Below are positions 1-64,000 of a stretch of 64,000 nt of DNA, in pieces. The notes below the pieces were generated by a model. That model was not told where the DNA came from and did no database searches. It saw nothing but the letters and a program-made list of their open reading frames with translations. The stretch lies in contig NZ_LOCQ01000061.1 of the NCBI RefSeq assembly GCF_001677885.1, positions 248,001 to 312,000 on the forward strand, read 5' to 3'. Source of the DNA: Janthinobacterium psychrotolerans. Its GTDB lineage: Bacteria; Pseudomonadota; Gammaproteobacteria; Burkholderiales; Burkholderiaceae_D. A program made the translations under genes and the position numbers. Each line of letters begins with the position of its first letter. Position 1 is the first letter of the stretch.

Positions 1-585
<585 letters not shown>

Positions 586-781
586 GGTGGCGCCGTGGTC
601 AATGAGGAAACACGGAGTATCCCCGAAGCGGACAAGCAGCGTCAATTGTGCCCGTCTCCAGTCCAGTGTTGGCCAGCGCGCACAAGTCCGCAAAAAAATG
701 CTTACAGTAAATTAGTTATAGTATATTCATCAAATCCTTCCCAAGAGATGCACCCGTGTCCACCGCCCGTACGAGGAAATC

Positions 782-1342
782 ATGAAGACATCCACCGTCA
801 GCCTGTTATGCGCCGCCAGCCTGCTGGCCGCCTGCGCAAGCACCCCCGATACCGCCCCTGCCGTCGCCGCCTCCGGCGTGCAGAACGAGGCCTGCAATGC
901 GGCCGAGCTCAAGGGCCAGCTGGCCGAAGCGGAACTGGCGTGCAAGCAGGCGCTCGACAGCGCCGTCAAGGCCGGCGCGAAAGACGAACTGCTGTCGCAG
1001 CGCCAGTACAACCTGGGCCGCATCAAGCGTTTGCTGGGCAAGCATGTGGAAGCCGAAACGCTGTACAAGCAGGCGCTGGCGACCGAAGAAGCGGCCCTGC
1101 CGCGCAGCGACGCGCGCATTGGCCGGCGCCTGGTGGAACTGGCCTCGGCGCTGTCGGCGCAAGGCAAATGGCAGGAGGGCAGCGCCTACCTGGAACGCTC
1201 GCTGCCGCTGCTGCACAAGATGTCCGACACCTCGCGCACCTACTCGGCCGAGGTGCTGCGCCAGTACGCCAGGCAGCTGCAAGGCGCAGAGCAGGCGGCG
1301 CTGGGCAAGCGCTTCATGGAAACGGCCGCCACCTTGAAATAA
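782..1342 (+). CDS. TPR-like lipoprotein
   Basis: This 186-residue protein starts MKTSTVSLLCAASLLAACAS, a short signal peptide with a lipobox (LAAC) and predicted lipidated Cys18, so it is probably membrane-anchored. After a Thr/Pro/Ala-rich spacer the body is helical. Two or three degenerate tetratricopeptide-like units are visible, with patterns such as YNLGRIKRLLGKHVEAETLYKQ and a similar LASALSAQGKWQEGSAYLER. TPR lipoproteins generally act as scaffolds; no substrate or partner can be named. The gene is convergent with rpsJ, shares a bidirectional terminator with it and seems to be a single-gene unit. The start is supported by an AGGAAA ribosome binding site just upstream. Confidence 0.7.
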   Translation: MKTSTVSLLCAASLLAACASTPDTAPAVAASGVQNEACNAAELKGQLAEAELACKQALDSAVKAGAKDELLSQRQYNLGRIKRLLGKHVEAETLYKQALATEEAALPRSDARIGRRLVELASALSAQGKWQEGSAYLERSLPLLHKMSDTSRTYSAEVLRQYARQLQGAEQAALGKRFMETAATLK

Positions 1343-1356
1343 GCTGGCGCGCATAA

Positions 1357-1396
1357 AAAAACCGGGCTGGTTCGATCACGAACGGGCCCGGTTTTT
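1357..1396. terminator. bidirectional rho-independent terminator
   Basis: A perfect inverted repeat, AAAAACCGGGC at 1357-1367 and GCCCGGTTTTT at 1386-1396, flanks an 18-nt loop. The A-run on one side and T-run on the other let it work in both directions. It sits between the convergent lipoprotein gene (ends 1342) and rpsJ (ends 1441). It also means rpsJ is not co-transcribed with anything downstream. Confidence 0.85.
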
Positions 1397-1440
1397 ACAA
1401 TGTGGCGGCCAGGATACCCTGGCCACCATCGTGAAATCGA

Positions 1441-1758
1441 TTATTGCAGTTTGATTTCGACATCAACACCAGCTGGCAGATCCAGCTTCATCAGTGCGTC
1501 AACGGTTTTGTCCGTTGGGTCAACGATGTCCATCAGGCGTTGGTGCGTACGGATCTCGAACTGATCGCGCGAAGTTTTGTTGACGTGCGGGGAACGCAGC
1601 ACATCGAAACGCTGAATACGGGTAGGCAGTGGTACTGGGCCTTTGACGACAGCGCCGGTGCGCTTCGCGGTTTCAACGATTTCCAGAGCGGACTGGTCGA
1701 TCAGTTTGTAATCGAAAGCCTTCAGGCGGATACGGATTTTCTGGTTTGGTGCCGACAT
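1441..1758 (-). CDS. rpsJ: 30S ribosomal protein S10 (NusE)
   Basis: The 105-residue product carries the S10 hallmarks: [19 protein letters not shown] near the N-terminus, [14 protein letters not shown], then [15 protein letters not shown], the exposed loop region. S10 is part of the 30S head and, as NusE, joins NusB in antitermination. The length is normal. The ribosome binding site AAGGAAAT lies 5-6 nt before the ATG. In most bacteria rpsJ opens the long S10 operon (rplC, rplD, rplW and so on). Here it is followed by a terminator and then a convergent, unrelated gene, and it is separated from tuf by another terminator-like hairpin and a palindromic element. It is therefore probably transcribed alone from a promoter between about 1760 and 1886 that I could not locate convincingly. 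Confidence 0.97.
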
Positions 1759-1886
1759 GATATTTCCTTAAAAGAACGAACCGCGCGGTCTGCACGGCAA
1801 TGAGGTAATGCGGGAATTTTTGACACAACAACCGTCAGGGTCGACATGATAGCACCAAAATGCTTGCCTACCCCGGCAGTTGAATA

Positions 1887-1922
1887 AAAAGAAGGGCGCC
1901 GGGCGACGACGCGTCTTCTTTT
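1887..1922 (-). terminator. probable terminator after tuf copy 1
   Basis: On the minus strand, an arm AAAAGAAG-acGCG pairs with CGC-ccCTTCTTTT, followed by a T-rich tail. The stem has 11 or so pairs with two mismatched positions and a GC-rich loop. It lies downstream of tuf (stop at 2063) and upstream of rpsJ (start 1758), so it would end or attenuate the str operon before rpsJ. Confidence 0.6.
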
Positions 1923-1925
1923 ACA

Positions 1926-2043
1926 ACGCCGAACAAAACCGTAGCGAGCGGAAGGTAGTTGTGGCTGAGAAGCGCAACTGTACGGAGGTACAGTGAGCAT
2001 CGCAGGCCGCAAATACCGACGCGCAGCAGGTTTTAATCGGCGT
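1926..2043. repeat. 118-bp palindromic element between tuf and rpsJ
   Basis: The ends are ACGCCGAACAAAACC (1926-1940) and, read in reverse complement, ACGCCGATTAAAACC (2029-2043), which match at 13 of 15 positions. The centre holds the small palindrome CTGTACGGAGGTACAG. It does not encode a plausible protein. The nested layout with a GTAC-n3-GTAC centre is like that of the two longer elements near 20 and 24 kb, but the sequence is different. No target duplication was found. It is probably a repeat family present elsewhere in the genome, which cannot be shown from one copy. Confidence 0.5.
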
Positions 2044-2062
2044 CCTCATGCAGGCTTAAGAA

Positions 2063-3253
2063 TTAAGCCAGGATTTTTGCAACCACGCCGGCGCCGACGG
2101 TACGGCCGCCTTCACGGATAGCGAAGCGCAGGCCTTCTTCCATCGCGATCGGGTTGATCAGCTTGACGGTGATCGACACGTTATCGCCTGGCATGACCAT
2201 TTCTTTGTCTGCTGGCAACTCGATCGAACCGGTCACGTCCGTCGTACGGAAGTAGAACTGTGGACGATAGTTGTTGAAGAATGGCGTGTGACGGCCGCCT
2301 TCGTCTTTCGACAGCACATAGATCTCGCCGGTGAAGTGGTTGTGCGGCTTGATCGAGCCTGGCTTTGCCAGCACTTGACCACGTTGCACGTCTTCACGCT
2401 TGGTGCCGCGCAGCAGCAGACCAACGTTGTCGCCTGCTTGACCCTGGTCCAGCAGTTTGCGGAACATTTCCACGCCGGTGCAAGTCGTTTTGACGGTATC
2501 GATGATGCCGACGATTTCGATCTCTTCGCCGACCTTGATGATGCCGCGTTCGATACGACCGGTCACAACGGTACCGCGACCCGAGATCGAGAACACGTCT
2601 TCCACTGGCATCAGGAATGCACCGTCAACAGCGCGCTCTGGGGTTGGGATGTAGGAATCGAGGGCATCGGCCAGACGCAGCACTGCGTCAACGCCCATTT
2701 CGCCTTCTTTGCCTTCCAGCGCCATACGGGCCGAACCTTTGATGATAGGCACGTCGTCGCCTGGGAATTCATATTTCGACAACAGCTCGCGCACTTCCAT
2801 TTCAACCAGTTCCAGCAGTTCCGCGTCGTCGACCAGGTCGCACTTGTTCAGGAACACGATGATGTATGGAACGCCAACCTGGCGGGCCAGCAGGATGTGT
2901 TCGCGGGTCTGTGGCATTGGGCCGTCAGCTGCCGAGCACACCAGGATCGCGCCGTCCATCTGGGCTGCGCCGGTAATCATGTTCTTGATGTAATCGGCGT
3001 GGCCTGGGCAGTCAACGTGCGCGTAGTGACGCGAAGCCGTTTCGTACTCGACGTGGGCGGTATTGATGGTAATGCCGCGTGCTTTTTCTTCTGGAGCCGC
3101 ATCGATCTGGTCGTATGCTTTGGCTTCGCCGCCGAATTTCTTCGACAGAACCGTTGCGATTGCAGCGGTCAGCGTGGTTTTACCGTGGTCGACGTGGCCG
3201 ATGGTGCCGACGTTGACGTGCGGCTTGGTCCGTTCGAATTTACCTTTTGCCAT
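2063..3253 (-). CDS. tuf: elongation factor Tu, copy 1 (str operon)
   Basis: The 396-residue GTPase delivers aminoacyl-tRNA to the ribosome. All G motifs are present: GHVDHGKT at 19-26, the switch I region [20 protein letters not shown] near 81, NKCD near 136 and SAR in G5. It is followed by the two beta-barrel domains and ends VVAKILA. It is the last gene of the str operon, 72 nt downstream of fusA. The protein is identical to that encoded at 62106-63296. The two genes differ at only about eight nucleotides by eye, all synonymous, while their flanks are unrelated. This points to gene conversion keeping them alike. Confidence 0.98.
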
Positions 3254-3325
3254 TTTATTCTTCCTTAGAACAATGATTTAAATGTAGGGACCGGCATTCT
3301 CGTGAAAGCCGGTCCGGCACAACAA

Positions 3326-5431
3326 TTACTTAGCTTTCGAGCTTACGATTGCTTCAGTCACGTGTTTCGGAGCTTCCGAATAGTGCTTGAATTCCATCGA
3401 GTAAGTCGCACGGCCTTGCGTTGCGGAGCGCAGCGAGGTCGAGTAGCCGAACATTTCCGACAGTGGTACTTCGGCCTTGATGATCTTGCCGCCACCGCCA
3501 GCAATCTCGTCCATACCTTGCACCATGCCGCGACGCGACGACAGATCGCCCATCACGGTACCGGCGTAGTCTTCCGGCGTTTCCACTTCCACCGACATCA
3601 TCGGCTCCAGGATGACTGGCGATGCTTTGCGGCAGCCATCTTTGAATGCCATCGAAGCGGCCATGCGGAATGCATTTTCGTTCGAGTCGACATCATGGTA
3701 GGAACCGAAGAACAGCGTGACCTTGACGTCAACGACCGGGTAGCCAGCCATCACGCCCGAAGTCAGCGTGTCGCGCACACCTTTTTCAACTGCAGGGATG
3801 TATTCGCGAGGAACGGTACCGCCCTTGATCGCGTCAACGAATTCGAAACCCTTGCCTGGTTCTTGCGGTTCGATCTTCAGAACCACGTGACCGTATTGAC
3901 CACGACCACCCGATTGCTTGACGAATTTGCCTTCCGACTCTTCGCAAGTTTTGCGGATCGTTTCGCGGTAAGCCACTTGTGGCTTGCCGACAGTCGCTTC
4001 AACGTTGAATTCACGTTTCATGCGGTCAACGATAATTTCCAGGTGCAACTCGCCCATACCACCGATGATGGTCTGGCCCGATTCTTCATCGGTTTTCACG
4101 CGGAACGAAGGATCTTCCTGTGCCAGGCGGTTCAGCGCCAGGCCCATTTTTTCCTGGTCAGCCTTGGTCTTAGGCTCGACGGCCTGCGAGATCACTGGCT
4201 CAGGGAAAACCATTTTTTCCAGGGTGATGATGGCCGATGGATCGCACAGGGTTTCGCCCGTGGTTGCATCTTTCAGGCCCACCGCTGCGGCGATATCGCC
4301 GGCGTGCACTTCCTTGATTTCTTCGCGCTGGTTCGCATGCATCTGCAAAATACGGCCAAGACGTTCTTTCTTGTTCTTGATCGGATTGTAGACGGTGTCG
4401 CCCGACTTGATCGTGCCCGAATAGACGCGGAAGAAAATCAGCTGGCCGACGAACGGGTCGGTCATGATCTTGAATGCCAGCGCAGCGAATTTCTCGTTGT
4501 CGTCGGCTTTACGGAAGATCGGCTGGTCATCTTCATCCATGCCTTGCACTGGCTTGATGTCCAGTGGCGATGGCAGGTATTCGATCACGCCGTCCAGCAT
4601 GGCTTGCACGCCCTTGTTTTTAAAGGCGGTGCCGCACATCATTGGAACGATTTCCGATGCCAGCGTACGCGTGCGCAAAGCAGCCTTGATTTCAGCTTCC
4701 GACAGGTCGCCTTCTTCCAGGTACTTGTTCATCAGCTCTTCGGATGCTTCGGCAGCGGCTTCGACCATCTTCTCGCGCCACTCGGCGGCTTGATCAGCCA
4801 GCTCCGCAGGGATATCACGGTAGTCGAACTTCATGCCTTGCGACGCGTCGTCCCAAAAGATCGCTTTCATCTTGACCAGATCGACCACGCCCAGGAAGTT
4901 CTCTTCGGCGCCGATAGGAATCTGCAGAGGAATCGGGTTGGCTTTCAGGCGGGCACGCATCTGCTCGTAGACCTTGAAGAAGTTGGCGCCGGTACGGTCC
5001 ATCTTGTTCACGAAGGCCAGACGTGGCACTTTGTACTTGTTAGCCTGGCGCCATACCGTTTCCGATTGTGGCTGCACACCGCCGACCGCACAGTAAACCA
5101 TGCAGGCGCCATCCAACACGCGCATCGAGCGTTCAACTTCAATCGTGAAGTCAACGTGGCCCGGGGTGTCGATGATGTTGATGTGGTGCTCAGGGAAATT
5201 GTTAGCCATCCCTTTCCAGAAGCAGGTGGTCGCTGCCGAGGTAATCGTGATGCCGCGCTCTTGCTCTTGCTCCATCCAGTCCATGGTGGCGGCGCCATCA
5301 TGCACTTCGCCAATCTTGTGATTGACGCCCGTGTAGAACAGCACGCGTTCGGTGGTGGTCGTCTTACCTGCATCGATGTGAGCGGAGATACCGATATTGC
5401 GGTAGCGCTCAATGGGGGTCTTGCGGGCCAT
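3326..5431 (-). CDS. fusA: elongation factor G
   Basis: The 701-residue product is the ribosome translocation GTPase. It begins [20 protein letters not shown], with P-loop AHIDAGKTT at 17-25, then [14 protein letters not shown] (switch I), [20 protein letters not shown] and NKMDR. The domain IV and V sequences [14 protein letters not shown] and RGMVQGMDE follow. The start at 5431 is chosen over an in-frame upstream ATG because it gives the family's conserved N-terminus and has an AGGA ribosome binding site 7 nt upstream. It lies between rpsG and tuf in the usual str order. No sign of fusidic-acid resistance changes was looked for in detail. Confidence 0.98.
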
Positions 5432-5539
5432 ATTTAATCCTAAATGAATGGACAAAACCGAGCAGCATTTTTTTGCAAAAATGAGCCCGGCCTCGAACAA
5501 CAGATACTTGACAGCCGCCTTGCGGAAGCTGGCTTTTTA

Positions 5540-6010
5540 TTAGAAGCGGAAATGCGAGAACGCTTTGTTCGCTTCAGCCATGCGATGGACTTCGTCGCGT
5601 TTTTTCATCGCGCCGCCGCGGCTTTCAGCCGCTTCCATCAGCTCACCGCCGAGGCGTTGTGGCATCGATTTTTCGCTGCGCTTGTTAGCAGCTTCGCGCA
5701 ACCAACGCATGGACAGAGCCATACGACGCACTGGGCGAACTTCGACCGGCACCTGGTAGTTTGCACCACCGACGCGACGGGATTTCACCTCAACGAGCGG
5801 CTTGGCGTTGTTGATTGCGGTAACAAAAACTTCGAGTGGATCTTTACCCGATTTTGCTGCGATGTGCTCGAAAGCACCGTAGATGATGTTTTCTGCAACC
5901 GATTTTTTACCGGACAGCATCAACACGTTCACGAATTTGGCGACATCAGTGTTGCCGAATTTTGGATCTGGCAAAATTTCGCGCTTGGGTACTTCACGAC
6001 GACGTGGCAT
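5540..6010 (-). CDS. rpsG: 30S ribosomal protein S7
   Basis: The 156-residue product begins [20 protein letters not shown] and contains the RNA-binding signature [22 protein letters not shown] together with [18 protein letters not shown]7 nucleates assembly of the 30S head, binds 16S rRNA and commonly represses its own operon. The start at 6010 is preferred over an ATG five codons upstream, because that upstream frame simply reads through the AAAGGA ribosome binding site. It is the second gene of the str operon. The rpsL-rpsG gap of about 150 nt could hold the S7 autoregulatory site, but no specific structure was identified. Confidence 0.98.
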
Positions 6011-6160
6011 ATCAATTCCTTTCAATCTTCAGTTGAGCGCGCGTTCTTCGCACACTCGCGGACGACCATCATAGTCACCCACTTACTCGACCAGATGCGG
6101 TCGACTACATTCACTTAGTTAGTTGCCACTGAGCGAAACTTGGGTTTGCTGCTACAACTA

Positions 6161-6544
6161 TTACTTCTTGCCTGCTTTAGCGCGCTTGGTACCGTATTTC
6201 GAACGCGATTGCTTACGGTCTTTGACGCCTTGGGTATCCAGAGCACCGCGAACCATGTGGTAACGAACACCTGGCAAATCTTTTACACGACCGCCGCGCA
6301 GCAGAACAACGCTGTGCTCTTGCAGGTTGTGGCCTTCACCGCCGATGTACGAAATGACTTCGAAACCGTTGGTCAGACGCACTTTGGCGACTTTACGCAG
6401 AGCCGAGTTAGGCTTTTTTGGCGTCGTGGTGTAAACACGTGTGCAAACGCCACGTTTTTGCGGGCTGTTTTCCAGCGCCGGCGATTTGCTCTTCACGGTC
6501 AAGGCGACGCGTGGATTGCGAATCAATTGATTGATGGTTGGCAT
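6161..6544 (-). CDS. rpsL: 30S ribosomal protein S12
   Basis: The 127-residue product is decoding-centre protein S12, beginning [12 protein letters not shown] and containing [18 protein letters not shown], then [12 protein letters not shown] and [13 protein letters not shown]. The two lysines whose mutation gives streptomycin resistance in E. coli (K43 in [11 protein letters not shown] and K88 in GGRVKDLPG) are both lysine here, so the wild-type, streptomycin-sensitive form is expected. It is the first gene of the str operon, with a leader of about 170 nt between the promoter near 6720 and the start. The C-terminus is slightly longer than the common 123-125 residues. Confidence 0.98.
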
Positions 6545-6722
6545 CGTTATAAATCCAACAAAAAACTACGATTAATAACCCGGACATTGCTGCCCGGCGA
6601 CTAAAACCTCGTCCCGCTTTTATCGTTCCACACCGCAGGCGCCCGCAGCCACTCGACAAGGAGCGGCCAGAAAATGCCAGGCAACACGTAAACGATGTGC
6701 AGAATAAAATCGAGAACTCGCT

Positions 6723-6751
6723 AGTTTAGACCTAGTGTTACGGGGGGTCAA
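6723..6751 (-). promoter_or_regulatory. sigma70 promoter of the str operon
   Basis: Read on the minus strand there is TTGACC, a 17-bp spacer and TAAACT, close to the consensus pair at ideal spacing. Transcription would start near 6715 and leave a leader of about 170 nt before rpsL. It is the best promoter-like pair in the 392-bp gap between rpsL and the divergent transferase gene at 6937. The rest of that gap is moderately AT-rich and shows no other clear structure. Confidence 0.75.
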
Positions 6752-6936
6752 TCAGTTTACGGCTTTTTGCTATAAAAAAGAGCAAAGTAAACAGGCGATC
6801 GTGGCATTTACGCCAATTTTTCCATTGCAGGCACCGATGGCGCCGTAATGCCAAGCGCTGTGTTGAACGACCGCAAGATGGCAAAAGGAATGATAATAGC
6901 GAACATTTTTTCGCCGCCGCCCCGCCGCCACTCCTT

Positions 6937-8799
6937 ATGCGCTCCTTGTTTCGCCCTGCCGGCACCAGCCTGGCCAACGCCTTCCTGCTGCTGACCTACG
7001 CCCTGCTCACGGCCGTGCCCTTCCTGCCGGTGCTGCTGGGACGCACGCCCGAGCATCCGTGGCAGTTGCTGGGCTTCGAGCTGCTAGCCTGGCTGGCCGT
7101 GTGGAGCATTTTCCAGCGCCCGGCGTATTTTCACTGGCTGCTGATACCGGCCTTTCTGGCGCTGCCGACCGAGATCTACCTGTTCGTGTTCTACGGCCAG
7201 GGCATCTCCACGCACCACCTGGGCATCATCTTCGAGACCAGCCCCAAGGAAGCGATGGAGTTCCTGGGCCAGAAAGTATGGCTGATGGGCGCCGTAATGC
7301 TGGCCGTGCTCGTGTGGTACGCGGCAAGCTGGCATGCGGCCACGCGCACGCGCAGCCTGCACTGGCGCGGCAAGAGCCGGCCCATCGTGTTGGTGCTGCT
7401 GTTGCTGCTGGGCGCGGGCTGGCTGTATGGCCAGGAATTCGGCTTTGACGCCAGCACGCCGGCAGCCAGCACCGCGTCCGCCAGCGCCAGTGCCAGCGAC
7501 AGCGGCGAAGCCGAGGTGGCCGGCATCGAGGGCGCCGGGGAAACCGGGCTGGACTGGCCCAGCCTGCCGCACTGGATGCGCCTGCCGTACAGCGTTGCCA
7601 CCGTCAGCGGCTCCTGGCCCTTCGGCCTGATGGCGCGCGGCGTCGATTTTTACAAGGAACGCCAGTATCTGGCCGAACTGGGCAAGAAAAACAACAACTT
7701 TACTTTCGGCGCCCACCAGCAGGCGCCGGACACCCAGCCGGAAGTGGTGGTGATGGTGATCGGCGAATCGTCGCGCTACGACCGCTGGAGCCTGAACGGC
7801 TACGCGCGCGAAACCAATCCCCTGCTCAAGCAGGAAGACAACCTGGTGCCGCTGGCCGACGTCATCACGGCCGTCTCGGCGACGCGCTTGTCAGTGCCGG
7901 TGATCGTATCGCGCAAAAAAGCCACGGAAAGCCTGAAGGCCGGCTTTTCGGAAAAATCGTTTTTGTCCGCCTACAAGGAAGCCGGCTTCAAGACCTACTG
8001 GCTGTCGAACCAGATCTCGTTCGGCAAGTTCGACACGCCCGTGTCCGTGTTTGCCAAAGAGGCCGACGTGGTGCAGTTCCTGAACCTGGGCGGCTTTACC
8101 AACAGCTCGAACTTCGACCAGATACTGCTCGACCCGCTGAAGAACGCGCTGGCCGACCCGGCGCCGAAAAAACTGATCGTGCTGCACACCCTGGGCAGCC
8201 ACTGGAACTACAGCCAGCGCTACCCGAAACAGTTCGACAAGTGGCAACCGTCGCTGTTCGGCGTCGACAAGCCCGTCTACACCGACACGGCCATCAAGCC
8301 GCAGCTCAACAACAGCTACGACAGCTCGATCCTGTACACCGACTGGTTCTTATCCAGCGTGATCGGCATGCTGAAGGACGGCGGCGAGCGCACGGCGCTG
8401 CGCAGCTCGCTCTTGTACGTATCCGACCACGGCCAGACGCTGTACGACGGCAGCTGCCGCCTGGCCTTCCACGGCCACAACACGCAGTTCGAATTCCACG
8501 TGCCGTCGTTTGTCTGGTATTCGCCGCAATTCGCGCTGCGCTACCCGGACAAGGTAAAGCAGGTGCGCCGCCACCGACAGTCGAAACTGTCGACCGAGAA
8601 CATGTTCCACACCCTGCTCGACATGGGCGACATCCGCTACGCCGGCGAACAGCCCGAGTGGAGCATCGCCAATCCCCGCTTCAGGCAGCACAAGCGCTAT
8701 GTCGACAGCTACGGCTGGACCAACTACGACAACGCCACCCTGCGCGGCGACTGCCGCGAAGTGATCGACAAGAGCACGCCGCGAAAGCAGGAGAAATAA
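6937..8799 (+). CDS. phosphoethanolamine transferase (EptA/CptA family)
   Basis: The 620-residue inner-membrane protein has about five N-terminal membrane helices (within residues 9-165) and a periplasmic sulfatase-fold domain. Family members move phosphoethanolamine from phosphatidylethanolamine to lipid A, core sugar or another envelope glycan. The alkaline-phosphatase-like metal and catalytic motifs are visible: GESSRYD at 276-282, the probable nucleophile T316 in AVSATRLSVP, SDHG with D497 and H498, and HGH at 512-514. An Ala/Ser-rich low-complexity linker (about 170-205) separates the membrane part from the catalytic domain. It stands alone, divergent from the str operon. The acceptor cannot be told from sequence; if it is lipid A, polymyxin resistance would be a possible effect. 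Alternatives within the family (EptB, OpgE) are not excluded. Confidence 0.85.
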   Translation: MRSLFRPAGTSLANAFLLLTYALLTAVPFLPVLLGRTPEHPWQLLGFELLAWLAVWSIFQRPAYFHWLLIPAFLALPTEIYLFVFYGQGISTHHLGIIFETSPKEAMEFLGQKVWLMGAVMLAVLVWYAASWHAATRTRSLHWRGKSRPIVLVLLLLLGAGWLYGQEFGFDASTPAASTASASASASDSGEAEVAGIEGAGETGLDWPSLPHWMRLPYSVATVSGSWPFGLMARGVDFYKERQYLAELGKKNNNFTFGAHQQAPDTQPEVVVMVIGESSRYDRWSLNGYARETNPLLKQEDNLVPLADVITAVSATRLSVPVIVSRKKATESLKAGFSEKSFLSAYKEAGFKTYWLSNQISFGKFDTPVSVFAKEADVVQFLNLGGFTNSSNFDQILLDPLKNALADPAPKKLIVLHTLGSHWNYSQRYPKQFDKWQPSLFGVDKPVYTDTAIKPQLNNSYDSSILYTDWFLSSVIGMLKDGGERTALRSSLLYVSDHGQTLYDGSCRLAFHGHNTQFEFHVPSFVWYSPQFALRYPDKVKQVRRHRQSKLSTENMFHTLLDMGDIRYAGEQPEWSIANPRFRQHKRYVDSYGWTNYDNATLRGDCREVIDKSTPRKQEK

Positions 8800-8800
8800 G

Positions 8801-9085
8801 CTATGCGGCGGCCGACTCGGGTTCGGCGTCGCGCAGCAGCGCCTCGGGCACGCCGCGTTTTTTCAGGGCCTCGATCAGGCGCGCCGTCGAGCCCTGCGCA
8901 AACTGCGCCTCGTCGCGGCGCAGGCCTTCGTTCAGGCAGGACTTGAGCAAGGTCTGGTAGCCGGCAAAGCCGCGCAGCGGGGCGATCTCTTTCATCGCGT
9001 CGACCACGTCGACCGGGATGCGCAAGGTGATCGACGTCATGGGACGGTCTTTCGCCAGCCGGGTTTTCAAGCGTTCAGACAACAT
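8801..9085 (-). CDS. ribbon-helix-helix DNA-binding protein, orphan antitoxin-like
   Basis: This is a 94-residue protein. Residues 16-58 (MTSITLRIPVDVVDAMKEIA, then GFAGYQTLLKSCLNEGL) fit a CopG/BrnA-type ribbon-helix-helix: a short beta strand followed by two helices. Such proteins dimerise to bind operators and are often antitoxins. The tail is charged and Ala-rich. The ribosome binding site CAGGAGGAA lies 5-8 nt before the ATG. The stop lies one base from that of the convergent transferase gene. No toxin-sized frame is adjacent: the upstream 215 bp hold only a palindrome. It could be an orphan antitoxin or an ordinary regulator. Confidence 0.65.
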   Translation of the reverse strand: MLSERLKTRLAKDRPMTSITLRIPVDVVDAMKEIAPLRGFAGYQTLLKSCLNEGLRRDEAQFAQGSTARLIEALKKRGVPEALLRDAEPESAAA

Positions 9086-9163
9086 AGTGCATTTCCTCCT
9101 GCTCCTGAAGTCATCAAGTTAAGCTATCTAAGCATTTCGCACTCAGCCCGAACGGCGAAAATG

Positions 9164-9194
9164 CCGGGGTCGGACCCTGAGGGTGCGATCCCGG
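9164..9194. repeat. REP-like GC-rich palindrome
   Basis: Two 15-nt arms, CCGGGGTCGGACCCT and (reverse complement of the other side) CCGGGATCGCACCCT, match at 13 positions around a single central base. It lies in the 215-bp gap between the RHH gene and the MutS-like gene, which shows nothing else. Palindromes of the GGGTCGGACCC type are, from memory, frequent between genes in this bacterial family. Confidence 0.5.
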
Positions 9195-9300
9195 ATCTTG
9201 CTTTTGGGTTAAGAAAAGACGCTGACTTAACGCCAATACCAACTACCTGCTCTGCCAATTGGTCGAAGAGGATGCATGCAGGTATGCATAGTTCACGCCT

Positions 9301-10926
9301 TTACAATGTCAATACATTTTCGTCGCCCGACGCTTCGTGCAGCACGCCGCTGCAATCGGCCGGCTGCGCCATATGGCTGCTGAGCCAGCCGAACACCCTG
9401 CCCGCCTTGTCTTCGATGGCGCTGCCAAAACCGCGCTCGGCCAGCAGCGCGATGCCGTTGGTTGCCTGCAATACGCCGGGCGCCAGCAGCAAGCCCGCAC
9501 CAGCGCCGCGCCGTACGCACCACGGCGCCAGGCAGTCCTCCAGCAGCGGCGCGAGCACCAGGTTGTGCGAAGACACGATGACCAGGTGGCGCGCCGCCAG
9601 GGTGTGCAGCACGGCGGCGGCGGCCGAGATCGATTCGAGGTGATTGGTGCCGCGGAAGATCTCGTCGATGATGAACAGCGCAGGTTCGGCACCATCGGCC
9701 AGCGCCAGCAGTTCGCGCGCGCGGCGCAGTTCGGCCAGATAAAGACTTTCGCCGCCGGCCAGCGAGTCTTCGCTCTGCATGCTCGAATACAGCGGCAGCA
9801 GCGGCACATGGGCTGACTGCGCATGGCAAAAGCCGAAGGCGCGTGCGCACACCAGGTTGAGGCCCAGGGTGCGCAGCAGTGTGCTTTTGCCGATGCCGTT
9901 CTGGCCCGAGACAAAAGCGCCCCGTCCGTCCAGGTTCAGCGACAGCGGCAGCGCCGCCGGCAGCAGCGGATGGCGCACCTGTTCGAGCCGCAGATGAAGC
10001 GCATCGCCGGGCGCCGCCTGCGCCCAGCAGAACTGCCCGCTGGCCCGCAAGTGGCGCGCCAGCGCCAGGTCGGCTTCCAGATCGGCCACCCGCAAAAAAC
10101 TGGCGCGGAAGAAGTCGCGCTGGCGCAGCAGCACCAGGCGGCTGCGGAAATAACGCCGCACATCGCCGAGCACGAACCAGTCCTCGTATTCGGACAGCAG
10201 CGGTATCAGCTTGAGCCAGCGCATCGGCACCAACTGCCGGTGCAGGCGGCCTGACTGGCGCGCCTCCGCCTGCCATCCTTGCGTAAACGGCGTATCGAGC
10301 GCTCCCAGGCGCTCATGCGCCAGCAGCAATTGCTGCAAGCTGCGCACGCTGCGCTGCCAGTGCTTGCAGCGCTCATGAAACTGCACCTGCACTACCATCA
10401 ATATCGCCCATGCGGCCAGCACGCCGAACCAGGCCAGCGGCGCGAACAGCAGCGCCGCCGCCAGCGACAGCAGCAGCGCCAGCGGCGGCAACGGCAGCAG
10501 GCGGCGCCACCACGGCGGCGAGGCGATCGGCTGGCCAAACAGGGGCGCGCTCACTTCCATGTCAACGCTGCGCAGGCCGTGCATGGCCTGCTGCAAACGC
10601 AGCATGGCGTCCGGCGCGTCCAGCAAGGCGCGCACGCGTTCGGCCGAGGCCGGATCGGCGGTGCCACCGGCCAGCCGCTGATGCAGGCGCTGCTGGCCGA
10701 AGATGCTGGTTTGTTCCGCCAGCGATGCGCTGTAGGCGTCGAGCAGCATTTCATCCCAGGTTTGCGCATCGATCAGCGCCGAGCCGCCTTCCAGCGTGGC
10801 CAGCATGGCGATATCGCTGCGCGCAAACGGATAATCGCATTCCGGCGGTGCGGGCAGGCTGGCCAGCTGGCGCAGCCAGCCGCGCAGGCGGATCGGGAAA
10901 GCAGGCTTCTTGTCGGGCAGTGTCAT
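9301..10926 (-). CDS. membrane-anchored MutS-like ATPase
   Basis: The 541-residue protein has a C-terminal MutS family domain V. Walker A is GQNGIGKST near 340-350. The Walker B/signature block LFIIDEIFRGTNHLES, near 418, corresponds to the DExxRGT of mismatch-repair MutS, and HLVIVSSHN follows as the expected switch histidine region. The N-terminal mismatch-recognition domain (Phe-x-Glu) is absent. Instead, two hydrophobic segments (about 143-162 and 164-182) follow a helical region, so it is probably membrane-bound. Such MutS-related proteins are of unknown function and are unlikely to carry out canonical repair. The start at 10926 is chosen for its TGGAG ribosome binding site; the longer upstream frame runs into the regulatory region of the divergent operon. 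It is divergent from the sigma54-controlled ABC operon, with 230 bp between them. Confidence 0.8.
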   Translation of the reverse strand: MTLPDKKPAFPIRLRGWLRQLASLPAPPECDYPFARSDIAMLATLEGGSALIDAQTWDEMLLDAYSASLAEQTSIFGQQRLHQRLAGGTADPASAERVRALLDAPDAMLRLQQAMHGLRSVDMEVSAPLFGQPIASPPWWRRLLPLPPLALLLSLAAALLFAPLAWFGVLAAWAILMVVQVQFHERCKHWQRSVRSLQQLLLAHERLGALDTPFTQGWQAEARQSGRLHRQLVPMRWLKLIPLLSEYEDWFVLGDVRRYFRSRLVLLRQRDFFRASFLRVADLEADLALARHLRASGQFCWAQAAPGDALHLRLEQVRHPLLPAALPLSLNLDGRGAFVSGQNGIGKSTLLRTLGLNLVCARAFGFCHAQSAHVPLLPLYSSMQSEDSLAGGESLYLAELRRARELLALADGAEPALFIIDEIFRGTNHLESISAAAAVLHTLAARHLVIVSSHNLVLAPLLEDCLAPWCVRRGAGAGLLLAPGVLQATNGIALLAERGFGSAIEDKAGRVFGWLSSHMAQPADCSGVLHEASGDENVLTL

Positions 10927-11019
10927 GATGCTCCAGGTGGGATGCGAGCTGCGGCGCCGCTCTTCATCACAAGACAATATCAGGACGATGGCAGGATTAT
11001 CAAGCTGGCAATCAAAGCG

Positions 11020-11070
11020 TGTCCGGCCAGCGTGAGCGTGGACACCGCGGACACGCGCGGACAGCGGACA
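11020..11070 (+). promoter_or_regulatory. cluster of GGACA repeats, possible enhancer for the sigma54 promoter
   Basis: Five copies of the same pentamer occur in 51 bp: TGTCC at 11020, and GGACA at 11040, 11049, 11059 and 11066, spaced 7-10 bp apart. The first two face each other as GTGTCC and GGACAC. The cluster lies about 40-90 bp upstream of the sigma54 -24 element, where an NtrC-type activator would bind. This role is inferred from position and repetition only. Confidence 0.45.
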
Positions 11071-11108
11071 GCACCGCCACAACCCAGGCAAATCAAGGAC
11101 TTAAACAC

Positions 11109-11124
11109 TGGCACGTTTCGTGCA
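11109..11124 (+). promoter_or_regulatory. sigma54 (-24/-12) promoter of the ABC efflux operon
   Basis: The sequence TGGCACGTTTCGTGCA contains the invariant GG (11110-11111) and GC (11122-11123) separated by exactly ten bases. It matches the TGGCAC-n5-TTGCA consensus except for G in place of the first T of the -12 box. It lies 32 bp before the ATG of the adaptor gene, giving a leader of about 20 nt. The downstream operon encodes its own sigma54-dependent activator, which strengthens the call. Confidence 0.75.
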
Positions 11125-11156
11125 ATACAGTCATCATTCCTTTCCTTGTGATTGCC

Positions 11157-12422
11157 ATGATCCGCGACACTTCCCAACAAGACGCCGTTATCGCCGCCCC
11201 CAAAGGCCAGTTTGCCAGGCGCCGCCTGCTGATCGCCGCCGGCAGCGTGGCCTTGCTGGCCTGCGCCTGGGCCGCCTTGCACAGCTGGCGCGGCAGCGAG
11301 CACTCGGTCAACGCCAGCCGGCTGCGCATCGCCGAAGTGACGCGCGGCACCCTGGTGCGCGACGCCGCCGTCACCGGCCGCGTGGTGGCCTCGATCAGCC
11401 CCACCCTGTATTCGACCACGGTGGCCACCGTCACATTGACGGCCAAGGCCGGCGACACGGTAAAAAAGGGCGACATCCTGGCCGTGCTCGAATCGCCCGA
11501 CCTGTCCGACGCGCTCAAGCGCGAACAGTCGAGCGTGCAGCAGCTCGAAGCGGAAGTGGCGCGCCAGCAGATCCTGGCCAAGAAACAGAAACTGCTGGCG
11601 CGGCGCGAAGCCGATACGGCCGAAATCGACCGCCTGTCGGCGCAGCGCACGCTGGAGCGCTATGAAAGCGTGGCGCAGGTGGGCATCATCGCCAAGATCG
11701 ATTATCAAAAGGCGAAGGACGCCCTCAATTCCGCCGCTATCCGCAGCAAGCATGCTTCGCAGGCGGCGGGCCTGGAAAGCGAAGACGTGGCACTGGCTTT
11801 GAAGACCAAAACCAATGAACTCGAACGCCAGCGCCTCAGCCGCGACAACGCCCGGCGCCGCGTCGACGAGCTGACCGTGCGCGCCCCCGTGAACGGCTTT
11901 ATCGGCACCCTGTCGGTGGCCAACCGCAGCGTGGTGCAAGCCAATACCGCCCTGATGACGCTGGTCGACCTGTCGCAACTGGAAGTCGAACTGGAGGTGC
12001 CCGAGACCTATGTGGCCGACATGGGCCTGGGCATGCGCGCCGAGATCGAAACGGGCGTGATCAAGGCGACCGGCAAGCTGTCGGCGCTGTCGCCGGAAGT
12101 GGTGAAAAACCAGGTCCTGGCGCGCGTGCGTTTCGACGGCGAACAGCCGGCCGGCCTGCGCCAGAACCAGCGCGTCTCGGCGCGCCTCCTGATCGATGAA
12201 AAACCGGGCGTGCTGATGCTGGCGCGCGGCTCGTTTGTCGAGGCCGAGGGCGGCCGCTTTGCCTACGTCGTGCGCGACGGCGTGGCGCAGCGCACGCCGA
12301 TCAAACTGGGCGCGACCAGCGTGTCGGCGGTCGAGATCCTCGGCGGCCTGCAGCAGGGCGACAAGGTGGTGGTCGCCGGCACCGAACACTTCGAGAACGC
12401 CGCGCGCGTCTCGCTCAACTGA
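11157..12422 (+). CDS. HlyD/MacA-type periplasmic adaptor of an ABC efflux system
   Basis: The 421-residue protein has an N-terminal membrane anchor (about 24-44). A beta-barrel/lipoyl segment follows (TAKAGDTVKKGDILAVLESPDLSD split around the hairpin), with a long coiled coil (about 125-240, rich in QLEAEVARQ-type heptads), the second lipoyl half (VRAPVNGFIGTLSV) and a C-terminal barrel (QQGDKVVVAGTEHF). Adaptors of this kind link an inner-membrane ABC transporter to an outer-membrane channel. No TolC-like gene is present, so a channel encoded elsewhere is assumed. The start at 11157 (MIRDTSQQ) is preferred because the sigma54 promoter lies just upstream; a longer in-frame start would overlap the promoter. 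It is the first gene of the operon that continues to at least 18453. Confidence 0.85.
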   Translation: MIRDTSQQDAVIAAPKGQFARRRLLIAAGSVALLACAWAALHSWRGSEHSVNASRLRIAEVTRGTLVRDAAVTGRVVASISPTLYSTTVATVTLTAKAGDTVKKGDILAVLESPDLSDALKREQSSVQQLEAEVARQQILAKKQKLLARREADTAEIDRLSAQRTLERYESVAQVGIIAKIDYQKAKDALNSAAIRSKHASQAAGLESEDVALALKTKTNELERQRLSRDNARRRVDELTVRAPVNGFIGTLSVANRSVVQANTALMTLVDLSQLEVELEVPETYVADMGLGMRAEIETGVIKATGKLSALSPEVVKNQVLARVRFDGEQPAGLRQNQRVSARLLIDEKPGVLMLARGSFVEAEGGRFAYVVRDGVAQRTPIKLGATSVSAVEILGGLQQGDKVVVAGTEHFENAARVSLN

Positions 12423-12454
12423 CATTATTCTTTAACTTCTACAAGAGGCTCCCC

Positions 12455-13168
12455 ATGCTGCGCATGCACAACCTGAGCAAAGTCTACCGCACCCACATGA
12501 TCGAAACCCACGCCCTGCGCGGCTTCGACATCCATGTGCAACAGGGCGAATTCGTCACCGTCACCGGCCCTTCGGGTTCCGGCAAGACCAGCTTTCTCAA
12601 TATCGCCGGCCTGCTCGAAGAATTCACCGACGGCCAGTACATCCTCGACGGCGTCAACGTCCAGGGCATGGACGACAACGCCCGCTCGCGCCTGCGCAAT
12701 GAAAAGCTGGGCTTCATCTTCCAGGGCTTCAATCTGATTCCCGACCTGTCGCTGTTCGACAATGTCGACGTGCCGCTGCGCTACCGCGGCTTCAACCGCG
12801 CCGAGCGCCGCGAGCGCATCGAGGAAGCGCTGGCCAAGGTTGGCCTGGCCTCGCGCATGAAGCATTATCCGGCCGAGCTGTCGGGCGGCCAGCAGCAGCG
12901 CGTGGCGATCGCGCGCGCGCTGGCCGGCTCGCCCAAGCTGCTGCTGGCCGATGAACCGACCGGCAACCTCGACACGCAGATGGCGCGCGGCGTGATGGAG
13001 CTGCTCGAAGAAATCAATGCGCAAGGCACCACCATCCTGATGGTCACGCACGATCCGGAACTGGCGCTGCGCAGCCAGCGCAATGTGCACATCATCGACG
13101 GCCAGGTGTCGGACCTGGTGCAGCACGGCGCCTCGCTCGCCGGCGCACGCCACCCCGCCACTGCCTGA
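12455..13168 (+). CDS. MacB/LolD-type ABC transporter ATP-binding protein
   Basis: The 237-residue ATPase has Walker A GPSGSGKT at 38-45, Q-loop FQGFNLIPDLS, signature LSGGQQQR from 142, Walker B LLLADEPTGNLD near 160-171 and the H-loop VTHDPE. This is the stand-alone ATPase pattern of the MacB/LolD/FtsE subfamily, which pairs with FtsX-like permeases. It is preceded by the adaptor gene (32 nt gap) and followed by a permease gene 9 nt downstream, so it is translated as part of the operon. The substrate is unknown; MacB-type systems move macrolides, peptides, lipoproteins or siderophores across the periplasm. Confidence 0.93.
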   Translation: MLRMHNLSKVYRTHMIETHALRGFDIHVQQGEFVTVTGPSGSGKTSFLNIAGLLEEFTDGQYILDGVNVQGMDDNARSRLRNEKLGFIFQGFNLIPDLSLFDNVDVPLRYRGFNRAERRERIEEALAKVGLASRMKHYPAELSGGQQQRVAIARALAGSPKLLLADEPTGNLDTQMARGVMELLEEINAQGTTILMVTHDPELALRSQRNVHIIDGQVSDLVQHGASLAGARHPATA

Positions 13169-13177
13169 GGAGCGGCC

Positions 13178-14500
13178 ATGTTCGAATACTATTTCAAGCT
13201 GGGCCTGCGCAGCCTGCGCCGCAACCGCGCCCTGACCGCGCTGATGATACTGACCCTGGCCGTCGGCGTGGCCGCCAGCGTGTCGACCGTCACCATCCTG
13301 CACGCCATGTCGGGCGACCCGCTGCCGCACAAGAGCGACCGCCTGTTCGTGCCGATGATTGACATCCTGCCCCTGAAAGGCTATGTCCCCGGTGAAAAGC
13401 CCAGCTTTTCGCAGTCGCAAATCAGCTATATCGACGCGCAGAATTTCATGCGCAGCAAAATCGGCGTGCGCCGCGCCGTGATGTACGGCGTGGCCGGCCC
13501 GGTCGAGCCCATGCGCAAGGATCTCGGCGTCTTCAATGCCCAGGGCATGGCGCCCACGCGCGACTTCTTTGCGATGTTCGAGCCGCCCTTCCTGTACGGC
13601 CAGCCGTGGAGCGAGGCCGATGACGCCAGCGGCGCCGACGTGATCGTGCTCAGCCGCGCGCTGTCCGAGAAGCTGGTCGGCAGCGCCAATCCGGTCGGCC
13701 AGCGCGTGACGGTGCTGGGCCGTCCCTATCTGGTGACCGGCGTGCTGGCGACCTGGGACGTGGTGCCGCGCGCCCATCACATTATCGGCACCAAGGGCGC
13801 CTTCGGCCCGGAGGATGAGTTCTTCATGCCGTTCGCCAGCGCGATCCGCCACGAGACCGAGCACGATGGCGGCATGAGCTGCAACGGCGACAATAACGCA
13901 CCGGGCTACCAGGGCAGGCTGGCCTCGGGCTGCACCTGGCTGCAGTTCTGGTTCGAGATGGCCAGCAGCGGCGAGCGTGGCCAGTTGCAACAGTACCTGG
14001 ACGCCTATGCCGGCGAACAGCGCAAGCTGGGGCGCATGAAGCGCAACGCGCCGAACCGCCTGTACGACCTGAACGAATGGATGGGCTTTTTGCAGGTGGT
14101 CGACAACGACAACAAGCTGGCGGCCTGGCTGGCGTTCGGCTTCCTGCTGCTATGCCTGGTCAACACCATCGGCCTGTTGCTGGCGAAATTTTCCGTGCGC
14201 GCCTCCGAGGTGGGCATCCGCCGCGCGCTGGGCGCCACCCGGCGCGACATCTTCAGCCAGTTCCTGATCGAGACCAGCGTCATCGGCCTGGCCGGCGGCG
14301 TGCTGGGCCTGCTGCTGGCGTTTGGCGCGCTGGCCGTGGTCAGCCAGCAGTCCGAGGACCTGGGCACGGTCGCGCACATGGACATACCGATGCTGCTGCT
14401 GACGTTTGCGATGTCGGTGCTGGCCGCCCTGGTGGCCGGCCTGCTGCCCACCTGGCGCGCCTGCCAGGTGACGCCGGCGATCCAGCTCAAATCCCAATGA
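13178..14500 (+). CDS. FtsX/MacB-type ABC permease, first subunit
   Basis: The 440-residue protein has a helix near 18-40 (RALTALMILTLAVGVAASVS), a large periplasmic domain (about 45-300; MacB-PCD type) and three C-terminal helices (about 308-330, 360-385, 405-425). The cytoplasmic coupling motif VGIRRALGATRRDIF before the second-last helices is the FtsX hallmark. It would form a heterodimer with the next permease and be energised by the ATPase encoded upstream. The periplasmic domain contains two cysteines, in MSCNGDNN and SGCTWLQ, which may form a disulfide. It begins 9 nt after the ATPase gene. Confidence 0.9.
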   Translation: MFEYYFKLGLRSLRRNRALTALMILTLAVGVAASVSTVTILHAMSGDPLPHKSDRLFVPMIDILPLKGYVPGEKPSFSQSQISYIDAQNFMRSKIGVRRAVMYGVAGPVEPMRKDLGVFNAQGMAPTRDFFAMFEPPFLYGQPWSEADDASGADVIVLSRALSEKLVGSANPVGQRVTVLGRPYLVTGVLATWDVVPRAHHIIGTKGAFGPEDEFFMPFASAIRHETEHDGGMSCNGDNNAPGYQGRLASGCTWLQFWFEMASSGERGQLQQYLDAYAGEQRKLGRMKRNAPNRLYDLNEWMGFLQVVDNDNKLAAWLAFGFLLLCLVNTIGLLLAKFSVRASEVGIRRALGATRRDIFSQFLIETSVIGLAGGVLGLLLAFGALAVVSQQSEDLGTVAHMDIPMLLLTFAMSVLAALVAGLLPTWRACQVTPAIQLKSQ

Positions 14501-14528
14501 CACCCTTTTCCCCAACATGAGGTCCAGC

Positions 14529-15767
14529 ATGGAAATTCGTCCCATCCTGTCGGCGCTGATGCGCAGCAAAACCGGCGCCGTCCTGGTGGCGGTGCAGGTC
14601 GCGATCAGCCTGGCCATCCTGGCCAACGCCCTGCACATCGTCAATCTGCGCCAGGCCGTGGCCGCGCGGCCCACCGGCGTGGCCGCTGAAAGCGATATTT
14701 TTTACGTCAATATCCAGAACCTCAACCGCGGCAGCCATGAGCGCCAGCTGGCCGAACAGAAGCGCCAGGCGGCGCTGCTGCGCGCACTGCCGGGCGTGAT
14801 GTCGGTGGCGCAAACGTCACAGGCGGTGCTGTCGCGCTCCGGCCACATCACCAGCATGTACGCCAAGCGTGACCAAGCCGCGGCCAGCGCCGAAGTATCC
14901 ACCTATGTCAGTCCCGATTCGCTGATCAGGACGTATGGCCTGCAATTGGTCGAAGGGCGCGATTTCCGGCCCGACGAGGTGCCCGAGATCAATGAAGACG
15001 TCGACGAGAGCTCGCCCAAGGTGCTGATACTGACGCGGGCGGCGGCGCAGAAGATCTGGCCTGGCGAGGCCAGCTTTGTCGGCAGGATGCTGTACCAGGG
15101 CACCGGCTCGGACGACCCGCAACTGCGCGTGGTGGGCGTCGTCGAGCGGCTGCAAACCCAGAGCGCGCAGTCCAAGCCGCGCGGCGAGTATTCGTCCCTG
15201 CTGCCGGCGCGCCTGACCGGCGGGCGCGGCCTGCTGATCTACGCCGTGCGGGCCGAACCGGGCCAGCGTGACCGCCTGATGCAGGAGGCGCAGCAGGCCA
15301 TCCGCACGTCCAGCACGGACCGGCTGCTGGTCACCACCGACACCCTGGAACAGCATCGCAAGGCGCGCTACCGGGCCGAGCAGGGCCTGTCGTGGATGCT
15401 GATCGCCGTGTCGATGCTGCTGTTGCTGGTGACCGCCAGCGGCATCGTCGGCATCGCCAGCCTGTGGGTAACGCAGCGCAAGAAGCAGATCGGCGTGCGG
15501 CGCGCACTGGGCGCGCGGCGCATCGATATCCTGCGCTATTTCCTGACCGAGAATTTCATGATCACCAGCGTCGGCGTGGCCGCTGGCGTGCTGCTGGCGC
15601 TGGGCCTGAACCACCTGCTGGTCAGCCAGCTGGAAATGGCGCGCCTGCCACCGGGCTACCTGCTGGCCGGCGCGCTGGTGTTCTGGCTGCTGGGGGTGGG
15701 TGCGGTGTACGGCCCGGCCTGGCGCGCGGCCAGCATTTCGCCGGCCACCGCCACCCGCAGCACCTGA
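14529..15767 (+). CDS. FtsX/MacB-type ABC permease, second subunit
   Basis: The 412-residue protein has the same layout as its neighbour: an N-terminal helix (about 18-38), a periplasmic domain, and three helices in the C-terminal third with IGVRRALGARRIDILRYF before them. The two subunits are clearly different in sequence, suggesting a heterodimeric transporter. The start at 14529 (MEIRPILS) is chosen because a GAGG ribosome binding site precedes it by 8 nt; an in-frame ATG at 14517 is the alternative. It ends 17 nt before the response regulator gene, so the transporter and its regulator appear to be one transcription unit. Confidence 0.88.
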   Translation: MEIRPILSALMRSKTGAVLVAVQVAISLAILANALHIVNLRQAVAARPTGVAAESDIFYVNIQNLNRGSHERQLAEQKRQAALLRALPGVMSVAQTSQAVLSRSGHITSMYAKRDQAAASAEVSTYVSPDSLIRTYGLQLVEGRDFRPDEVPEINEDVDESSPKVLILTRAAAQKIWPGEASFVGRMLYQGTGSDDPQLRVVGVVERLQTQSAQSKPRGEYSSLLPARLTGGRGLLIYAVRAEPGQRDRLMQEAQQAIRTSSTDRLLVTTDTLEQHRKARYRAEQGLSWMLIAVSMLLLLVTASGIVGIASLWVTQRKKQIGVRRALGARRIDILRYFLTENFMITSVGVAAGVLLALGLNHLLVSQLEMARLPPGYLLAGALVFWLLGVGAVYGPAWRAASISPATATRST

Positions 15768-15784
15768 AATGTTATGCTGCGGCC

Positions 15785-17119
15785 ATGCCTACCGTACTGA
15801 TTATTGACGACCACGCCGCCGTGGCGATCGCGCTCGAAGTGCTGTTTTCCCTGCACGAGATCGACGCCCTGAGCGCCGCCACGCCCGAAGAGGGTCTGGC
15901 GCTGCTCGAACGCCATTGCGTAGACCTGGTGGTGCAGGACATGAACTTTTCGGCCGACACCACCTCGGGCGAGGAAGGCGCCGCGCTGTTCCACGCGATC
16001 CGCGCGCGCCACCCCGACCTGCCGGTGATTTTGCTCACCGCCTGGACCCAGCTCGACGCGGCGGTCGACCTGATCAGATCGGGCGCGGCCGACTACCTGG
16101 CCAAGCCCTGGGACGACCGGCGCCTGGTGGCCAGCGTGCGCAACCTGCTCGAACTGGGCCAGGCCAACCGCGCCTTGCGCGCGCGCGTGGTGGCCGAACA
16201 GCGCCAGCGCCATGCGCTGCAAGACGCGTTTGATTTGCGCGGCATGGTGTGGCAGGACCCGGCCACCGAGCGCGTGGTGCATCTGGCCTGCCAGGTGGCG
16301 CGCGCCGACGTGCCGGTGCTGATCTCCGGCCCGAACGGCAGCGGCAAGGAATGCATCGCCGCCATCGTGCAGGCCAATTCGCTGGTGGCGGCCGGCCCCT
16401 TCGTGGTGCTCAATTGCGGCGCCGTGCCGGTCGACCTGATCGAGGCCGAACTGTTCGGCGCCGAAGCGGGCGCCTATACCGGCTCGGCGCGCGCGCGCGA
16501 CGGCAAGTTCGACGCGGCCGACGGCGGTACCCTGTTCCTCGACGAGATCGGCAACCTGCCGCTGGCAGGACAAATGAAGCTGCTGCGCGTGCTTGAAACG
16601 GGCCGCTTCGAGCGCCTGGGTTCGAACCGTGAGCGGCAGGTCAAGGTGCGTATCATCAGCGCCAGCAACGCCGACCTGCCGGCGATGATCAAGGCCGGCA
16701 CCTTCCGCGAAGACCTGTTCTACCGCCTCAACGTGATCGAGCTGCGGCTGCCGCCGCTGGCGCAGCGCCCGGCGGATATCCTGGTGCTGGCGCGCCATTT
16801 CCTGGGCAGCGACAAAACCCTGGACGCGCAGGCGCAGGCGGCGCTGCTGGCGCACGGCTGGCCCGGCAATGTGCGCGAACTGAAGAACGTCATGCAGCGC
16901 GCCAGCCTGCTCACCGCCGGCAGCGTGATCCACGCGCCCGAGCTGGGTTTGCCGGCCGCAGCCATCGCGCCGTCGGCGGTGCTGGAGCCGGACCGCGACA
17001 GCGTGGCCGAGGCGCTGGCGCGCGCCCATGGCGTGGTGGCGCAGGCGGCGCAGGAACTGGGCCTGTCGCGCCAGGCCCTGTACCGCCGCATGGAGCGCCT
17101 GGGCATCGCGCGCGGCTGA
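15785..17119 (+). CDS. NtrC-family sigma54-dependent response regulator
   Basis: The 444-residue activator has three domains. The receiver (1-120) has D8/D9, phospho-acceptor D52 in VVQDMNF, LLTAWTQ and YLAKPW. The AAA+ domain (about 155-385) has Walker [10 protein letters not shown] (181-189), the sigma54-contact loop GAYTGS (229-234, a variant of GAFTGA with Tyr and Ser), Walker [12 protein letters not shown] and the arginine-finger region [11 protein letters not shown]. The C-terminal Fis-type helix-turn-helix is [19 protein letters not shown]. It sits directly after the permease genes and overlaps the kinase gene by one base (TGATG), so the pair is translationally coupled. It is the likely activator of the sigma54 promoter at 11109. 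Confidence 0.93.
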
Positions 17120-18453
17120 TGGCGGCCACAACCATGCGCCTCTCTCTGCTGACGCGCTGGACGGCGCTGGTGGCCACCCTGCTGGTGCTGGGCGTGGCCA
17201 TCGCCCTGCTGCTGGCGCATTATTTGCCGGGCCAGCCGCTGCTGGTGCTGGGCGCCACCCTGCTGTGCGTGCTGCCGGTGGCCATCATCACCATCCGCGC
17301 CCAGCTGCAAGCGATGCTGTCGCTGTTTCGCGCCTTGTCGGGCACCGTCACCAGCTACCAGGATGGCGACTTCGGTTTCAGCCTGCGCTGGCCGCAGAAC
17401 GATGAGCTGGCCGACCTGGTGGCGGCCCACAACGCGCTGGGCGACGTGCTGCGCAAGCAGCGCCTGGACCTGGTGCAGCGCGAACTGCTGCTCGACACCA
17501 TGGTGCAGAACACGCCTGTGGCCATGCTGCTGGTGGCCGAAGGCAGCGCCATCGTCTACGCCAACCTGGCCGCGCGCCAGCTGCTGCACCACGGCCGCCG
17601 GCTCGAAGGCCGCCACCTGGCCGACATCGTGGATGAGAACGCGCCGGCGCTGGCCGAAGCGCTGGCGCGCGGCAATGACGGCTTGTTTACTAGTGGCGAA
17701 GGCGAACAGGAAGAGGTGTACCACCTGGCGCGGCGCAGTTTCAGCCTGAACGGACGCCGTCACCAGCTGCTGCTGCTGCGCCAGCTGACACTGGAACTGC
17801 GGCGCCAGGAAGTGCAGACCTGGAAAAAAGTTATCCGCGTGATCAGCCATGAGCTGAACAATTCGCTCGCGCCGCTGGCCTCGCTGGCCCATTCGGGTGC
17901 GGAACTGGTGCGGCGCGGCCAGACCGAACGCCTGCCGCAAATCCTCGCCACCATCGAGGAGCGCACGCGCCACCTGGAGAGTTTTATCCTCGGCTATGCG
18001 CGCTTCGCCAAGCTGCCCGCGCCGCGCCTGGCCAGTTGCGCCTGGCAACCATTCCTCGACAGCCTGGCCGCGCAGGCAGTCTTCACGCTGGACTGCGAGC
18101 CGCCCGCCCAGCCGGCCCTGTTCGATGCGGCGCAGCTGCAGCAGGCGCTGCTGAACCTGCTGAAAAATGCGCTTGAGTCGGGCTCGCCACCGCAGCAGAT
18201 CGGCCTGCACGTGAGCCTGGCGCAGGGCATGCTGCGCATCGAAGTGCGCGACCGGGGCCCGGGCATGAGCGGCGCCGTGCTGGAAAACGCGCTGGTGCCG
18301 TTTTACTCCACCAAGCGCAGCGGCACCGGCCTGGGGCTGGCGCTGGCGCGCGAAATCGCCGAAGCCCATGGCGGGCGCATCAGCCTGTCGAACCGCGACG
18401 GCGGCGGCCTGGCCGTGGTCATCATACTGCCGGCTGCTACACTGGCGTCATGA
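17119..18453 (+). CDS. NtrY-like membrane sensor histidine kinase
   Basis: The 444-residue kinase has two N-terminal membrane helices (about 13-33 and 37-57) with almost no periplasmic loop. A HAMP-like segment, a PAS domain (about 110-190: LLDTMVQNTPVAMLLVAEGS) and the dimerisation/phosphoacceptor helix with H244 in RVISHELNNSLAPL follow. The ATPase domain has N-box LLNLLKNALESG, G1 VRDRGPGMSG, F-box PFYSTKRSG and G2 GTGLGLALA. The tiny periplasmic part suggests it senses a membrane or cytoplasmic cue, perhaps the transporter itself. It overlaps the regulator gene by one base upstream and the spermidine-synthase-like gene by four bases downstream (ATGA). Confidence 0.9.
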   Translation: MAATTMRLSLLTRWTALVATLLVLGVAIALLLAHYLPGQPLLVLGATLLCVLPVAIITIRAQLQAMLSLFRALSGTVTSYQDGDFGFSLRWPQNDELADLVAAHNALGDVLRKQRLDLVQRELLLDTMVQNTPVAMLLVAEGSAIVYANLAARQLLHHGRRLEGRHLADIVDENAPALAEALARGNDGLFTSGEGEQEEVYHLARRSFSLNGRRHQLLLLRQLTLELRRQEVQTWKKVIRVISHELNNSLAPLASLAHSGAELVRRGQTERLPQILATIEERTRHLESFILGYARFAKLPAPRLASCAWQPFLDSLAAQAVFTLDCEPPAQPALFDAAQLQQALLNLLKNALESGSPPQQIGLHVSLAQGMLRIEVRDRGPGMSGAVLENALVPFYSTKRSGTGLGLALAREIAEAHGGRISLSNRDGGGLAVVIILPAATLAS

Positions 18454-19229
18454 CGATCGAATTTACCTCCAACACCAACGCCGCCTTTACACAACCCGGC
18501 CATCCGCCGGCCACCATCACGCAGCACCGCGGCATCCGCTACATGCACCTGGGGACCAAATGGGTGCAGGGCGCCATGCGCCTGGACAAACCGGACGCCA
18601 TCGAGCTCGAATACGTGCAGATGATGATGATGTGGATGCTGTTCAAGCCGGACCCGAAACGCATCGTGCAACTGGGCCTGGGCAGCGCCGCGCTGACCAA
18701 GTTCAGCTACCGCCGCTTTCCCGACGCCAGCGTGACGGCGGTCGAACTGAACCCGAACGTGATCGCCATCTGCGGCGCCCAGTTCGCGCTGCCGCCGAAC
18801 GACGATCGCCTGGACGTGCGTGAAATGAACGCGCTCGACTTCGTGCTCGACAAAAGCAACCATGGCAAGGTCGACGTGCTGCAGGTCGACCTGTACGACG
18901 AGGAAGCGCGCGGCCCCGTGCTCGACACGCCGGAGTTCTATCAAGCCTGTTTCGACTGCCTGGCGGACGACGGCATCATGTGCACCAATGTGTTCGGCGA
19001 CTTTCCCAACTACGACAAGAACCTGCAGGCGATGGAGCTGGTATTCGACGCCGTGGTGTGGGTGCCGGAACCGGAAGACGAAAACATCGTCGTGCTGGCG
19101 TTCAAAAAGTCGCCTGTGCTTGACTTCAGCGAACTGTACGAACGCGCGGCGGCAATCAAAAAACAAGTCAATCTGCCAGCCAAGAACTGGGTCAACGGCT
19201 TGAAGCAGTGGATGCTGGACCAGCAGTAA
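18450..19229 (+). CDS. spermidine-synthase-like protein
   Basis: The 259-residue protein has the Rossmann fold of the spermidine/spermine synthase family: a nucleotide-binding glycine motif LGLGSAALTKF near 74-84, acidic TAVELNPNVI, then MNALDFVLD, the DLYDEEARGPVLDTPEFY block and CFDCLADDGIM. True SpeE transfers an aminopropyl group from decarboxylated S-adenosylmethionine to putrescine. Many relatives lack the substrate-binding residues, so activity is uncertain. No speD is next to it. Its start overlaps the kinase stop (ATGA), so it is translated with the two-component pair and may belong functionally to the efflux operon. Confidence 0.7.
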   Translation: MTIEFTSNTNAAFTQPGHPPATITQHRGIRYMHLGTKWVQGAMRLDKPDAIELEYVQMMMMWMLFKPDPKRIVQLGLGSAALTKFSYRRFPDASVTAVELNPNVIAICGAQFALPPNDDRLDVREMNALDFVLDKSNHGKVDVLQVDLYDEEARGPVLDTPEFYQACFDCLADDGIMCTNVFGDFPNYDKNLQAMELVFDAVVWVPEPEDENIVVLAFKKSPVLDFSELYERAAAIKKQVNLPAKNWVNGLKQWMLDQQ

Positions 19230-19261
19230 AATCTTTTTCCTTAACAAACATGGAGCACGAG

Positions 19262-20089
19262 ATGACGATGAAGCGAGTATTCCTGGCTGCCGCCCTGGGC
19301 GCGGCAATGGCGTTCGGTGGCGGCGCGGCAGTGGCAGCTGACAGCGGCGACGCGGCCCTGAAGGCGGCGATTGCCGGCAGCGCGCGCACGCCTGCCAACG
19401 TGGCGCGCGATGGCGCGCGCCATCCGTATGAAACCTTGACCTTTTTCGGCATCAAGCCGGGCATGACGGTGGTCGAACTGGCGCCCGGCGGCGGCTGGTA
19501 CACCGAGATCCTGGCGCCCTACTTGCGCGAACAGGGCAAGCTGATTGCCGCCGGCAGCGACCCGCAAGGCAGCGAAGGCGCGCGCCGCAGCGCCGCCCGT
19601 TTCCAGCAAAAACTCGACGCCAACCCGGCCGCCTTCGACAAGGTGGAAATCGGCGCCTTTGCGCCACCGACCACCTACCGCATCGCCCCCAAAGGCACGG
19701 CCGACATGGTGCTGACCTTCCGCAATATCCATAACTGGATACCGGTCGGCGACGAGGGTTTGAAAGTGCTGTTTGGCCAGGTCTATGACAGCCTGAAACC
19801 GGGCGGCGTGTTCGGCGTCGTCGAACACCGCCTGCCGGCCAACAAGATGCAGGACGCCAAGGCCAGCACCGGCTACATCCACGAAGCGTATGTGATCAAG
19901 CTGGCCGAAAACGCCGGCTTCAAGCTGGCCGGCAAGTCGGAGATCAACGCCAACCCGAAAGACAAGGCCGACCACGAAGGCGGCGTCTGGGCGCTGCCGC
20001 CCACCTATGGCAACAAGGACGTGGACCGCGCCAAATATGAAGCGATCGGCGAGAGCGACCGCATGACCTTGAAATTCGTCAAACCATAA
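19262..20089 (+). CDS. exported class I methyltransferase-fold protein (COG4798-like)
   Basis: This 275-residue protein has an N-terminal Sec signal peptide (MKRVFLAAALGAAMAFGGGA, predicted cleavage after AVAA) followed by a Rossmann methyltransferase fold. Motif I is MTVVELAPGGGWYTEILAPY, the post-I region is AAGSDPQ, and the segments DMVLTFRNIHNWIP and VYDSLKPGGVFGVVEHR follow. The start at 19262 is set by GGAG six bases upstream. Proteins of this type are annotated as predicted methyltransferases, but S-adenosylmethionine is not expected in the periplasm, so substrate and cofactor are open. It lies 32 nt after the spermidine-synthase-like gene and may be the last gene of the operon. A terminator-like hairpin after it has been split by a mobile element. 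Confidence 0.75.
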   Translation: MTMKRVFLAAALGAAMAFGGGAAVAADSGDAALKAAIAGSARTPANVARDGARHPYETLTFFGIKPGMTVVELAPGGGWYTEILAPYLREQGKLIAAGSDPQGSEGARRSAARFQQKLDANPAAFDKVEIGAFAPPTTYRIAPKGTADMVLTFRNIHNWIPVGDEGLKVLFGQVYDSLKPGGVFGVVEHRLPANKMQDAKASTGYIHEAYVIKLAENAGFKLAGKSEINANPKDKADHEGGVWALPPTYGNKDVDRAKYEAIGESDRMTLKFVKP

Positions 20090-20100
20090 TCACCATGCGG

Positions 20101-20400
20101 AAGGCCACCTCGCGGTGTAACTCCGTCCAGTTAGTGCCCCTGCGCTACGAGTAAACCTGCAAAACGAATTAAAACCCCAGTCGCCCGCACAGGCGCACCG
20201 GGCCAAGCGAGCCTGAAAAATGTCGAGGGCAAGGCGCAGCGACGAAGACAGTACGCATGTACGACGAGGAGCTGCAACGCCGCCATCGGCATTTTCTCGG
20301 GCTCGCGTCTCCGGCCCGCCATTTTTACGTTTTTACGCCTTACGCATTTAAATGCGTCGGACAGCTTAACTGAACGGCACTACACCTCGCGGTGGCCTTT
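20101..20400. terminator. terminator hairpin split by a mobile element, with 12-bp target duplication
   Basis: CACCTCGCGGTG occurs at 20106-20117 and again at 20383-20394. Joining the outer flanks through one copy gives arms AAGGCCACC and GGTGGCCTT around loop TCGC, followed by a T-run: a textbook terminator for the methyltransferase gene ending at 20089. The element at 20118-20382 sits between the two copies. Each half now keeps only a short hairpin (CACC/GGTG). Confidence 0.7.
20118..20382. mobile_element. 265-bp miniature inverted-repeat element, copy A
   Basis: It has no coding capacity of its own. The ends TAACTCCGTCCAGTTA and (reverse complement of the right end) TAGTGCCGTTCAGTTA match at 12 of 16 positions. 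Inside, GCGAGCC at 20207 pairs with GGGCTCGC at 20299 in a longer imperfect inverted repeat, with the palindrome GTACGCATGTAC (20251-20262) at the centre. It is flanked by the 12-bp direct repeat CACCTCGCGGTG. A second copy lies at 24049-24305; over a core of about 175 bp the two differ at about 19 positions by eye. A transposase supplied elsewhere is assumed. Confidence 0.7.
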
Positions 20401-20412
20401 TTGTATTGCCTG

Positions 20413-22062
20413 TTACTTCTTCTCTTCCCTGGCCTTGACCGGCACCAGGTTCAAATCCTGGAAGTCGTAGCTGAAGTCGGTTTCTTCCGAGACCGGCTCC
20501 ATCTTCACGCGGTCGATGCTGCCGTCAGGCTTGAGCGAAAACGTCACATAGGCGTCGGCGTTGAAGTTGCGTTCCTTCCAGCGCACGATAAAGGTGTCGT
20601 GCTGCCAGTGTTCGAGTTCACCGGTCAGGTCCGGCGTGCGCGTAAAGCTCAGGATGTGCTTCTTGCCCTGCGGCGCGATCACCACCTTGCCGTACCAGGC
20701 GTCTTCATACTCGCCGTCATAGCTGGCCAGCGGCAGCGAGGGCTGCGACTTGGCGGCGCGCGCGGTCGACGCCTGGCCCTGCTTTTTCACTTCTTCCGCA
20801 TGCATGTCCTGCTCCACCTTGGACACCAGCGCGATCCAGTCCGACGGCTGGGCGTTGAGGTAATGGTCGACGATGCGCCACTGCAGCGCCGTCATCGAGC
20901 CACCGTTTTCCGCGTTGGTCAGGATCGCCACGCCCAGTTTCGCCTGCGGCACCATCAGCACGCGCGAATAAAAACCCTGCAGCGCGCCGCCGTGCATGGC
21001 CACCTTCATGCCCTGGTAGTCGCGCAGCTGAAAACCCAGGCCATAGGCGCTGAAGTTCGGCTTGGTCGCGGCCAGCGCCGGTTTCGGCTCGCCGATCTTG
21101 ACCGGGGTCTGCGCCGTCCACATTTCGTTGGCCTGCTTTTCGCTGAACAGGCGCGCTTCCTTGCCGTCCTTGCCTTGCACACCGGCGATCTTGCCGCCGT
21201 CGAGCAGCGCCATCATCCATTTGGCGATATCTTCCGCATTGGTGTTGATGCCGACCGCGCCCACCGCGTTCGGCACCGGCATCGACTTGACGGCGGCGAC
21301 CTTGCCATTGATCTTGCTGTGCGCGCTGGCCACATCGGGATTGCCCGCGTTTTCGGCCAGGCTGGTGGTGGTGCCGGTCATGCCCAGCGGCGCCAGGATG
21401 CGCTCGTGCATGGCCTGGCCCCAGCTCTTGCCGGTTTTCTCGGCGATGATCTTGCCGGCCACGATGTACAACAGGTTGTCGTAGGCATAGCTGGCGCGAA
21501 AACTGGTGGCCAGGGGAATATGGCGCAACTTTTCGATGATCTCGTCGGTGGTAAATGTGGTGGTCGGCCACCACAGCAAGTCACCCGCGCCCAGGCCCAG
21601 GCCACTCCTGTGGGTCAGCAGGTCGCGGATGGTCATCTCGCCCGTCACATACGAGTCGTGCATCTGGAAGCCGGGCAGGTGCTTGGTGACCGGATCATCC
21701 CAGGCCAGCTTGCCTTCGTCGACCAGCATGGCCAGCGCGGCGGCCGTAAAGCCCTTCGAGTTCGACGCCACCTCGAACAGGGTCTTGCCGTCGACGGGCG
21801 CCGCTTCGCCCAGCTTGCGCACGCCGAAACCGGTGGCGGCGATCACCTTGCCATCCTTGACGATGGCGATCGCGATGCCGGGCACGTCGAACGTTTTCAG
21901 GGCGCGGTTGACATCGTTTGCCAGGTCAAACGCAGGCACGGGTGCCGCCATCGCGACAGGCGCGGCGGCGGCAGGATCGGCGGCCAGCGCCGGCAAGGCG
22001 GCGCTGGAAAACGCCAGCACAAGGGCGGCGGCAACGGTGTTCAAGCAATACTTGGAGGTCAT
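20413..22062 (-). CDS. exported serine hydrolase, class C beta-lactamase family
   Basis: The 549-residue protein has a signal peptide (cleavage near ALAAD, residue 28) and a beta-lactamase/transpeptidase fold: SxxK at S100-K103 (FEVASNSKGFTA), YxN as Y194-D-N196, and HGG at 357-359 in the place of KTG. A C-terminal domain (about 430-549, DUF3471-like beta sheet) follows. Such proteins are usually peptidases or esterases acting on D-amino-acid peptides, rather than true beta-lactamases. The start at 22062 (MTSKYCLN) gives a proper signal peptide; an upstream in-frame start would add 38 non-conserved residues overlapping the neighbour. It lies 20 nt after the M1 peptidase gene, so the two are probably co-transcribed. 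Confidence 0.85.
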   Translation of the reverse strand: MTSKYCLNTVAAALVLAFSSAALPALAADPAAAAPVAMAAPVPAFDLANDVNRALKTFDVPGIAIAIVKDGKVIAATGFGVRKLGEAAPVDGKTLFEVASNSKGFTAAALAMLVDEGKLAWDDPVTKHLPGFQMHDSYVTGEMTIRDLLTHRSGLGLGAGDLLWWPTTTFTTDEIIEKLRHIPLATSFRASYAYDNLLYIVAGKIIAEKTGKSWGQAMHERILAPLGMTGTTTSLAENAGNPDVASAHSKINGKVAAVKSMPVPNAVGAVGINTNAEDIAKWMMALLDGGKIAGVQGKDGKEARLFSEKQANEMWTAQTPVKIGEPKPALAATKPNFSAYGLGFQLRDYQGMKVAMHGGALQGFYSRVLMVPQAKLGVAILTNAENGGSMTALQWRIVDHYLNAQPSDWIALVSKVEQDMHAEEVKKQGQASTARAAKSQPSLPLASYDGEYEDAWYGKVVIAPQGKKHILSFTRTPDLTGELEHWQHDTFIVRWKERNFNADAYVTFSLKPDGSIDRVKMEPVSEETDFSYDFQDLNLVPVKAREEKK

Positions 22063-22082
22063 GATCAGGTTCCGAATGGGGT

Positions 22083-23942
22083 TCAAGGTATTTGTGCGGC
22101 CATCAATCTGTCGACGCTTTCCTGTGTCACCGGGTGGTAGCGTTCGCGCGCCTTGGCGTACACGTCTTTCGCCCACTGCTGGCCCTGCGGCGTCTTCATC
22201 AGCGCGCCATACAGCGGCACCACGAACTTCTGGCGGCCCACGCTCATCAGAAAGGCTTGCAGCGGCGCGCTGACGTCGTGGCCGGCATTGACCGAGGCCA
22301 GGTAAAAGCGGTAGGCCACTTCATTGTTGCCGCTCTTGCCCACGCCATACACCTGGTCGAGCTCGCGCAGTTGCGCGGCGCTGGCGCGGCCGTTGATATC
22401 GTTCAAAAAATGCATCGATTCGATGGCGATCCATTTGTCCATGCCCAGCTCCTTGGTCGACAGCGCGCCCTGCAACCACGCATCGCGGTGCTGGTCGAGC
22501 AGCGCCAGGCGCGGCGACACCACCGGTTTGGCGCCGGCCGGCACTTTGACGCCGTACAGCCATGCGTTCAATTCGGCTTCCGGCATCACCTCGGGATGCT
22601 GTGCCAGCAGGTTCTTGCGCAGGTAGGCGATGAACTGGTCGGTCGTCACGCTCTGGAAGGCATGCTGGTCGAACCAGCCGCGCAGGAAGGTATCGAATAC
22701 CTTGCGCCCGGCGCGCTGCTCCATGGTGGCCAAAAACCAGGCGCCCTTCGGGTAGATGATGCCGTCGTCGGTATAGGTCTCGGCGGGATTGGCGTCGGCG
22801 TCGCGCGTGACGAGCGCCGTTTTCGCGGCCGGCAGTTCCTTGATCGCCGCGGCCAGTTCTTCCTGGTCGACCTGCACGCCCATCTGCGCCACCTCGCTGC
22901 CATACAGCTGCTCGACGATGCGGGTGGTCACATAGGTGGTAAAGCCTTCGTTGAGCCACATGTGCTTCCACGAGGCGTTGGTGACCAGGTTGCCCGACCA
23001 CGAGTGCGCCAGTTCATGCGCGATCAGGTCGACCAGGCTGCGGTCGCCGGCGATCATGGTCGGCGTCAGAAAGGTCAGGCGCGGGTTTTCCATGCCGCCA
23101 TAGGGGAAGGACGGCGGCAGCACGATCATGTCATAGCGCCCCCAGCGATACGGGCCATACAGCGACTCGGCCGCCTTGATCATTTTCTCGGTGTCGGCCA
23201 GCTCGTATTGGGCGGCCTTGATGCGCGGCGGCTCGGCATACACGGCAGAGCGCGGACCGAGTTTGCGCACTTCCAGCTCGCCGATCGCGATCGCCAGCAG
23301 GTAGGACGGAATCGGCTGCGGCATGCGGAAGGTCCAGCCGCCTTTGCCGGTGGCTTTTTCGTCATTCTCGGCGCTCATCACCACGCGCATGCCGGCGGGC
23401 GCCTCGATGCGCGCGCTGTAGGTAAAGCGCACGGCCGGCGTATCTTGCGACGGCACCCACGAACGCGCGTTGATGCTTTGCGACTGGCTGAACATGAAGG
23501 GCAGCTTGCCCGACATGGTCTGCTGCGGCGTGAGCCACTGCAGCGCGATGGCGCCCGGCGCCGTGTGGTAGTACACGCGCACTTTTTCCGGCTGGCCGGT
23601 GGTGGTGATGCGCAGCGCCTGGCCCTTTTCGGCGTCGGCGGCGTCGAGCTGGAACGGCGCCATCTGCCAGGCGCCGCGACTGTCCCGCACCTGCACCTTG
23701 GCGATCGCCAGATCGCGCGTATCGAGCACCAGCGTGCGCGCGGCCGGGTCTATCCATTTCAGGGTCAGCTCGGCGTAGCCGGACAGGGTCTTTTGCGTGA
23801 AGTCCGCCTTCAGGTCCAGCTGCAGGTCGCGCGTGCGCACCTGGTCATAGCGCGCATAGCTCAAGGGATCGGCTTGCGCGGCCAGGCTGGCCTGGCACAG
23901 CAATGCACAGCCCAGGGCGCGCAGGAAAGTCATCGTTTGCAT
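22083..23942 (-). CDS. exported M1 aminopeptidase, leukotriene-A4-hydrolase-like
   Basis: The 619-residue protein has a signal peptide (MTFLRALGCALLCQASLAAQ) and the M1 layout. An N-terminal beta domain is followed by the exopeptidase motif GGMEN (in SFPYGGMENPRLTFLTP). The zinc site is H309-E-L-A-H313 with E332 in NEGFTTY, and the helical C-terminal domain is of LTA4-hydrolase type. It should remove N-terminal amino acids from peptides in the periplasm. The start at 23942 is an ATG with a weak ribosome binding site; the family length fits. It is the upstream partner of the serine hydrolase. The mobile element copy B begins about 100 bp upstream of the start, so the gene's promoter may have been affected. 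Confidence 0.9.
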   Translation of the reverse strand: MQTMTFLRALGCALLCQASLAAQADPLSYARYDQVRTRDLQLDLKADFTQKTLSGYAELTLKWIDPAARTLVLDTRDLAIAKVQVRDSRGAWQMAPFQLDAADAEKGQALRITTTGQPEKVRVYYHTAPGAIALQWLTPQQTMSGKLPFMFSQSQSINARSWVPSQDTPAVRFTYSARIEAPAGMRVVMSAENDEKATGKGGWTFRMPQPIPSYLLAIAIGELEVRKLGPRSAVYAEPPRIKAAQYELADTEKMIKAAESLYGPYRWGRYDMIVLPPSFPYGGMENPRLTFLTPTMIAGDRSLVDLIAHELAHSWSGNLVTNASWKHMWLNEGFTTYVTTRIVEQLYGSEVAQMGVQVDQEELAAAIKELPAAKTALVTRDADANPAETYTDDGIIYPKGAWFLATMEQRAGRKVFDTFLRGWFDQHAFQSVTTDQFIAYLRKNLLAQHPEVMPEAELNAWLYGVKVPAGAKPVVSPRLALLDQHRDAWLQGALSTKELGMDKWIAIESMHFLNDINGRASAAQLRELDQVYGVGKSGNNEVAYRFYLASVNAGHDVSAPLQAFLMSVGRQKFVVPLYGALMKTPQGQQWAKDVYAKARERYHPVTQESVDRLMAAQIP

Positions 23943-24027
23943 GGTCGTCTTTTGAATGATTTGCGAAAGGCCCCAACATGGTGGCCGGGGCGTCGCGCAG
24001 AATAGCACTTCCGGCAGGGGCTGGCAG

Positions 24028-24323
24028 AAAAAAGCGCCGGGCAGGCCGTGATGCCGTCAGGTTAGCGTCCCAGCGCCAGCAGCACACCGGCAAAACGGAT
24101 TAGCCTCCAGTCGCCCGCACAGGCCAATCGGGCCAAGCGGGCCTGAAAAATGGCGAGGGCAAGGCGCAGCGACGCAGGCAGTACGCATGTACGACAAGGA
24201 GCTGCAACGCAGCCATCGGCATTTTCTCAGGCTCGCGTCTTCGGCCCGCCGTTTTTACGTTTTTATGCTTTTCAATACGTCGGAGAGGCTGACTGAACAG
24301 CATTACCGGGCAGGCTGGTGCTT
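24028..24323 (-). terminator. terminator split by the second copy of the mobile element
   Basis: A 12-nt direct repeat flanks the element: CCGGGCAGGCCG at 24037-24048 and CCGGGCAGGCTG at 24306-24317 (one mismatch). Rejoined through the left copy, the minus strand reads arms AAGCACCGG and CCGGCGCTT around CCTGC, then six T. This would terminate the M1 peptidase gene that stops at 24330. One mismatch lies in the stem. Confidence 0.6.
24049..24305. mobile_element. 257-bp miniature inverted-repeat element, copy B
   Basis: It aligns with copy A end to end and in the same orientation: TGATGCCGTCAGGTTA at the left edge, the central GTACGCATGTAC, and TGACTGAACAGCATTA at the right edge. Its terminal repeats are more decayed than those of copy A (10 of 16 matching). 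The flanking direct repeat has one mismatch, as expected for an older insertion. Spurious short reading frames inside the two copies encode similar peptides (PEKMPMAALQLLVV) only because the DNA is similar. Confidence 0.7.
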
Positions 24324-24329
24324 GTATCA

Positions 24330-26714
24330 TTATCTTGCTTCTGCTGCCTTCTCGGCCGCCTTCAACGGCGTATTAAAATCCTTCATCAGATTGTTCTTGT
24401 CGCGGTCCTGCTTGAACAGCTCCAGCCGCGATGGCGTGATTTTGCGCGGCCAGGCGTTGTTGCTGGTATCGATGTCGGCCGTCTCCCAGTAAGGGTCCTG
24501 CACCAGGCCCACCATCGGTTCCTCAAGCACGATCACCTTGCTGATTTTCGCCGGTGAATAGCGCCATACTTCGGCCGGCACGCGCTCGATGATCTTCTTG
24601 CCGCTTTTCAGTTCGATTTCCAGAATCAAGGGCATCACCAGGCCACCGAGGTTGGAAAAGTCGACCAGGTACAGGTATTTGCCGGCGTTGCGCTGTTCCA
24701 GCAGTTTGCGCTCCCACGGCTCCAGCCCTTCCATCTCTTCGGCGTGGCTGTTGCGGTCCTTGTTGGTGACCGTGAAATCATCGTGGCGGTTATAAAAGTC
24801 CTTCAAGGAGGGGTCCTGGTCGATTTTCTTCGGCAGCGCGCGGTTGCGCTGCGCCGAGATCGACAGCGGCTGGGCATCGTGCTGCGCCTTTTTCCAGGCC
24901 TTTTCGATCTCCGGGTCTTTCGTGTTCACGCCATATTCGCTGATGCCGTCGATGCTGATGTCGACCGCGTCGGTGGTGTAGAACCAGCCGCGCCAGAACC
25001 AGTCGAGGTCGGTGCCCGAGGCGTCTTCCATGGTGCGGAAAAAATCGGCCGGCGTGGGGCGCTTGAATTTCCAGCGCTGCGCATACTGCTTGAAGGCGAA
25101 GTCGAACAATTCGCGCCCGAGGATGGTTTCGCGCAGGATGTTGAGCGCCGTGGCCGGCTTGTCGTAGGCGTTGGCCGAGAACTGCAGCAGCGACTCGGAG
25201 TTGGTCATGATCGGCACCTGGTGCTGGCTGCGCATATAGTCGACGATCTTGCGCGGCTCGCCATTCCAGGAAGGAAAATCCTCCTCCCACGCCTGCTCGG
25301 CCAGGTACTGCACGAAGGAGTTCAGGCCCTCGTCCATCCAGGTCCACTGGCGCTCGTCGGAGTTGACGATCATCGGAAAATAATTGTGGCCTACCTCGTG
25401 GATGATCACGCCGATCAGGTCGTATTTGGTCTTTTTCGAATACGTCAGTTCGCCCGTTTTCCTGTCTTTCACCGGGCGACCGCCATTAAAGGCGATCATC
25501 GGATACTCCATGCCGCCGACGGCGCCGTTGACCGACAGCGCCACCGGGTAGGGATAGTCGAAACTGTACTTGTTGTACTGCTCGATGGTGTGCGCCACCG
25601 CGCGCGTGCTGTACTGCTGCCACAGCGGATTGCCTTCGTTCGGGTAGTAGGACATGGCCAGCACGCGCTTGGCGCCGCTGTTCAGGCCCTGCGCATCCCA
25701 GATGAACTTGCGGCTCGACGCCCAGGCCGCGTCGCGCACATTGGCAGCCTTGTAGTGCCAGGTCTTCATCGCCGTACTGCGCGTTTTTTCCGCCGCCAGC
25801 GCCTCCGCCGGCGTGACCACCATCAGCGGCACGTCGCTGCTTTTCGCCCTGGCCAGGCGCTCGCGCTGCGTGCCGGACAATACCTCCTGCGGGTTTTGCA
25901 GCTCGCCCGTGGCGGCCACCACATGGTCGGCGGGTACCGTCAGGTACAGCTCGTAGTCGCCAAATTCGAGCGTGAATTCGCCCGAGCCGAGAAACTGCTT
26001 GTTCTGCCAGCCGACGGCGTCGTAATAGGCGGCCATGCGCGGAAACCACTGCGCCACCTGGAAGATGGTGTTTTTATCGTCTTCAAAATACTCGTAGCCG
26101 GAGCGCTCGACCAGCACCTTCTGGTCGTTGATCAGGTAGGACCAGGCGATATGGAAGGTGATGCTCTGGCCGGGCGCCAGCGCCACCGGCAGGTCGATGC
26201 GCAGCATGGTCTGGTTGACCACGTGCGCCAGCGGCTGGCCGCTGGCCAGCGTAATGGCGCCCAGCTTGAAGCCGCCGTCGAATTCGCGCCCGGCGTGGAT
26301 GGCGCGCAGGTCTTCGAATTTCAAGGCCTGCTCTTCGTCGCCGCTGAGCCAGGCCTGGCGCGACGGCGCGCTCAGCACACGGCGCTGGTCGGCGTCCTTG
26401 CGCAGGCCGTTCTGGTCCAGCTGCAGCCACAGGTAGGCCAGGCTGTCGGGCGAGCGGTTGTGATAGGTGATCTGCTCGCTGGCGGTAATCGCGCGTCGCT
26501 CTTCGTCCAGGGTGGCGCGGATCACATAGTCGGCGCGCTGCTGCCAGTAGGCGTGGCCGGGCGCGCCCGAGGCGGTGCGGTAGCCATTTGGCGTGGGCAG
26601 CAGTTCTTCGAGCTGGCGGAACTTGTCATCGAACGGCGCGGCGGGGCCGCATACGCCGGGCAGGGACACCAACAGGGGCAGACACAGGGCAAGCAAGCGA
26701 ACCAGGACCGGCAT
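24330..26714 (-). CDS. exported M1 family metallopeptidase
   Basis: The 794-residue protein has a signal peptide (MPVLVRLLALCLPLLVSLPG) and a large beta-rich N-terminal domain. The M1-type catalytic core follows: GGMEYP (exopeptidase motif), HEVGHN with zinc ligands near residues 439 and 443, and a glutamate 19 residues later in WMDEGLNSF. The C-terminal part contains a repeat-rich region (KIDQDPSLKDFYNRHDDF). This is the aminopeptidase-like group found in envelope peptide turnover. An in-frame ATG four codons upstream (26726) is equally possible. It runs parallel to the other two hydrolases but is separated from them by a split terminator and mobile element copy B. It is only distantly similar to the 22083-23942 product. 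Confidence 0.88.
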   Translation of the reverse strand: MPVLVRLLALCLPLLVSLPGVCGPAAPFDDKFRQLEELLPTPNGYRTASGAPGHAYWQQRADYVIRATLDEERRAITASEQITYHNRSPDSLAYLWLQLDQNGLRKDADQRRVLSAPSRQAWLSGDEEQALKFEDLRAIHAGREFDGGFKLGAITLASGQPLAHVVNQTMLRIDLPVALAPGQSITFHIAWSYLINDQKVLVERSGYEYFEDDKNTIFQVAQWFPRMAAYYDAVGWQNKQFLGSGEFTLEFGDYELYLTVPADHVVAATGELQNPQEVLSGTQRERLARAKSSDVPLMVVTPAEALAAEKTRSTAMKTWHYKAANVRDAAWASSRKFIWDAQGLNSGAKRVLAMSYYPNEGNPLWQQYSTRAVAHTIEQYNKYSFDYPYPVALSVNGAVGGMEYPMIAFNGGRPVKDRKTGELTYSKKTKYDLIGVIIHEVGHNYFPMIVNSDERQWTWMDEGLNSFVQYLAEQAWEEDFPSWNGEPRKIVDYMRSQHQVPIMTNSESLLQFSANAYDKPATALNILRETILGRELFDFAFKQYAQRWKFKRPTPADFFRTMEDASGTDLDWFWRGWFYTTDAVDISIDGISEYGVNTKDPEIEKAWKKAQHDAQPLSISAQRNRALPKKIDQDPSLKDFYNRHDDFTVTNKDRNSHAEEMEGLEPWERKLLEQRNAGKYLYLVDFSNLGGLVMPLILEIELKSGKKIIERVPAEVWRYSPAKISKVIVLEEPMVGLVQDPYWETADIDTSNNAWPRKITPSRLELFKQDRDKNNLMKDFNTPLKAAEKAAEAR

Positions 26715-26833
26715 GGCGCATTCCATCGTAAAAGGGGGACAGCCTGCATTCTATGTCGAGTCCGTTTGCAAACCAATCATTGTCAGCGATGGCTTGCCCG
26801 GCGCCTTGCAGCGCCCCCCTTCCACGCCACCCG

Positions 26834-29800
26834 CTACACGCGCAGCAGCACCGTGTATTCCCGCTTCTCGTCGCGCAGGGCGATGGTGTCGCCGGCAACC
26901 GCCACGCCGTCGACCGTCAAGCCGGTGGCCTGCCCTTGCGCTTTTTCCACCGTGATGGCGTAGCTGCTCTCGCCAAAGCGATAGTGCAGCTTGAAGGTGC
27001 GCCATTCGGCCGGCAAGGTTGGCGTCAGGCGCAGCTGGTTCGCTTCGCGCGACACGCCCAGCAGGGATTCGACGATCAGGCGGTACAGCCAGCCCGAGGA
27101 ACCCGTGTACCAGCTCCAGCCGCCGCGCCCGACGTGCGGCGAGACCGCATACACGTCGGCCGTCACCACATACGGTTCGACCTTGTAGCGCGCCACCGCT
27201 TCGGCGTCTTCGGCATGGCGCACGGGGCTGATCATGCGCATCAGCTCCCAGGCTTTTTCGCCATCGCCCATGCGCGCAAAGGCCATCGCCGTCCAGATCG
27301 CCGCATGGGTGTACTGGCCGCCGTTTTCACGCACGCCCGGCACATAGCCACGGATATAGCCGGGGTTCAGGTCGGCCTTGTCGAACGGCGGATCGAGCAA
27401 TTGAATCACGCCCGAATCGCGCCGCACCAGGCGCGCGTCGACCTGGCGCATGGCGCCGGCCACCCGTTCTTTATTCGCCGCGCCCGACAGCACGCCCCAG
27501 CTTTGCGAAATCGAGTCGATCTGGCATTCGAGGTTGGTGTGCGAACCGAGCGGCGTGCCGTCGTCGAAATAGGCGCGGCGGTACCACTCGCCATCCCACG
27601 CGTGTTCCTCGACATTGGCCGACAGCTTGGCCGCCTCGTCGCGGCAGAACTGGGCGAACTGCGTATCGCCGCGCAGCACCGCCACGTCGGCAAAGCGCTG
27701 CAGCACCTCGTACAGGAAGAAGGCCAGCCACACGCTTTCGCCCTTGCCATGCTCGCCCACCTTGTCCATGCCGTCGTTCCAGTCGCAGGAGCCCATCAGC
27801 GGCAGGCCGTGCACGCCCATGCGCAGGCCATGGCGAATCGCGCGCACGCAGTGTTCGTACAGGTCGGCCGATTCGTTTGACCGCACCGGCAGGTCGTAAT
27901 AGGAATCCTCTTCCGGCTTGACGGCGCGCCCTTCGATGAAGTGCACCACTTCCGACAGCACATCAAGGTCGCCGGTGGCCGTCACATAGCGGCAGGCGGC
28001 CAGCGGCAGCCACAGGTAGTCGTCCGAGCAGTGCGTGCGCACGCCACGGTCCGATGGCGGATGCCACCAGTGCATCACGTCGCCTTCGAGGAACTGGTGC
28101 GCGGCGCTGACCAGCAGATGGCTGCGCAGCAGCTGCGGCGCCGTGTGGATCATCGCCATCGCGTCCTGCAGCTGGTCGCGAAAGCCATAGGCGCCGCCGG
28201 ACTGGTAGTAGCCGCTGCGCGCCCACAGGCGGCAGGCGATGGTCTGGTACATCAGCCAGCCGTTGGCGATCACGTCCAGGCTCGGCTCGGGGGTTTCGAT
28301 GCGCACCGCACCGAGCGTGCTTTCCCAGTGCGCGCGCACATTGGCCAGCGCATTGCGCGCCGCATCCTTGCCCATGTGACGCTGCACCATGGTGCTGGCG
28401 TCGGCATTGCGGCGCCCGCCCACGCCGAGGATAAAGACGATCTCGCGCTCCTGCCCCGGCTGCAGTTCGAACGGCACCTGGATCGCCGCGCAGGCGTCCA
28501 GGCCGGTGCCGGCCTTGCCGGACAGGCGCACGCGGCGCATGGCGGCCGGCTCTGCCAGGCTGCCGTTGCGGCCGATGAATTCATTGCGGTCGCAGGTGAT
28601 CGAGCGGATGCTGGCGTCGGTATTGAAAAAGCCCACACGGCCGGAAAACTCGGTGTTGTAGTTATTGCGCGCAAACAGCGCGCCGGTAATCGAGTCCACC
28701 TCCGTCACCACGTGCATGCCGGACTTGGCGCGCAGGTCGGCCAATACCCATTCGATGTAGCCGGTGACGGACAGGCGGCGCGCCACGCCGCTGTCGTTGC
28801 GCAGCTTGACCACCATGTACTTGACGGGGGCATCGAGCGCCACATAGGTCGACAGTTCGCTGGCGATGCCGCTCTCGCAGTGCTCGAACACGCTGTAGCC
28901 AAAGCCGTGGCGCGTGACGTAGTCGCCGGTGCCGCGCGCCGGCAAGGCCGTCGGCGACCAGAAGTGGCCGCCTTCCTCGTCGCGGATATAGAACGCTTCG
29001 CCGGACAGGTCGGACACCGGATCGTTGTGCCATGGCGTGAGGCGGAATTCATGCGCGTTCTCGCTCCAGGTATAGGCCTGGCCGCTTTCCGACACCACGG
29101 TGCCGAACTGCGCATTGGCCAGCACGTTCGACCATGGCGCCGGGGTGCGCTGGCCTTCGCCGGTGGTGATCACGTACTCGCGGCCATCGGGCGTAAAGCC
29201 GCCAAGGCCGTTTTCCAGGATCAGCTCGCGCTGCGGTGCGCGGTGCGGCGCCAGCACCACTTCGCGCCCGCCTTCGAGCATCAGCGGCGGCATGCGCAGC
29301 ACCGGGCTGGCCGGCCGCTTGACCTGCTCGGCCAGGGTGCCGCGCGTGTCGCTGATGATGGCGCGCGCCACCGACTGCAGCAAGATGCGGTCTTCGTTGG
29401 CGATCTGGTCGGCCAGGCGCACGAAGATGCCGCCCGGACGGTCGATCGCCTGCGCGTCGATGCCCGAGGCGATCAGGCCCATGATCTGCTCCTGCAGCAG
29501 CTGGCGATAGCCGGACTGGTCTTCGTACCAGATCACCAGGTCGACCACCAGGCCTTTCAGGCGCCAGTAGGCATGCGCCTGCACCATTTGCCGCGCCAGT
29601 TCGATATTGGCCGGGTCGCGGATCTGCAGCAGCACGATCGGCAGGTCGCCGGAAATCGCGTAGGCCCACAGGCCCGACTGGCCGCGATGGTTCTTCAGCA
29701 GGATGCTGGCGTCGGCGCGCAGCGAGGCGTTCGGATAGATCACGGCATTGGCCAGGCGCGCATAGAGCTGGGCGTCGGCTTCGCTGGCGTTGAGCTGGCG

Positions 29801-32800
29801 CAGCACCACCTGGCTGTGGGTCCACGCCAGTTCGAACACGCGGTCGGCCAGGTGGCGGTCCTGGTATTTGTCGATCAGGTGCAGCGCCGCTTCGCGCTGT
29901 TCGACCATGCCCGTCACGCTGTCAACCGTAATGGCCTGGTCGGGCGCCAGCGTGACCACATAGCGGATCGCCACCACGGGGTCGAGCACCGAACCCTGGC
30001 CACCGCTCAGGGGGCCGTCCTGCTGCAGCGCCAGCGGCAGCTGCGCCGTGTTGCCGCGGCCGATAAAGCGCGAGCGGTCGGTCTCGAACGAGACCTCGTA
30101 GCCGGCAGCGTCATGCACCGTCATCACGTGCAGCATCCACGGCATCTGCTCTTCTTTCGAGCGCGGCCGGCGCGTGCACAAAATGGCGTTTTCCTGCGCC
30201 AGGATTTCGGTCTGCACGAACAGCTTGCTGAACGCCGGATGGGCCGCGTCGGCGGCCGACGGCGCCATCACCACTTCGGCAAAACTGGTGATCTCGATGC
30301 GGCGCTGGCGGTTCGAATTGTTGCTGATGCGGGTGCGGCGGATCTCGATATCGTCCTCGGGCGAGACGACGATTTCCGTGTACAGGTCCAGGCCATGGTC
30401 GGCGCGGCGAAACTCGGCGCGCCCTTCCGAAAAGATCACCTCGTATTTTTTCGGCTCGACCAGCGTCGGCTGGTAGGTGGTGGACCAGACATCGCCTTCG
30501 TCGAGGTCGCGCAGGTAGCAGAAATTGCCCCAGTTGTCGCGCGTGCTGTCTTCGCGCCAGCGCGTCACCGACAGGTCCTTCCAGCGGCTGTAGCTGCCGC
30601 CGGCGTTGCTGACCATGACGTGGTAGCGGCCGTTCGACAGCAGCTGCGTTTCCGGCACGGCGCTGTTGGCCTGGGTGAGGATGCGCATCGGCGGGGTCTG
30701 CTCGGTGGCGCTGCTGCGCAGCACCGCCAGTTCGGCCGTGTTCGAGTAAAAGGCGCCGGCCTGCGGCGTGCGTTCCTGCAGCACCAGCAAGGCCGATTGC
30801 AGCAGCGGATCGGATTCGAAACGGCGCTGCATCGGCCGGTCGTGCAGCAGATAGCTGAGCGCCAGGAAACCCATGCCCTGGTGGTGCACCATGTAGGAGC
30901 GGATCACGGCGCTGGCCTGGCCACGCGGCAGGCGCGCCGCCGTAAAGTCGATCGCCTCGAAAAAGCCGTAGCGTCCCATGTAGCCGGCCGCCTGCATGCG
31001 CTGCATGTTCTGGCACGACTCTTCCGGTTTCACCATCAGGCCCATCATGCTGGCGTACGGCGCGATCACCAGGTCGTCGGCCAGGCCGCGTTTCAAGCCC
31101 AGGCCCGGCACGCCGAACGCGCGGTACTGGTAATTGAGGCTGGCGTCGACCGTGTTGTAGCCCGACTCGGACACGCCCCACGGCACGTCGCGCTGGCGGC
31201 CGTAGTCGATCTGCGCTTCGATCACCGAGTGATAGGTCTGGTCGAGCAGGGTATTCGGGTAGTTCGGCATCACCAAGAGCGGCATCAGGTACTCGAACAT
31301 CGAGCCGCTCCACGACAGCAGCACCGGCTGGCCGGCCACCATGCACAGCTGGCGGCCGAGGGCAAACCAGTGCTCCTGCGGCAGCTGGCCCTGGGCGATC
31401 GCGATAAAGCTGGCCAGGCGCACTTCGGAGGCGAGCAAGTCGTAGTAACTGGCGTCGAGACGGCGCTCGCTGACGTTGTAGCCGATCGCCAAGAGCTTGG
31501 TCGCCGGGTTGTACAGGAAAGCGTATTCGATCTGCGCGAAGTCGCGCGCCTGGCCCGCGGCCTGGGCGATGTCGCGCACATTGCGGATCGCCTGTTCACG
31601 CCCTTGCGCCAGCAGGCTGGCCAGCTCGGGCAAGGTGCCGGGCGCCGCTTCCAGGGTCGCCAGCTCGCGCAGGGTCGGCACGCGCGAAAGCGAACCGTCG
31701 AGGCCCGCATGCGCGGCCCATGGCGCCAGTTGCAGCAGTTCGGCCAGGGCCGCACGGCACTGGCGCGCCAGCGCATCGCCCCACATGGACAGCTCGTTGT
31801 CGCTGCCTTGCAGGGACAGCGACAGCAGCGCGTCGGCGGCGCTGTTGGCCGCGCCCAGGTAAGCATGCCACTCGGGCAGGCTGGCCGGCGTGGCATCGGC
31901 CAGCAGCAGCGCCAGCGCTTCGCGCGCGCCGTTCGCGCCGCTGTCGACGGCGATGAATTCCTGCAGCACCTGGGCCGTGGTGCGGATGCCTTTGACCAGC
32001 TGCGCGCCGATGATCGGCGCGTCATACAGTTCGATCAGGCCGGGCTGCAAGGTCAGCAGGTGGCCGGCCAGATTGCCGCTGTCGACCGTCGAGATATACA
32101 TCGGCTGCAGCGGTTTCAGGGTCTGCGTGTCGTACCAGTTGTAGAAGTGGCCCTGGAAGCGTTCCAGTTCGCCCATGCTGTGCAGGGTGGCGCGGCTGCG
32201 TTCGATCAGCTGGCCCATGGTGATATAGCCGAAGTCGTAGGCGGTCAGGTTGGCCAGCAGCGCCAGGCCGATATTGGTCGGCGAGGTGCGGTGCGCCACC
32301 ACCATGCTGGGGTGCTCCTGCATGTTATCGGGCGGCAGGAAATGGTCGTCCGGGCCGACAAAGGTGTCGAAATAGGCCCAGGTCTTGCGCGCCACGCCGT
32401 GCAGGAATTCGCCCTGCTCCACCGACAGGCGGGCGGCGGCGCGCTTGATCGGACGGCTGATGCGCCAGGCGATCACCGGCGCGGCCAGCCACAGCGCCAG
32501 GATGATGGCGGCCGCCGGCACAGCTTCCGCACGCCAGTGCAGCAGCGCGGCAAAAGTGGCCACCGCCAGCAGCGGCGAGATCCACATGGCGCGCCAGCTG
32601 TCGCCCGGTTCACCTTTTGAACTGTGCAGATTCGAGGCGCGCCAGTCGAGCAGATGCTTGTGCGAGACGGCCAGGCGCCACAATGTGCGCACGATGGCGT
32701 CGAGGCTGATAAAGGCTTCATACGGCAGGAACACCAGGGTCAGCATGGCGTGCGAGAACTGCACGCCGCAGCGGCGCTCGAAGGCGTCCAGGTGCTGGCG

Positions 32801-35521
32801 CCACAGGGTGTCGCGCGGCTTGCGCAGCAGGTCGTACAGGGCCGAAATGACGGGGGGCAGGAAAATGATGGCCAGCACCGCCGCGCTCCAGAACGCCACC
32901 TGCGGCAAAAAGCCCCAGGTCAGCAGCAGGGACGCGGTGGTGGCCGGCGCGACCAGGCTGCGGCGCAGGTTGTCGAACAGCTTCCAGCGCGACAGCATCG
33001 ACAGCGGATTGCGTTCGCGCTTGCCGCCACGGCCCGGCACGCGGCCCAGCAGCCAGCCGATCAGCTGCCAGTCGCCGCGGATCCAGCGCTGGCGGCGGCT
33101 CACGTCCGCGTCGTAGCGGGCCGGATATTCTTCATACAATTGCGAGTCGCTCAAGAGACCGGCGCGCAGGTAGCAGCCTTCGAGCAAATCGTGGCTGAGG
33201 ATTTTATTGTCCGGCAGGCGCTGGCCCAGCACGCGCTCGAACATGTCGAGATCGTAGATGCCCTTGCCGATGAACGAGCCTTCATAGAAGACGTCCTGGT
33301 ACAGGTCGGACACGGTGCGCGTGTACGGGTCGATGCCCGGCTCGCCGCCGCACAGCAGTTCGTACTGCGAGGCGTTGGCGCTGGGCAGGGCGACGGCCAC
33401 GCGCGGCTGCAAAATGCCGTAGCCGGCGATCACGCGCGAGCCGGCCGCGTCGAGCACGGGGCGGTTCAGCGGGTGCATCATGGTGGCGACAAAATGGCGC
33501 GCCGCGTCGCGCGGCAGCTGGGTGTCGGTGTCGAGCGTGATCACGTATTTGATGGTGCGCAGGCCGCGCAATTCGCCTTCGACGAGCATGAATTTGTCGC
33601 GCGCGCCGCCGCGCAGGAACAGGTTCAGGTCCGACAATTTGCCGCGCTTGCGCTCCTGGCCCATCCACGCGTTCTGCTGCGAGTTCCACAGGCGCGGGCG
33701 GTGCAGCAGCAGGAACGGGCCGGCCTGGCCCAGGTCTTCGGGATCGGCCGGGTCGCCGTTGTCCTTGAACTGTTCGCCTTCGACGCAGTATTTCTGGTTC
33801 AGGCCACGGATAACGGTCTGCGCCTGGCGCAGCAGGGCCTCGTCGCCGGGCAGGGTCTGCGCGGGCGCGTCGACAAAATCGGTCAGCAGGCAAAAGCGCA
33901 GGTTGGGGTCGCGGTTGGCCAGGTAGCGCACTTCCAGCGCTTCGCACAGTTCGGCCACGTTGGCCTCGCTGTAGATCAGCGTCGGCACCACCACGATGGC
34001 GCGCGCGTCCGACGGAATGCCGGCCTTGTAGTCCATGCGCGGCAGCGGGTGCGGCACGGTCATCAGGGTGGCGATCCAGTTGACCAGCGCCACGGCCAGC
34101 TGGCTGCTGCCCATCAGCGCCAGCACGCCCAGCAGCACCAAAGGCCAGCCCGACACGCCATAACGCAGCGCGCGTTCGAGCAGCAGCGCGCTGGCGGCCA
34201 GGCTCAGGAAGGAGATCGCGCCGAGGTAGACGGCCAGCGGCGCCGCCCGTGCCGTGTGCTCCAGCGCTTCGCGGAATGGCAGTTTGGCGCCGGCCTGTTT
34301 TTCCAGGATCAATACACCGCGCCCGACCAGGTAAAAGCCGATATGGCCCTTGCGCGTGTCATGGCCGCCGCCATGCGTCTGCGCCAGCTGCACCGCCATT
34401 TCGGCCACCTCCACTTCGCTGCGGTCGCTGCGCCTGGCGATGCGTTCGATCGCATGGCGGTAGCTGTCGCGGGTGGCGAAATCCATGGCGCCATAGGTGC
34501 CGGCCGGGTCCAGGCGCAAGGTCTGCTCGACCACGCTCATGGTCTCGACAAATTCCTGCCAGTCCATGGTACCCAGGAAGCGCAGGCTGCCGATGCTGTT
34601 GGCGATCGTCACCTGGTCGGCCGCCTGCTGGCCGATCTCGACCTGCACCTGCTGGTCGATGGTCAGGCCCGCTTCGGCCAGTTTGTGGGTCAGCCACGAC
34701 AGCGCCAGGGTCAGCGACGGGCTTTGCCCCTGCAGGCGGCGCGACAGTTCGGCCACGAAGGCGCTGCTGGTGGGCGGATTCGAGCGCGCCATGTCGGCCA
34801 CCAGCAGGATCAGGCCGCTGGGGTTGCTGTCGGCGATCTCCATCATCTTGTCGGCCCAGCCATTGGCCAGGTCGCGCTGCAGGCGGTCGTCGGCCACGCG
34901 CGCGGCCACGCGGCGCAGGTTTTCGATCAGCGCCAGGCGCAGCATGATGGGCACGGCCCACAGCTCGCCCAGGGTCAGGGTGGCGACGTCCTGATAGGCT
35001 TCGACGAAGTGGCACAGGTTTTCCATGTCCACGTGGCCGTCGCCATGCGAGATGATTTCCAGCGCGATCTTGTACACGCGCGGACAGCCGGCGTCAGGGC
35101 CGGTCGCCAGCCGTGGCAATTCCTTGCTGTAGTTCTTCGGCAAGTGGCGCCGCGTGGTGCGGATCTGTTCTTCGATCAGGTAAAAATTATCAAGCAGCCA
35201 TTCCGAGGCCGGCGTGACCTGGCGCCCGCTTTTCACGGTGGCCGTCAGTTCATTGACGGTGGCCGTGATCAGGGCCGCGTTGTCGGCCAGCCGCGCCAGA
35301 AGGCGGTCGCGGCCCTGCCGCTTGCCGACCGCATGGCCGGTGGCGATATTCTTGCCGTGCGCGGCCATCTGCATGGCGCTGAACAACTCCGAGCGCAAGG
35401 GCAAGGCGTCGTCGCGCGCGGCGTCGAAGCTCTCGCCCGCATGGCCGGGATTGATACTGCCCTGGAAAATGTCCTTGAATCGGGAAAGCTTTTCCTTGAC
35501 TACTGCTGTGTACTCTTTCAA
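26834..35521 (-). CDS. ndvB: cyclic beta-1,2-glucan synthase (NdvB/ChvB type)
   Basis: This 2895-residue inner-membrane enzyme makes cyclic beta-1,2-glucan from UDP-glucose. Residues 1-420 are helical and cytoplasmic. Membrane helices lie near 425-490. The GT84 glycosyltransferase domain (about 500-820) has DTDTQLP near 663 and RRQRWIRGDW near 810. More helices occur near 857-887 and 977-1020. A glucoamylase-like domain (about 1050-1560) contains HRTSPTNIGLALLANL and SESGYNT. Two beta-sandwich/GH94-type halves follow, the last (about 2090-2895) with SDRGVRTHCSDDYLWLP and DWNDG near 2580, which holds the presumed phosphorylase acid and controls ring length. The size matches NdvB of rhizobia and Brucella Cgs. 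The product is expected in the periplasm, for osmoadaptation or host contact. No exporter gene (ndvA) is adjacent. The gene stands alone. Confidence 0.92.
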   Translation of the reverse strand: MKEYTAVVKEKLSRFKDIFQGSINPGHAGESFDAARDDALPLRSELFSAMQMAAHGKNIATGHAVGKRQGRDRLLARLADNAALITATVNELTATVKSGRQVTPASEWLLDNFYLIEEQIRTTRRHLPKNYSKELPRLATGPDAGCPRVYKIALEIISHGDGHVDMENLCHFVEAYQDVATLTLGELWAVPIMLRLALIENLRRVAARVADDRLQRDLANGWADKMMEIADSNPSGLILLVADMARSNPPTSSAFVAELSRRLQGQSPSLTLALSWLTHKLAEAGLTIDQQVQVEIGQQAADQVTIANSIGSLRFLGTMDWQEFVETMSVVEQTLRLDPAGTYGAMDFATRDSYRHAIERIARRSDRSEVEVAEMAVQLAQTHGGGHDTRKGHIGFYLVGRGVLILEKQAGAKLPFREALEHTARAAPLAVYLGAISFLSLAASALLLERALRYGVSGWPLVLLGVLALMGSSQLAVALVNWIATLMTVPHPLPRMDYKAGIPSDARAIVVVPTLIYSEANVAELCEALEVRYLANRDPNLRFCLLTDFVDAPAQTLPGDEALLRQAQTVIRGLNQKYCVEGEQFKDNGDPADPEDLGQAGPFLLLHRPRLWNSQQNAWMGQERKRGKLSDLNLFLRGGARDKFMLVEGELRGLRTIKYVITLDTDTQLPRDAARHFVATMMHPLNRPVLDAAGSRVIAGYGILQPRVAVALPSANASQYELLCGGEPGIDPYTRTVSDLYQDVFYEGSFIGKGIYDLDMFERVLGQRLPDNKILSHDLLEGCYLRAGLLSDSQLYEEYPARYDADVSRRQRWIRGDWQLIGWLLGRVPGRGGKRERNPLSMLSRWKLFDNLRRSLVAPATTASLLLTWGFLPQVAFWSAAVLAIIFLPPVISALYDLLRKPRDTLWRQHLDAFERRCGVQFSHAMLTLVFLPYEAFISLDAIVRTLWRLAVSHKHLLDWRASNLHSSKGEPGDSWRAMWISPLLAVATFAALLHWRAEAVPAAAIILALWLAAPVIAWRISRPIKRAAARLSVEQGEFLHGVARKTWAYFDTFVGPDDHFLPPDNMQEHPSMVVAHRTSPTNIGLALLANLTAYDFGYITMGQLIERSRATLHSMGELERFQGHFYNWYDTQTLKPLQPMYISTVDSGNLAGHLLTLQPGLIELYDAPIIGAQLVKGIRTTAQVLQEFIAVDSGANGAREALALLLADATPASLPEWHAYLGAANSAADALLSLSLQGSDNELSMWGDALARQCRAALAELLQLAPWAAHAGLDGSLSRVPTLRELATLEAAPGTLPELASLLAQGREQAIRNVRDIAQAAGQARDFAQIEYAFLYNPATKLLAIGYNVSERRLDASYYDLLASEVRLASFIAIAQGQLPQEHWFALGRQLCMVAGQPVLLSWSGSMFEYLMPLLVMPNYPNTLLDQTYHSVIEAQIDYGRQRDVPWGVSESGYNTVDASLNYQYRAFGVPGLGLKRGLADDLVIAPYASMMGLMVKPEESCQNMQRMQAAGYMGRYGFFEAIDFTAARLPRGQASAVIRSYMVHHQGMGFLALSYLLHDRPMQRRFESDPLLQSALLVLQERTPQAGAFYSNTAELAVLRSSATEQTPPMRILTQANSAVPETQLLSNGRYHVMVSNAGGSYSRWKDLSVTRWREDSTRDNWGNFCYLRDLDEGDVWSTTYQPTLVEPKKYEVIFSEGRAEFRRADHGLDLYTEIVVSPEDDIEIRRTRISNNSNRQRRIEITSFAEVVMAPSAADAAHPAFSKLFVQTEILAQENAILCTRRPRSKEEQMPWMLHVMTVHDAAGYEVSFETDRSRFIGRGNTAQLPLALQQDGPLSGGQGSVLDPVVAIRYVVTLAPDQAITVDSVTGMVEQREAALHLIDKYQDRHLADRVFELAWTHSQVVLRQLNASEADAQLYARLANAVIYPNASLRADASILLKNHRGQSGLWAYAISGDLPIVLLQIRDPANIELARQMVQAHAYWRLKGLVVDLVIWYEDQSGYRQLLQEQIMGLIASGIDAQAIDRPGGIFVRLADQIANEDRILLQSVARAIISDTRGTLAEQVKRPASPVLRMPPLMLEGGREVVLAPHRAPQRELILENGLGGFTPDGREYVITTGEGQRTPAPWSNVLANAQFGTVVSESGQAYTWSENAHEFRLTPWHNDPVSDLSGEAFYIRDEEGGHFWSPTALPARGTGDYVTRHGFGYSVFEHCESGIASELSTYVALDAPVKYMVVKLRNDSGVARRLSVTGYIEWVLADLRAKSGMHVVTEVDSITGALFARNNYNTEFSGRVGFFNTDASIRSITCDRNEFIGRNGSLAEPAAMRRVRLSGKAGTGLDACAAIQVPFELQPGQEREIVFILGVGGRRNADASTMVQRHMGKDAARNALANVRAHWESTLGAVRIETPEPSLDVIANGWLMYQTIACRLWARSGYYQSGGAYGFRDQLQDAMAMIHTAPQLLRSHLLVSAAHQFLEGDVMHWWHPPSDRGVRTHCSDDYLWLPLAACRYVTATGDLDVLSEVVHFIEGRAVKPEEDSYYDLPVRSNESADLYEHCVRAIRHGLRMGVHGLPLMGSCDWNDGMDKVGEHGKGESVWLAFFLYEVLQRFADVAVLRGDTQFAQFCRDEAAKLSANVEEHAWDGEWYRRAYFDDGTPLGSHTNLECQIDSISQSWGVLSGAANKERVAGAMRQVDARLVRRDSGVIQLLDPPFDKADLNPGYIRGYVPGVRENGGQYTHAAIWTAMAFARMGDGEKAWELMRMISPVRHAEDAEAVARYKVEPYVVTADVYAVSPHVGRGGWSWYTGSSGWLYRLIVESLLGVSREANQLRLTPTLPAEWRTFKLHYRFGESSYAITVEKAQGQATGLTVDGVAVAGDTIALRDEKREYTVLLRV

Positions 35522-36192
35522 CTTGGCCTCGCTCTAGGTGCGCGCATGAAACGACGGCACCCGCCGCACAGGCCAGGGCCGGTTTGCGGGAGCAAAGCAG
35601 GGACTGGCAAAGACGGAAAGCAAAGCGCCGGAGCGTTACGATGAATCTCAAACATCAGAGAGATTTTCTGAACTTCATCGTAGGTGCGCACCCACCATGA
35701 GACCGTGCGCTAGCGTACACACAGCGGGCATTGGCCGTGGCAGGGCCAAGAAAGTGGCCCGCAGGCAGCATTCGTGATTCCATATGGAAATAAACCGTCA
35801 TGCCGAGTAGCGCGGATGCAACTCAGCAATAGAGCGCCTCTGCGATTACTGCCGCTGCATGGCCACATATACGCCAGGCAGCATGGATGCATATCACCGG
35901 AAAATATTCATACGATATAAATTAATAAAAAATCAATCCGCTGGCAGTTAACAACGGCGCCGTGGCCAAGCCGGTTTCCGCCTGACATACATGAGCTCAT
36001 GCATGGGCTAAGTCATTGATAAAAATCAGGATCTGCTTTTTCAATATAAAAAACGACAGTCATGCCATTAATGCGACAGCAATAAAAAAAATACATATTA
36101 AAAGCACCATGATTTACGACCGACAAGCCACTATCGGTATAATTGCCTGAAATAAATATTCAAGCTCATTCAGCCAGCCAGAAAGATTCCGC
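35522..36192. other. 671-bp AT-richer intergenic region
   Basis: The region lies between the divergent glucan synthase and chemoreceptor genes and must hold both promoters. Visible structure: an inverted repeat ACGATGAA (35638-35645) / TTCATCGT (35674-35681) about 120 bp upstream of the glucan synthase start, and the palindrome CATGAGCTCATG near 35990. Base composition falls sharply towards AT after 35880. No convincing gene, tRNA or terminator was found, and no promoter could be assigned with confidence. Confidence 0.5.
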
Positions 36193-38031
36193 ATGTTTTC
36201 ATCATTAAAAACCCGTCTTATCGCCATTTGCATCGTGATCGTGATGTTGGCCATGCTGGTGATCACGTTCACCAATTTCATCACCACCCGCAGCAGCACC
36301 ATGGCCTCGCTCAATGCCCAGATGCTGCAGCTGTCGGCCTTGCACGCAAAAGCCATCACGGACTGGGTGCGCGGCAAAAGCCAGGTGGTGTCGTCGCTGA
36401 AACTGGCGGCCGACCTGGCCGACCCGATCCCGTTCATTCAGTCGGCCCATGTGGCGGGCCAGTTCGACGATACCTATATCGGCTACCCCGACAAACGCAT
36501 GCTGGCCTTGCACCCCATGCCCGACGGCTATGACCCGACCCAGCGCAACTGGTACCAGCAGGCGCTCAAGAGCGAGGCGCCCATCCTCACCACGCCCTAC
36601 ATGAGCACCAGTCCCGCCAAGCTGGTGGTGACGTTCGCCGCGGCGTTTGGTCCGAAGGGCGCGGCCACCGCCGTCGGCGCGGCCGATATCGAGATCGAGA
36701 ACGTGGTGGCCAGCGTGGTGGCGATCAAGCCGACGGCCAGCAGCTTTGCCTTCCTGGTCGACGGCGCCGGCACCATCATCGCCCACCCCGATAAAAAACT
36801 GACGCTCAAGCCGGTGGCCGATTTTGACGCGTCGCTGTCCGGCGCCAGCCTGGCGCGCAGCGCCGCCACGCAAGAAGCAGCCGCCGTACATCTGCTGGGG
36901 CGCGACGGCCTGCTGTACGCCAGCAAGGTGCCCGGCACAGACTGGCTGCTGGTGATCGTGCTGGACCGCGCCGAAGCGACGGCGGCGCTCACGTCCATGC
37001 TGGGCAATTCGGCCGTGATGGCGCTGCTGGTGACCCTGGCGGCCGGCGCCGTGCTGGCGCTGCTGGTGGCCAAGGCGCTGCGCCGCCTGGCGCTGGTGCG
37101 CGACGCGCTCGACGATATCGCCTCGGGCGACGGCGACATGCGCAAGCGCCTCAATACCGATGGCGGCGACGAACTGGCGCAGATCGCGCGCGCCTTCAAC
37201 CGTTTTGTCGACAAGATCTCGACCGTCCTGCACAGCATCCGCGACACCAGCAACGCGGTGCAGCTGTCGTCGGCGGAAATTGCCAGCGGCAACGCCGACC
37301 TGTCGGCGCGCACCGAATCGCAGGCCGGCTCGCTGGAACAGACGTCCAGTTCAATGGAGGAACTGACGGCCACGGTGCGCCAGAATGCCGCCAACGCGGT
37401 GCAGGCCAGCGAGCTGGCGCTGTCGGCGTCCGGCGTGGCCAGCCAGGGCGGCAGCGTGTTTTCGCAGGTGGTCTCCACCATGGGCTCGATCAAGCAGAGT
37501 TCGAACCGCATCACCGACATCATCGGCGTGATCGACGGCATCGCCTTCCAGACCAATATCCTGGCGCTGAACGCGGCGGTGGAAGCGGCGCGGGCCGGCG
37601 AGCAAGGCCGCGGTTTCGCCGTGGTGGCGTCGGAAGTGCGCAACCTGGCGCAGCGCTCGGCCAGCGCCGCGCGCGAAATCAAGACCCTGATCGTCGACTC
37701 GGGCGCCGAGATCGACAGCGGCGAGCGGCTGGTCAACCAGGCCGGCAATACCATCGGCAATATCGTCGACGCCATCCAGGGCCTGGCCGAACTGATGCGC
37801 GACATCACCCGGGCCAGCCAGGAACAGAGCCAGGGCATCGAAGAAGTCAACCGCGCCATCAGCCACATGGACGACATCACCCAGCAAAACTCGGCCCTGG
37901 TGGAAGAGTCGGCGGCGGCCACGGAAAGCCTGAAACAGATGGCCCAGCATCTGTGCGAGGTGGTCGGCGGCTTCAAGCTGGCGGAACCACCTGCCAGCCC
38001 GGCCACACTGGCCCGCAAGGCGCTGCGCTGA
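36193..38031 (+). CDS. methyl-accepting chemotaxis protein with dCache sensor
   Basis: The 612-residue chemoreceptor has TM1 (7-29), a periplasmic dCache domain (about 35-270), TM2 (about 275-297), a HAMP domain and a cytoplasmic signalling domain. The hairpin tip of that domain is the highly conserved [20 protein letters not shown], followed by [19 protein letters not shown]. In the dCache pocket, [15 protein letters not shown] and GAADIEI supply the Tyr-Arg-Trp-Tyr, Tyr and Asp set reported as the amino-acid-binding signature of PctA-like receptors, so an amino acid or related ligand is a reasonable guess. No C-terminal CheR-binding pentapeptide is present. It is a lone receptor gene; the stop lies three bases from the end of the convergent desulfurase gene. 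Confidence 0.92.
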
Positions 38032-38033
38032 CG

Positions 38034-40049
38034 CTAGCGCGGGGCCAGCGCCAGCCCGCCATTCAGGCTGAACGATTGCTGGTGGCCCAGCCGGCGCAGG
38101 CACTGCGCGGCCTTCATGCTGCGGTTGCCGCTGCGGCAGAAAAACACGATCGGGCGCTGCGGCGCACGCAGCCAGCCGGCCACTGCACCGGCCAGGCGGC
38201 TCAATGGCACGCTGTGCACGGCGTGGCCGTCGAACACCTGTCCCATGCAGGCGGCCTGTTCATGCGCTTCGCGCACATCGACCACGATGGCGTCCGGATG
38301 CGCGGGCAACCACGCCGCCAGGCCGGCCGTATCGAGCTGCAAGGCCGGCGCCACCGCCGGCTGCACCGGACGCACGGTGGCGCAGATGCTGCCATCGTCG
38401 CGCGAGCCGCACAGCACGGTGTCCGGCGTGACCAGATCCGGGCTCAGCAAGGCCGCCACCACGCGCGCATCGAGCGCGCCCGTGAAGGCCAGGCTGTTGC
38501 CCAGCAAATACACCTGGGTATCGCCGCAATCGATGCGGCGCAGGCCGGCGCCAAACGCCAGCCGCCCCTGCGCATCGAAGGCGTCGGTGGAATCGATCGC
38601 CAGCGCCTCTTGCAGCGACTGGCGCGCCGCGCCCTGGTCGCGCGGCGCGTCGGTATGCACGATGGCCTGCACGCGATAGCCCTGGCAGCGCACGAAGGCG
38701 GCCAGGCGCGGCACCAGCGCCGCTTGCGGGTCGACGATCACGCAGCTGCTGCTGGCCGCGTCCGCCAGCAGCCAGGTGCTGCGGCCATCGACGCTCAGCT
38801 CCGTGACGCCGTCGCGCACGGCGGACGACGGCGCCAGGGGAGCCAGGGGAGCCGGAGCGGACGGCAGCAGACAGCTGGCGCGCAGCGCCTGGCCACAGCG
38901 CTCGATGCGTTCGCAGGCGGCGACGATGGTCGCTTCGTCCGTCAGCGGGCCGAACGACATGCGGATCGCCGAACTGGCGCGCCAGGCCGGCACCTCCATC
39001 GCTTCGAGCACATAGCTGGGCAAGGCTTTCGACGCCGAGCAGGCGCTGCCCGAACTGACGCGCACGCCGGCCGCGTCGAACAGGTCCAGCAGTTCTTTCG
39101 ATGACACGCCCGGCACCGAAAAATTCAGGGTGGTCGGCAGCGACAGCGCGAACGGCATATTGAAGACCAGGCCCGGCAAGGCGCTTTGCAGGCTGGCGGC
39201 CAGGCGCATGCGAAATTGCGCCAGTTCGCCATGACTGCGGAAGGTCACGCCATCGTCCAGCGCCGCCAGCACGGCGCCCAGCGCGGCGATGCCGGCCATG
39301 TTTTCGGTGCCCGAGCGCTGTCCCGTTTCCTGGCCGCCGCCCATGATCAGCGGCGTGAATGGCGCGCCGGCGCGCACGTACAGCATGCCGATGCCTTTCG
39401 GCGCATACAGCTTGTGGCCCGAAAACGGCGCGTAATCGATGCGCGTGGCCGCCAGGTTCAGCTGCAGCTTGCCCAGCGCCTGCACGCAGTCGACCATCCA
39501 GCAGGCATGGGCGCCGCGCTCTTCGAGCAGTTGCGCGATCGCCGTCAGGTCGCTGATCACGCCGGTTTCATTGTTGGCCGCCATGGTGCACAGCATCGCC
39601 GTTTCGCCGATCAGTTCGTCCAGCACCGCCAGGTCGTGGCGGCCGTCGCTGTCGACCGGCAGCGCGCGCAGGGTCAGGTTCAGGCCCAGCAGGCGGTTCC
39701 AGTGCGCCAGGCTTTCCGGCACGGCCTTGTGTTCGGTCGCGCCGTACAGCAGCAGGCTGCCGATGCGCTGGCCCGCGTCGCGCCGTTCGCGCAGCGCGCA
39801 CAGCGCCGACAGCACGGCCGTCTGTATGCCCTCGGTGGCGCCGCTGTTGAACATCAGCCGCCCTTCGCCGCTGCCGAGCAGGCGGCGCGCCAGCGCGCGC
39901 ACGCCGTCCATCATCGCCCTGGCCTGCAGGCCGGTGGCATGGGTGCTGCTGGGGTTGCCATAGCCGTGCGCCATGGCGGCGCTGGCGGCGGCGACGGCGG
40001 CGGGCAGCACGCCGGTGGTGGCGTTGCAGTCGAGGTAGATGTCTTTCAT
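38034..40049 (-). CDS. cysteine desulfurase fused to degenerate metallo-beta-lactamase and rhodanese domains
   Basis: The 671-residue protein has three parts. Residues 1-395 are a class V aminotransferase-fold cysteine desulfurase (IscS/NifS type) with H107, D187, PLP-lysine K213 in SGHK and catalytic C337 in SSGSACS. Residues about 413-560 resemble the persulfide dioxygenase (ETHE1) beta-lactamase fold (STWLLADAASSSCVIVD, AFTG), but the metal motif HxHxDH is replaced by HTDAPRD and the later histidines are missing, so it is probably inactive. Residues about 570-671 are a rhodanese domain with active C638 in FFCRSGNRS. Together they suggest removal of sulfur from cysteine and transfer to an acceptor through the rhodanese. 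The start at 40049 (MKDIYLDCNATTG) matches the family. It is divergent from an Lrp-type regulator. Confidence 0.85.
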   Translation of the reverse strand: MKDIYLDCNATTGVLPAAVAAASAAMAHGYGNPSSTHATGLQARAMMDGVRALARRLLGSGEGRLMFNSGATEGIQTAVLSALCALRERRDAGQRIGSLLLYGATEHKAVPESLAHWNRLLGLNLTLRALPVDSDGRHDLAVLDELIGETAMLCTMAANNETGVISDLTAIAQLLEERGAHACWMVDCVQALGKLQLNLAATRIDYAPFSGHKLYAPKGIGMLYVRAGAPFTPLIMGGGQETGQRSGTENMAGIAALGAVLAALDDGVTFRSHGELAQFRMRLAASLQSALPGLVFNMPFALSLPTTLNFSVPGVSSKELLDLFDAAGVRVSSGSACSASKALPSYVLEAMEVPAWRASSAIRMSFGPLTDEATIVAACERIERCGQALRASCLLPSAPAPLAPLAPSSAVRDGVTELSVDGRSTWLLADAASSSCVIVDPQAALVPRLAAFVRCQGYRVQAIVHTDAPRDQGAARQSLQEALAIDSTDAFDAQGRLAFGAGLRRIDCGDTQVYLLGNSLAFTGALDARVVAALLSPDLVTPDTVLCGSRDDGSICATVRPVQPAVAPALQLDTAGLAAWLPAHPDAIVVDVREAHEQAACMGQVFDGHAVHSVPLSRLAGAVAGWLRAPQRPIVFFCRSGNRSMKAAQCLRRLGHQQSFSLNGGLALAPR

Positions 40050-40172
40050 GATGTTCGCTGGGGATTGGGCAGGTGAACAGTCTACCAAGCGCTGCCCGTG
40101 AAGATATGCCAAAATTTACTGGCGATGCGCTACCATGCAGCATGTTCATGCTACCAATCGCGAGATAAACAA

Positions 40173-40670
40173 ATGAATTCACTTTCCCATCCGCTCGACA
40201 AATTCGACTGCGCCATCCTGGCCGCGCTGCAAAGCGACGGCACGCTGTCGATCGCCGCCCTGAGCGAACGTATTGGCCTGTCGAGCACGCCATGCTGGAA
40301 GCGGCTCAAGCGCCTGGAGGAAGAGGGGTATATCGAGAGCCGCGTGGCGATTGTCAATCGCCAGAAAGTCGGCCTGCCGGTGACGGTGTTCGTCAGCGTG
40401 CGCACCGGCCAGCATGACGAAAAATGGCTGCGCCGCTTTGCCGCCGCCGTCATCGTGCTGCCGGAAGTGCAGGAATTTCACCGCATGAGCGGCGACATCG
40501 ATTATTTGCTGAAAGTCGTCACCACCGACATCAAGGGCTATGACCTGTTCTACAAAAAGCTGATCAAGGCGGCGCAGCTGCTGGGCGTGTCATCGGCGTT
40601 TTCCATGGAACAGATCAAATACAGCACCGAACTGCCGCTGGAACTGATCGCCCACGGCCTGCCCGCCTGA
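40173..40670 (+). CDS. Lrp/AsnC-family transcriptional regulator
   Basis: The 165-residue regulator has an N-terminal helix-turn-helix (LDKFDCAILAALQSDGTLSI, then LSERIGLSSTPCWKRLKRLEE) and a RAM ligand-binding domain with VTTDIKGYDLFYKKLI. The start at 40173 is chosen because the preceding residues of the longer frame are not family-like. It is divergent from the desulfurase fusion with 123 bp between, which contain CTACCA three times and the short palindrome ATGCAGCAT. By analogy with DecR/CyuR of enterobacteria, it may respond to cysteine and control the desulfurase. This link is inferred from position only. Confidence 0.88.
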   Translation: MNSLSHPLDKFDCAILAALQSDGTLSIAALSERIGLSSTPCWKRLKRLEEEGYIESRVAIVNRQKVGLPVTVFVSVRTGQHDEKWLRRFAAAVIVLPEVQEFHRMSGDIDYLLKVVTTDIKGYDLFYKKLIKAAQLLGVSSAFSMEQIKYSTELPLELIAHGLPA

Positions 40671-40675
40671 GGTGA

Positions 40676-41176
40676 TCAGATCGCCGGCTGCCTGAGCGTG
40701 GCGGCGTGCTTGAAAAAGTCGTAGATGCCGCTTTCGCTCATGCGGCGCGCGTTGGCCAGTTCGCCGCCCTTGGTGGCGTACAGCACCTGGTTGTCGCTGC
40801 TCGACACCAGCACGGCGGCCGGTATGCCTTTTTTCAGCGGATTGCCATAGGCGTTCGCCACGTCCAGGTTATGGTCGAAGTTGCCCACATCGACCTTCAC
40901 CACCTTGAATTCCTTCTGCATCAGCGCGGCGTTTTTGCCTTCCTTCAAGGCCTTGTCAAGCGCGCGGCAGTCTTCGCACCAGTTGGCGCCAAAGATCAGC
41001 AGCACCGGCACATGGGCCGCCTTCGCGTGCGCCAGCGCCTGCGCCACCTCGGCCTTGGCGTCGGCCGCCGTGTTGTAGGGCAGATGCTGGGCGGCGGCCG
41101 GTGCGGGCGTTGGCGCGGCGGCGATGGCGGCGCCGGACAGCAGCAGGCTGGTGAGAACAGTGGCAAGAAGACGCAT
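40676..41176 (-). CDS. exported thioredoxin-fold protein
   Basis: The 166-residue protein has a signal peptide (MRLLATVLTSLLLSGAAIAA) and a thioredoxin-like domain with the redox motif C67-E-D-C70 in FGANWCEDCRALDKAL, plus the cis-proline segment KGIPAAVLV. The acidic WCEDC motif and the long helix after it resemble periplasmic DsbD-gamma/thioredoxin_7-like reductants more than DsbA. It would act in the periplasm, perhaps keeping protein thiols reduced. The start has GGAG upstream (12 nt). It is convergent with the Lrp gene (five bases between stops) and divergent from the HPP-CBS gene 207 bp away. Confidence 0.8.
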   Translation of the reverse strand: MRLLATVLTSLLLSGAAIAAAPTPAPAAAQHLPYNTAADAKAEVAQALAHAKAAHVPVLLIFGANWCEDCRALDKALKEGKNAALMQKEFKVVKVDVGNFDHNLDVANAYGNPLKKGIPAAVLVSSSDNQVLYATKGGELANARRMSESGIYDFFKHAATLRQPAI

Positions 41177-41383
41177 GAGAGGCTCCGGAAAAATAAGACA
41201 TGAGGCAGGCTGACGACGGTCAGCGAGCACGACAGTCCAGGATATGCCTGCTGCGCAGAAATATCCACAATTCATTTGCACTGTGCTTATGCGGAAAGCA
41301 TATAAGCATGCGCCGGCAGCGAATGCGCACGCATGGGATAATGTCCAGCTCTGCATGAGCAACGCGAACGCGCCCTCCCCACC

Positions 41384-42550
41384 ATGACGACTTCTTTCCT
41401 GGCACGCTGGCTGCCGCAACCGAACAATGGCAGCCGCCGCGAACAATTGCGCGCCTGCGCCGGCGCCATCTGCGGCCTGCTGCTCACCGGCGTGACCTGC
41501 CATTTCCTGCTGGCCCCGAACAGCGCCAGCATCTATCTGATCGCGCCCATGGGCGCCTCCGCCGTCTTGCTGTTCTGCCTGCCCGCCAGCCCGCTGGCCC
41601 AGCCGTGGTCGGTGGTGGGCGGCAATGTGGTGTCCGGCCTGATGGGCGCGGCCTGCGTCAAATGGTTCGGCCCTGGCGTGGGCGTGGCGGCGCTGGCCGC
41701 CTGCCTGGCGATCGCCGCCATGTTCGCGCTGCGCTGCCTGCATCCGCCGGGCGGCGCGGTGGCCTTGACGACGGTGGTTGGCGGCGCCAGCGTGCATGCG
41801 GCCGGCTTTGAATTCGTCTTCGTGACCGTGCTGTTCAACTCCGCCATCCTGGTCGCCTGCGCCGTGCTGTACAACAACCTGACGGGACGCCGCTATCCGC
41901 ACAGCCAGCAGCTGGCGCCGGCCCATCCGCATGCCACCGACGACGAGGTGCCAAGCGCGCGCCTGGGCTTTACGGCCGACGACCTCGACGCCGTGCTGCG
42001 CCAGCACAGCGAGGTGCTCGACATCAGCCGCGACGACCTGCAGGCGATCTTTTTGCAAACGGAACTGCGCGCCTGGCAGCGCCGCTTCGGCGTCGTGACC
42101 TGTGCCGACATCATGTCGAAGGATGTATTGCATGTCGAATTCGGCACGCCGCTGGACGAAGCCTGGCGCACCATGCGCCAGCACGATATCGGCGCCCTGC
42201 CGGTGCTCAACCGCGCGCGCCGCGTGATCGGCATCATCACGCAGACCGACTTCTTGCGCCATGGCGGCCTCGACGATTACGAGGGCATGCGCCATCGCCT
42301 GCGCGCCATCTTGCAGCGCAGCGGCCTGTCGCACACGGAGCGTCCGGAGGTGGTGGGCCAGCTGATGACGCACAAGCCGCATGCGGCGCGCCTGGGCACG
42401 CCCATCATCGACCTGGTGCCGCTGATGGCCGACGCCGGCTATCACCATATTCCGATACTTGACGACCAAGATCGGCTGGCCGGCATCATCAGCCAGTCCG
42501 ACCTGATGGCGGCGCTGTATGAAACGCGTTTTGCCGAGGCGGCGGCATGA
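41384..42550 (+). CDS. HPP family membrane protein with two CBS domains
   Basis: The 388-residue protein has about four membrane helices in residues 25-165, including the family motif LHPPGG at 119-124 and nearby GASAVLLF. This is the HPP domain, linked in plants and cyanobacteria to nitrite transport. A cytoplasmic pair of CBS domains follows (about 230-380: MSKDVLHVEFGTPLDEAW, IGIITQTDFLRHGG, then LVPLMADAGYHHIPILD and GIISQSDLMAALYE). CBS pairs usually bind adenine nucleotides to regulate the attached domain. Transport by bacterial HPP-CBS proteins has not been settled, so substrate is left open. It overlaps the next gene by four bases (ATGA). Confidence 0.88.
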   Translation: MTTSFLARWLPQPNNGSRREQLRACAGAICGLLLTGVTCHFLLAPNSASIYLIAPMGASAVLLFCLPASPLAQPWSVVGGNVVSGLMGAACVKWFGPGVGVAALAACLAIAAMFALRCLHPPGGAVALTTVVGGASVHAAGFEFVFVTVLFNSAILVACAVLYNNLTGRRYPHSQQLAPAHPHATDDEVPSARLGFTADDLDAVLRQHSEVLDISRDDLQAIFLQTELRAWQRRFGVVTCADIMSKDVLHVEFGTPLDEAWRTMRQHDIGALPVLNRARRVIGIITQTDFLRHGGLDDYEGMRHRLRAILQRSGLSHTERPEVVGQLMTHKPHAARLGTPIIDLVPLMADAGYHHIPILDDQDRLAGIISQSDLMAALYETRFAEAAA

Positions 42551-43635
42551 ACACCTTCGACGCCGTGCTTGCCAGTGCGGCGGGCAGCGTGCCCGTCAGC
42601 GCGCATTTTTTTGGCGCGACGCTGGTGGCCGGCGACACCCGCGTGGACGCCGGCGACATCATCGTCAGCGTCGGCGGCATGGAACAGCCCGAGTTGTTCC
42701 TGAACTGGCTTGATGCGCAGGGCCGGCAGGCGTCGCTCAAACCGCTGGCGCCCGGCGATATCGCCACCGTGCTGCAGCAGGCGCCGGCTTCCTTGCAGCC
42801 ATCGCTGCAGCAACCGTGGCGCGAGCGCAAGCAGAACCGGCGGCAGGTGTCGGCCTGGCTGGCCGGCCTGTCGGCTGCGGCGCTGCTGGCCGGTGCCTTG
42901 TTCTGGTGGCAAGGCAGCAATGCCATCGGCGCGCTGGCCGGCCTGATCCCGCTGTCGACGGAAAAGCAACTGGGCGAGCTGGCGCTGGCGCAGGTGCGCG
43001 CCCAGGGCAGCCTGGCCGCCAGCGGCGCGGCGCAGCAGACGGTGCAGGAGATCGGCCAGCGCCTGACGGCAGGCTCGCGCTACCAGTACCGCTGGTTCGT
43101 CAGGCAGGACGACAGCGTCAACGCGTTCGCCATGCCGGGCGGCATCATCGTCGTGCACACGGGCTTGCTGCGCCAGGCCGCCAGCCCCGGTGAGCTGGCC
43201 GGCGTGCTGGCGCATGAAGTGCAGCACGTGGAACAGCGCCACTCGCTGCGGCAGATGATCACCAGCCTTGGCTGGGGTGCGCTGGTGGCCGTGACCCTCG
43301 GCGATATCAGCGCCGTGGCCGCCATGCTGGCGCACCAGGCCGGCACCATGTATTTCAGCCGCGATATGGAAGAAGAAGCGGACCGGCTCGGCGTGCAAGC
43401 CTTGCAGCGCGCCCGCATCCGCCCCGACGGCATGCTGGCGTTTTTCCGGAAGCTGGGCAAGGACGACCAGGGCAAGGCGCAGGCGCCGGGCTGGATATCG
43501 TCGCATCCGCAAACGGCGGCGCGCGTGCAGCGCGTCACGGCCCTGATCGAGGCCACACCCTGCATGGACTGCCTGCCATTGAGCAGCAGCCATTGGCGGG
43601 CCATGAAAGCGGCCTTGCCTCCCGCCGACAAGTAG
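42547..43635 (+). CDS. M48-family zinc metallopeptidase with unusual N-terminal domain
   Basis: The 362-residue protein has residues 1-90 of an unassigned domain containing DAGDIIVSVGGMEQPELFLNWLD. One membrane helix lies near 101-121, and a periplasmic or membrane-side M48 peptidase domain follows. The zinc site is H223-E-V-Q-H227 in LAHEVQHVEQRHSL, with the third ligand in the EEEADRLGVQAL block (about 275). In Oma1/HtpX/BepA relatives this fold degrades misfolded membrane proteins. It is translationally coupled to the HPP-CBS gene by ATGA overlap, so the two may work together. The C-terminus lacks the TPR domain of BepA. Confidence 0.83.
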   Translation: MNTFDAVLASAAGSVPVSAHFFGATLVAGDTRVDAGDIIVSVGGMEQPELFLNWLDAQGRQASLKPLAPGDIATVLQQAPASLQPSLQQPWRERKQNRRQVSAWLAGLSAAALLAGALFWWQGSNAIGALAGLIPLSTEKQLGELALAQVRAQGSLAASGAAQQTVQEIGQRLTAGSRYQYRWFVRQDDSVNAFAMPGGIIVVHTGLLRQAASPGELAGVLAHEVQHVEQRHSLRQMITSLGWGALVAVTLGDISAVAAMLAHQAGTMYFSRDMEEEADRLGVQALQRARIRPDGMLAFFRKLGKDDQGKAQAPGWISSHPQTAARVQRVTALIEATPCMDCLPLSSSHWRAMKAALPPADK

Positions 43636-43753
43636 CCAAGCGGCGCAAGATTTCCTGCAAGCGAGTTGAACGATGGCGTATGCTTACGCCCCGGCCACTG
43701 ATCGCCATCCCATGGTCATCCCATTCCTGTTCTCCTTACCAAGGATCTCGCGC

Positions 43754-45556
43754 ATGAAGCATCGTTACGCTCTCGGCACCCTCGCCGCCTCCCTGTTGCT
43801 GGTCTTTGCGCCGCTGTCGCAAGCGGCCCGGTCCGCTGCCCAGCCTGTGGCCGTCAGTGCGCCGCAAGCCAGGCAAGCCTTGCAAGTCGTGGCCGACCAG
43901 TATTACGATGCCCTGGCCCGTTTCGAGCCCATCAACGCCACCGAGAGCGGCGACAACCGTTTTGACGACCAGCTCGGTTCGGCCATCGTGCCGGCCGCGC
44001 GCGCCAGACAGTTTGCCCTGTACCGCCAGTACCAGAAGAGCTTGCGCGCAATTTCCCGCAAGCAGTTGTCGCAGCATGACCAGATCAACTACGACATCCT
44101 CGACTACGAACTGGCGACCGCCCTGTCGTTCGAGCGTTTCCCCGAATACCTGCTGCCCCTGAACCAGATGGACAGCATGCCCGTTACCCTGGCCAATTAC
44201 GCGGGTGGCGAAGCGTCGCAGCCCTTGACCACCGTCAAGCAGTACGACGCCTACCTGAGCCGCCTGAACCAGCTGCCCGGCTGGATCGACCAGGCGATCG
44301 CCAATATGCGCACCGGCATGCAGAAGAAGATCGTGCTGCCGAAAGCGCTGATCGAGTCCGCCCTGCCGCAATTTAAGAAACTGGTCAGCGCCACGCCGCA
44401 GGACAGCGTGTATTACACGCCCGTCAAGAACCTGCCGGCCGGCTTCGATGAGGCCGACAAGACGCGCCTGACGCAAGGCTATGCCGAGGTCGTCGGCGCC
44501 AGGCTGATGCCGGCCCTGCAGCGCCTTGCCACCTTCATGGAAACCGAGTACCTGCCGGCCGGCCGCGCCAGCAGCGGCTGGAGCGCCCTGCCCGACGGCG
44601 CCGCCTGGTACCAGGCGCGCGTGGCGTCCGGCACCACCACCAGTTTGAAACCGGAACAGATCCACGCCATCGGCCTGAAGGAAGTGGCGCGCATCCAGGG
44701 CCAGTACGCGATAGTCGGCCCGAAAATGGGTTACACGGGCCCGGCCGCCGGCCTGCCGGTGTGGGTCTCGGAACAGGTGAAATACCGGCCGTTCAAGACC
44801 GACCAGGAAGTGCTCGATGTGTACCGCAAGCTGAACGTGCTGCTCGATACCAAATTGCCGGCCCTGTTTACGCTGGTGCCGAAAGCGCCGCTGGACCTGC
44901 GCCTGGAACCCGAACTGAGCCGCGACACGGCGGCCGACCACTACACGGCGCCAGCTGCCGACGGCTCGCGCCCGGGCGTATTCTGGTCGGTGGTGACGGA
45001 CCCGAAACTGTATGGCGACACCGGCATGACCACCTTGTTCCTGCACGAAGGCAAGCCGGGCCACCATTTCCACCTGGCGCTGGTGCAGGAAATGGACTTG
45101 CCGAACTTCCGCCGTTTCGGCGGCAACAATGCCTTTACGGAAGGCTGGGCCCTGTACGCTGAAACCCTGGGCAAGGAAATGGGCCTGTTCGACGATCCGG
45201 CGCAATACTTTGGCCACCTGAACGACGAAATGCTGCGCGCGGTGCGCCTGGTGGTCGACACCGGTCTGCACACCAAGGGCTGGACGCGCGAGCAGACCAT
45301 CAAGTACATGCGCGACACCCTGGGCTACGACGCGGTGGCGAAAAGCGAGACGGAACGCTATATGGCGTGGCCGGGCCAGGCGCTGGGCTACAAGATCGGC
45401 GCGCTGAAAATCATCGAACTGCGCCAGCGCGCGCAAGCGGCGCTGGGTGACAAGTTCAGCCTGCCGAAATTCCATGAGGTGGTGCTGGGCGACGGCACCC
45501 TGCCGCTGACCCTGCTGGAAGCCAAGGTCGACCGCTGGATCGCGCAGCAACACTAA
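43754..45556 (+). CDS. exported DUF885-family (gluzincin-like) protein
   Basis: The 600-residue protein has a signal peptide (HRYALGTLAASLLLVFAPLS, cleavage near SQAA) and the DUF885 fold. The signature HEGKPGHH (H431, E432, H437, H438), with a downstream glutamate region in NAFTEGWALYAETLGKEM, makes a zinc-metallopeptidase-like site. ERYMAWPGQALGYKIG near the C-terminus is a further conserved block. Members are annotated only as DUF885; a peptidase role is likely but unproven. The start at 43754 has AAGGA eight bases upstream and gives a proper signal peptide; the frame 27 codons longer does not. It seems to be a single-gene unit followed by a hairpin. Confidence 0.88.
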   Translation: MKHRYALGTLAASLLLVFAPLSQAARSAAQPVAVSAPQARQALQVVADQYYDALARFEPINATESGDNRFDDQLGSAIVPAARARQFALYRQYQKSLRAISRKQLSQHDQINYDILDYELATALSFERFPEYLLPLNQMDSMPVTLANYAGGEASQPLTTVKQYDAYLSRLNQLPGWIDQAIANMRTGMQKKIVLPKALIESALPQFKKLVSATPQDSVYYTPVKNLPAGFDEADKTRLTQGYAEVVGARLMPALQRLATFMETEYLPAGRASSGWSALPDGAAWYQARVASGTTTSLKPEQIHAIGLKEVARIQGQYAIVGPKMGYTGPAAGLPVWVSEQVKYRPFKTDQEVLDVYRKLNVLLDTKLPALFTLVPKAPLDLRLEPELSRDTAADHYTAPAADGSRPGVFWSVVTDPKLYGDTGMTTLFLHEGKPGHHFHLALVQEMDLPNFRRFGGNNAFTEGWALYAETLGKEMGLFDDPAQYFGHLNDEMLRAVRLVVDTGLHTKGWTREQTIKYMRDTLGYDAVAKSETERYMAWPGQALGYKIGALKIIELRQRAQAALGDKFSLPKFHEVVLGDGTLPLTLLEAKVDRWIAQQH

Positions 45557-45562
45557 GCCACG

Positions 45563-45592
45563 GCGCTGCGTTCATTTGACGCAACGCAGCGC
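45563..45592 (+). terminator. hairpin after the DUF885 gene
   Basis: Perfect 10-bp arms GCGCTGCGTT (45563-45572) and AACGCAGCGC (45583-45592) flank a 10-nt loop, seven bases after the stop codon. There is no T-run after it, so it may be a rho-dependent stop or a 3'-end protecting hairpin rather than an intrinsic terminator. Confidence 0.45.
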
Positions 45593-45678
45593 ACTGCCAG
45601 AAAAGTATGCTGCCGGTCACGGCGCCAGGAACCGATGGCGCCTGGCCGTGCCTAACTTCCATCTTCATGGGAGGCAGC

Positions 45679-46803
45679 ATGCAAAGCGAAGGCAAGAGCG
45701 ACGGCGCCACCACGCGCCCATCGAACTGGCGGCCGATACCGAACCTGCGCGACGGCAACGCCGATGCGCACGCCGACGACAGCGACAGCGGCACCGGCGC
45801 CCTGCTCCATTACACCAGCGCGCGCGACCAGCCCGACGGCCGCGCGCACCGGCGCCTGCCCGGCGAGGGCCGCCAGCGGCCGCAACTGCTGGGCAATGCG
45901 CTGGGCTGGTTCAGCATCGCGCTGGGCCTGGCGCAATTGCTGGCGCCGCGCAGCGTGGCGCGCGCCAGCGGCCTGAACAACGTCTCGCCGTTGCTGATAC
46001 GCGCCATCGGCGTACGCGAACTGGCCAGCGGCATCGGCTTGCTGCGCCAGGACACGCCGCCGGCCTGGCGCTGGTCGCGCGTGGCCGGCGACGCCATGGA
46101 CCTGTCGCTGCTGGGCGTGGCCATGGCCAGCCCGCGCCATGTGCGCTCGCGCCTGGCGACGGCGGCGGCGCTGGTGGCCGGTGTTGCCGCCATCGACTAT
46201 ATCGCCAGCGTGCAGCTGGCGCCGCGCAAGCTCAGCGAGCTGCCCGCGCCCGGCGAAAGCGGCCTGGCCATGCAAAAAAGCGTGATCGTCAACCGCTCGG
46301 CCGAAGACTGCTACCAGGCCTGGCGCAGCCTGGAAAACCTGCCGCGTTTCATGCCCGGCCTGCAATCGGTGCAGGTGCTCGACGCGCGCCGTTCGCGCTG
46401 GCACAGCGCCGAGGGCGTATGGACGGGCGAACTGACGCGCGAGGAACCGGGCAAGCGCCTGGACTGGCGCGCCGAGGAAAACCACGATGAAACGGGGGCG
46501 CTGGAATTCTCGCCGGCGCCTGGCGGGCGCGGCACGGTGGTGACCCTGCACCTGCACATGCGCCCGCCGGCCGGCAAGGTCGGCACGGCCGTCGGCCAGC
46601 TGTTCAGCGAGGGGCCCGCCTACAAGCTCGAAATGACCTTGCGCCGCTTCAAGCAGTGGATGGAAACGGGCGAAGTGGCCACCACCGAAGGCCAGCCCAG
46701 CGGCAAGCGCAGCCTCAAGGCGCGGCTGCTGCACAAGACGGTCAAGGCCGCCAATGGCGCCGCCCCAACCGCGTCAGCAACCTCACCAGGAGAGCACCCA
46801 TGA
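45679..46803 (+). CDS. membrane-associated SRPBCC-domain protein
   Basis: The 374-residue protein has a disordered, polar N-terminus (1-70), three or four hydrophobic helices (about 71-92, 103-121, 140-152, 158-178) and a C-terminal SRPBCC/polyketide-cyclase-like domain (about 199-340). The sequences [20 protein letters not shown] and [12 protein letters not shown] fit the usual first strand and helix of that fold. SRPBCC domains bind lipids or hydrophobic ligands; no ligand can be named. The start at 45679 is set by GGAGG. It overlaps the following alcohol dehydrogenase gene by four bases (ATGA), a pairing I recall as common in these and related bacteria. Confidence 0.75.
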
Positions 46804-47972
46804 AAGCCACCTGCTGGCACGGCAAGCGCGACGTGCGGGTCGAGCAAGTGCCCGATCCCACCATCCTCAATCCGCGCGACGCCATCATCAAGGTCAGTTC
46901 CACCGCCATTTGCGGCTCCGACCTGCACCTGTACAACGGCGTCGTGCCGGCCATGGAGCAAGGCGATATCCTCGGCCATGAATTCATGGGCGAAGTGGTG
47001 GCGCTGGGCGCTGGCGTGAGCAAGCTGACGGTGGGCGAGCGGGTGGTGGTGCCGTTCCCGATCGCCTGCGGCCAGTGCTTCTTTTGCGAGCAGCAGCTGT
47101 TTTCCGTGTGCGAAAACTCGAATCCCAACGCCTATCTGGCCGAGAAAATGTGGGGCCATGCGGGCGCCGGCATCTTCGGCTATTCGCACCTGACGGGCGG
47201 CTATGCGGGCGGCCAGGCCGAGTTCGTGCGCGTGCCCTATGCCGATGTCGGCCCGATCAGCATACCGGCCGAACTGAAGGATGAAGAAGTGCTGTTCCTG
47301 TCCGATATCCTGCCGACCGGCTATATGGCGGCCGAGGCCTGCGACATCAAGCCGGGACAGGTGGTGGCGGTGTGGGGTTGCGGCCCGGTCGGCCAGTTTG
47401 CCATCCAGAGCGCCTTTTTGCTGGGCGCCGAGCGCGTGATCGCCATCGACCGCCAGCCCGAGCGGCTACGCATGGCGCGTGAACTGTCGGGCGCGGAAAC
47501 CCTGCACTTCGAAGAAGTCGACGTACCCGACGCGCTGCGCGAAATGACCGGCGGGCGCGGTCCCGACGCGTGCATCGACGCGGTCGGCATGGAAGCGCAT
47601 GGCGCCGGCATCGGCCAGGTCTACGACCGCCTCAAGCAGACCCTGAAACTGGAATCGGACCGCCCCATCGCCCTGCGCGAAGCCTTGATGAGCTGCCGCA
47701 ATGGCGGCGTGGTGTCGGTGGCCGGCGTGTATGGCGGCTTCAGCGACAAGTTTCCCTTCGGCTCGGCGATGAACCGCTCGCTGACCATACGGACCGGGCA
47801 AACCCATGTGCAGCGCTACCTGCAGCCGCTGCTGGAGCGCATACAGCGCGGCCAGTTCAATCCGGCCGCCATCATCTCGCACCACCTGAGCCTGGATGAG
47901 GCGCCGCATGGCTATGAAATCTTCCAGAAAAAGCAGGAGCAATGCATCAAGGTGGTGATGCACCCAGGCTGA
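46800..47972 (+). CDS. zinc-dependent alcohol dehydrogenase, formaldehyde-dehydrogenase-like
   Basis: The 390-residue medium-chain dehydrogenase has catalytic zinc ligands C38 (TAICGSDLH) and H60-E61 (GHEFMGEV). The structural zinc cysteines C90, C93, C96 and C104 lie in [15 protein letters not shown], and the NAD-binding glycines in [11 protein letters not shown]. The SDLHLYNG and long insert with [22 protein letters not shown] are typical of the glutathione-independent formaldehyde dehydrogenase / threonine dehydrogenase-like subgroup. Substrate is uncertain. The start at 46800 overlaps the SRPBCC gene stop. It converges with the HDOD gene, nine bases between stops. Confidence 0.9.
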
Positions 47973-47981
47973 GCACGTTGT

Positions 47982-48821
47982 TTATACCAGAAGAGCGGCG
48001 CTCATCGAGCGCACCTCTTCGCCCGATTCCGCGAGGATGCTTTGTAGCGTCTCATTGTCGATGATGAAGTCGATCACGGAATCGGACGGCGTGAGCATTT
48101 CAATAAAGGTCGTTTGCAGCGGCGACGGTACCGGCGCCAGCTGCTTGGCCAGCAGCAGGGTGTCGAGCAGGGAATCGGGCGGAATTGCCAGCAAGCCGTC
48201 GCGCAGGCCTTCGATGGCGTCGCTGACGGGCAGCGGTATCAGCAGCTTTTTCATGACTTCGCGCGAAATGATCTCTTCGGCCGATTCCAGCCACTGCTCG
48301 TCGTCTTCGTCCAGCAGGCCGGGAAATTCATCGGCGCGCGACAGCAGGTAGAAGCCACCGACTTCGTGCACGATGCCGGCGAACAGGGCCGTGTCGGCAT
48401 CGACGTGCGTGACGCGGCGCGCGATCACATGGGCCAGCGCAGCCACGTGCGCCGTATGTTCCCACAGCTGGGCCGCCTTGTGGCGCAATACCGGGTCGAC
48501 GATCTTGCTGCCGAACTGGCGCACCACCATCGCCGCCACCAGCGAATACAGATTGCGGTAACCCATGCGCATGACGGCGGCGCGCACGCTGGTGACGGGC
48601 CGCGCATCGCCGCGGCTGTAGACGGCTGAGTTGGCCAGGGCGACGGTACGCGCCGCCAGCAAGGGTTCGGCCAGCACCAGTTTGATCGCATGATCAATAT
48701 GGCAATCGGGTTCGGCCAGCGCCAGTTGCAAGTGCAGCGCGGAATTGACGCTGGTGGGAAACACCAGTTCACCGCGCACCGCCTGGGAAACAATCAAACC
48801 GAATGCCTGTAGTTTATTCAT
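47982..48821 (-). CDS. HDOD-domain protein
   Basis: The 279-residue protein has an HDOD domain across residues about 10-200: LQLALAEPDCHIDHAIKLVL, ALANSAVYSRG, AVMRMGYRNLYSLV, then LWEHTAHVAALAHVIAR and DTALFAGIVHEVGGFYLL. HDOD domains are related to HD phosphohydrolases but usually lack a full metal site, and serve in signalling (motility, biofilm, c-di-GMP-linked). The C-terminal 70 residues are helical and unassigned. No GGDEF, EAL or CheY domain is attached. It is a lone gene divergent from nothing obvious; the 73-bp gap to the next minus-strand gene has no clear promoter. Confidence 0.82.
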   Translation of the reverse strand: MNKLQAFGLIVSQAVRGELVFPTSVNSALHLQLALAEPDCHIDHAIKLVLAEPLLAARTVALANSAVYSRGDARPVTSVRAAVMRMGYRNLYSLVAAMVVRQFGSKIVDPVLRHKAAQLWEHTAHVAALAHVIARRVTHVDADTALFAGIVHEVGGFYLLSRADEFPGLLDEDDEQWLESAEEIISREVMKKLLIPLPVSDAIEGLRDGLLAIPPDSLLDTLLLAKQLAPVPSPLQTTFIEMLTPSDSVIDFIIDNETLQSILAESGEEVRSMSAALLV

Positions 48822-48894
48822 GATGCAATCATCCGCCTCCGAGATTATTTGCGTATGGTAACTTTATCGCAGAAACGTCGTGTCGACGCTTCGA

Positions 48895-49503
48895 TCAGCC
48901 GGCGCTGGCTTCCGGCGCCGAGATGGCCTGCAGATTCGTTTCATCGCCGATCACAAACAGCTTGGGCTGTTGCAATACCTGCAGCAGGAACGGCTGGCCT
49001 TCGCGCAGCCGGCGCTGGTAGTCAAGCAGGGTATACAGATTCGGATTGATTTTACGGCGCAAGGTTCGCTCGGCCGGCCCTAATCGCGTCAACAAATCGC
49101 CATAATTGGCCACATCGGCCACCAGCAGCACATCGATGGCGCTGCCGGGCAGGTCCTGCCCCTTGGCTGTCGCGCCATAGACAAAGGCCAGCTGCAGTTC
49201 GGCACGCAGCGGCGCCAGGGTACTGCTGAGCACCCCCACCAGGCCGAAGGTCTTTTGCACCAGCACGCTCAACTCGGGATACACCAGGCTCTCCTTGTTC
49301 GGCCAGAAGCGCCGCACATTGCCGATGCGCTCGGACGTGATCAACCCCGCCTCATGCAGCCGCCGCAACTCGCGCTGCGCCGACGCACTGCCCAGCCCGG
49401 TCAGGCGCATGATCTCGTTCAGATGAAAACCTTCATTGACGCGGACAAACAGCAGGCCCAGCAGCTTTTGCTGGGCGGGAGTGAACAGGGCTTGGGCAAT
49501 CAT
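48895..49503 (-). CDS. winged-helix protein with degenerate nucleotidyltransferase domain
   Basis: The 202-residue protein begins with a winged helix (1-75: LTPAQQKLLGLLF-like start, FHLNEIMRLTGLGSASAQRE, EAGLITSERIGNVRRFW). It continues with a MNT-type nucleotidyltransferase fold (about 105-160). The usual GS-x(8-10)-SDxD site reads here GATAKGQDLPGSAIDVLL, so the Gly-Ser is Gly-Ala and the first catalytic aspartate is alanine. The enzyme is therefore probably inactive and may use the fold for binding only. It is likely a transcription regulator. It lies about 160 bp downstream of rpoC, in the same direction, after the rpoC terminator. Confidence 0.75.
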   Translation of the reverse strand: MIAQALFTPAQQKLLGLLFVRVNEGFHLNEIMRLTGLGSASAQRELRRLHEAGLITSERIGNVRRFWPNKESLVYPELSVLVQKTFGLVGVLSSTLAPLRAELQLAFVYGATAKGQDLPGSAIDVLLVADVANYGDLLTRLGPAERTLRRKINPNLYTLLDYQRRLREGQPFLLQVLQQPKLFVIGDETNLQAISAPEASAG

Positions 49504-49607
49504 GTGCCAGATCTTAGCACGAGCACGCTGGAAACTGGCGTGGAAAGGCTAGCCCGACTTGTTAATGTTCCCACAGACGTCAGCTTGTTCCGCAAACACT
49601 GCGGACG

Positions 49608-49645
49608 AAAAAAAACGGCACCAGAGATGACTCCCTGGTGCCGTT
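49608..49645 (-). terminator. rho-independent terminator of the rpoBC operon
   Basis: On the minus strand, AACGGCACCAG (complement of 49635-49645) pairs perfectly with CTGGTGCCGTT (complement of 49614-49624) around a 10-nt loop and is followed by a run of T. It lies about 20 bp after the rpoC stop and ends the long secE-to-rpoC transcript. Confidence 0.92.
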
Positions 49646-49666
49646 CTTGTCAGCTAGCAGCTAGTG

Positions 49667-53914
<4,248 letters not shown>

Positions 53915-53961
53915 GTATCACTCCAGAGGTGATTAAATTTCTATATTCCTGAGACTACATT

Positions 53962-53986
53962 GCCCGGCATGGTTTCCCAGCCGGGC
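53962..53986 (-). promoter_or_regulatory. hairpin between rpoB and rpoC
   Basis: GCCCGGC (53962-53968) and GCCGGGC (53980-53986) form a 7-bp stem around an 11-nt loop in the 109-bp gap. It has no T-run in the minus direction, so an mRNA-processing or stability role is more likely than termination. Confidence 0.45.
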
Positions 53987-54023
53987 TTTGTACTACTCAC
54001 ACCAAATGACAGATGGCTGTCGT

Positions 54024-58130
<4,107 letters not shown>

Positions 58131-58306
58131 GGACACTCCGTGAGTGACAGAAAGGATAGAAAATTCAGGTTTTGCAAGTGCTCATTTGCAACATTCGCGG
58201 CTGCGTGTGACACAGACGAAACCTCAAGGCTCTGCTTTCCGGCTTGAATCGAATAAAAACTGCGGCTACGACGGTGTTACAAATACGATACAGACGACAA
58301 AGGAGC

Positions 58307-58350
58307 CAAAGTCGGATTTCCCCCCTTGCGAGGGGAAACCTCAGACTTTG
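58307..58350 (-). promoter_or_regulatory. long hairpin in the rplL-rpoB gap
   Basis: On the minus strand an outer stem CAAAGTC/GACTTTG encloses an inner stem TTTCCCC/GGGGAAA. It lies between rplL (start side 58382) and rpoB (58130). In E. coli an attenuator and RNase III processing site lie at the same place and set the ratio of L7/L12 to polymerase subunits; a similar role is inferred. The rest of the 251-bp gap has no other clear structure. Confidence 0.6.
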
Positions 58351-58381
58351 ACTCGGGCGCTAACTGACGCCGGTACAGATA

Positions 58382-58753
58382 TTACTTGATCGAAGCGGTT
58401 GCGCCGGCTTCTACCAGTTTCTTCTGTGCAGCTTCAGCGTCAGCTTTCGACACTGCTTCTTTCACAGTTTTTGGTGCGCCATCGACCAGGTCTTTAGCTT
58501 CTTTCAAGCCCAGGCCGGTGATTTCGCGAACTGCTTTAATGACGCCAACTTTGTTTGCGCCGAAGCTGTCCAGGATGACGTTGAATTCGGTTTGCTCTTC
58601 AGCAGCTGCTGCTGGGCCTGCTGCAGGACCGGCCGAAGCCATTGCTGCTGCCGATACGCCGAATTTTTCTTCGAAAGCTTTGACCAGGTCGTTCAGGTCC
58701 ATTACGGACATGGCGCTAACTGCTTCCAGGATGTCGTCTTTGCTAATTGCCAT
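58382..58753 (-). CDS. rplL: 50S ribosomal protein L7/L12
   Basis: The 123-residue product has the N-terminal dimerisation part ([20 protein letters not shown]), an Ala/Pro-rich hinge and the C-terminal domain with [20 protein letters not shown], then [20 protein letters not shown]. It forms the flexible stalk that recruits translation GTPases, several copies bound to L10. It lies between rplJ (67 nt upstream) and rpoB. The ribosome binding site AGGAG lies 6 nt before the ATG. Confidence 0.98.
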
Positions 58754-58820
58754 TTTGAAACTCCTAAATTTATTACGTTAGTTACATCAGATTGGTACTG
58801 AGAGAAAAAAGCGCGCGCAA

Positions 58821-59363
58821 TTAAGCGGCTGCTGGGGCTTCTTCTGCTGCTGCTTCTTCTGCAGGAGCTTCGGCGCCTTCGCCTTTTTTCGCTGCCAGGG
58901 CAGCCAGACCACGTGCAAAGCCCGAAACCGGAGCCAGCATAACGCCCAACAACTGCGAAATGAGGACTTCACGGCTAGGAATGCTCGCCAACGCGGTGAC
59001 AGCAGCTGTATCCAGCGGCTTGCCTGCGTAGTTACCTGCTTTGATGACCAGTTTGTCGTTGGTTTTAGCGAAGTCAGCGATGACTTTAGCTGCTGCAACG
59101 GCATCGGCCGAGATCGAGTAGATCAACGGGCCGGTCATGGCATCTGCCAGGCTGGCGAATGCGGTACCTTCAACGGAGCGACGAGCCAGAGTGTTTTTCA
59201 ACACACGCAGGTACACGCCTTGGGCACGCGCTTTAGCACGCAGTTGCGTCAAGTGACCAACCTGGATGCCACGATATTCGGCCACGACGATGGTTTGCGC
59301 ATTTGCTACTTGTGCGGAAACTTCGGCGACAACGGCCTTTTTGTCATTCAGATTGAGACTCAC
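58821..59363 (-). CDS. rplJ: 50S ribosomal protein L10
   Basis: The 180-residue product begins with GTG (read as Met) [18 protein letters not shown], followed by [16 protein letters not shown] and [15 protein letters not shown]. The GTG at 59363 is chosen because an AAGGAGG ribosome binding site precedes it by five bases; an ATG 11 codons upstream would overlap that site. L10 is the base of the L7/L12 stalk and represses its own operon by binding the leader. The C-terminal tail is Glu/Ala-rich. The gene opens the rplJL-rpoBC part of the cluster. Confidence 0.97.
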
Positions 59364-59681
59364 GGTCAACCTCCTTAAATGATGTTCAGCGATCACAACC
59401 GAGTGGTTGAGCGCCTTGCATCGGTTCGAACACGGCGTCCGAAGTCAAGAAGTACTAAACTGAGCGGATACATTCACGCAGCATGAGGACTACAAAACTT
59501 GTTCGGGTACACCATCTGCGTTGGGCACTGGCCGTTGCCGGCCAGCCTATTAACCTTCTGCATGTGCGATCACAGTCGGCCCAACGGTCTTTGATTGTCT
59601 GCCGGCATGGTGCGAACACCCCACCGACAGCCCAAAGATGCGCCCGCGGCGCCCGAAGGCGCGCGGGACTTGATTCTTTAC
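59364..59681 (-). promoter_or_regulatory. L10 leader region with two hairpins
   Basis: The 318-bp rplA-rplJ gap holds a hairpin CTGGCCG/CGGCCAG with a GCAA-type loop at 59528-59545, about 165 bp before the rplJ start, in the place of the L10 autoregulatory leader. Next to the rplA stop there is a GC-rich hairpin (59643-59667, CCCGCGCGCC with a TTCG loop) with no T-run, suited to partial termination. A separate promoter for rplJ is expected here but could not be pinned down. Confidence 0.55.
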
Positions 59682-60377
59682 TTAAGCTGCCAGGCTGGCC
59701 TGGTCAACACGGACGCCAGCGCCCATGGTCGACGACAGCGAAACCTTGCGCAGGTACACGCCTTTGCTCGATGCTGGCTTGGCTTTGTTCAGCGCGTCGA
59801 TCAGTGCGACCAGATTCGATTTCAGATCTGCATCAGCGAACGATTTACGGCCGATGGTCGCGTGGATGATACCGGATTTGTCGGTACGGTACTGAACTTG
59901 ACCGGCTTTCGCGTTTTTCACGGCGGTAGCGACGTCAGGCGTAACAGTGCCAACCTTCGGGTTAGGCATCAGGCCGCGTGGGCCCAGGATCTGACCCAGG
60001 GTACCAACGATACGCATGGTATCTGGCGAAGCGATGACGATGTCGAAAGGCATGTCGCCGGCTTTGATCTGCTCGGCAAGGTCTTCCATACCAACGATGT
60101 CGGCGCCAGCAGCTTTGGCCGCTTCCGCTTTTTCGCCCGACGCGAATACCGCCACGCGCACGGTCTTGCCGGTGCCAGCTGGCAGCACGACGGAGCCGCG
60201 AACCACTTGGTCGGATTTCTTAGGATCAACACCCAGTTGTACCGATACGTCGATCGATTCATTGAACTTGGCGGTGGCGCACTCTTTGATCAGCGCGACA
60301 GCGTTGTCGAACTCGTACGCTTTGGTACGGTCAACTTTGGCTTTGAAAGCCTTGATACGTTTCGATAACTTAGCCAT
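59682..60377 (-). CDS. rplA: 50S ribosomal protein L1
   Basis: The 231-residue product begins [20 protein letters not shown] and contains the L1 signature region [20 protein letters not shown] with [10 protein letters not shown]-type sequence just before it ([14 protein letters not shown]). L1 forms the mobile stalk by the E site and represses the L11 operon. Its start overlaps the rplK stop by one base (TAATG), so the two are translationally coupled. Length is typical. Confidence 0.98.
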
Positions 60378-60811
60378 TATACAACACCTTCCACCGTGAT
60401 ACCGATCGAACGTGCGGAACCAGCGATGGTGCGTACGGCAGCATCCATGTCGGCAGCGGTCAGATCAGGGGTTTTCAATTTAGCGATTTCTTCAGCTTGT
60501 GCGCGGGTCAGCGTACCGACTTTGTCGGTATGTGGCTTCGGCGAACCTTTGGTGATCGCAGCAGCTTTTTTGATCAGGTAGGTTGCTGGCGGCGTCTTCA
60601 TCACGAAGGTGAAGGACTTGTCAGCAAATGCGGTGATCACGACTGGAATCGGCATGCCTGGCTCCAGACCCTGGGTCTGTGCATTGAAGGCTTTGCAGAA
60701 TTCCATGATGTTCAGGCCACGTTGACCCAGAGCTGGACCGATTGGTGGGGATGGGTTTGCTTTACCAGCTGGTACTTGCAGCTTGATAAAACCAATGATT
60801 TTCTTTGCCAT
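60377..60811 (-). CDS. rplK: 50S ribosomal protein L11
   Basis: The 144-residue product has the N-terminal [20 protein letters not shown] and [20 protein letters not shown], followed by the rRNA-binding C-terminal domain ending [11 protein letters not shown]. It lies at the GTPase centre, is needed for stringent response signalling by RelA and is the thiopeptide target. It is first of the rplKA pair and overlaps rplA by one base. Confidence 0.98.
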
Positions 60812-60841
60812 GATGGCTCCTATCTTGGATTGAGTAGTAGC

Positions 60842-60868
60842 GCCCCGCCGATCCTACCCTGGCGGGGC
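60842..60868 (-). promoter_or_regulatory. hairpin upstream of rplK
   Basis: Perfect 8-bp arms GCCCCGCC and GGCGGGGC around an 11-nt loop lie in the 116-bp nusG-rplK gap. Without a T-run it is probably a leader structure or partial stop; L1 binding sites occur near this place in other bacteria, but no specific match was made. Confidence 0.45.
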
Positions 60869-60927
60869 TCCTCTGACCGGATTCTGCCTTGACTGCCGCA
60901 ACGCTCCTGGTGGCGCCTGATACCAAC

Positions 60928-61548
60928 TTAAACTTTTTCGACCTGGCCGAATTCGAGCTCCACCGGGGTAGCGCGGCCGAAGATGGTGACCGACACACGC
61001 ACTTTGGATTTCTCGTAGTTGACTTCTTCGACATTGCCGTTGAAATCGGTGAACGGACCATCCTTGATACGGACTTGCTCGCCCACTTCGTACAAGGTTT
61101 TCGGACGGGGTTTTTCAACACCTTCCTGCATCTGGCGCATGATGGCATCGATCTCGCGCGCGGAAATCGGCGTCGGCTTGTTCGATTTGCCACCGATGAA
61201 ACCGGTAACCTTGCTGGTGTTTTTCACCAGGTGCCAGCTCTCGTCCGTCATTTCCATCTCGACCAGCACATAGCCCGGGTAGAAACGGCGCTCGGTGACG
61301 GACTTGACGCCATTCTTGACTTCAACCACTTCTTCGATCGGCACCAGGATCTGGCCGAACTGGTCTTGCATGCCGGCGCGTTCGATGCGCTCGGTCAGTG
61401 CGCGCATGACGCTTTTTTCCATACCGGAATAAGCATGCACGACGTACCAGCGCTTGCTGCTGACCGGTACGCTCAGCGCTGCGCCAGATTCCGCTGCCGG
61501 AACGTCGCCAGCTGCGGGTGCCGCGTCATCTTGCACATTTTCGCTCAT
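60928..61548 (-). CDS. nusG: transcription termination/antitermination protein NusG
   Basis: The 206-residue product has an acidic, Ala-rich N-terminal extension (about 1-30) and then the NGN domain ([40 protein letters not shown]). The C-terminal KOW domain is [20 protein letters not shown]. It binds polymerase, Rho and S10. The start at 61548 overlaps the secE stop by one base (TAATG) and is preferred over an ATG four codons upstream inside secE. Confidence 0.97.
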
Positions 61549-61931
61549 TATTTTTTCCAACCAAGAATTATGTCATACAGCAAAAACTCGAGCAATTTAT
61601 CCGTACCCCACAGGAAAATCGCCATGACCAGCACAAAGGCAAACACGATCGCGGTGATCTGCGTGGCTTCTTTGCGGGTGGGCCAAACGACTTTCTTGGT
61701 CTCGCGCACAGCTTCTTTGGCGAAATTCAGGAATTCACGGCCGGTCGTCGAGACATACAAGAGCGCAACAGCAATAACCAAACCAGCCACAAGCGCGCTT
61801 GCACGCACCAGAGCTGGTTGGCCTGCCAGGTAATAAAACCCGACTACTCCTGCAATCGCAGCCACTACTGCCAGCGCGACTTTTATCTTGTCACTCGACG
61901 TGCTAACGGTTTGCACGGATTGATTTGACAT
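61548..61931 (-). CDS. secE: preprotein translocase subunit SecE
   Basis: The 127-residue product has three membrane helices (about 18-38, 44-64, 95-117). The conserved amphipathic segment [20 protein letters not shown] precedes the last helix, as in E. coli SecE. It clamps SecY in the translocon. The start at 61931 (MSNQSVQT) is taken because the upstream extension reads through the tRNA-Trp gene. It is the usual gene between tRNA-Trp and nusG. Confidence 0.95.
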
Positions 61932-61963
61932 TTTTCTACTTTCGGTGCCCTGCACCATGACGG

Positions 61964-62039
61964 TGGCAGGGACGGAGGGCATCGAACCCCCAACCTTCGG
62001 TTTTGGAGACCGACGCTCTGCCAATTGAGCTACGTCCCT
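61964..62039 (-). tRNA. tRNA-Trp (CCA)
   Basis: A full cloverleaf on the minus strand: acceptor AGGGACG/CGTCCCT, D arm with AGCTCAATTGGCAGAGC, anticodon loop CTCCAAA (anticodon CCA), T arm GGGGGTTCGATGCCC, discriminator G and an encoded CCA end. It lies between tuf copy 2 and secE, a classic position. Confidence 0.97.
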
Positions 62040-62105
62040 ACGTAAAACTTTTGTGGAGTGCTATTCTACCACCTGAGACGCCCCAGGTGGAAGCATAACG
62101 TTTCC

Positions 62106-63296
62106 TTATGCGAGGATTTTTGCAACCACGCCGGCGCCAACGGTACGGCCGCCTTCACGGATAGCGAAGCGCAGGCCTTCTTCCATCGCGATCGGGTTGA
62201 TCAGCTTGACGGTGATCGACACGTTATCGCCTGGCATGACCATTTCTTTGTCTGCTGGCAACTCGATCGAACCGGTCACGTCCGTCGTACGGAAGTAGAA
62301 CTGTGGACGATAGTTGTTGAAGAATGGCGTGTGACGGCCGCCTTCGTCTTTCGACAGCACATAGATCTCGCCGGTGAAGTGGTTGTGCGGCTTGATCGAG
62401 CCTGGCTTTGCCAGCACCTGACCACGCTGCACGTCTTCACGCTTGGTGCCGCGCAGCAGCAGACCAACGTTGTCGCCTGCCTGACCCTGGTCCAGCAGTT
62501 TGCGGAACATTTCCACGCCGGTGCAAGTCGTTTTGACGGTATCGATGATGCCGACGATTTCGATCTCTTCGCCGACCTTGATGATGCCGCGTTCGATACG
62601 ACCGGTCACAACGGTACCGCGACCCGAGATCGAGAACACGTCTTCCACTGGCATCAGGAATGCACCGTCAACAGCGCGCTCTGGGGTTGGGATGTAGGAA
62701 TCGAGGGCATCGGCCAGACGCAGCACTGCGTCAACGCCCATTTCGCCTTCTTTGCCTTCCAGCGCCATACGGGCCGAACCTTTGATGATAGGCACGTCGT
62801 CGCCTGGGAATTCATATTTCGACAACAGCTCGCGCACTTCCATTTCAACCAGTTCCAGCAGTTCCGCGTCGTCGACCAGGTCGCACTTGTTCAGGAACAC
62901 GATGATGTATGGAACGCCAACCTGGCGGGCCAGCAGGATGTGTTCGCGGGTCTGTGGCATTGGGCCGTCAGCTGCCGAGCACACCAGGATCGCGCCGTCC
63001 ATCTGGGCTGCGCCGGTAATCATGTTCTTGATGTAATCGGCGTGGCCTGGGCAGTCAACGTGCGCGTAGTGACGCGAAGCCGTTTCGTACTCGACGTGGG
63101 CGGTGTTGATGGTAATGCCGCGTGCTTTTTCTTCCGGAGCCGCATCGATCTGGTCGTATGCTTTGGCTTCGCCGCCGAATTTCTTCGACAGAACCGTTGC
63201 GATTGCAGCGGTCAGCGTGGTTTTACCGTGGTCGACGTGGCCGATGGTGCCGACGTTGACGTGCGGCTTGGTCCGTTCGAATTTACCTTTTGCCAT
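62106..63296 (-). CDS. tuf: elongation factor Tu, copy 2 (tRNA-tufB unit)
   Basis: The 396-residue protein is identical to the product of 2063-3253. The DNA differs at about eight synonymous sites, two of them in the last two sense codons. The sequence identity stops at the start codon and just before the stop codon, since flanks are unrelated. This copy is in the tRNA-Tyr/Gly/Thr-tuf-Trp-secE-nusG arrangement, matching tufB of E. coli, and is probably expressed with the tRNAs from the promoter at 63727. Confidence 0.98.
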
Positions 63297-63384
63297 TTTG
63301 AACTCCTAATGATTTGATTAGATTGCTCAGGCACACGCCCGACGGTCTGGTTTGAATTGCTTCTGTGTTGCCTGCTGCGAATTC

Positions 63385-63459
<75 letters not shown>

Positions 63460-63502
63460 TGTAATTTTGCTGCATGGATGCATAAAGCATCTGAACGGGA
63501 AC

Positions 63503-63576
63503 TGGAGCGGGTGAAGGGAATCGAACCCTCGTCGTAAGCTTGGAAGGCTTCTGCTCTACCATTGAGCTACACCCGC
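63503..63576 (-). tRNA. tRNA-Gly (TCC)
   Basis: Minus-strand cloverleaf: acceptor GCGGGTG/CACCCGC, D arm TAGCTCAATGGTAGAGC, anticodon loop CTTCCAA (anticodon TCC), T arm GAGGGTTCGATTCCCTT, discriminator T and encoded CCA. Confidence 0.97.
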
Positions 63577-63629
63577 GAGGTATCGTTCACTTATCTTCAC
63601 TTGCTTTACCCAGTTTTTTTGCAAAAACT

Positions 63630-63713
<84 letters not shown>

Positions 63714-63726
63714 GCGGGAACCGCAG

Positions 63727-63755
63727 AGTATGAAGCATCTACTCACAACTGTCAA
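63727..63755 (-). promoter_or_regulatory. sigma70 promoter of the tRNA-Tyr/Gly/Thr-tuf unit
   Basis: On the minus strand there is a perfect -35 box TTGACA, a 17-bp spacer and -10 box CATACT. Transcription would start near 63720, just before tRNA-Tyr (63713). The GC-rich bases between -10 and the tRNA (CTGCGG) suit stringent control of a stable-RNA promoter. Confidence 0.85.
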
Positions 63756-63856
63756 CCTTGTTTCGCATCGCTTGCTGCTGCATTTGCTTATAAAGAAGAA
63801 GTTGGCTGCTTCGGGGCGTGATTATAAGCCCCCAAATTAATAATGTGCAAGGGTTG

Positions 63857-63880
63857 GCGAAAAAAATTCGCATTTTTTTT
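63857..63880. terminator. weak terminator-like hairpin
   Basis: GCGAA/TTCGC arms (63857-63871) surround an A-run and are followed on the plus strand by ATTTTTTTT. It lies after the stop of the partial minus-strand gene at 63925. The stem is only five pairs, so the call is tentative. Confidence 0.3.
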
Positions 63881-63924
63881 GCGCCCCCTGCTTGCACCCC
63901 GCATTTCTCCGTCAAAACCGCATG

Positions 63925-64000
63925 CTACCGGGCGTCAGGCGGGTGCATCCAGGCCGCACCGCCCGGTTTGTACTTGCGCAGCAGCTGCTGGTGCAGGCCC
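63925..64000 (-). CDS. C-terminal end of an unidentified protein
   Basis: The minus strand reads an open frame from the window edge for 24 codons (GLHQQLLRKYKPGGAAWMHP, then PDAR) ending in TAG at 63925-63927. Too little is present to name it. It runs in the same direction as the tRNA-tuf unit and lies about 170 bp upstream of its promoter. Codon use looks like that of a real gene, but a chance frame is possible. Confidence 0.45.
   Translation of the reverse strand, partial: GLHQQLLRKYKPGGAAWMHPPDAR

Follow-up and report, generated by a model that had tools for sequence, protein, structure and literature searches.

Two short, related elements lie in the window (the whole 64,000-nt stretch of Janthinobacterium psychrotolerans DNA analysed here), each within what appears to be a transcription terminator, and the question they raise is whether they are mobile and, if so, what directs them to such sites. 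A preliminary description had taken them for miniature mobile elements that duplicate 12 bp of their target and choose it by its hairpin structure.

Two miniature elements and a full-length relative

Both elements and both of their 12-bp repeats were found where that description had placed them. Copy A is a miniature IS4-type element of 265 bp (20118–20382, forward strand), with a left terminal inverted repeat TAACTCCGTCCAGTTA (20118–20133, forward strand; three mismatches to TAATGCCGTTCAGTTA) and a right one, TAGTGCCGTTCAGTTA (20367–20382, reverse strand; one mismatch to TAATGCCGTTCAGTTA), and it is flanked by a perfect target duplication, CACCTCGCGGTG, at 20106–20117 and 20383–20394. Copy B, of the same type (257 bp, 24049–24305, forward strand), runs from a diverged left terminal repeat, TGATGCCGTCAGGTTA (24049–24064, forward strand), to the right repeat TAATGCTGTTCAGTCA (24290–24305, reverse strand; 2 of 16 end positions differ), and its duplication, CCGGGCAGGCCG at 24037–24048 and CCGGGCAGGCTG at 24306–24317, has one mismatch. 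The terminal repeats of both are 16 bp long and imperfect; allowing up to three mismatches, TAATGCCGTTCAGTTA matches the window three times, every time at an element end (0.16 matches expected), and the left end of B is more diverged from it than the other three ends. The copies are 92% identical across the 165 nt that they have in common, and they share an internal palindromic repeat around GTACGCATGTAC (approximately 20201–20322 in A and, from the 3930-nt offset, approximately 24131–24252 in B; both forward strand). A and B have the defining features of MITEs: their terminal repeats resemble those of an autonomous element, they are flanked by a target duplication, and they are too short for a transposase gene.

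A transposase element with matching ends, such as the preliminary description had proposed to look for, exists in the same genus: a full-length insertion sequence (IS; G033 and G034) of 1418–1425 bp with TAATGCC ends, to which the ends of good miniature copies are identical. A terminator hairpin lies at 5/5 of its sites, with duplications of 11–12 bp (the G034 site was scored via its duplicate, L116). Its transposase (P0001, from G033) carries the Nterm_IS4 and DDE_Tnp_1 domains, matches NCBIfam transpos_IS4_1 above cut-off and has, in alignment, the conserved residues D133 and D210 and the YREK motif, Y-(2)-R-(3)-E-(6)-K, at Y310, R313, E317 and K324; a PDB sequence search with the transposase gave no match at E 0.01. 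The IS4 subgroup is described as having -AATR ends, a length of 1400–1650 bp and a duplication of 10–13 bp (Table 1 of PMC2266710), and the G033/G034 element agrees with it in ends, length, duplication, domains, and YREK and DDE residues. Because their ends match those of a full-length IS with an Nterm_IS4 and DDE_Tnp_1 transposase, A and B are best read, on their sequence, as IS4-subgroup elements that are not autonomous. An IS4-type transposase is absent from the window's own genome (no PF13006 match).

A blastn search with copy A found 45 similar places in its own genome. Among 45 own-genome loci inspected for ends, 15 have paired end repeats (L018 and L019 among these are doubtful), and the claimed target duplication recurs, with at most one mismatch, at 11 of the 15. 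A lone element end, with no second end paired to it, was also seen at C12:91979. On plasmids, copy A found one partial match, in Massilia, and an Rfam search of the region gave a single chance-level match and nothing else. When 11 further copies were aligned to A, similarity in most of them ended near the borders of the internal palindromic repeat, and this repeat of ~120 bp also occurs elsewhere without IS4-type ends, as would suit a reading of the elements as ordinary intergenic palindromic repeats that do not transpose; the target duplications, the full-length IS with the same ends and the empty sites in relatives all speak against that reading, which we find scarcely credible.

Removing the element and one repeat yields, on folding, a terminator-like hairpin at both sites (−20.5 kcal/mol for A and −17.3 kcal/mol for B), as had been claimed, and the local hairpins at the filled junctions are predicted to be weaker. 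The split terminator at A consists of an outer left arm, AAGGC (20101–20105), and an outer right arm with T-tract, GCCTTTTT (20395–20402), as judged from the fold of the rejoined site and the relatives' empty site; at B, it comprises, with the relatives' empty site as part of the evidence, an A-tract with outer left arm, AAAAAAGCG (24028–24036), and an outer right arm, GTGCTTGT (24318–24325; all forward strand). Among the loci listed (30 of 38 matching genomes for A and 30 of 33 for B, own genome included), 10/29 relatives have an empty A site with at most one mismatch to the reconstruction and 24/29 an empty B site whose hairpin has the form expected; in G033 an element end is present at copy B's place too. 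A simple terminator scanner, left out of all counts, detected the empty B site in G016 and missed the empty A site in G035, perhaps because the stem runs on into the T-tract. With an autonomous relative sharing their ends and empty sites in related genomes, the mobile-element reading of A and B held up.

Insertion at the centre of terminator-like hairpins

The wider IS set began with 79 loci, 50 of them with two end repeats and flanks, 12 with both ends and flankless, and 17 missing an end; runs of N led to the exclusion of L157 and L158, L075 and L116, being one site, were counted once, and nine more sites brought the total to 57. Among 40 further genus loci, 34 had an end pair, and the exclusions were L250, L256, L257 and L263 (a single close end) and L261 and L262 (no acceptable pair). 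For E. coli, 25 loci, a non-random choice, were fetched from a spread listing of 60 among 2,739 records, giving 14 sites distinct by left flank at 12 places (L268/L269 by bamD and L273/L277 by adhE are same-place pairs), of which 13 sites (11 places) enter the terminator score, L286 lying outside. Duplications with more than one mismatch were kept in the score and offset counts (57, 15 and 34; 120 sites) and excluded from the length, alignment, motif, tract and pairing-profile analyses.

A terminator-like score centred on the duplication was obtained for 42/57 full-length IS insertions, 8/15 miniature copies in the own genome, 14/34 miniature copies in the genus and 11/13 E. coli IS4 sites (9/11 places), vs. 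1.36% of control positions overall (n = 48,194), 1.28% within 150 bp (n = 6,022) and 1.74% in the E. coli flanks (n = 4,135). The E. coli K-12 site barely passes (−8.1), and L286, the fourteenth E. coli site, folds at −13.2, centred. The expectation that rejoined sites would form hairpins was thus borne out at most full-length sites and only in part among miniature copies, 20/34 of which in the genus and 7/15 in the own genome fail the score; one transposase clade (seven tree rows) inserts outside terminators, at GGGTCAGACC-type palindromes or elsewhere.

The placement within the terminator agrees with the mid-hairpin position originally described: 76/120 sites pass at the duplication centre, vs. 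0–9 of 119–120 at 16 offsets of 3–40 nt. A strongly paired axis lies within 12 nt at 37/44 IS sites, and all 37 axes are within 1 nt of the duplication centre. Were insertion near-random, copies in terminators might simply be those that remain since they harm no gene, and it is true that most of the fetched E. coli sites, the one set with gene context, lie between annotated genes (two of the 14 sites, at 12 places, are inside genes, yicI and an FAD-binding oxidoreductase) and that miniature copies at non-terminator sites exist. Such selection, however, cannot set the centre of the duplication on the axis, as both the offset counts and the 37 paired axes have it, and we judge an account by survival alone to be very improbable.

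Neither the length nor the parity of the duplication follows the hairpin: length is not set by loop length (Spearman −0.05, n = 63; +0.08, n = 57 with stems of at least 6), and the match of duplication parity to axis parity is not significant (15/9 and 14/22, p = 0.11), which together argue against cutting measured from the loop. A 4 + loop + 4 pattern is apparent at several E. coli sites, and we do not claim it because of this lack of a length correlation and of a significant parity match.

Two-fold symmetry of the target

The chosen sites consist of an A-tract, an inverted repeat and a T-tract, a two-fold symmetric arrangement. Among 98 aligned sites, A stands at −10 to −13 in 80, 80, 76 and 66; the corresponding counts of T, at +10 to +13, are 85, 80, 78 and 66. 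Mean pairing at distances 3–9 is 79% vs. 58% in a control in which right halves were swapped among sites and the axis was chosen anew in each shuffle (largest of 200 shuffles, 61%). This control replaced a partner-shuffled one giving 31–46%, whose leniency came from an axis already selected to maximise pairing, and the stricter value slightly lowered our confidence in the main explanation and raised that in recognition of the motif alone. Per position, pairing reaches 84–95% at full-length IS sites and 48–78% at miniature sites, the latter little above the pooled shuffled mean of 58%; the inverted repeat is therefore clear for full-length elements and weak for miniature ones.

If the transposase read only an A-tract, ~18–20 bp and a T-tract, hairpins would be incidental, as terminators commonly supply such tracts. 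The fixed distance of the tracts fits this, as do the low pairing at miniature sites and the enrichment over background of the motif without an inverted repeat (20-fold for IS, 196-fold for miniature and 249-fold for E. coli sites); the older literature is also said to give IS4 a consensus of AAA-N20-TTT, which we counted in its favour and which our search of the open-access literature did not find. However, against a background drawn from one genome sample and the window, the insertion sites being from many genomes, the inverted repeat is present at 30/31 motif-bearing IS sites vs. 4% of motif loci in the background (n = 486; 9% of 97 with high G+C, and 20% of 30 even with 7–8 tract letters and high G+C), with a weaker excess at miniature (8/17) and E. 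coli (7/11) sites. Moreover, among the well-paired sites 28 have G-C and 29 have C-G at position 4, so complementarity matters rather than a given base. We consider recognition of the motif alone unlikely.

The targets resemble terminators, at which RNA polymerase pauses, and a paused polymerase or the RNA hairpin might itself attract the transposase. Yet tract-bearing inverted repeats in the background are more commonly one-sided (32 T-only, 32 A-only and 20 with both), whereas just 1/31 IS, 2/9 miniature and 1/6 E. coli sites are; both tracts accompany the inverted repeat at 30/31, 7/9 and 5/6 of these, respectively, vs. 20/84 background repeats that bear a tract (Fisher p = 3e-14, pooled). 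The signal is, in addition, symmetric on both strands, and a transcription-coupled attraction seems to us distinctly improbable. Of the original proposal that the hairpin determines target choice, what stands is that the hairpin is part of the signal; the A-tract and T-tract, at a fixed 10–13 bp from the axis, stand out just as strongly, and 18/40 miniature and 8/44 IS sites have neither the A/T motif nor the inverted repeat.

Proposed mechanism and known systems

We consider it very probable that A and B are non-autonomous IS4-subgroup mini-transposons, presumably mobilised in trans, that target two-fold symmetric terminators. The 443-aa DDE transposase of a ~1.4 kb full-length element of the G033/G034 type would act in trans, cutting out and pasting elements like A and B, cut-and-paste being the route stated for the IS4 family (PMC2266710). 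The paired transposase ends would favour a target that is itself two-fold symmetric: roughly four A, then an inverted repeat of usually at least 6 bp with a loop mostly of 3–6 nt, then roughly four T. Such a sequence is that of a bidirectional intrinsic terminator. The two strand transfers, ~12 bp apart (11–14), are centred on the repeat axis, so that the duplication comprises the loop and the inner stem, and the terminator is split, each junction having the inner few base pairs beside one half of the outer stem. Termination may consequently be altered at gene ends bearing such insertions.

A large transposon family has IS4 as its type element, and a safe-haven strategy is suggested, given that terminators are common, lie outside genes and are similar across many bacteria. 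It is conceivable, and we put it forward only tentatively, that IS4-subgroup transposases sense base-pairing geometry (e.g. a cruciform extruded from a symmetric terminator) instead of base sequence, that they are structure-guided DDE enzymes that leave an ordinary staggered duplication, and that intrinsic terminators serve as safe havens across much of the subgroup. Sensing of an inverted repeat by a DDE transposase becomes a directly testable question.

Class C group II introns likewise insert at intrinsic terminators; unlike A and B, they are retroelements that insert after the stem and leave no such target duplication. Within the family, a study of IS231A specificity reportedly concerned DNA bending at the target, and IS231A has a fixed-sequence target consensus, unlike the present elements. 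It too belongs to the IS4 family and has 10–12-bp duplications (PMC2266710), but it falls in a different subgroup. IS1272 (IS1182 family), like the present elements, targets inverted repeats of unrelated sequence, but it reportedly takes the place of the stem-loop and creates no target duplication (PMC5678879); the 12-bp duplications at both A and B rule out an element of this type. The word ‘terminator’ is absent from the accessible main text of PMC5678879, as it is from that of PMC2266710, and no statement on IS4-subgroup insertion in terminators was found in the open-access literature searched, including passages of PMC2266710, PMC10969869, PMC5678879, PMC9330008, PMC10044804 and PMC11677980. 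De Palmenaer et al., 2008 noted a ‘spectacular’ arm specificity in the IS4 subgroup and, in the sections available, left it unexplained (PMC2266710); the target rule gives this a concrete reading, in that terminators may explain it. The present elements resemble IS4 and its subgroup, for which -AATR ends, one transposase ORF with YREK and 10–13-bp duplications are given in the same paper. Like the window copies, E. coli IS4 itself occupies terminator-like hairpins, at 11 of the 13 sites scored; unlike IS4, the window copies carry no transposase.

The miniature elements and their full-length relatives

Both miniature elements that the preliminary description had reported with 12-bp flanking repeats were present in the window: copy A (20118-20382, 265 bp) lies between two identical repeats and copy B (24049-24305, 257 bp) between repeats that differ at one base, and the two have 165 nt in common at 92% identity. 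As had also been claimed, removal of the element together with one repeat restored a hairpin at each site (predicted folds of -20.5 kcal/mol for A and -17.3 kcal/mol for B). The nested palindrome described for both proved to be a ~120-bp palindromic intergenic repeat around GTACGCATGTAC, which forms the centre of each element (20201-20322 and 24131-24252) and was also found without IS4-type ends, in either orientation (loci L018, L021-L027).

Using blastn, we found 45 places resembling copy A in the own genome; inspection of 45 own-genome loci for ends revealed the end-repeat pair in 15 (weak ends in 2), and the end sequence in good copies was TAATGCCGTTCAGTTA. Collecting these copies upheld the duplications, present with at most one mismatch in 11/15; 8/15 lay at terminator-like sites. 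In most of 11 further copies aligned to copy A, similarity ended near the borders of the internal repeat. Within the genus sample of 40 genomes, which includes the own genome, 33 had matches to copy A, and many of those listed covered the inner part only. Because similarity among copies is mostly confined to this inner part, the window element is best read, from these alignments, as a pair of IS4-type ends flanking a repeat that exists alone as well.

A transposase with matching terminal repeats, the proposed partner of these elements, was found in relatives: the Pfam domain Nterm_IS4 had no match in the own genome and matched in 4/40 genomes of the genus sample, with four full-length elements in genome G033 and one in G034 (1425 and 1418 bp), each bearing on both sides the 16-bp end sequence of the good miniature copies. 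Their ORFs encode 443 aa in G033 and, from a TTG start, 449 aa in G034; the G033 transposase carries Nterm_IS4 and DDE_Tnp_1 domains and a YREK motif. All five elements lie in mid terminator hairpin (the G034 site and L116, from the record Janthinobacterium sp. UMAB-56, are identical). For the copies in G031 and G026, no second flank could be used. Genome G006, of the same genus, had no Nterm_IS4 match, yet 26 loci fetched from it (L224-L249) hold short miniature elements whose IS4-type ends are near-perfect and whose length is mostly 158 or 197 bp.

For each copy, the reconstruction was compared with the corresponding site in 29 relatives. In G015 (neighbouring gene 96%), exactly AAGGCCACCTCGCGGTGGCCTT lies between the two genes at the A site; this site was exact in 5 relatives and had one mismatch in 5 more (10/29 in all), and the remaining 19 had no sequence within 4 substitutions between the two genes, several holding 500-800 bp there. 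A hairpin of the form expected at the B site (≤6 substitutions relative to the 27-nt reconstruction) was found in 24/29, with no match in G018, G006 (apparently from a longer loop), G026 and G027. Since an element end also marks this place in G033 (L339), copy B probably predates the split from G033. With A missing at the matching place in G015 and a B end present in G033, the copies may differ in age.

Insertion at terminator-like hairpins

A bacterial genome scan with an alignment of five transposases yielded 79 loci, 50 of them with both ends and flanks; adding copies from the genus and from plasmids and leaving out two rows gave 57 scored IS sites. A site passed if a terminator-like hairpin was centred ≤2 nt from the duplication centre. 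The preference for hairpin targets was marked at the IS sites (42/57) and for E. coli IS4 (11/13 sites, or 9/11 places; K-12 by a narrow margin) and weaker for miniature copies, of which 14/34 passed across the genus. Control positions passed at 1.36% (of 48,194), 1.28% within 150 bp (of 6,022) and 1.74% in the E. coli flanks (of 4,135), and shifting the centre 3 to 40 nt either way reduced passing sites from 76/120 to 0 to 9.

The bamD (L268/L269) and adhE (L273/L277) terminators hold IS4 in more than one E. coli strain; the adhE insertions, in opposite orientation with duplications of 11 and 12 bp, look like independent events at one hot spot. In six full-length elements (L110, L140, L141, L146, L149, L161) the two flanks do not match, yet each resembles half a terminator, which would fit recombination between two insertions.

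At 55 sites with an intact hairpin of -12 or lower, hence selected for strength, predicted local junction hairpins were weaker (medians -6.6 and -7.3 vs. -17.5 intact); when the full stretch of copy A is folded, its outer arms are still predicted to pair across the whole element.

Features of the target

Across 98 axis-aligned sites, the dominant base was A from -13 to -10 and T from +10 to +13; mean pairing at positions 3-9 was 79%, vs. 58% (maximum 61%) in 200 shuffles that swapped right halves between sites and re-chose the axis each time. Judged against this control, the excess is strong for full-length IS (84-95% per position, n=43) and E. coli (71-93%, n=14) and slight for miniature copies (48-78%, n=40). 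In well-paired sites position 4 was G-C in 28 and C-G in 29, so that what is conserved there is pairing rather than a given base; at the remaining positions C is favoured on the left and G on the right.

With the window and 400 kb of G033 as background, tract motif with inverted repeat, motif alone and repeat alone were enriched ~12,600-, 20- and 7.5-fold at IS sites, 3,700-, 196- and 8-fold at miniature copies, and, against this non-E. coli background, 9,300-, 249- and 14-fold at E. coli sites. Given the motif, the inverted repeat was present at 30/31 IS, 8/17 miniature and 7/11 E. coli sites (4% of 486 background motif loci). Tract-bearing inverted repeats had both tracts at 42/46 sites vs. 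20/84 in the background; that one-sided repeats are rarely used speaks for two-fold symmetric DNA as what would be read, and against a simple tie to transcription direction.

Spread of the trait and comparison with known elements

In a tree of 45 transposases (34 terminator rows, 5 palindrome only, 6 other, including L183, which had no scored site), the trait extends from E. coli IS4, Colwellia and a Legionellaceae bin through Rhodocyclaceae, Burkholderiaceae and Oxalobacteraceae. One supported 7-row clade lacks it (L143, L144, L163, L167, L154, L156 and L159, from Massilia cavernae, M. timonae, Duganella sp. OV510 and a metagenome bin). Its elements have variant ends, TAATGGCGTTGACTTA among them, and lie not in terminators but in other sites, several of which are palindromes of the GGGTCAGACC type: a possible target shift. 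Some branches of the tree are very long (L122, L139, L193), possibly through frame errors, which leaves the finer branching order unsure.

In older work, IS4 was reportedly found inserted in the pheST attenuator, and an AAA-N20-TTT consensus was reportedly given for its targets; neither was found in our open-access literature search. The rule of insertion into terminators was not found stated in the portions of that literature searched, and an earlier statement may exist elsewhere. In the sections consulted, De Palmenaer et al., 2008 (PMC2266710) characterise the IS4 subgroup by ends of the form -AATR and duplications of 10-13 bp, and remark on a "spectacular" target-arm specificity in some elements; the word "terminator" is absent from the main text. 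The consulted part of a 2024 review of bacterial MITEs does not mention IS4. According to the part of the account consulted (PMC5678879), IS1272 likewise targets inverted repeats, but replaces them.
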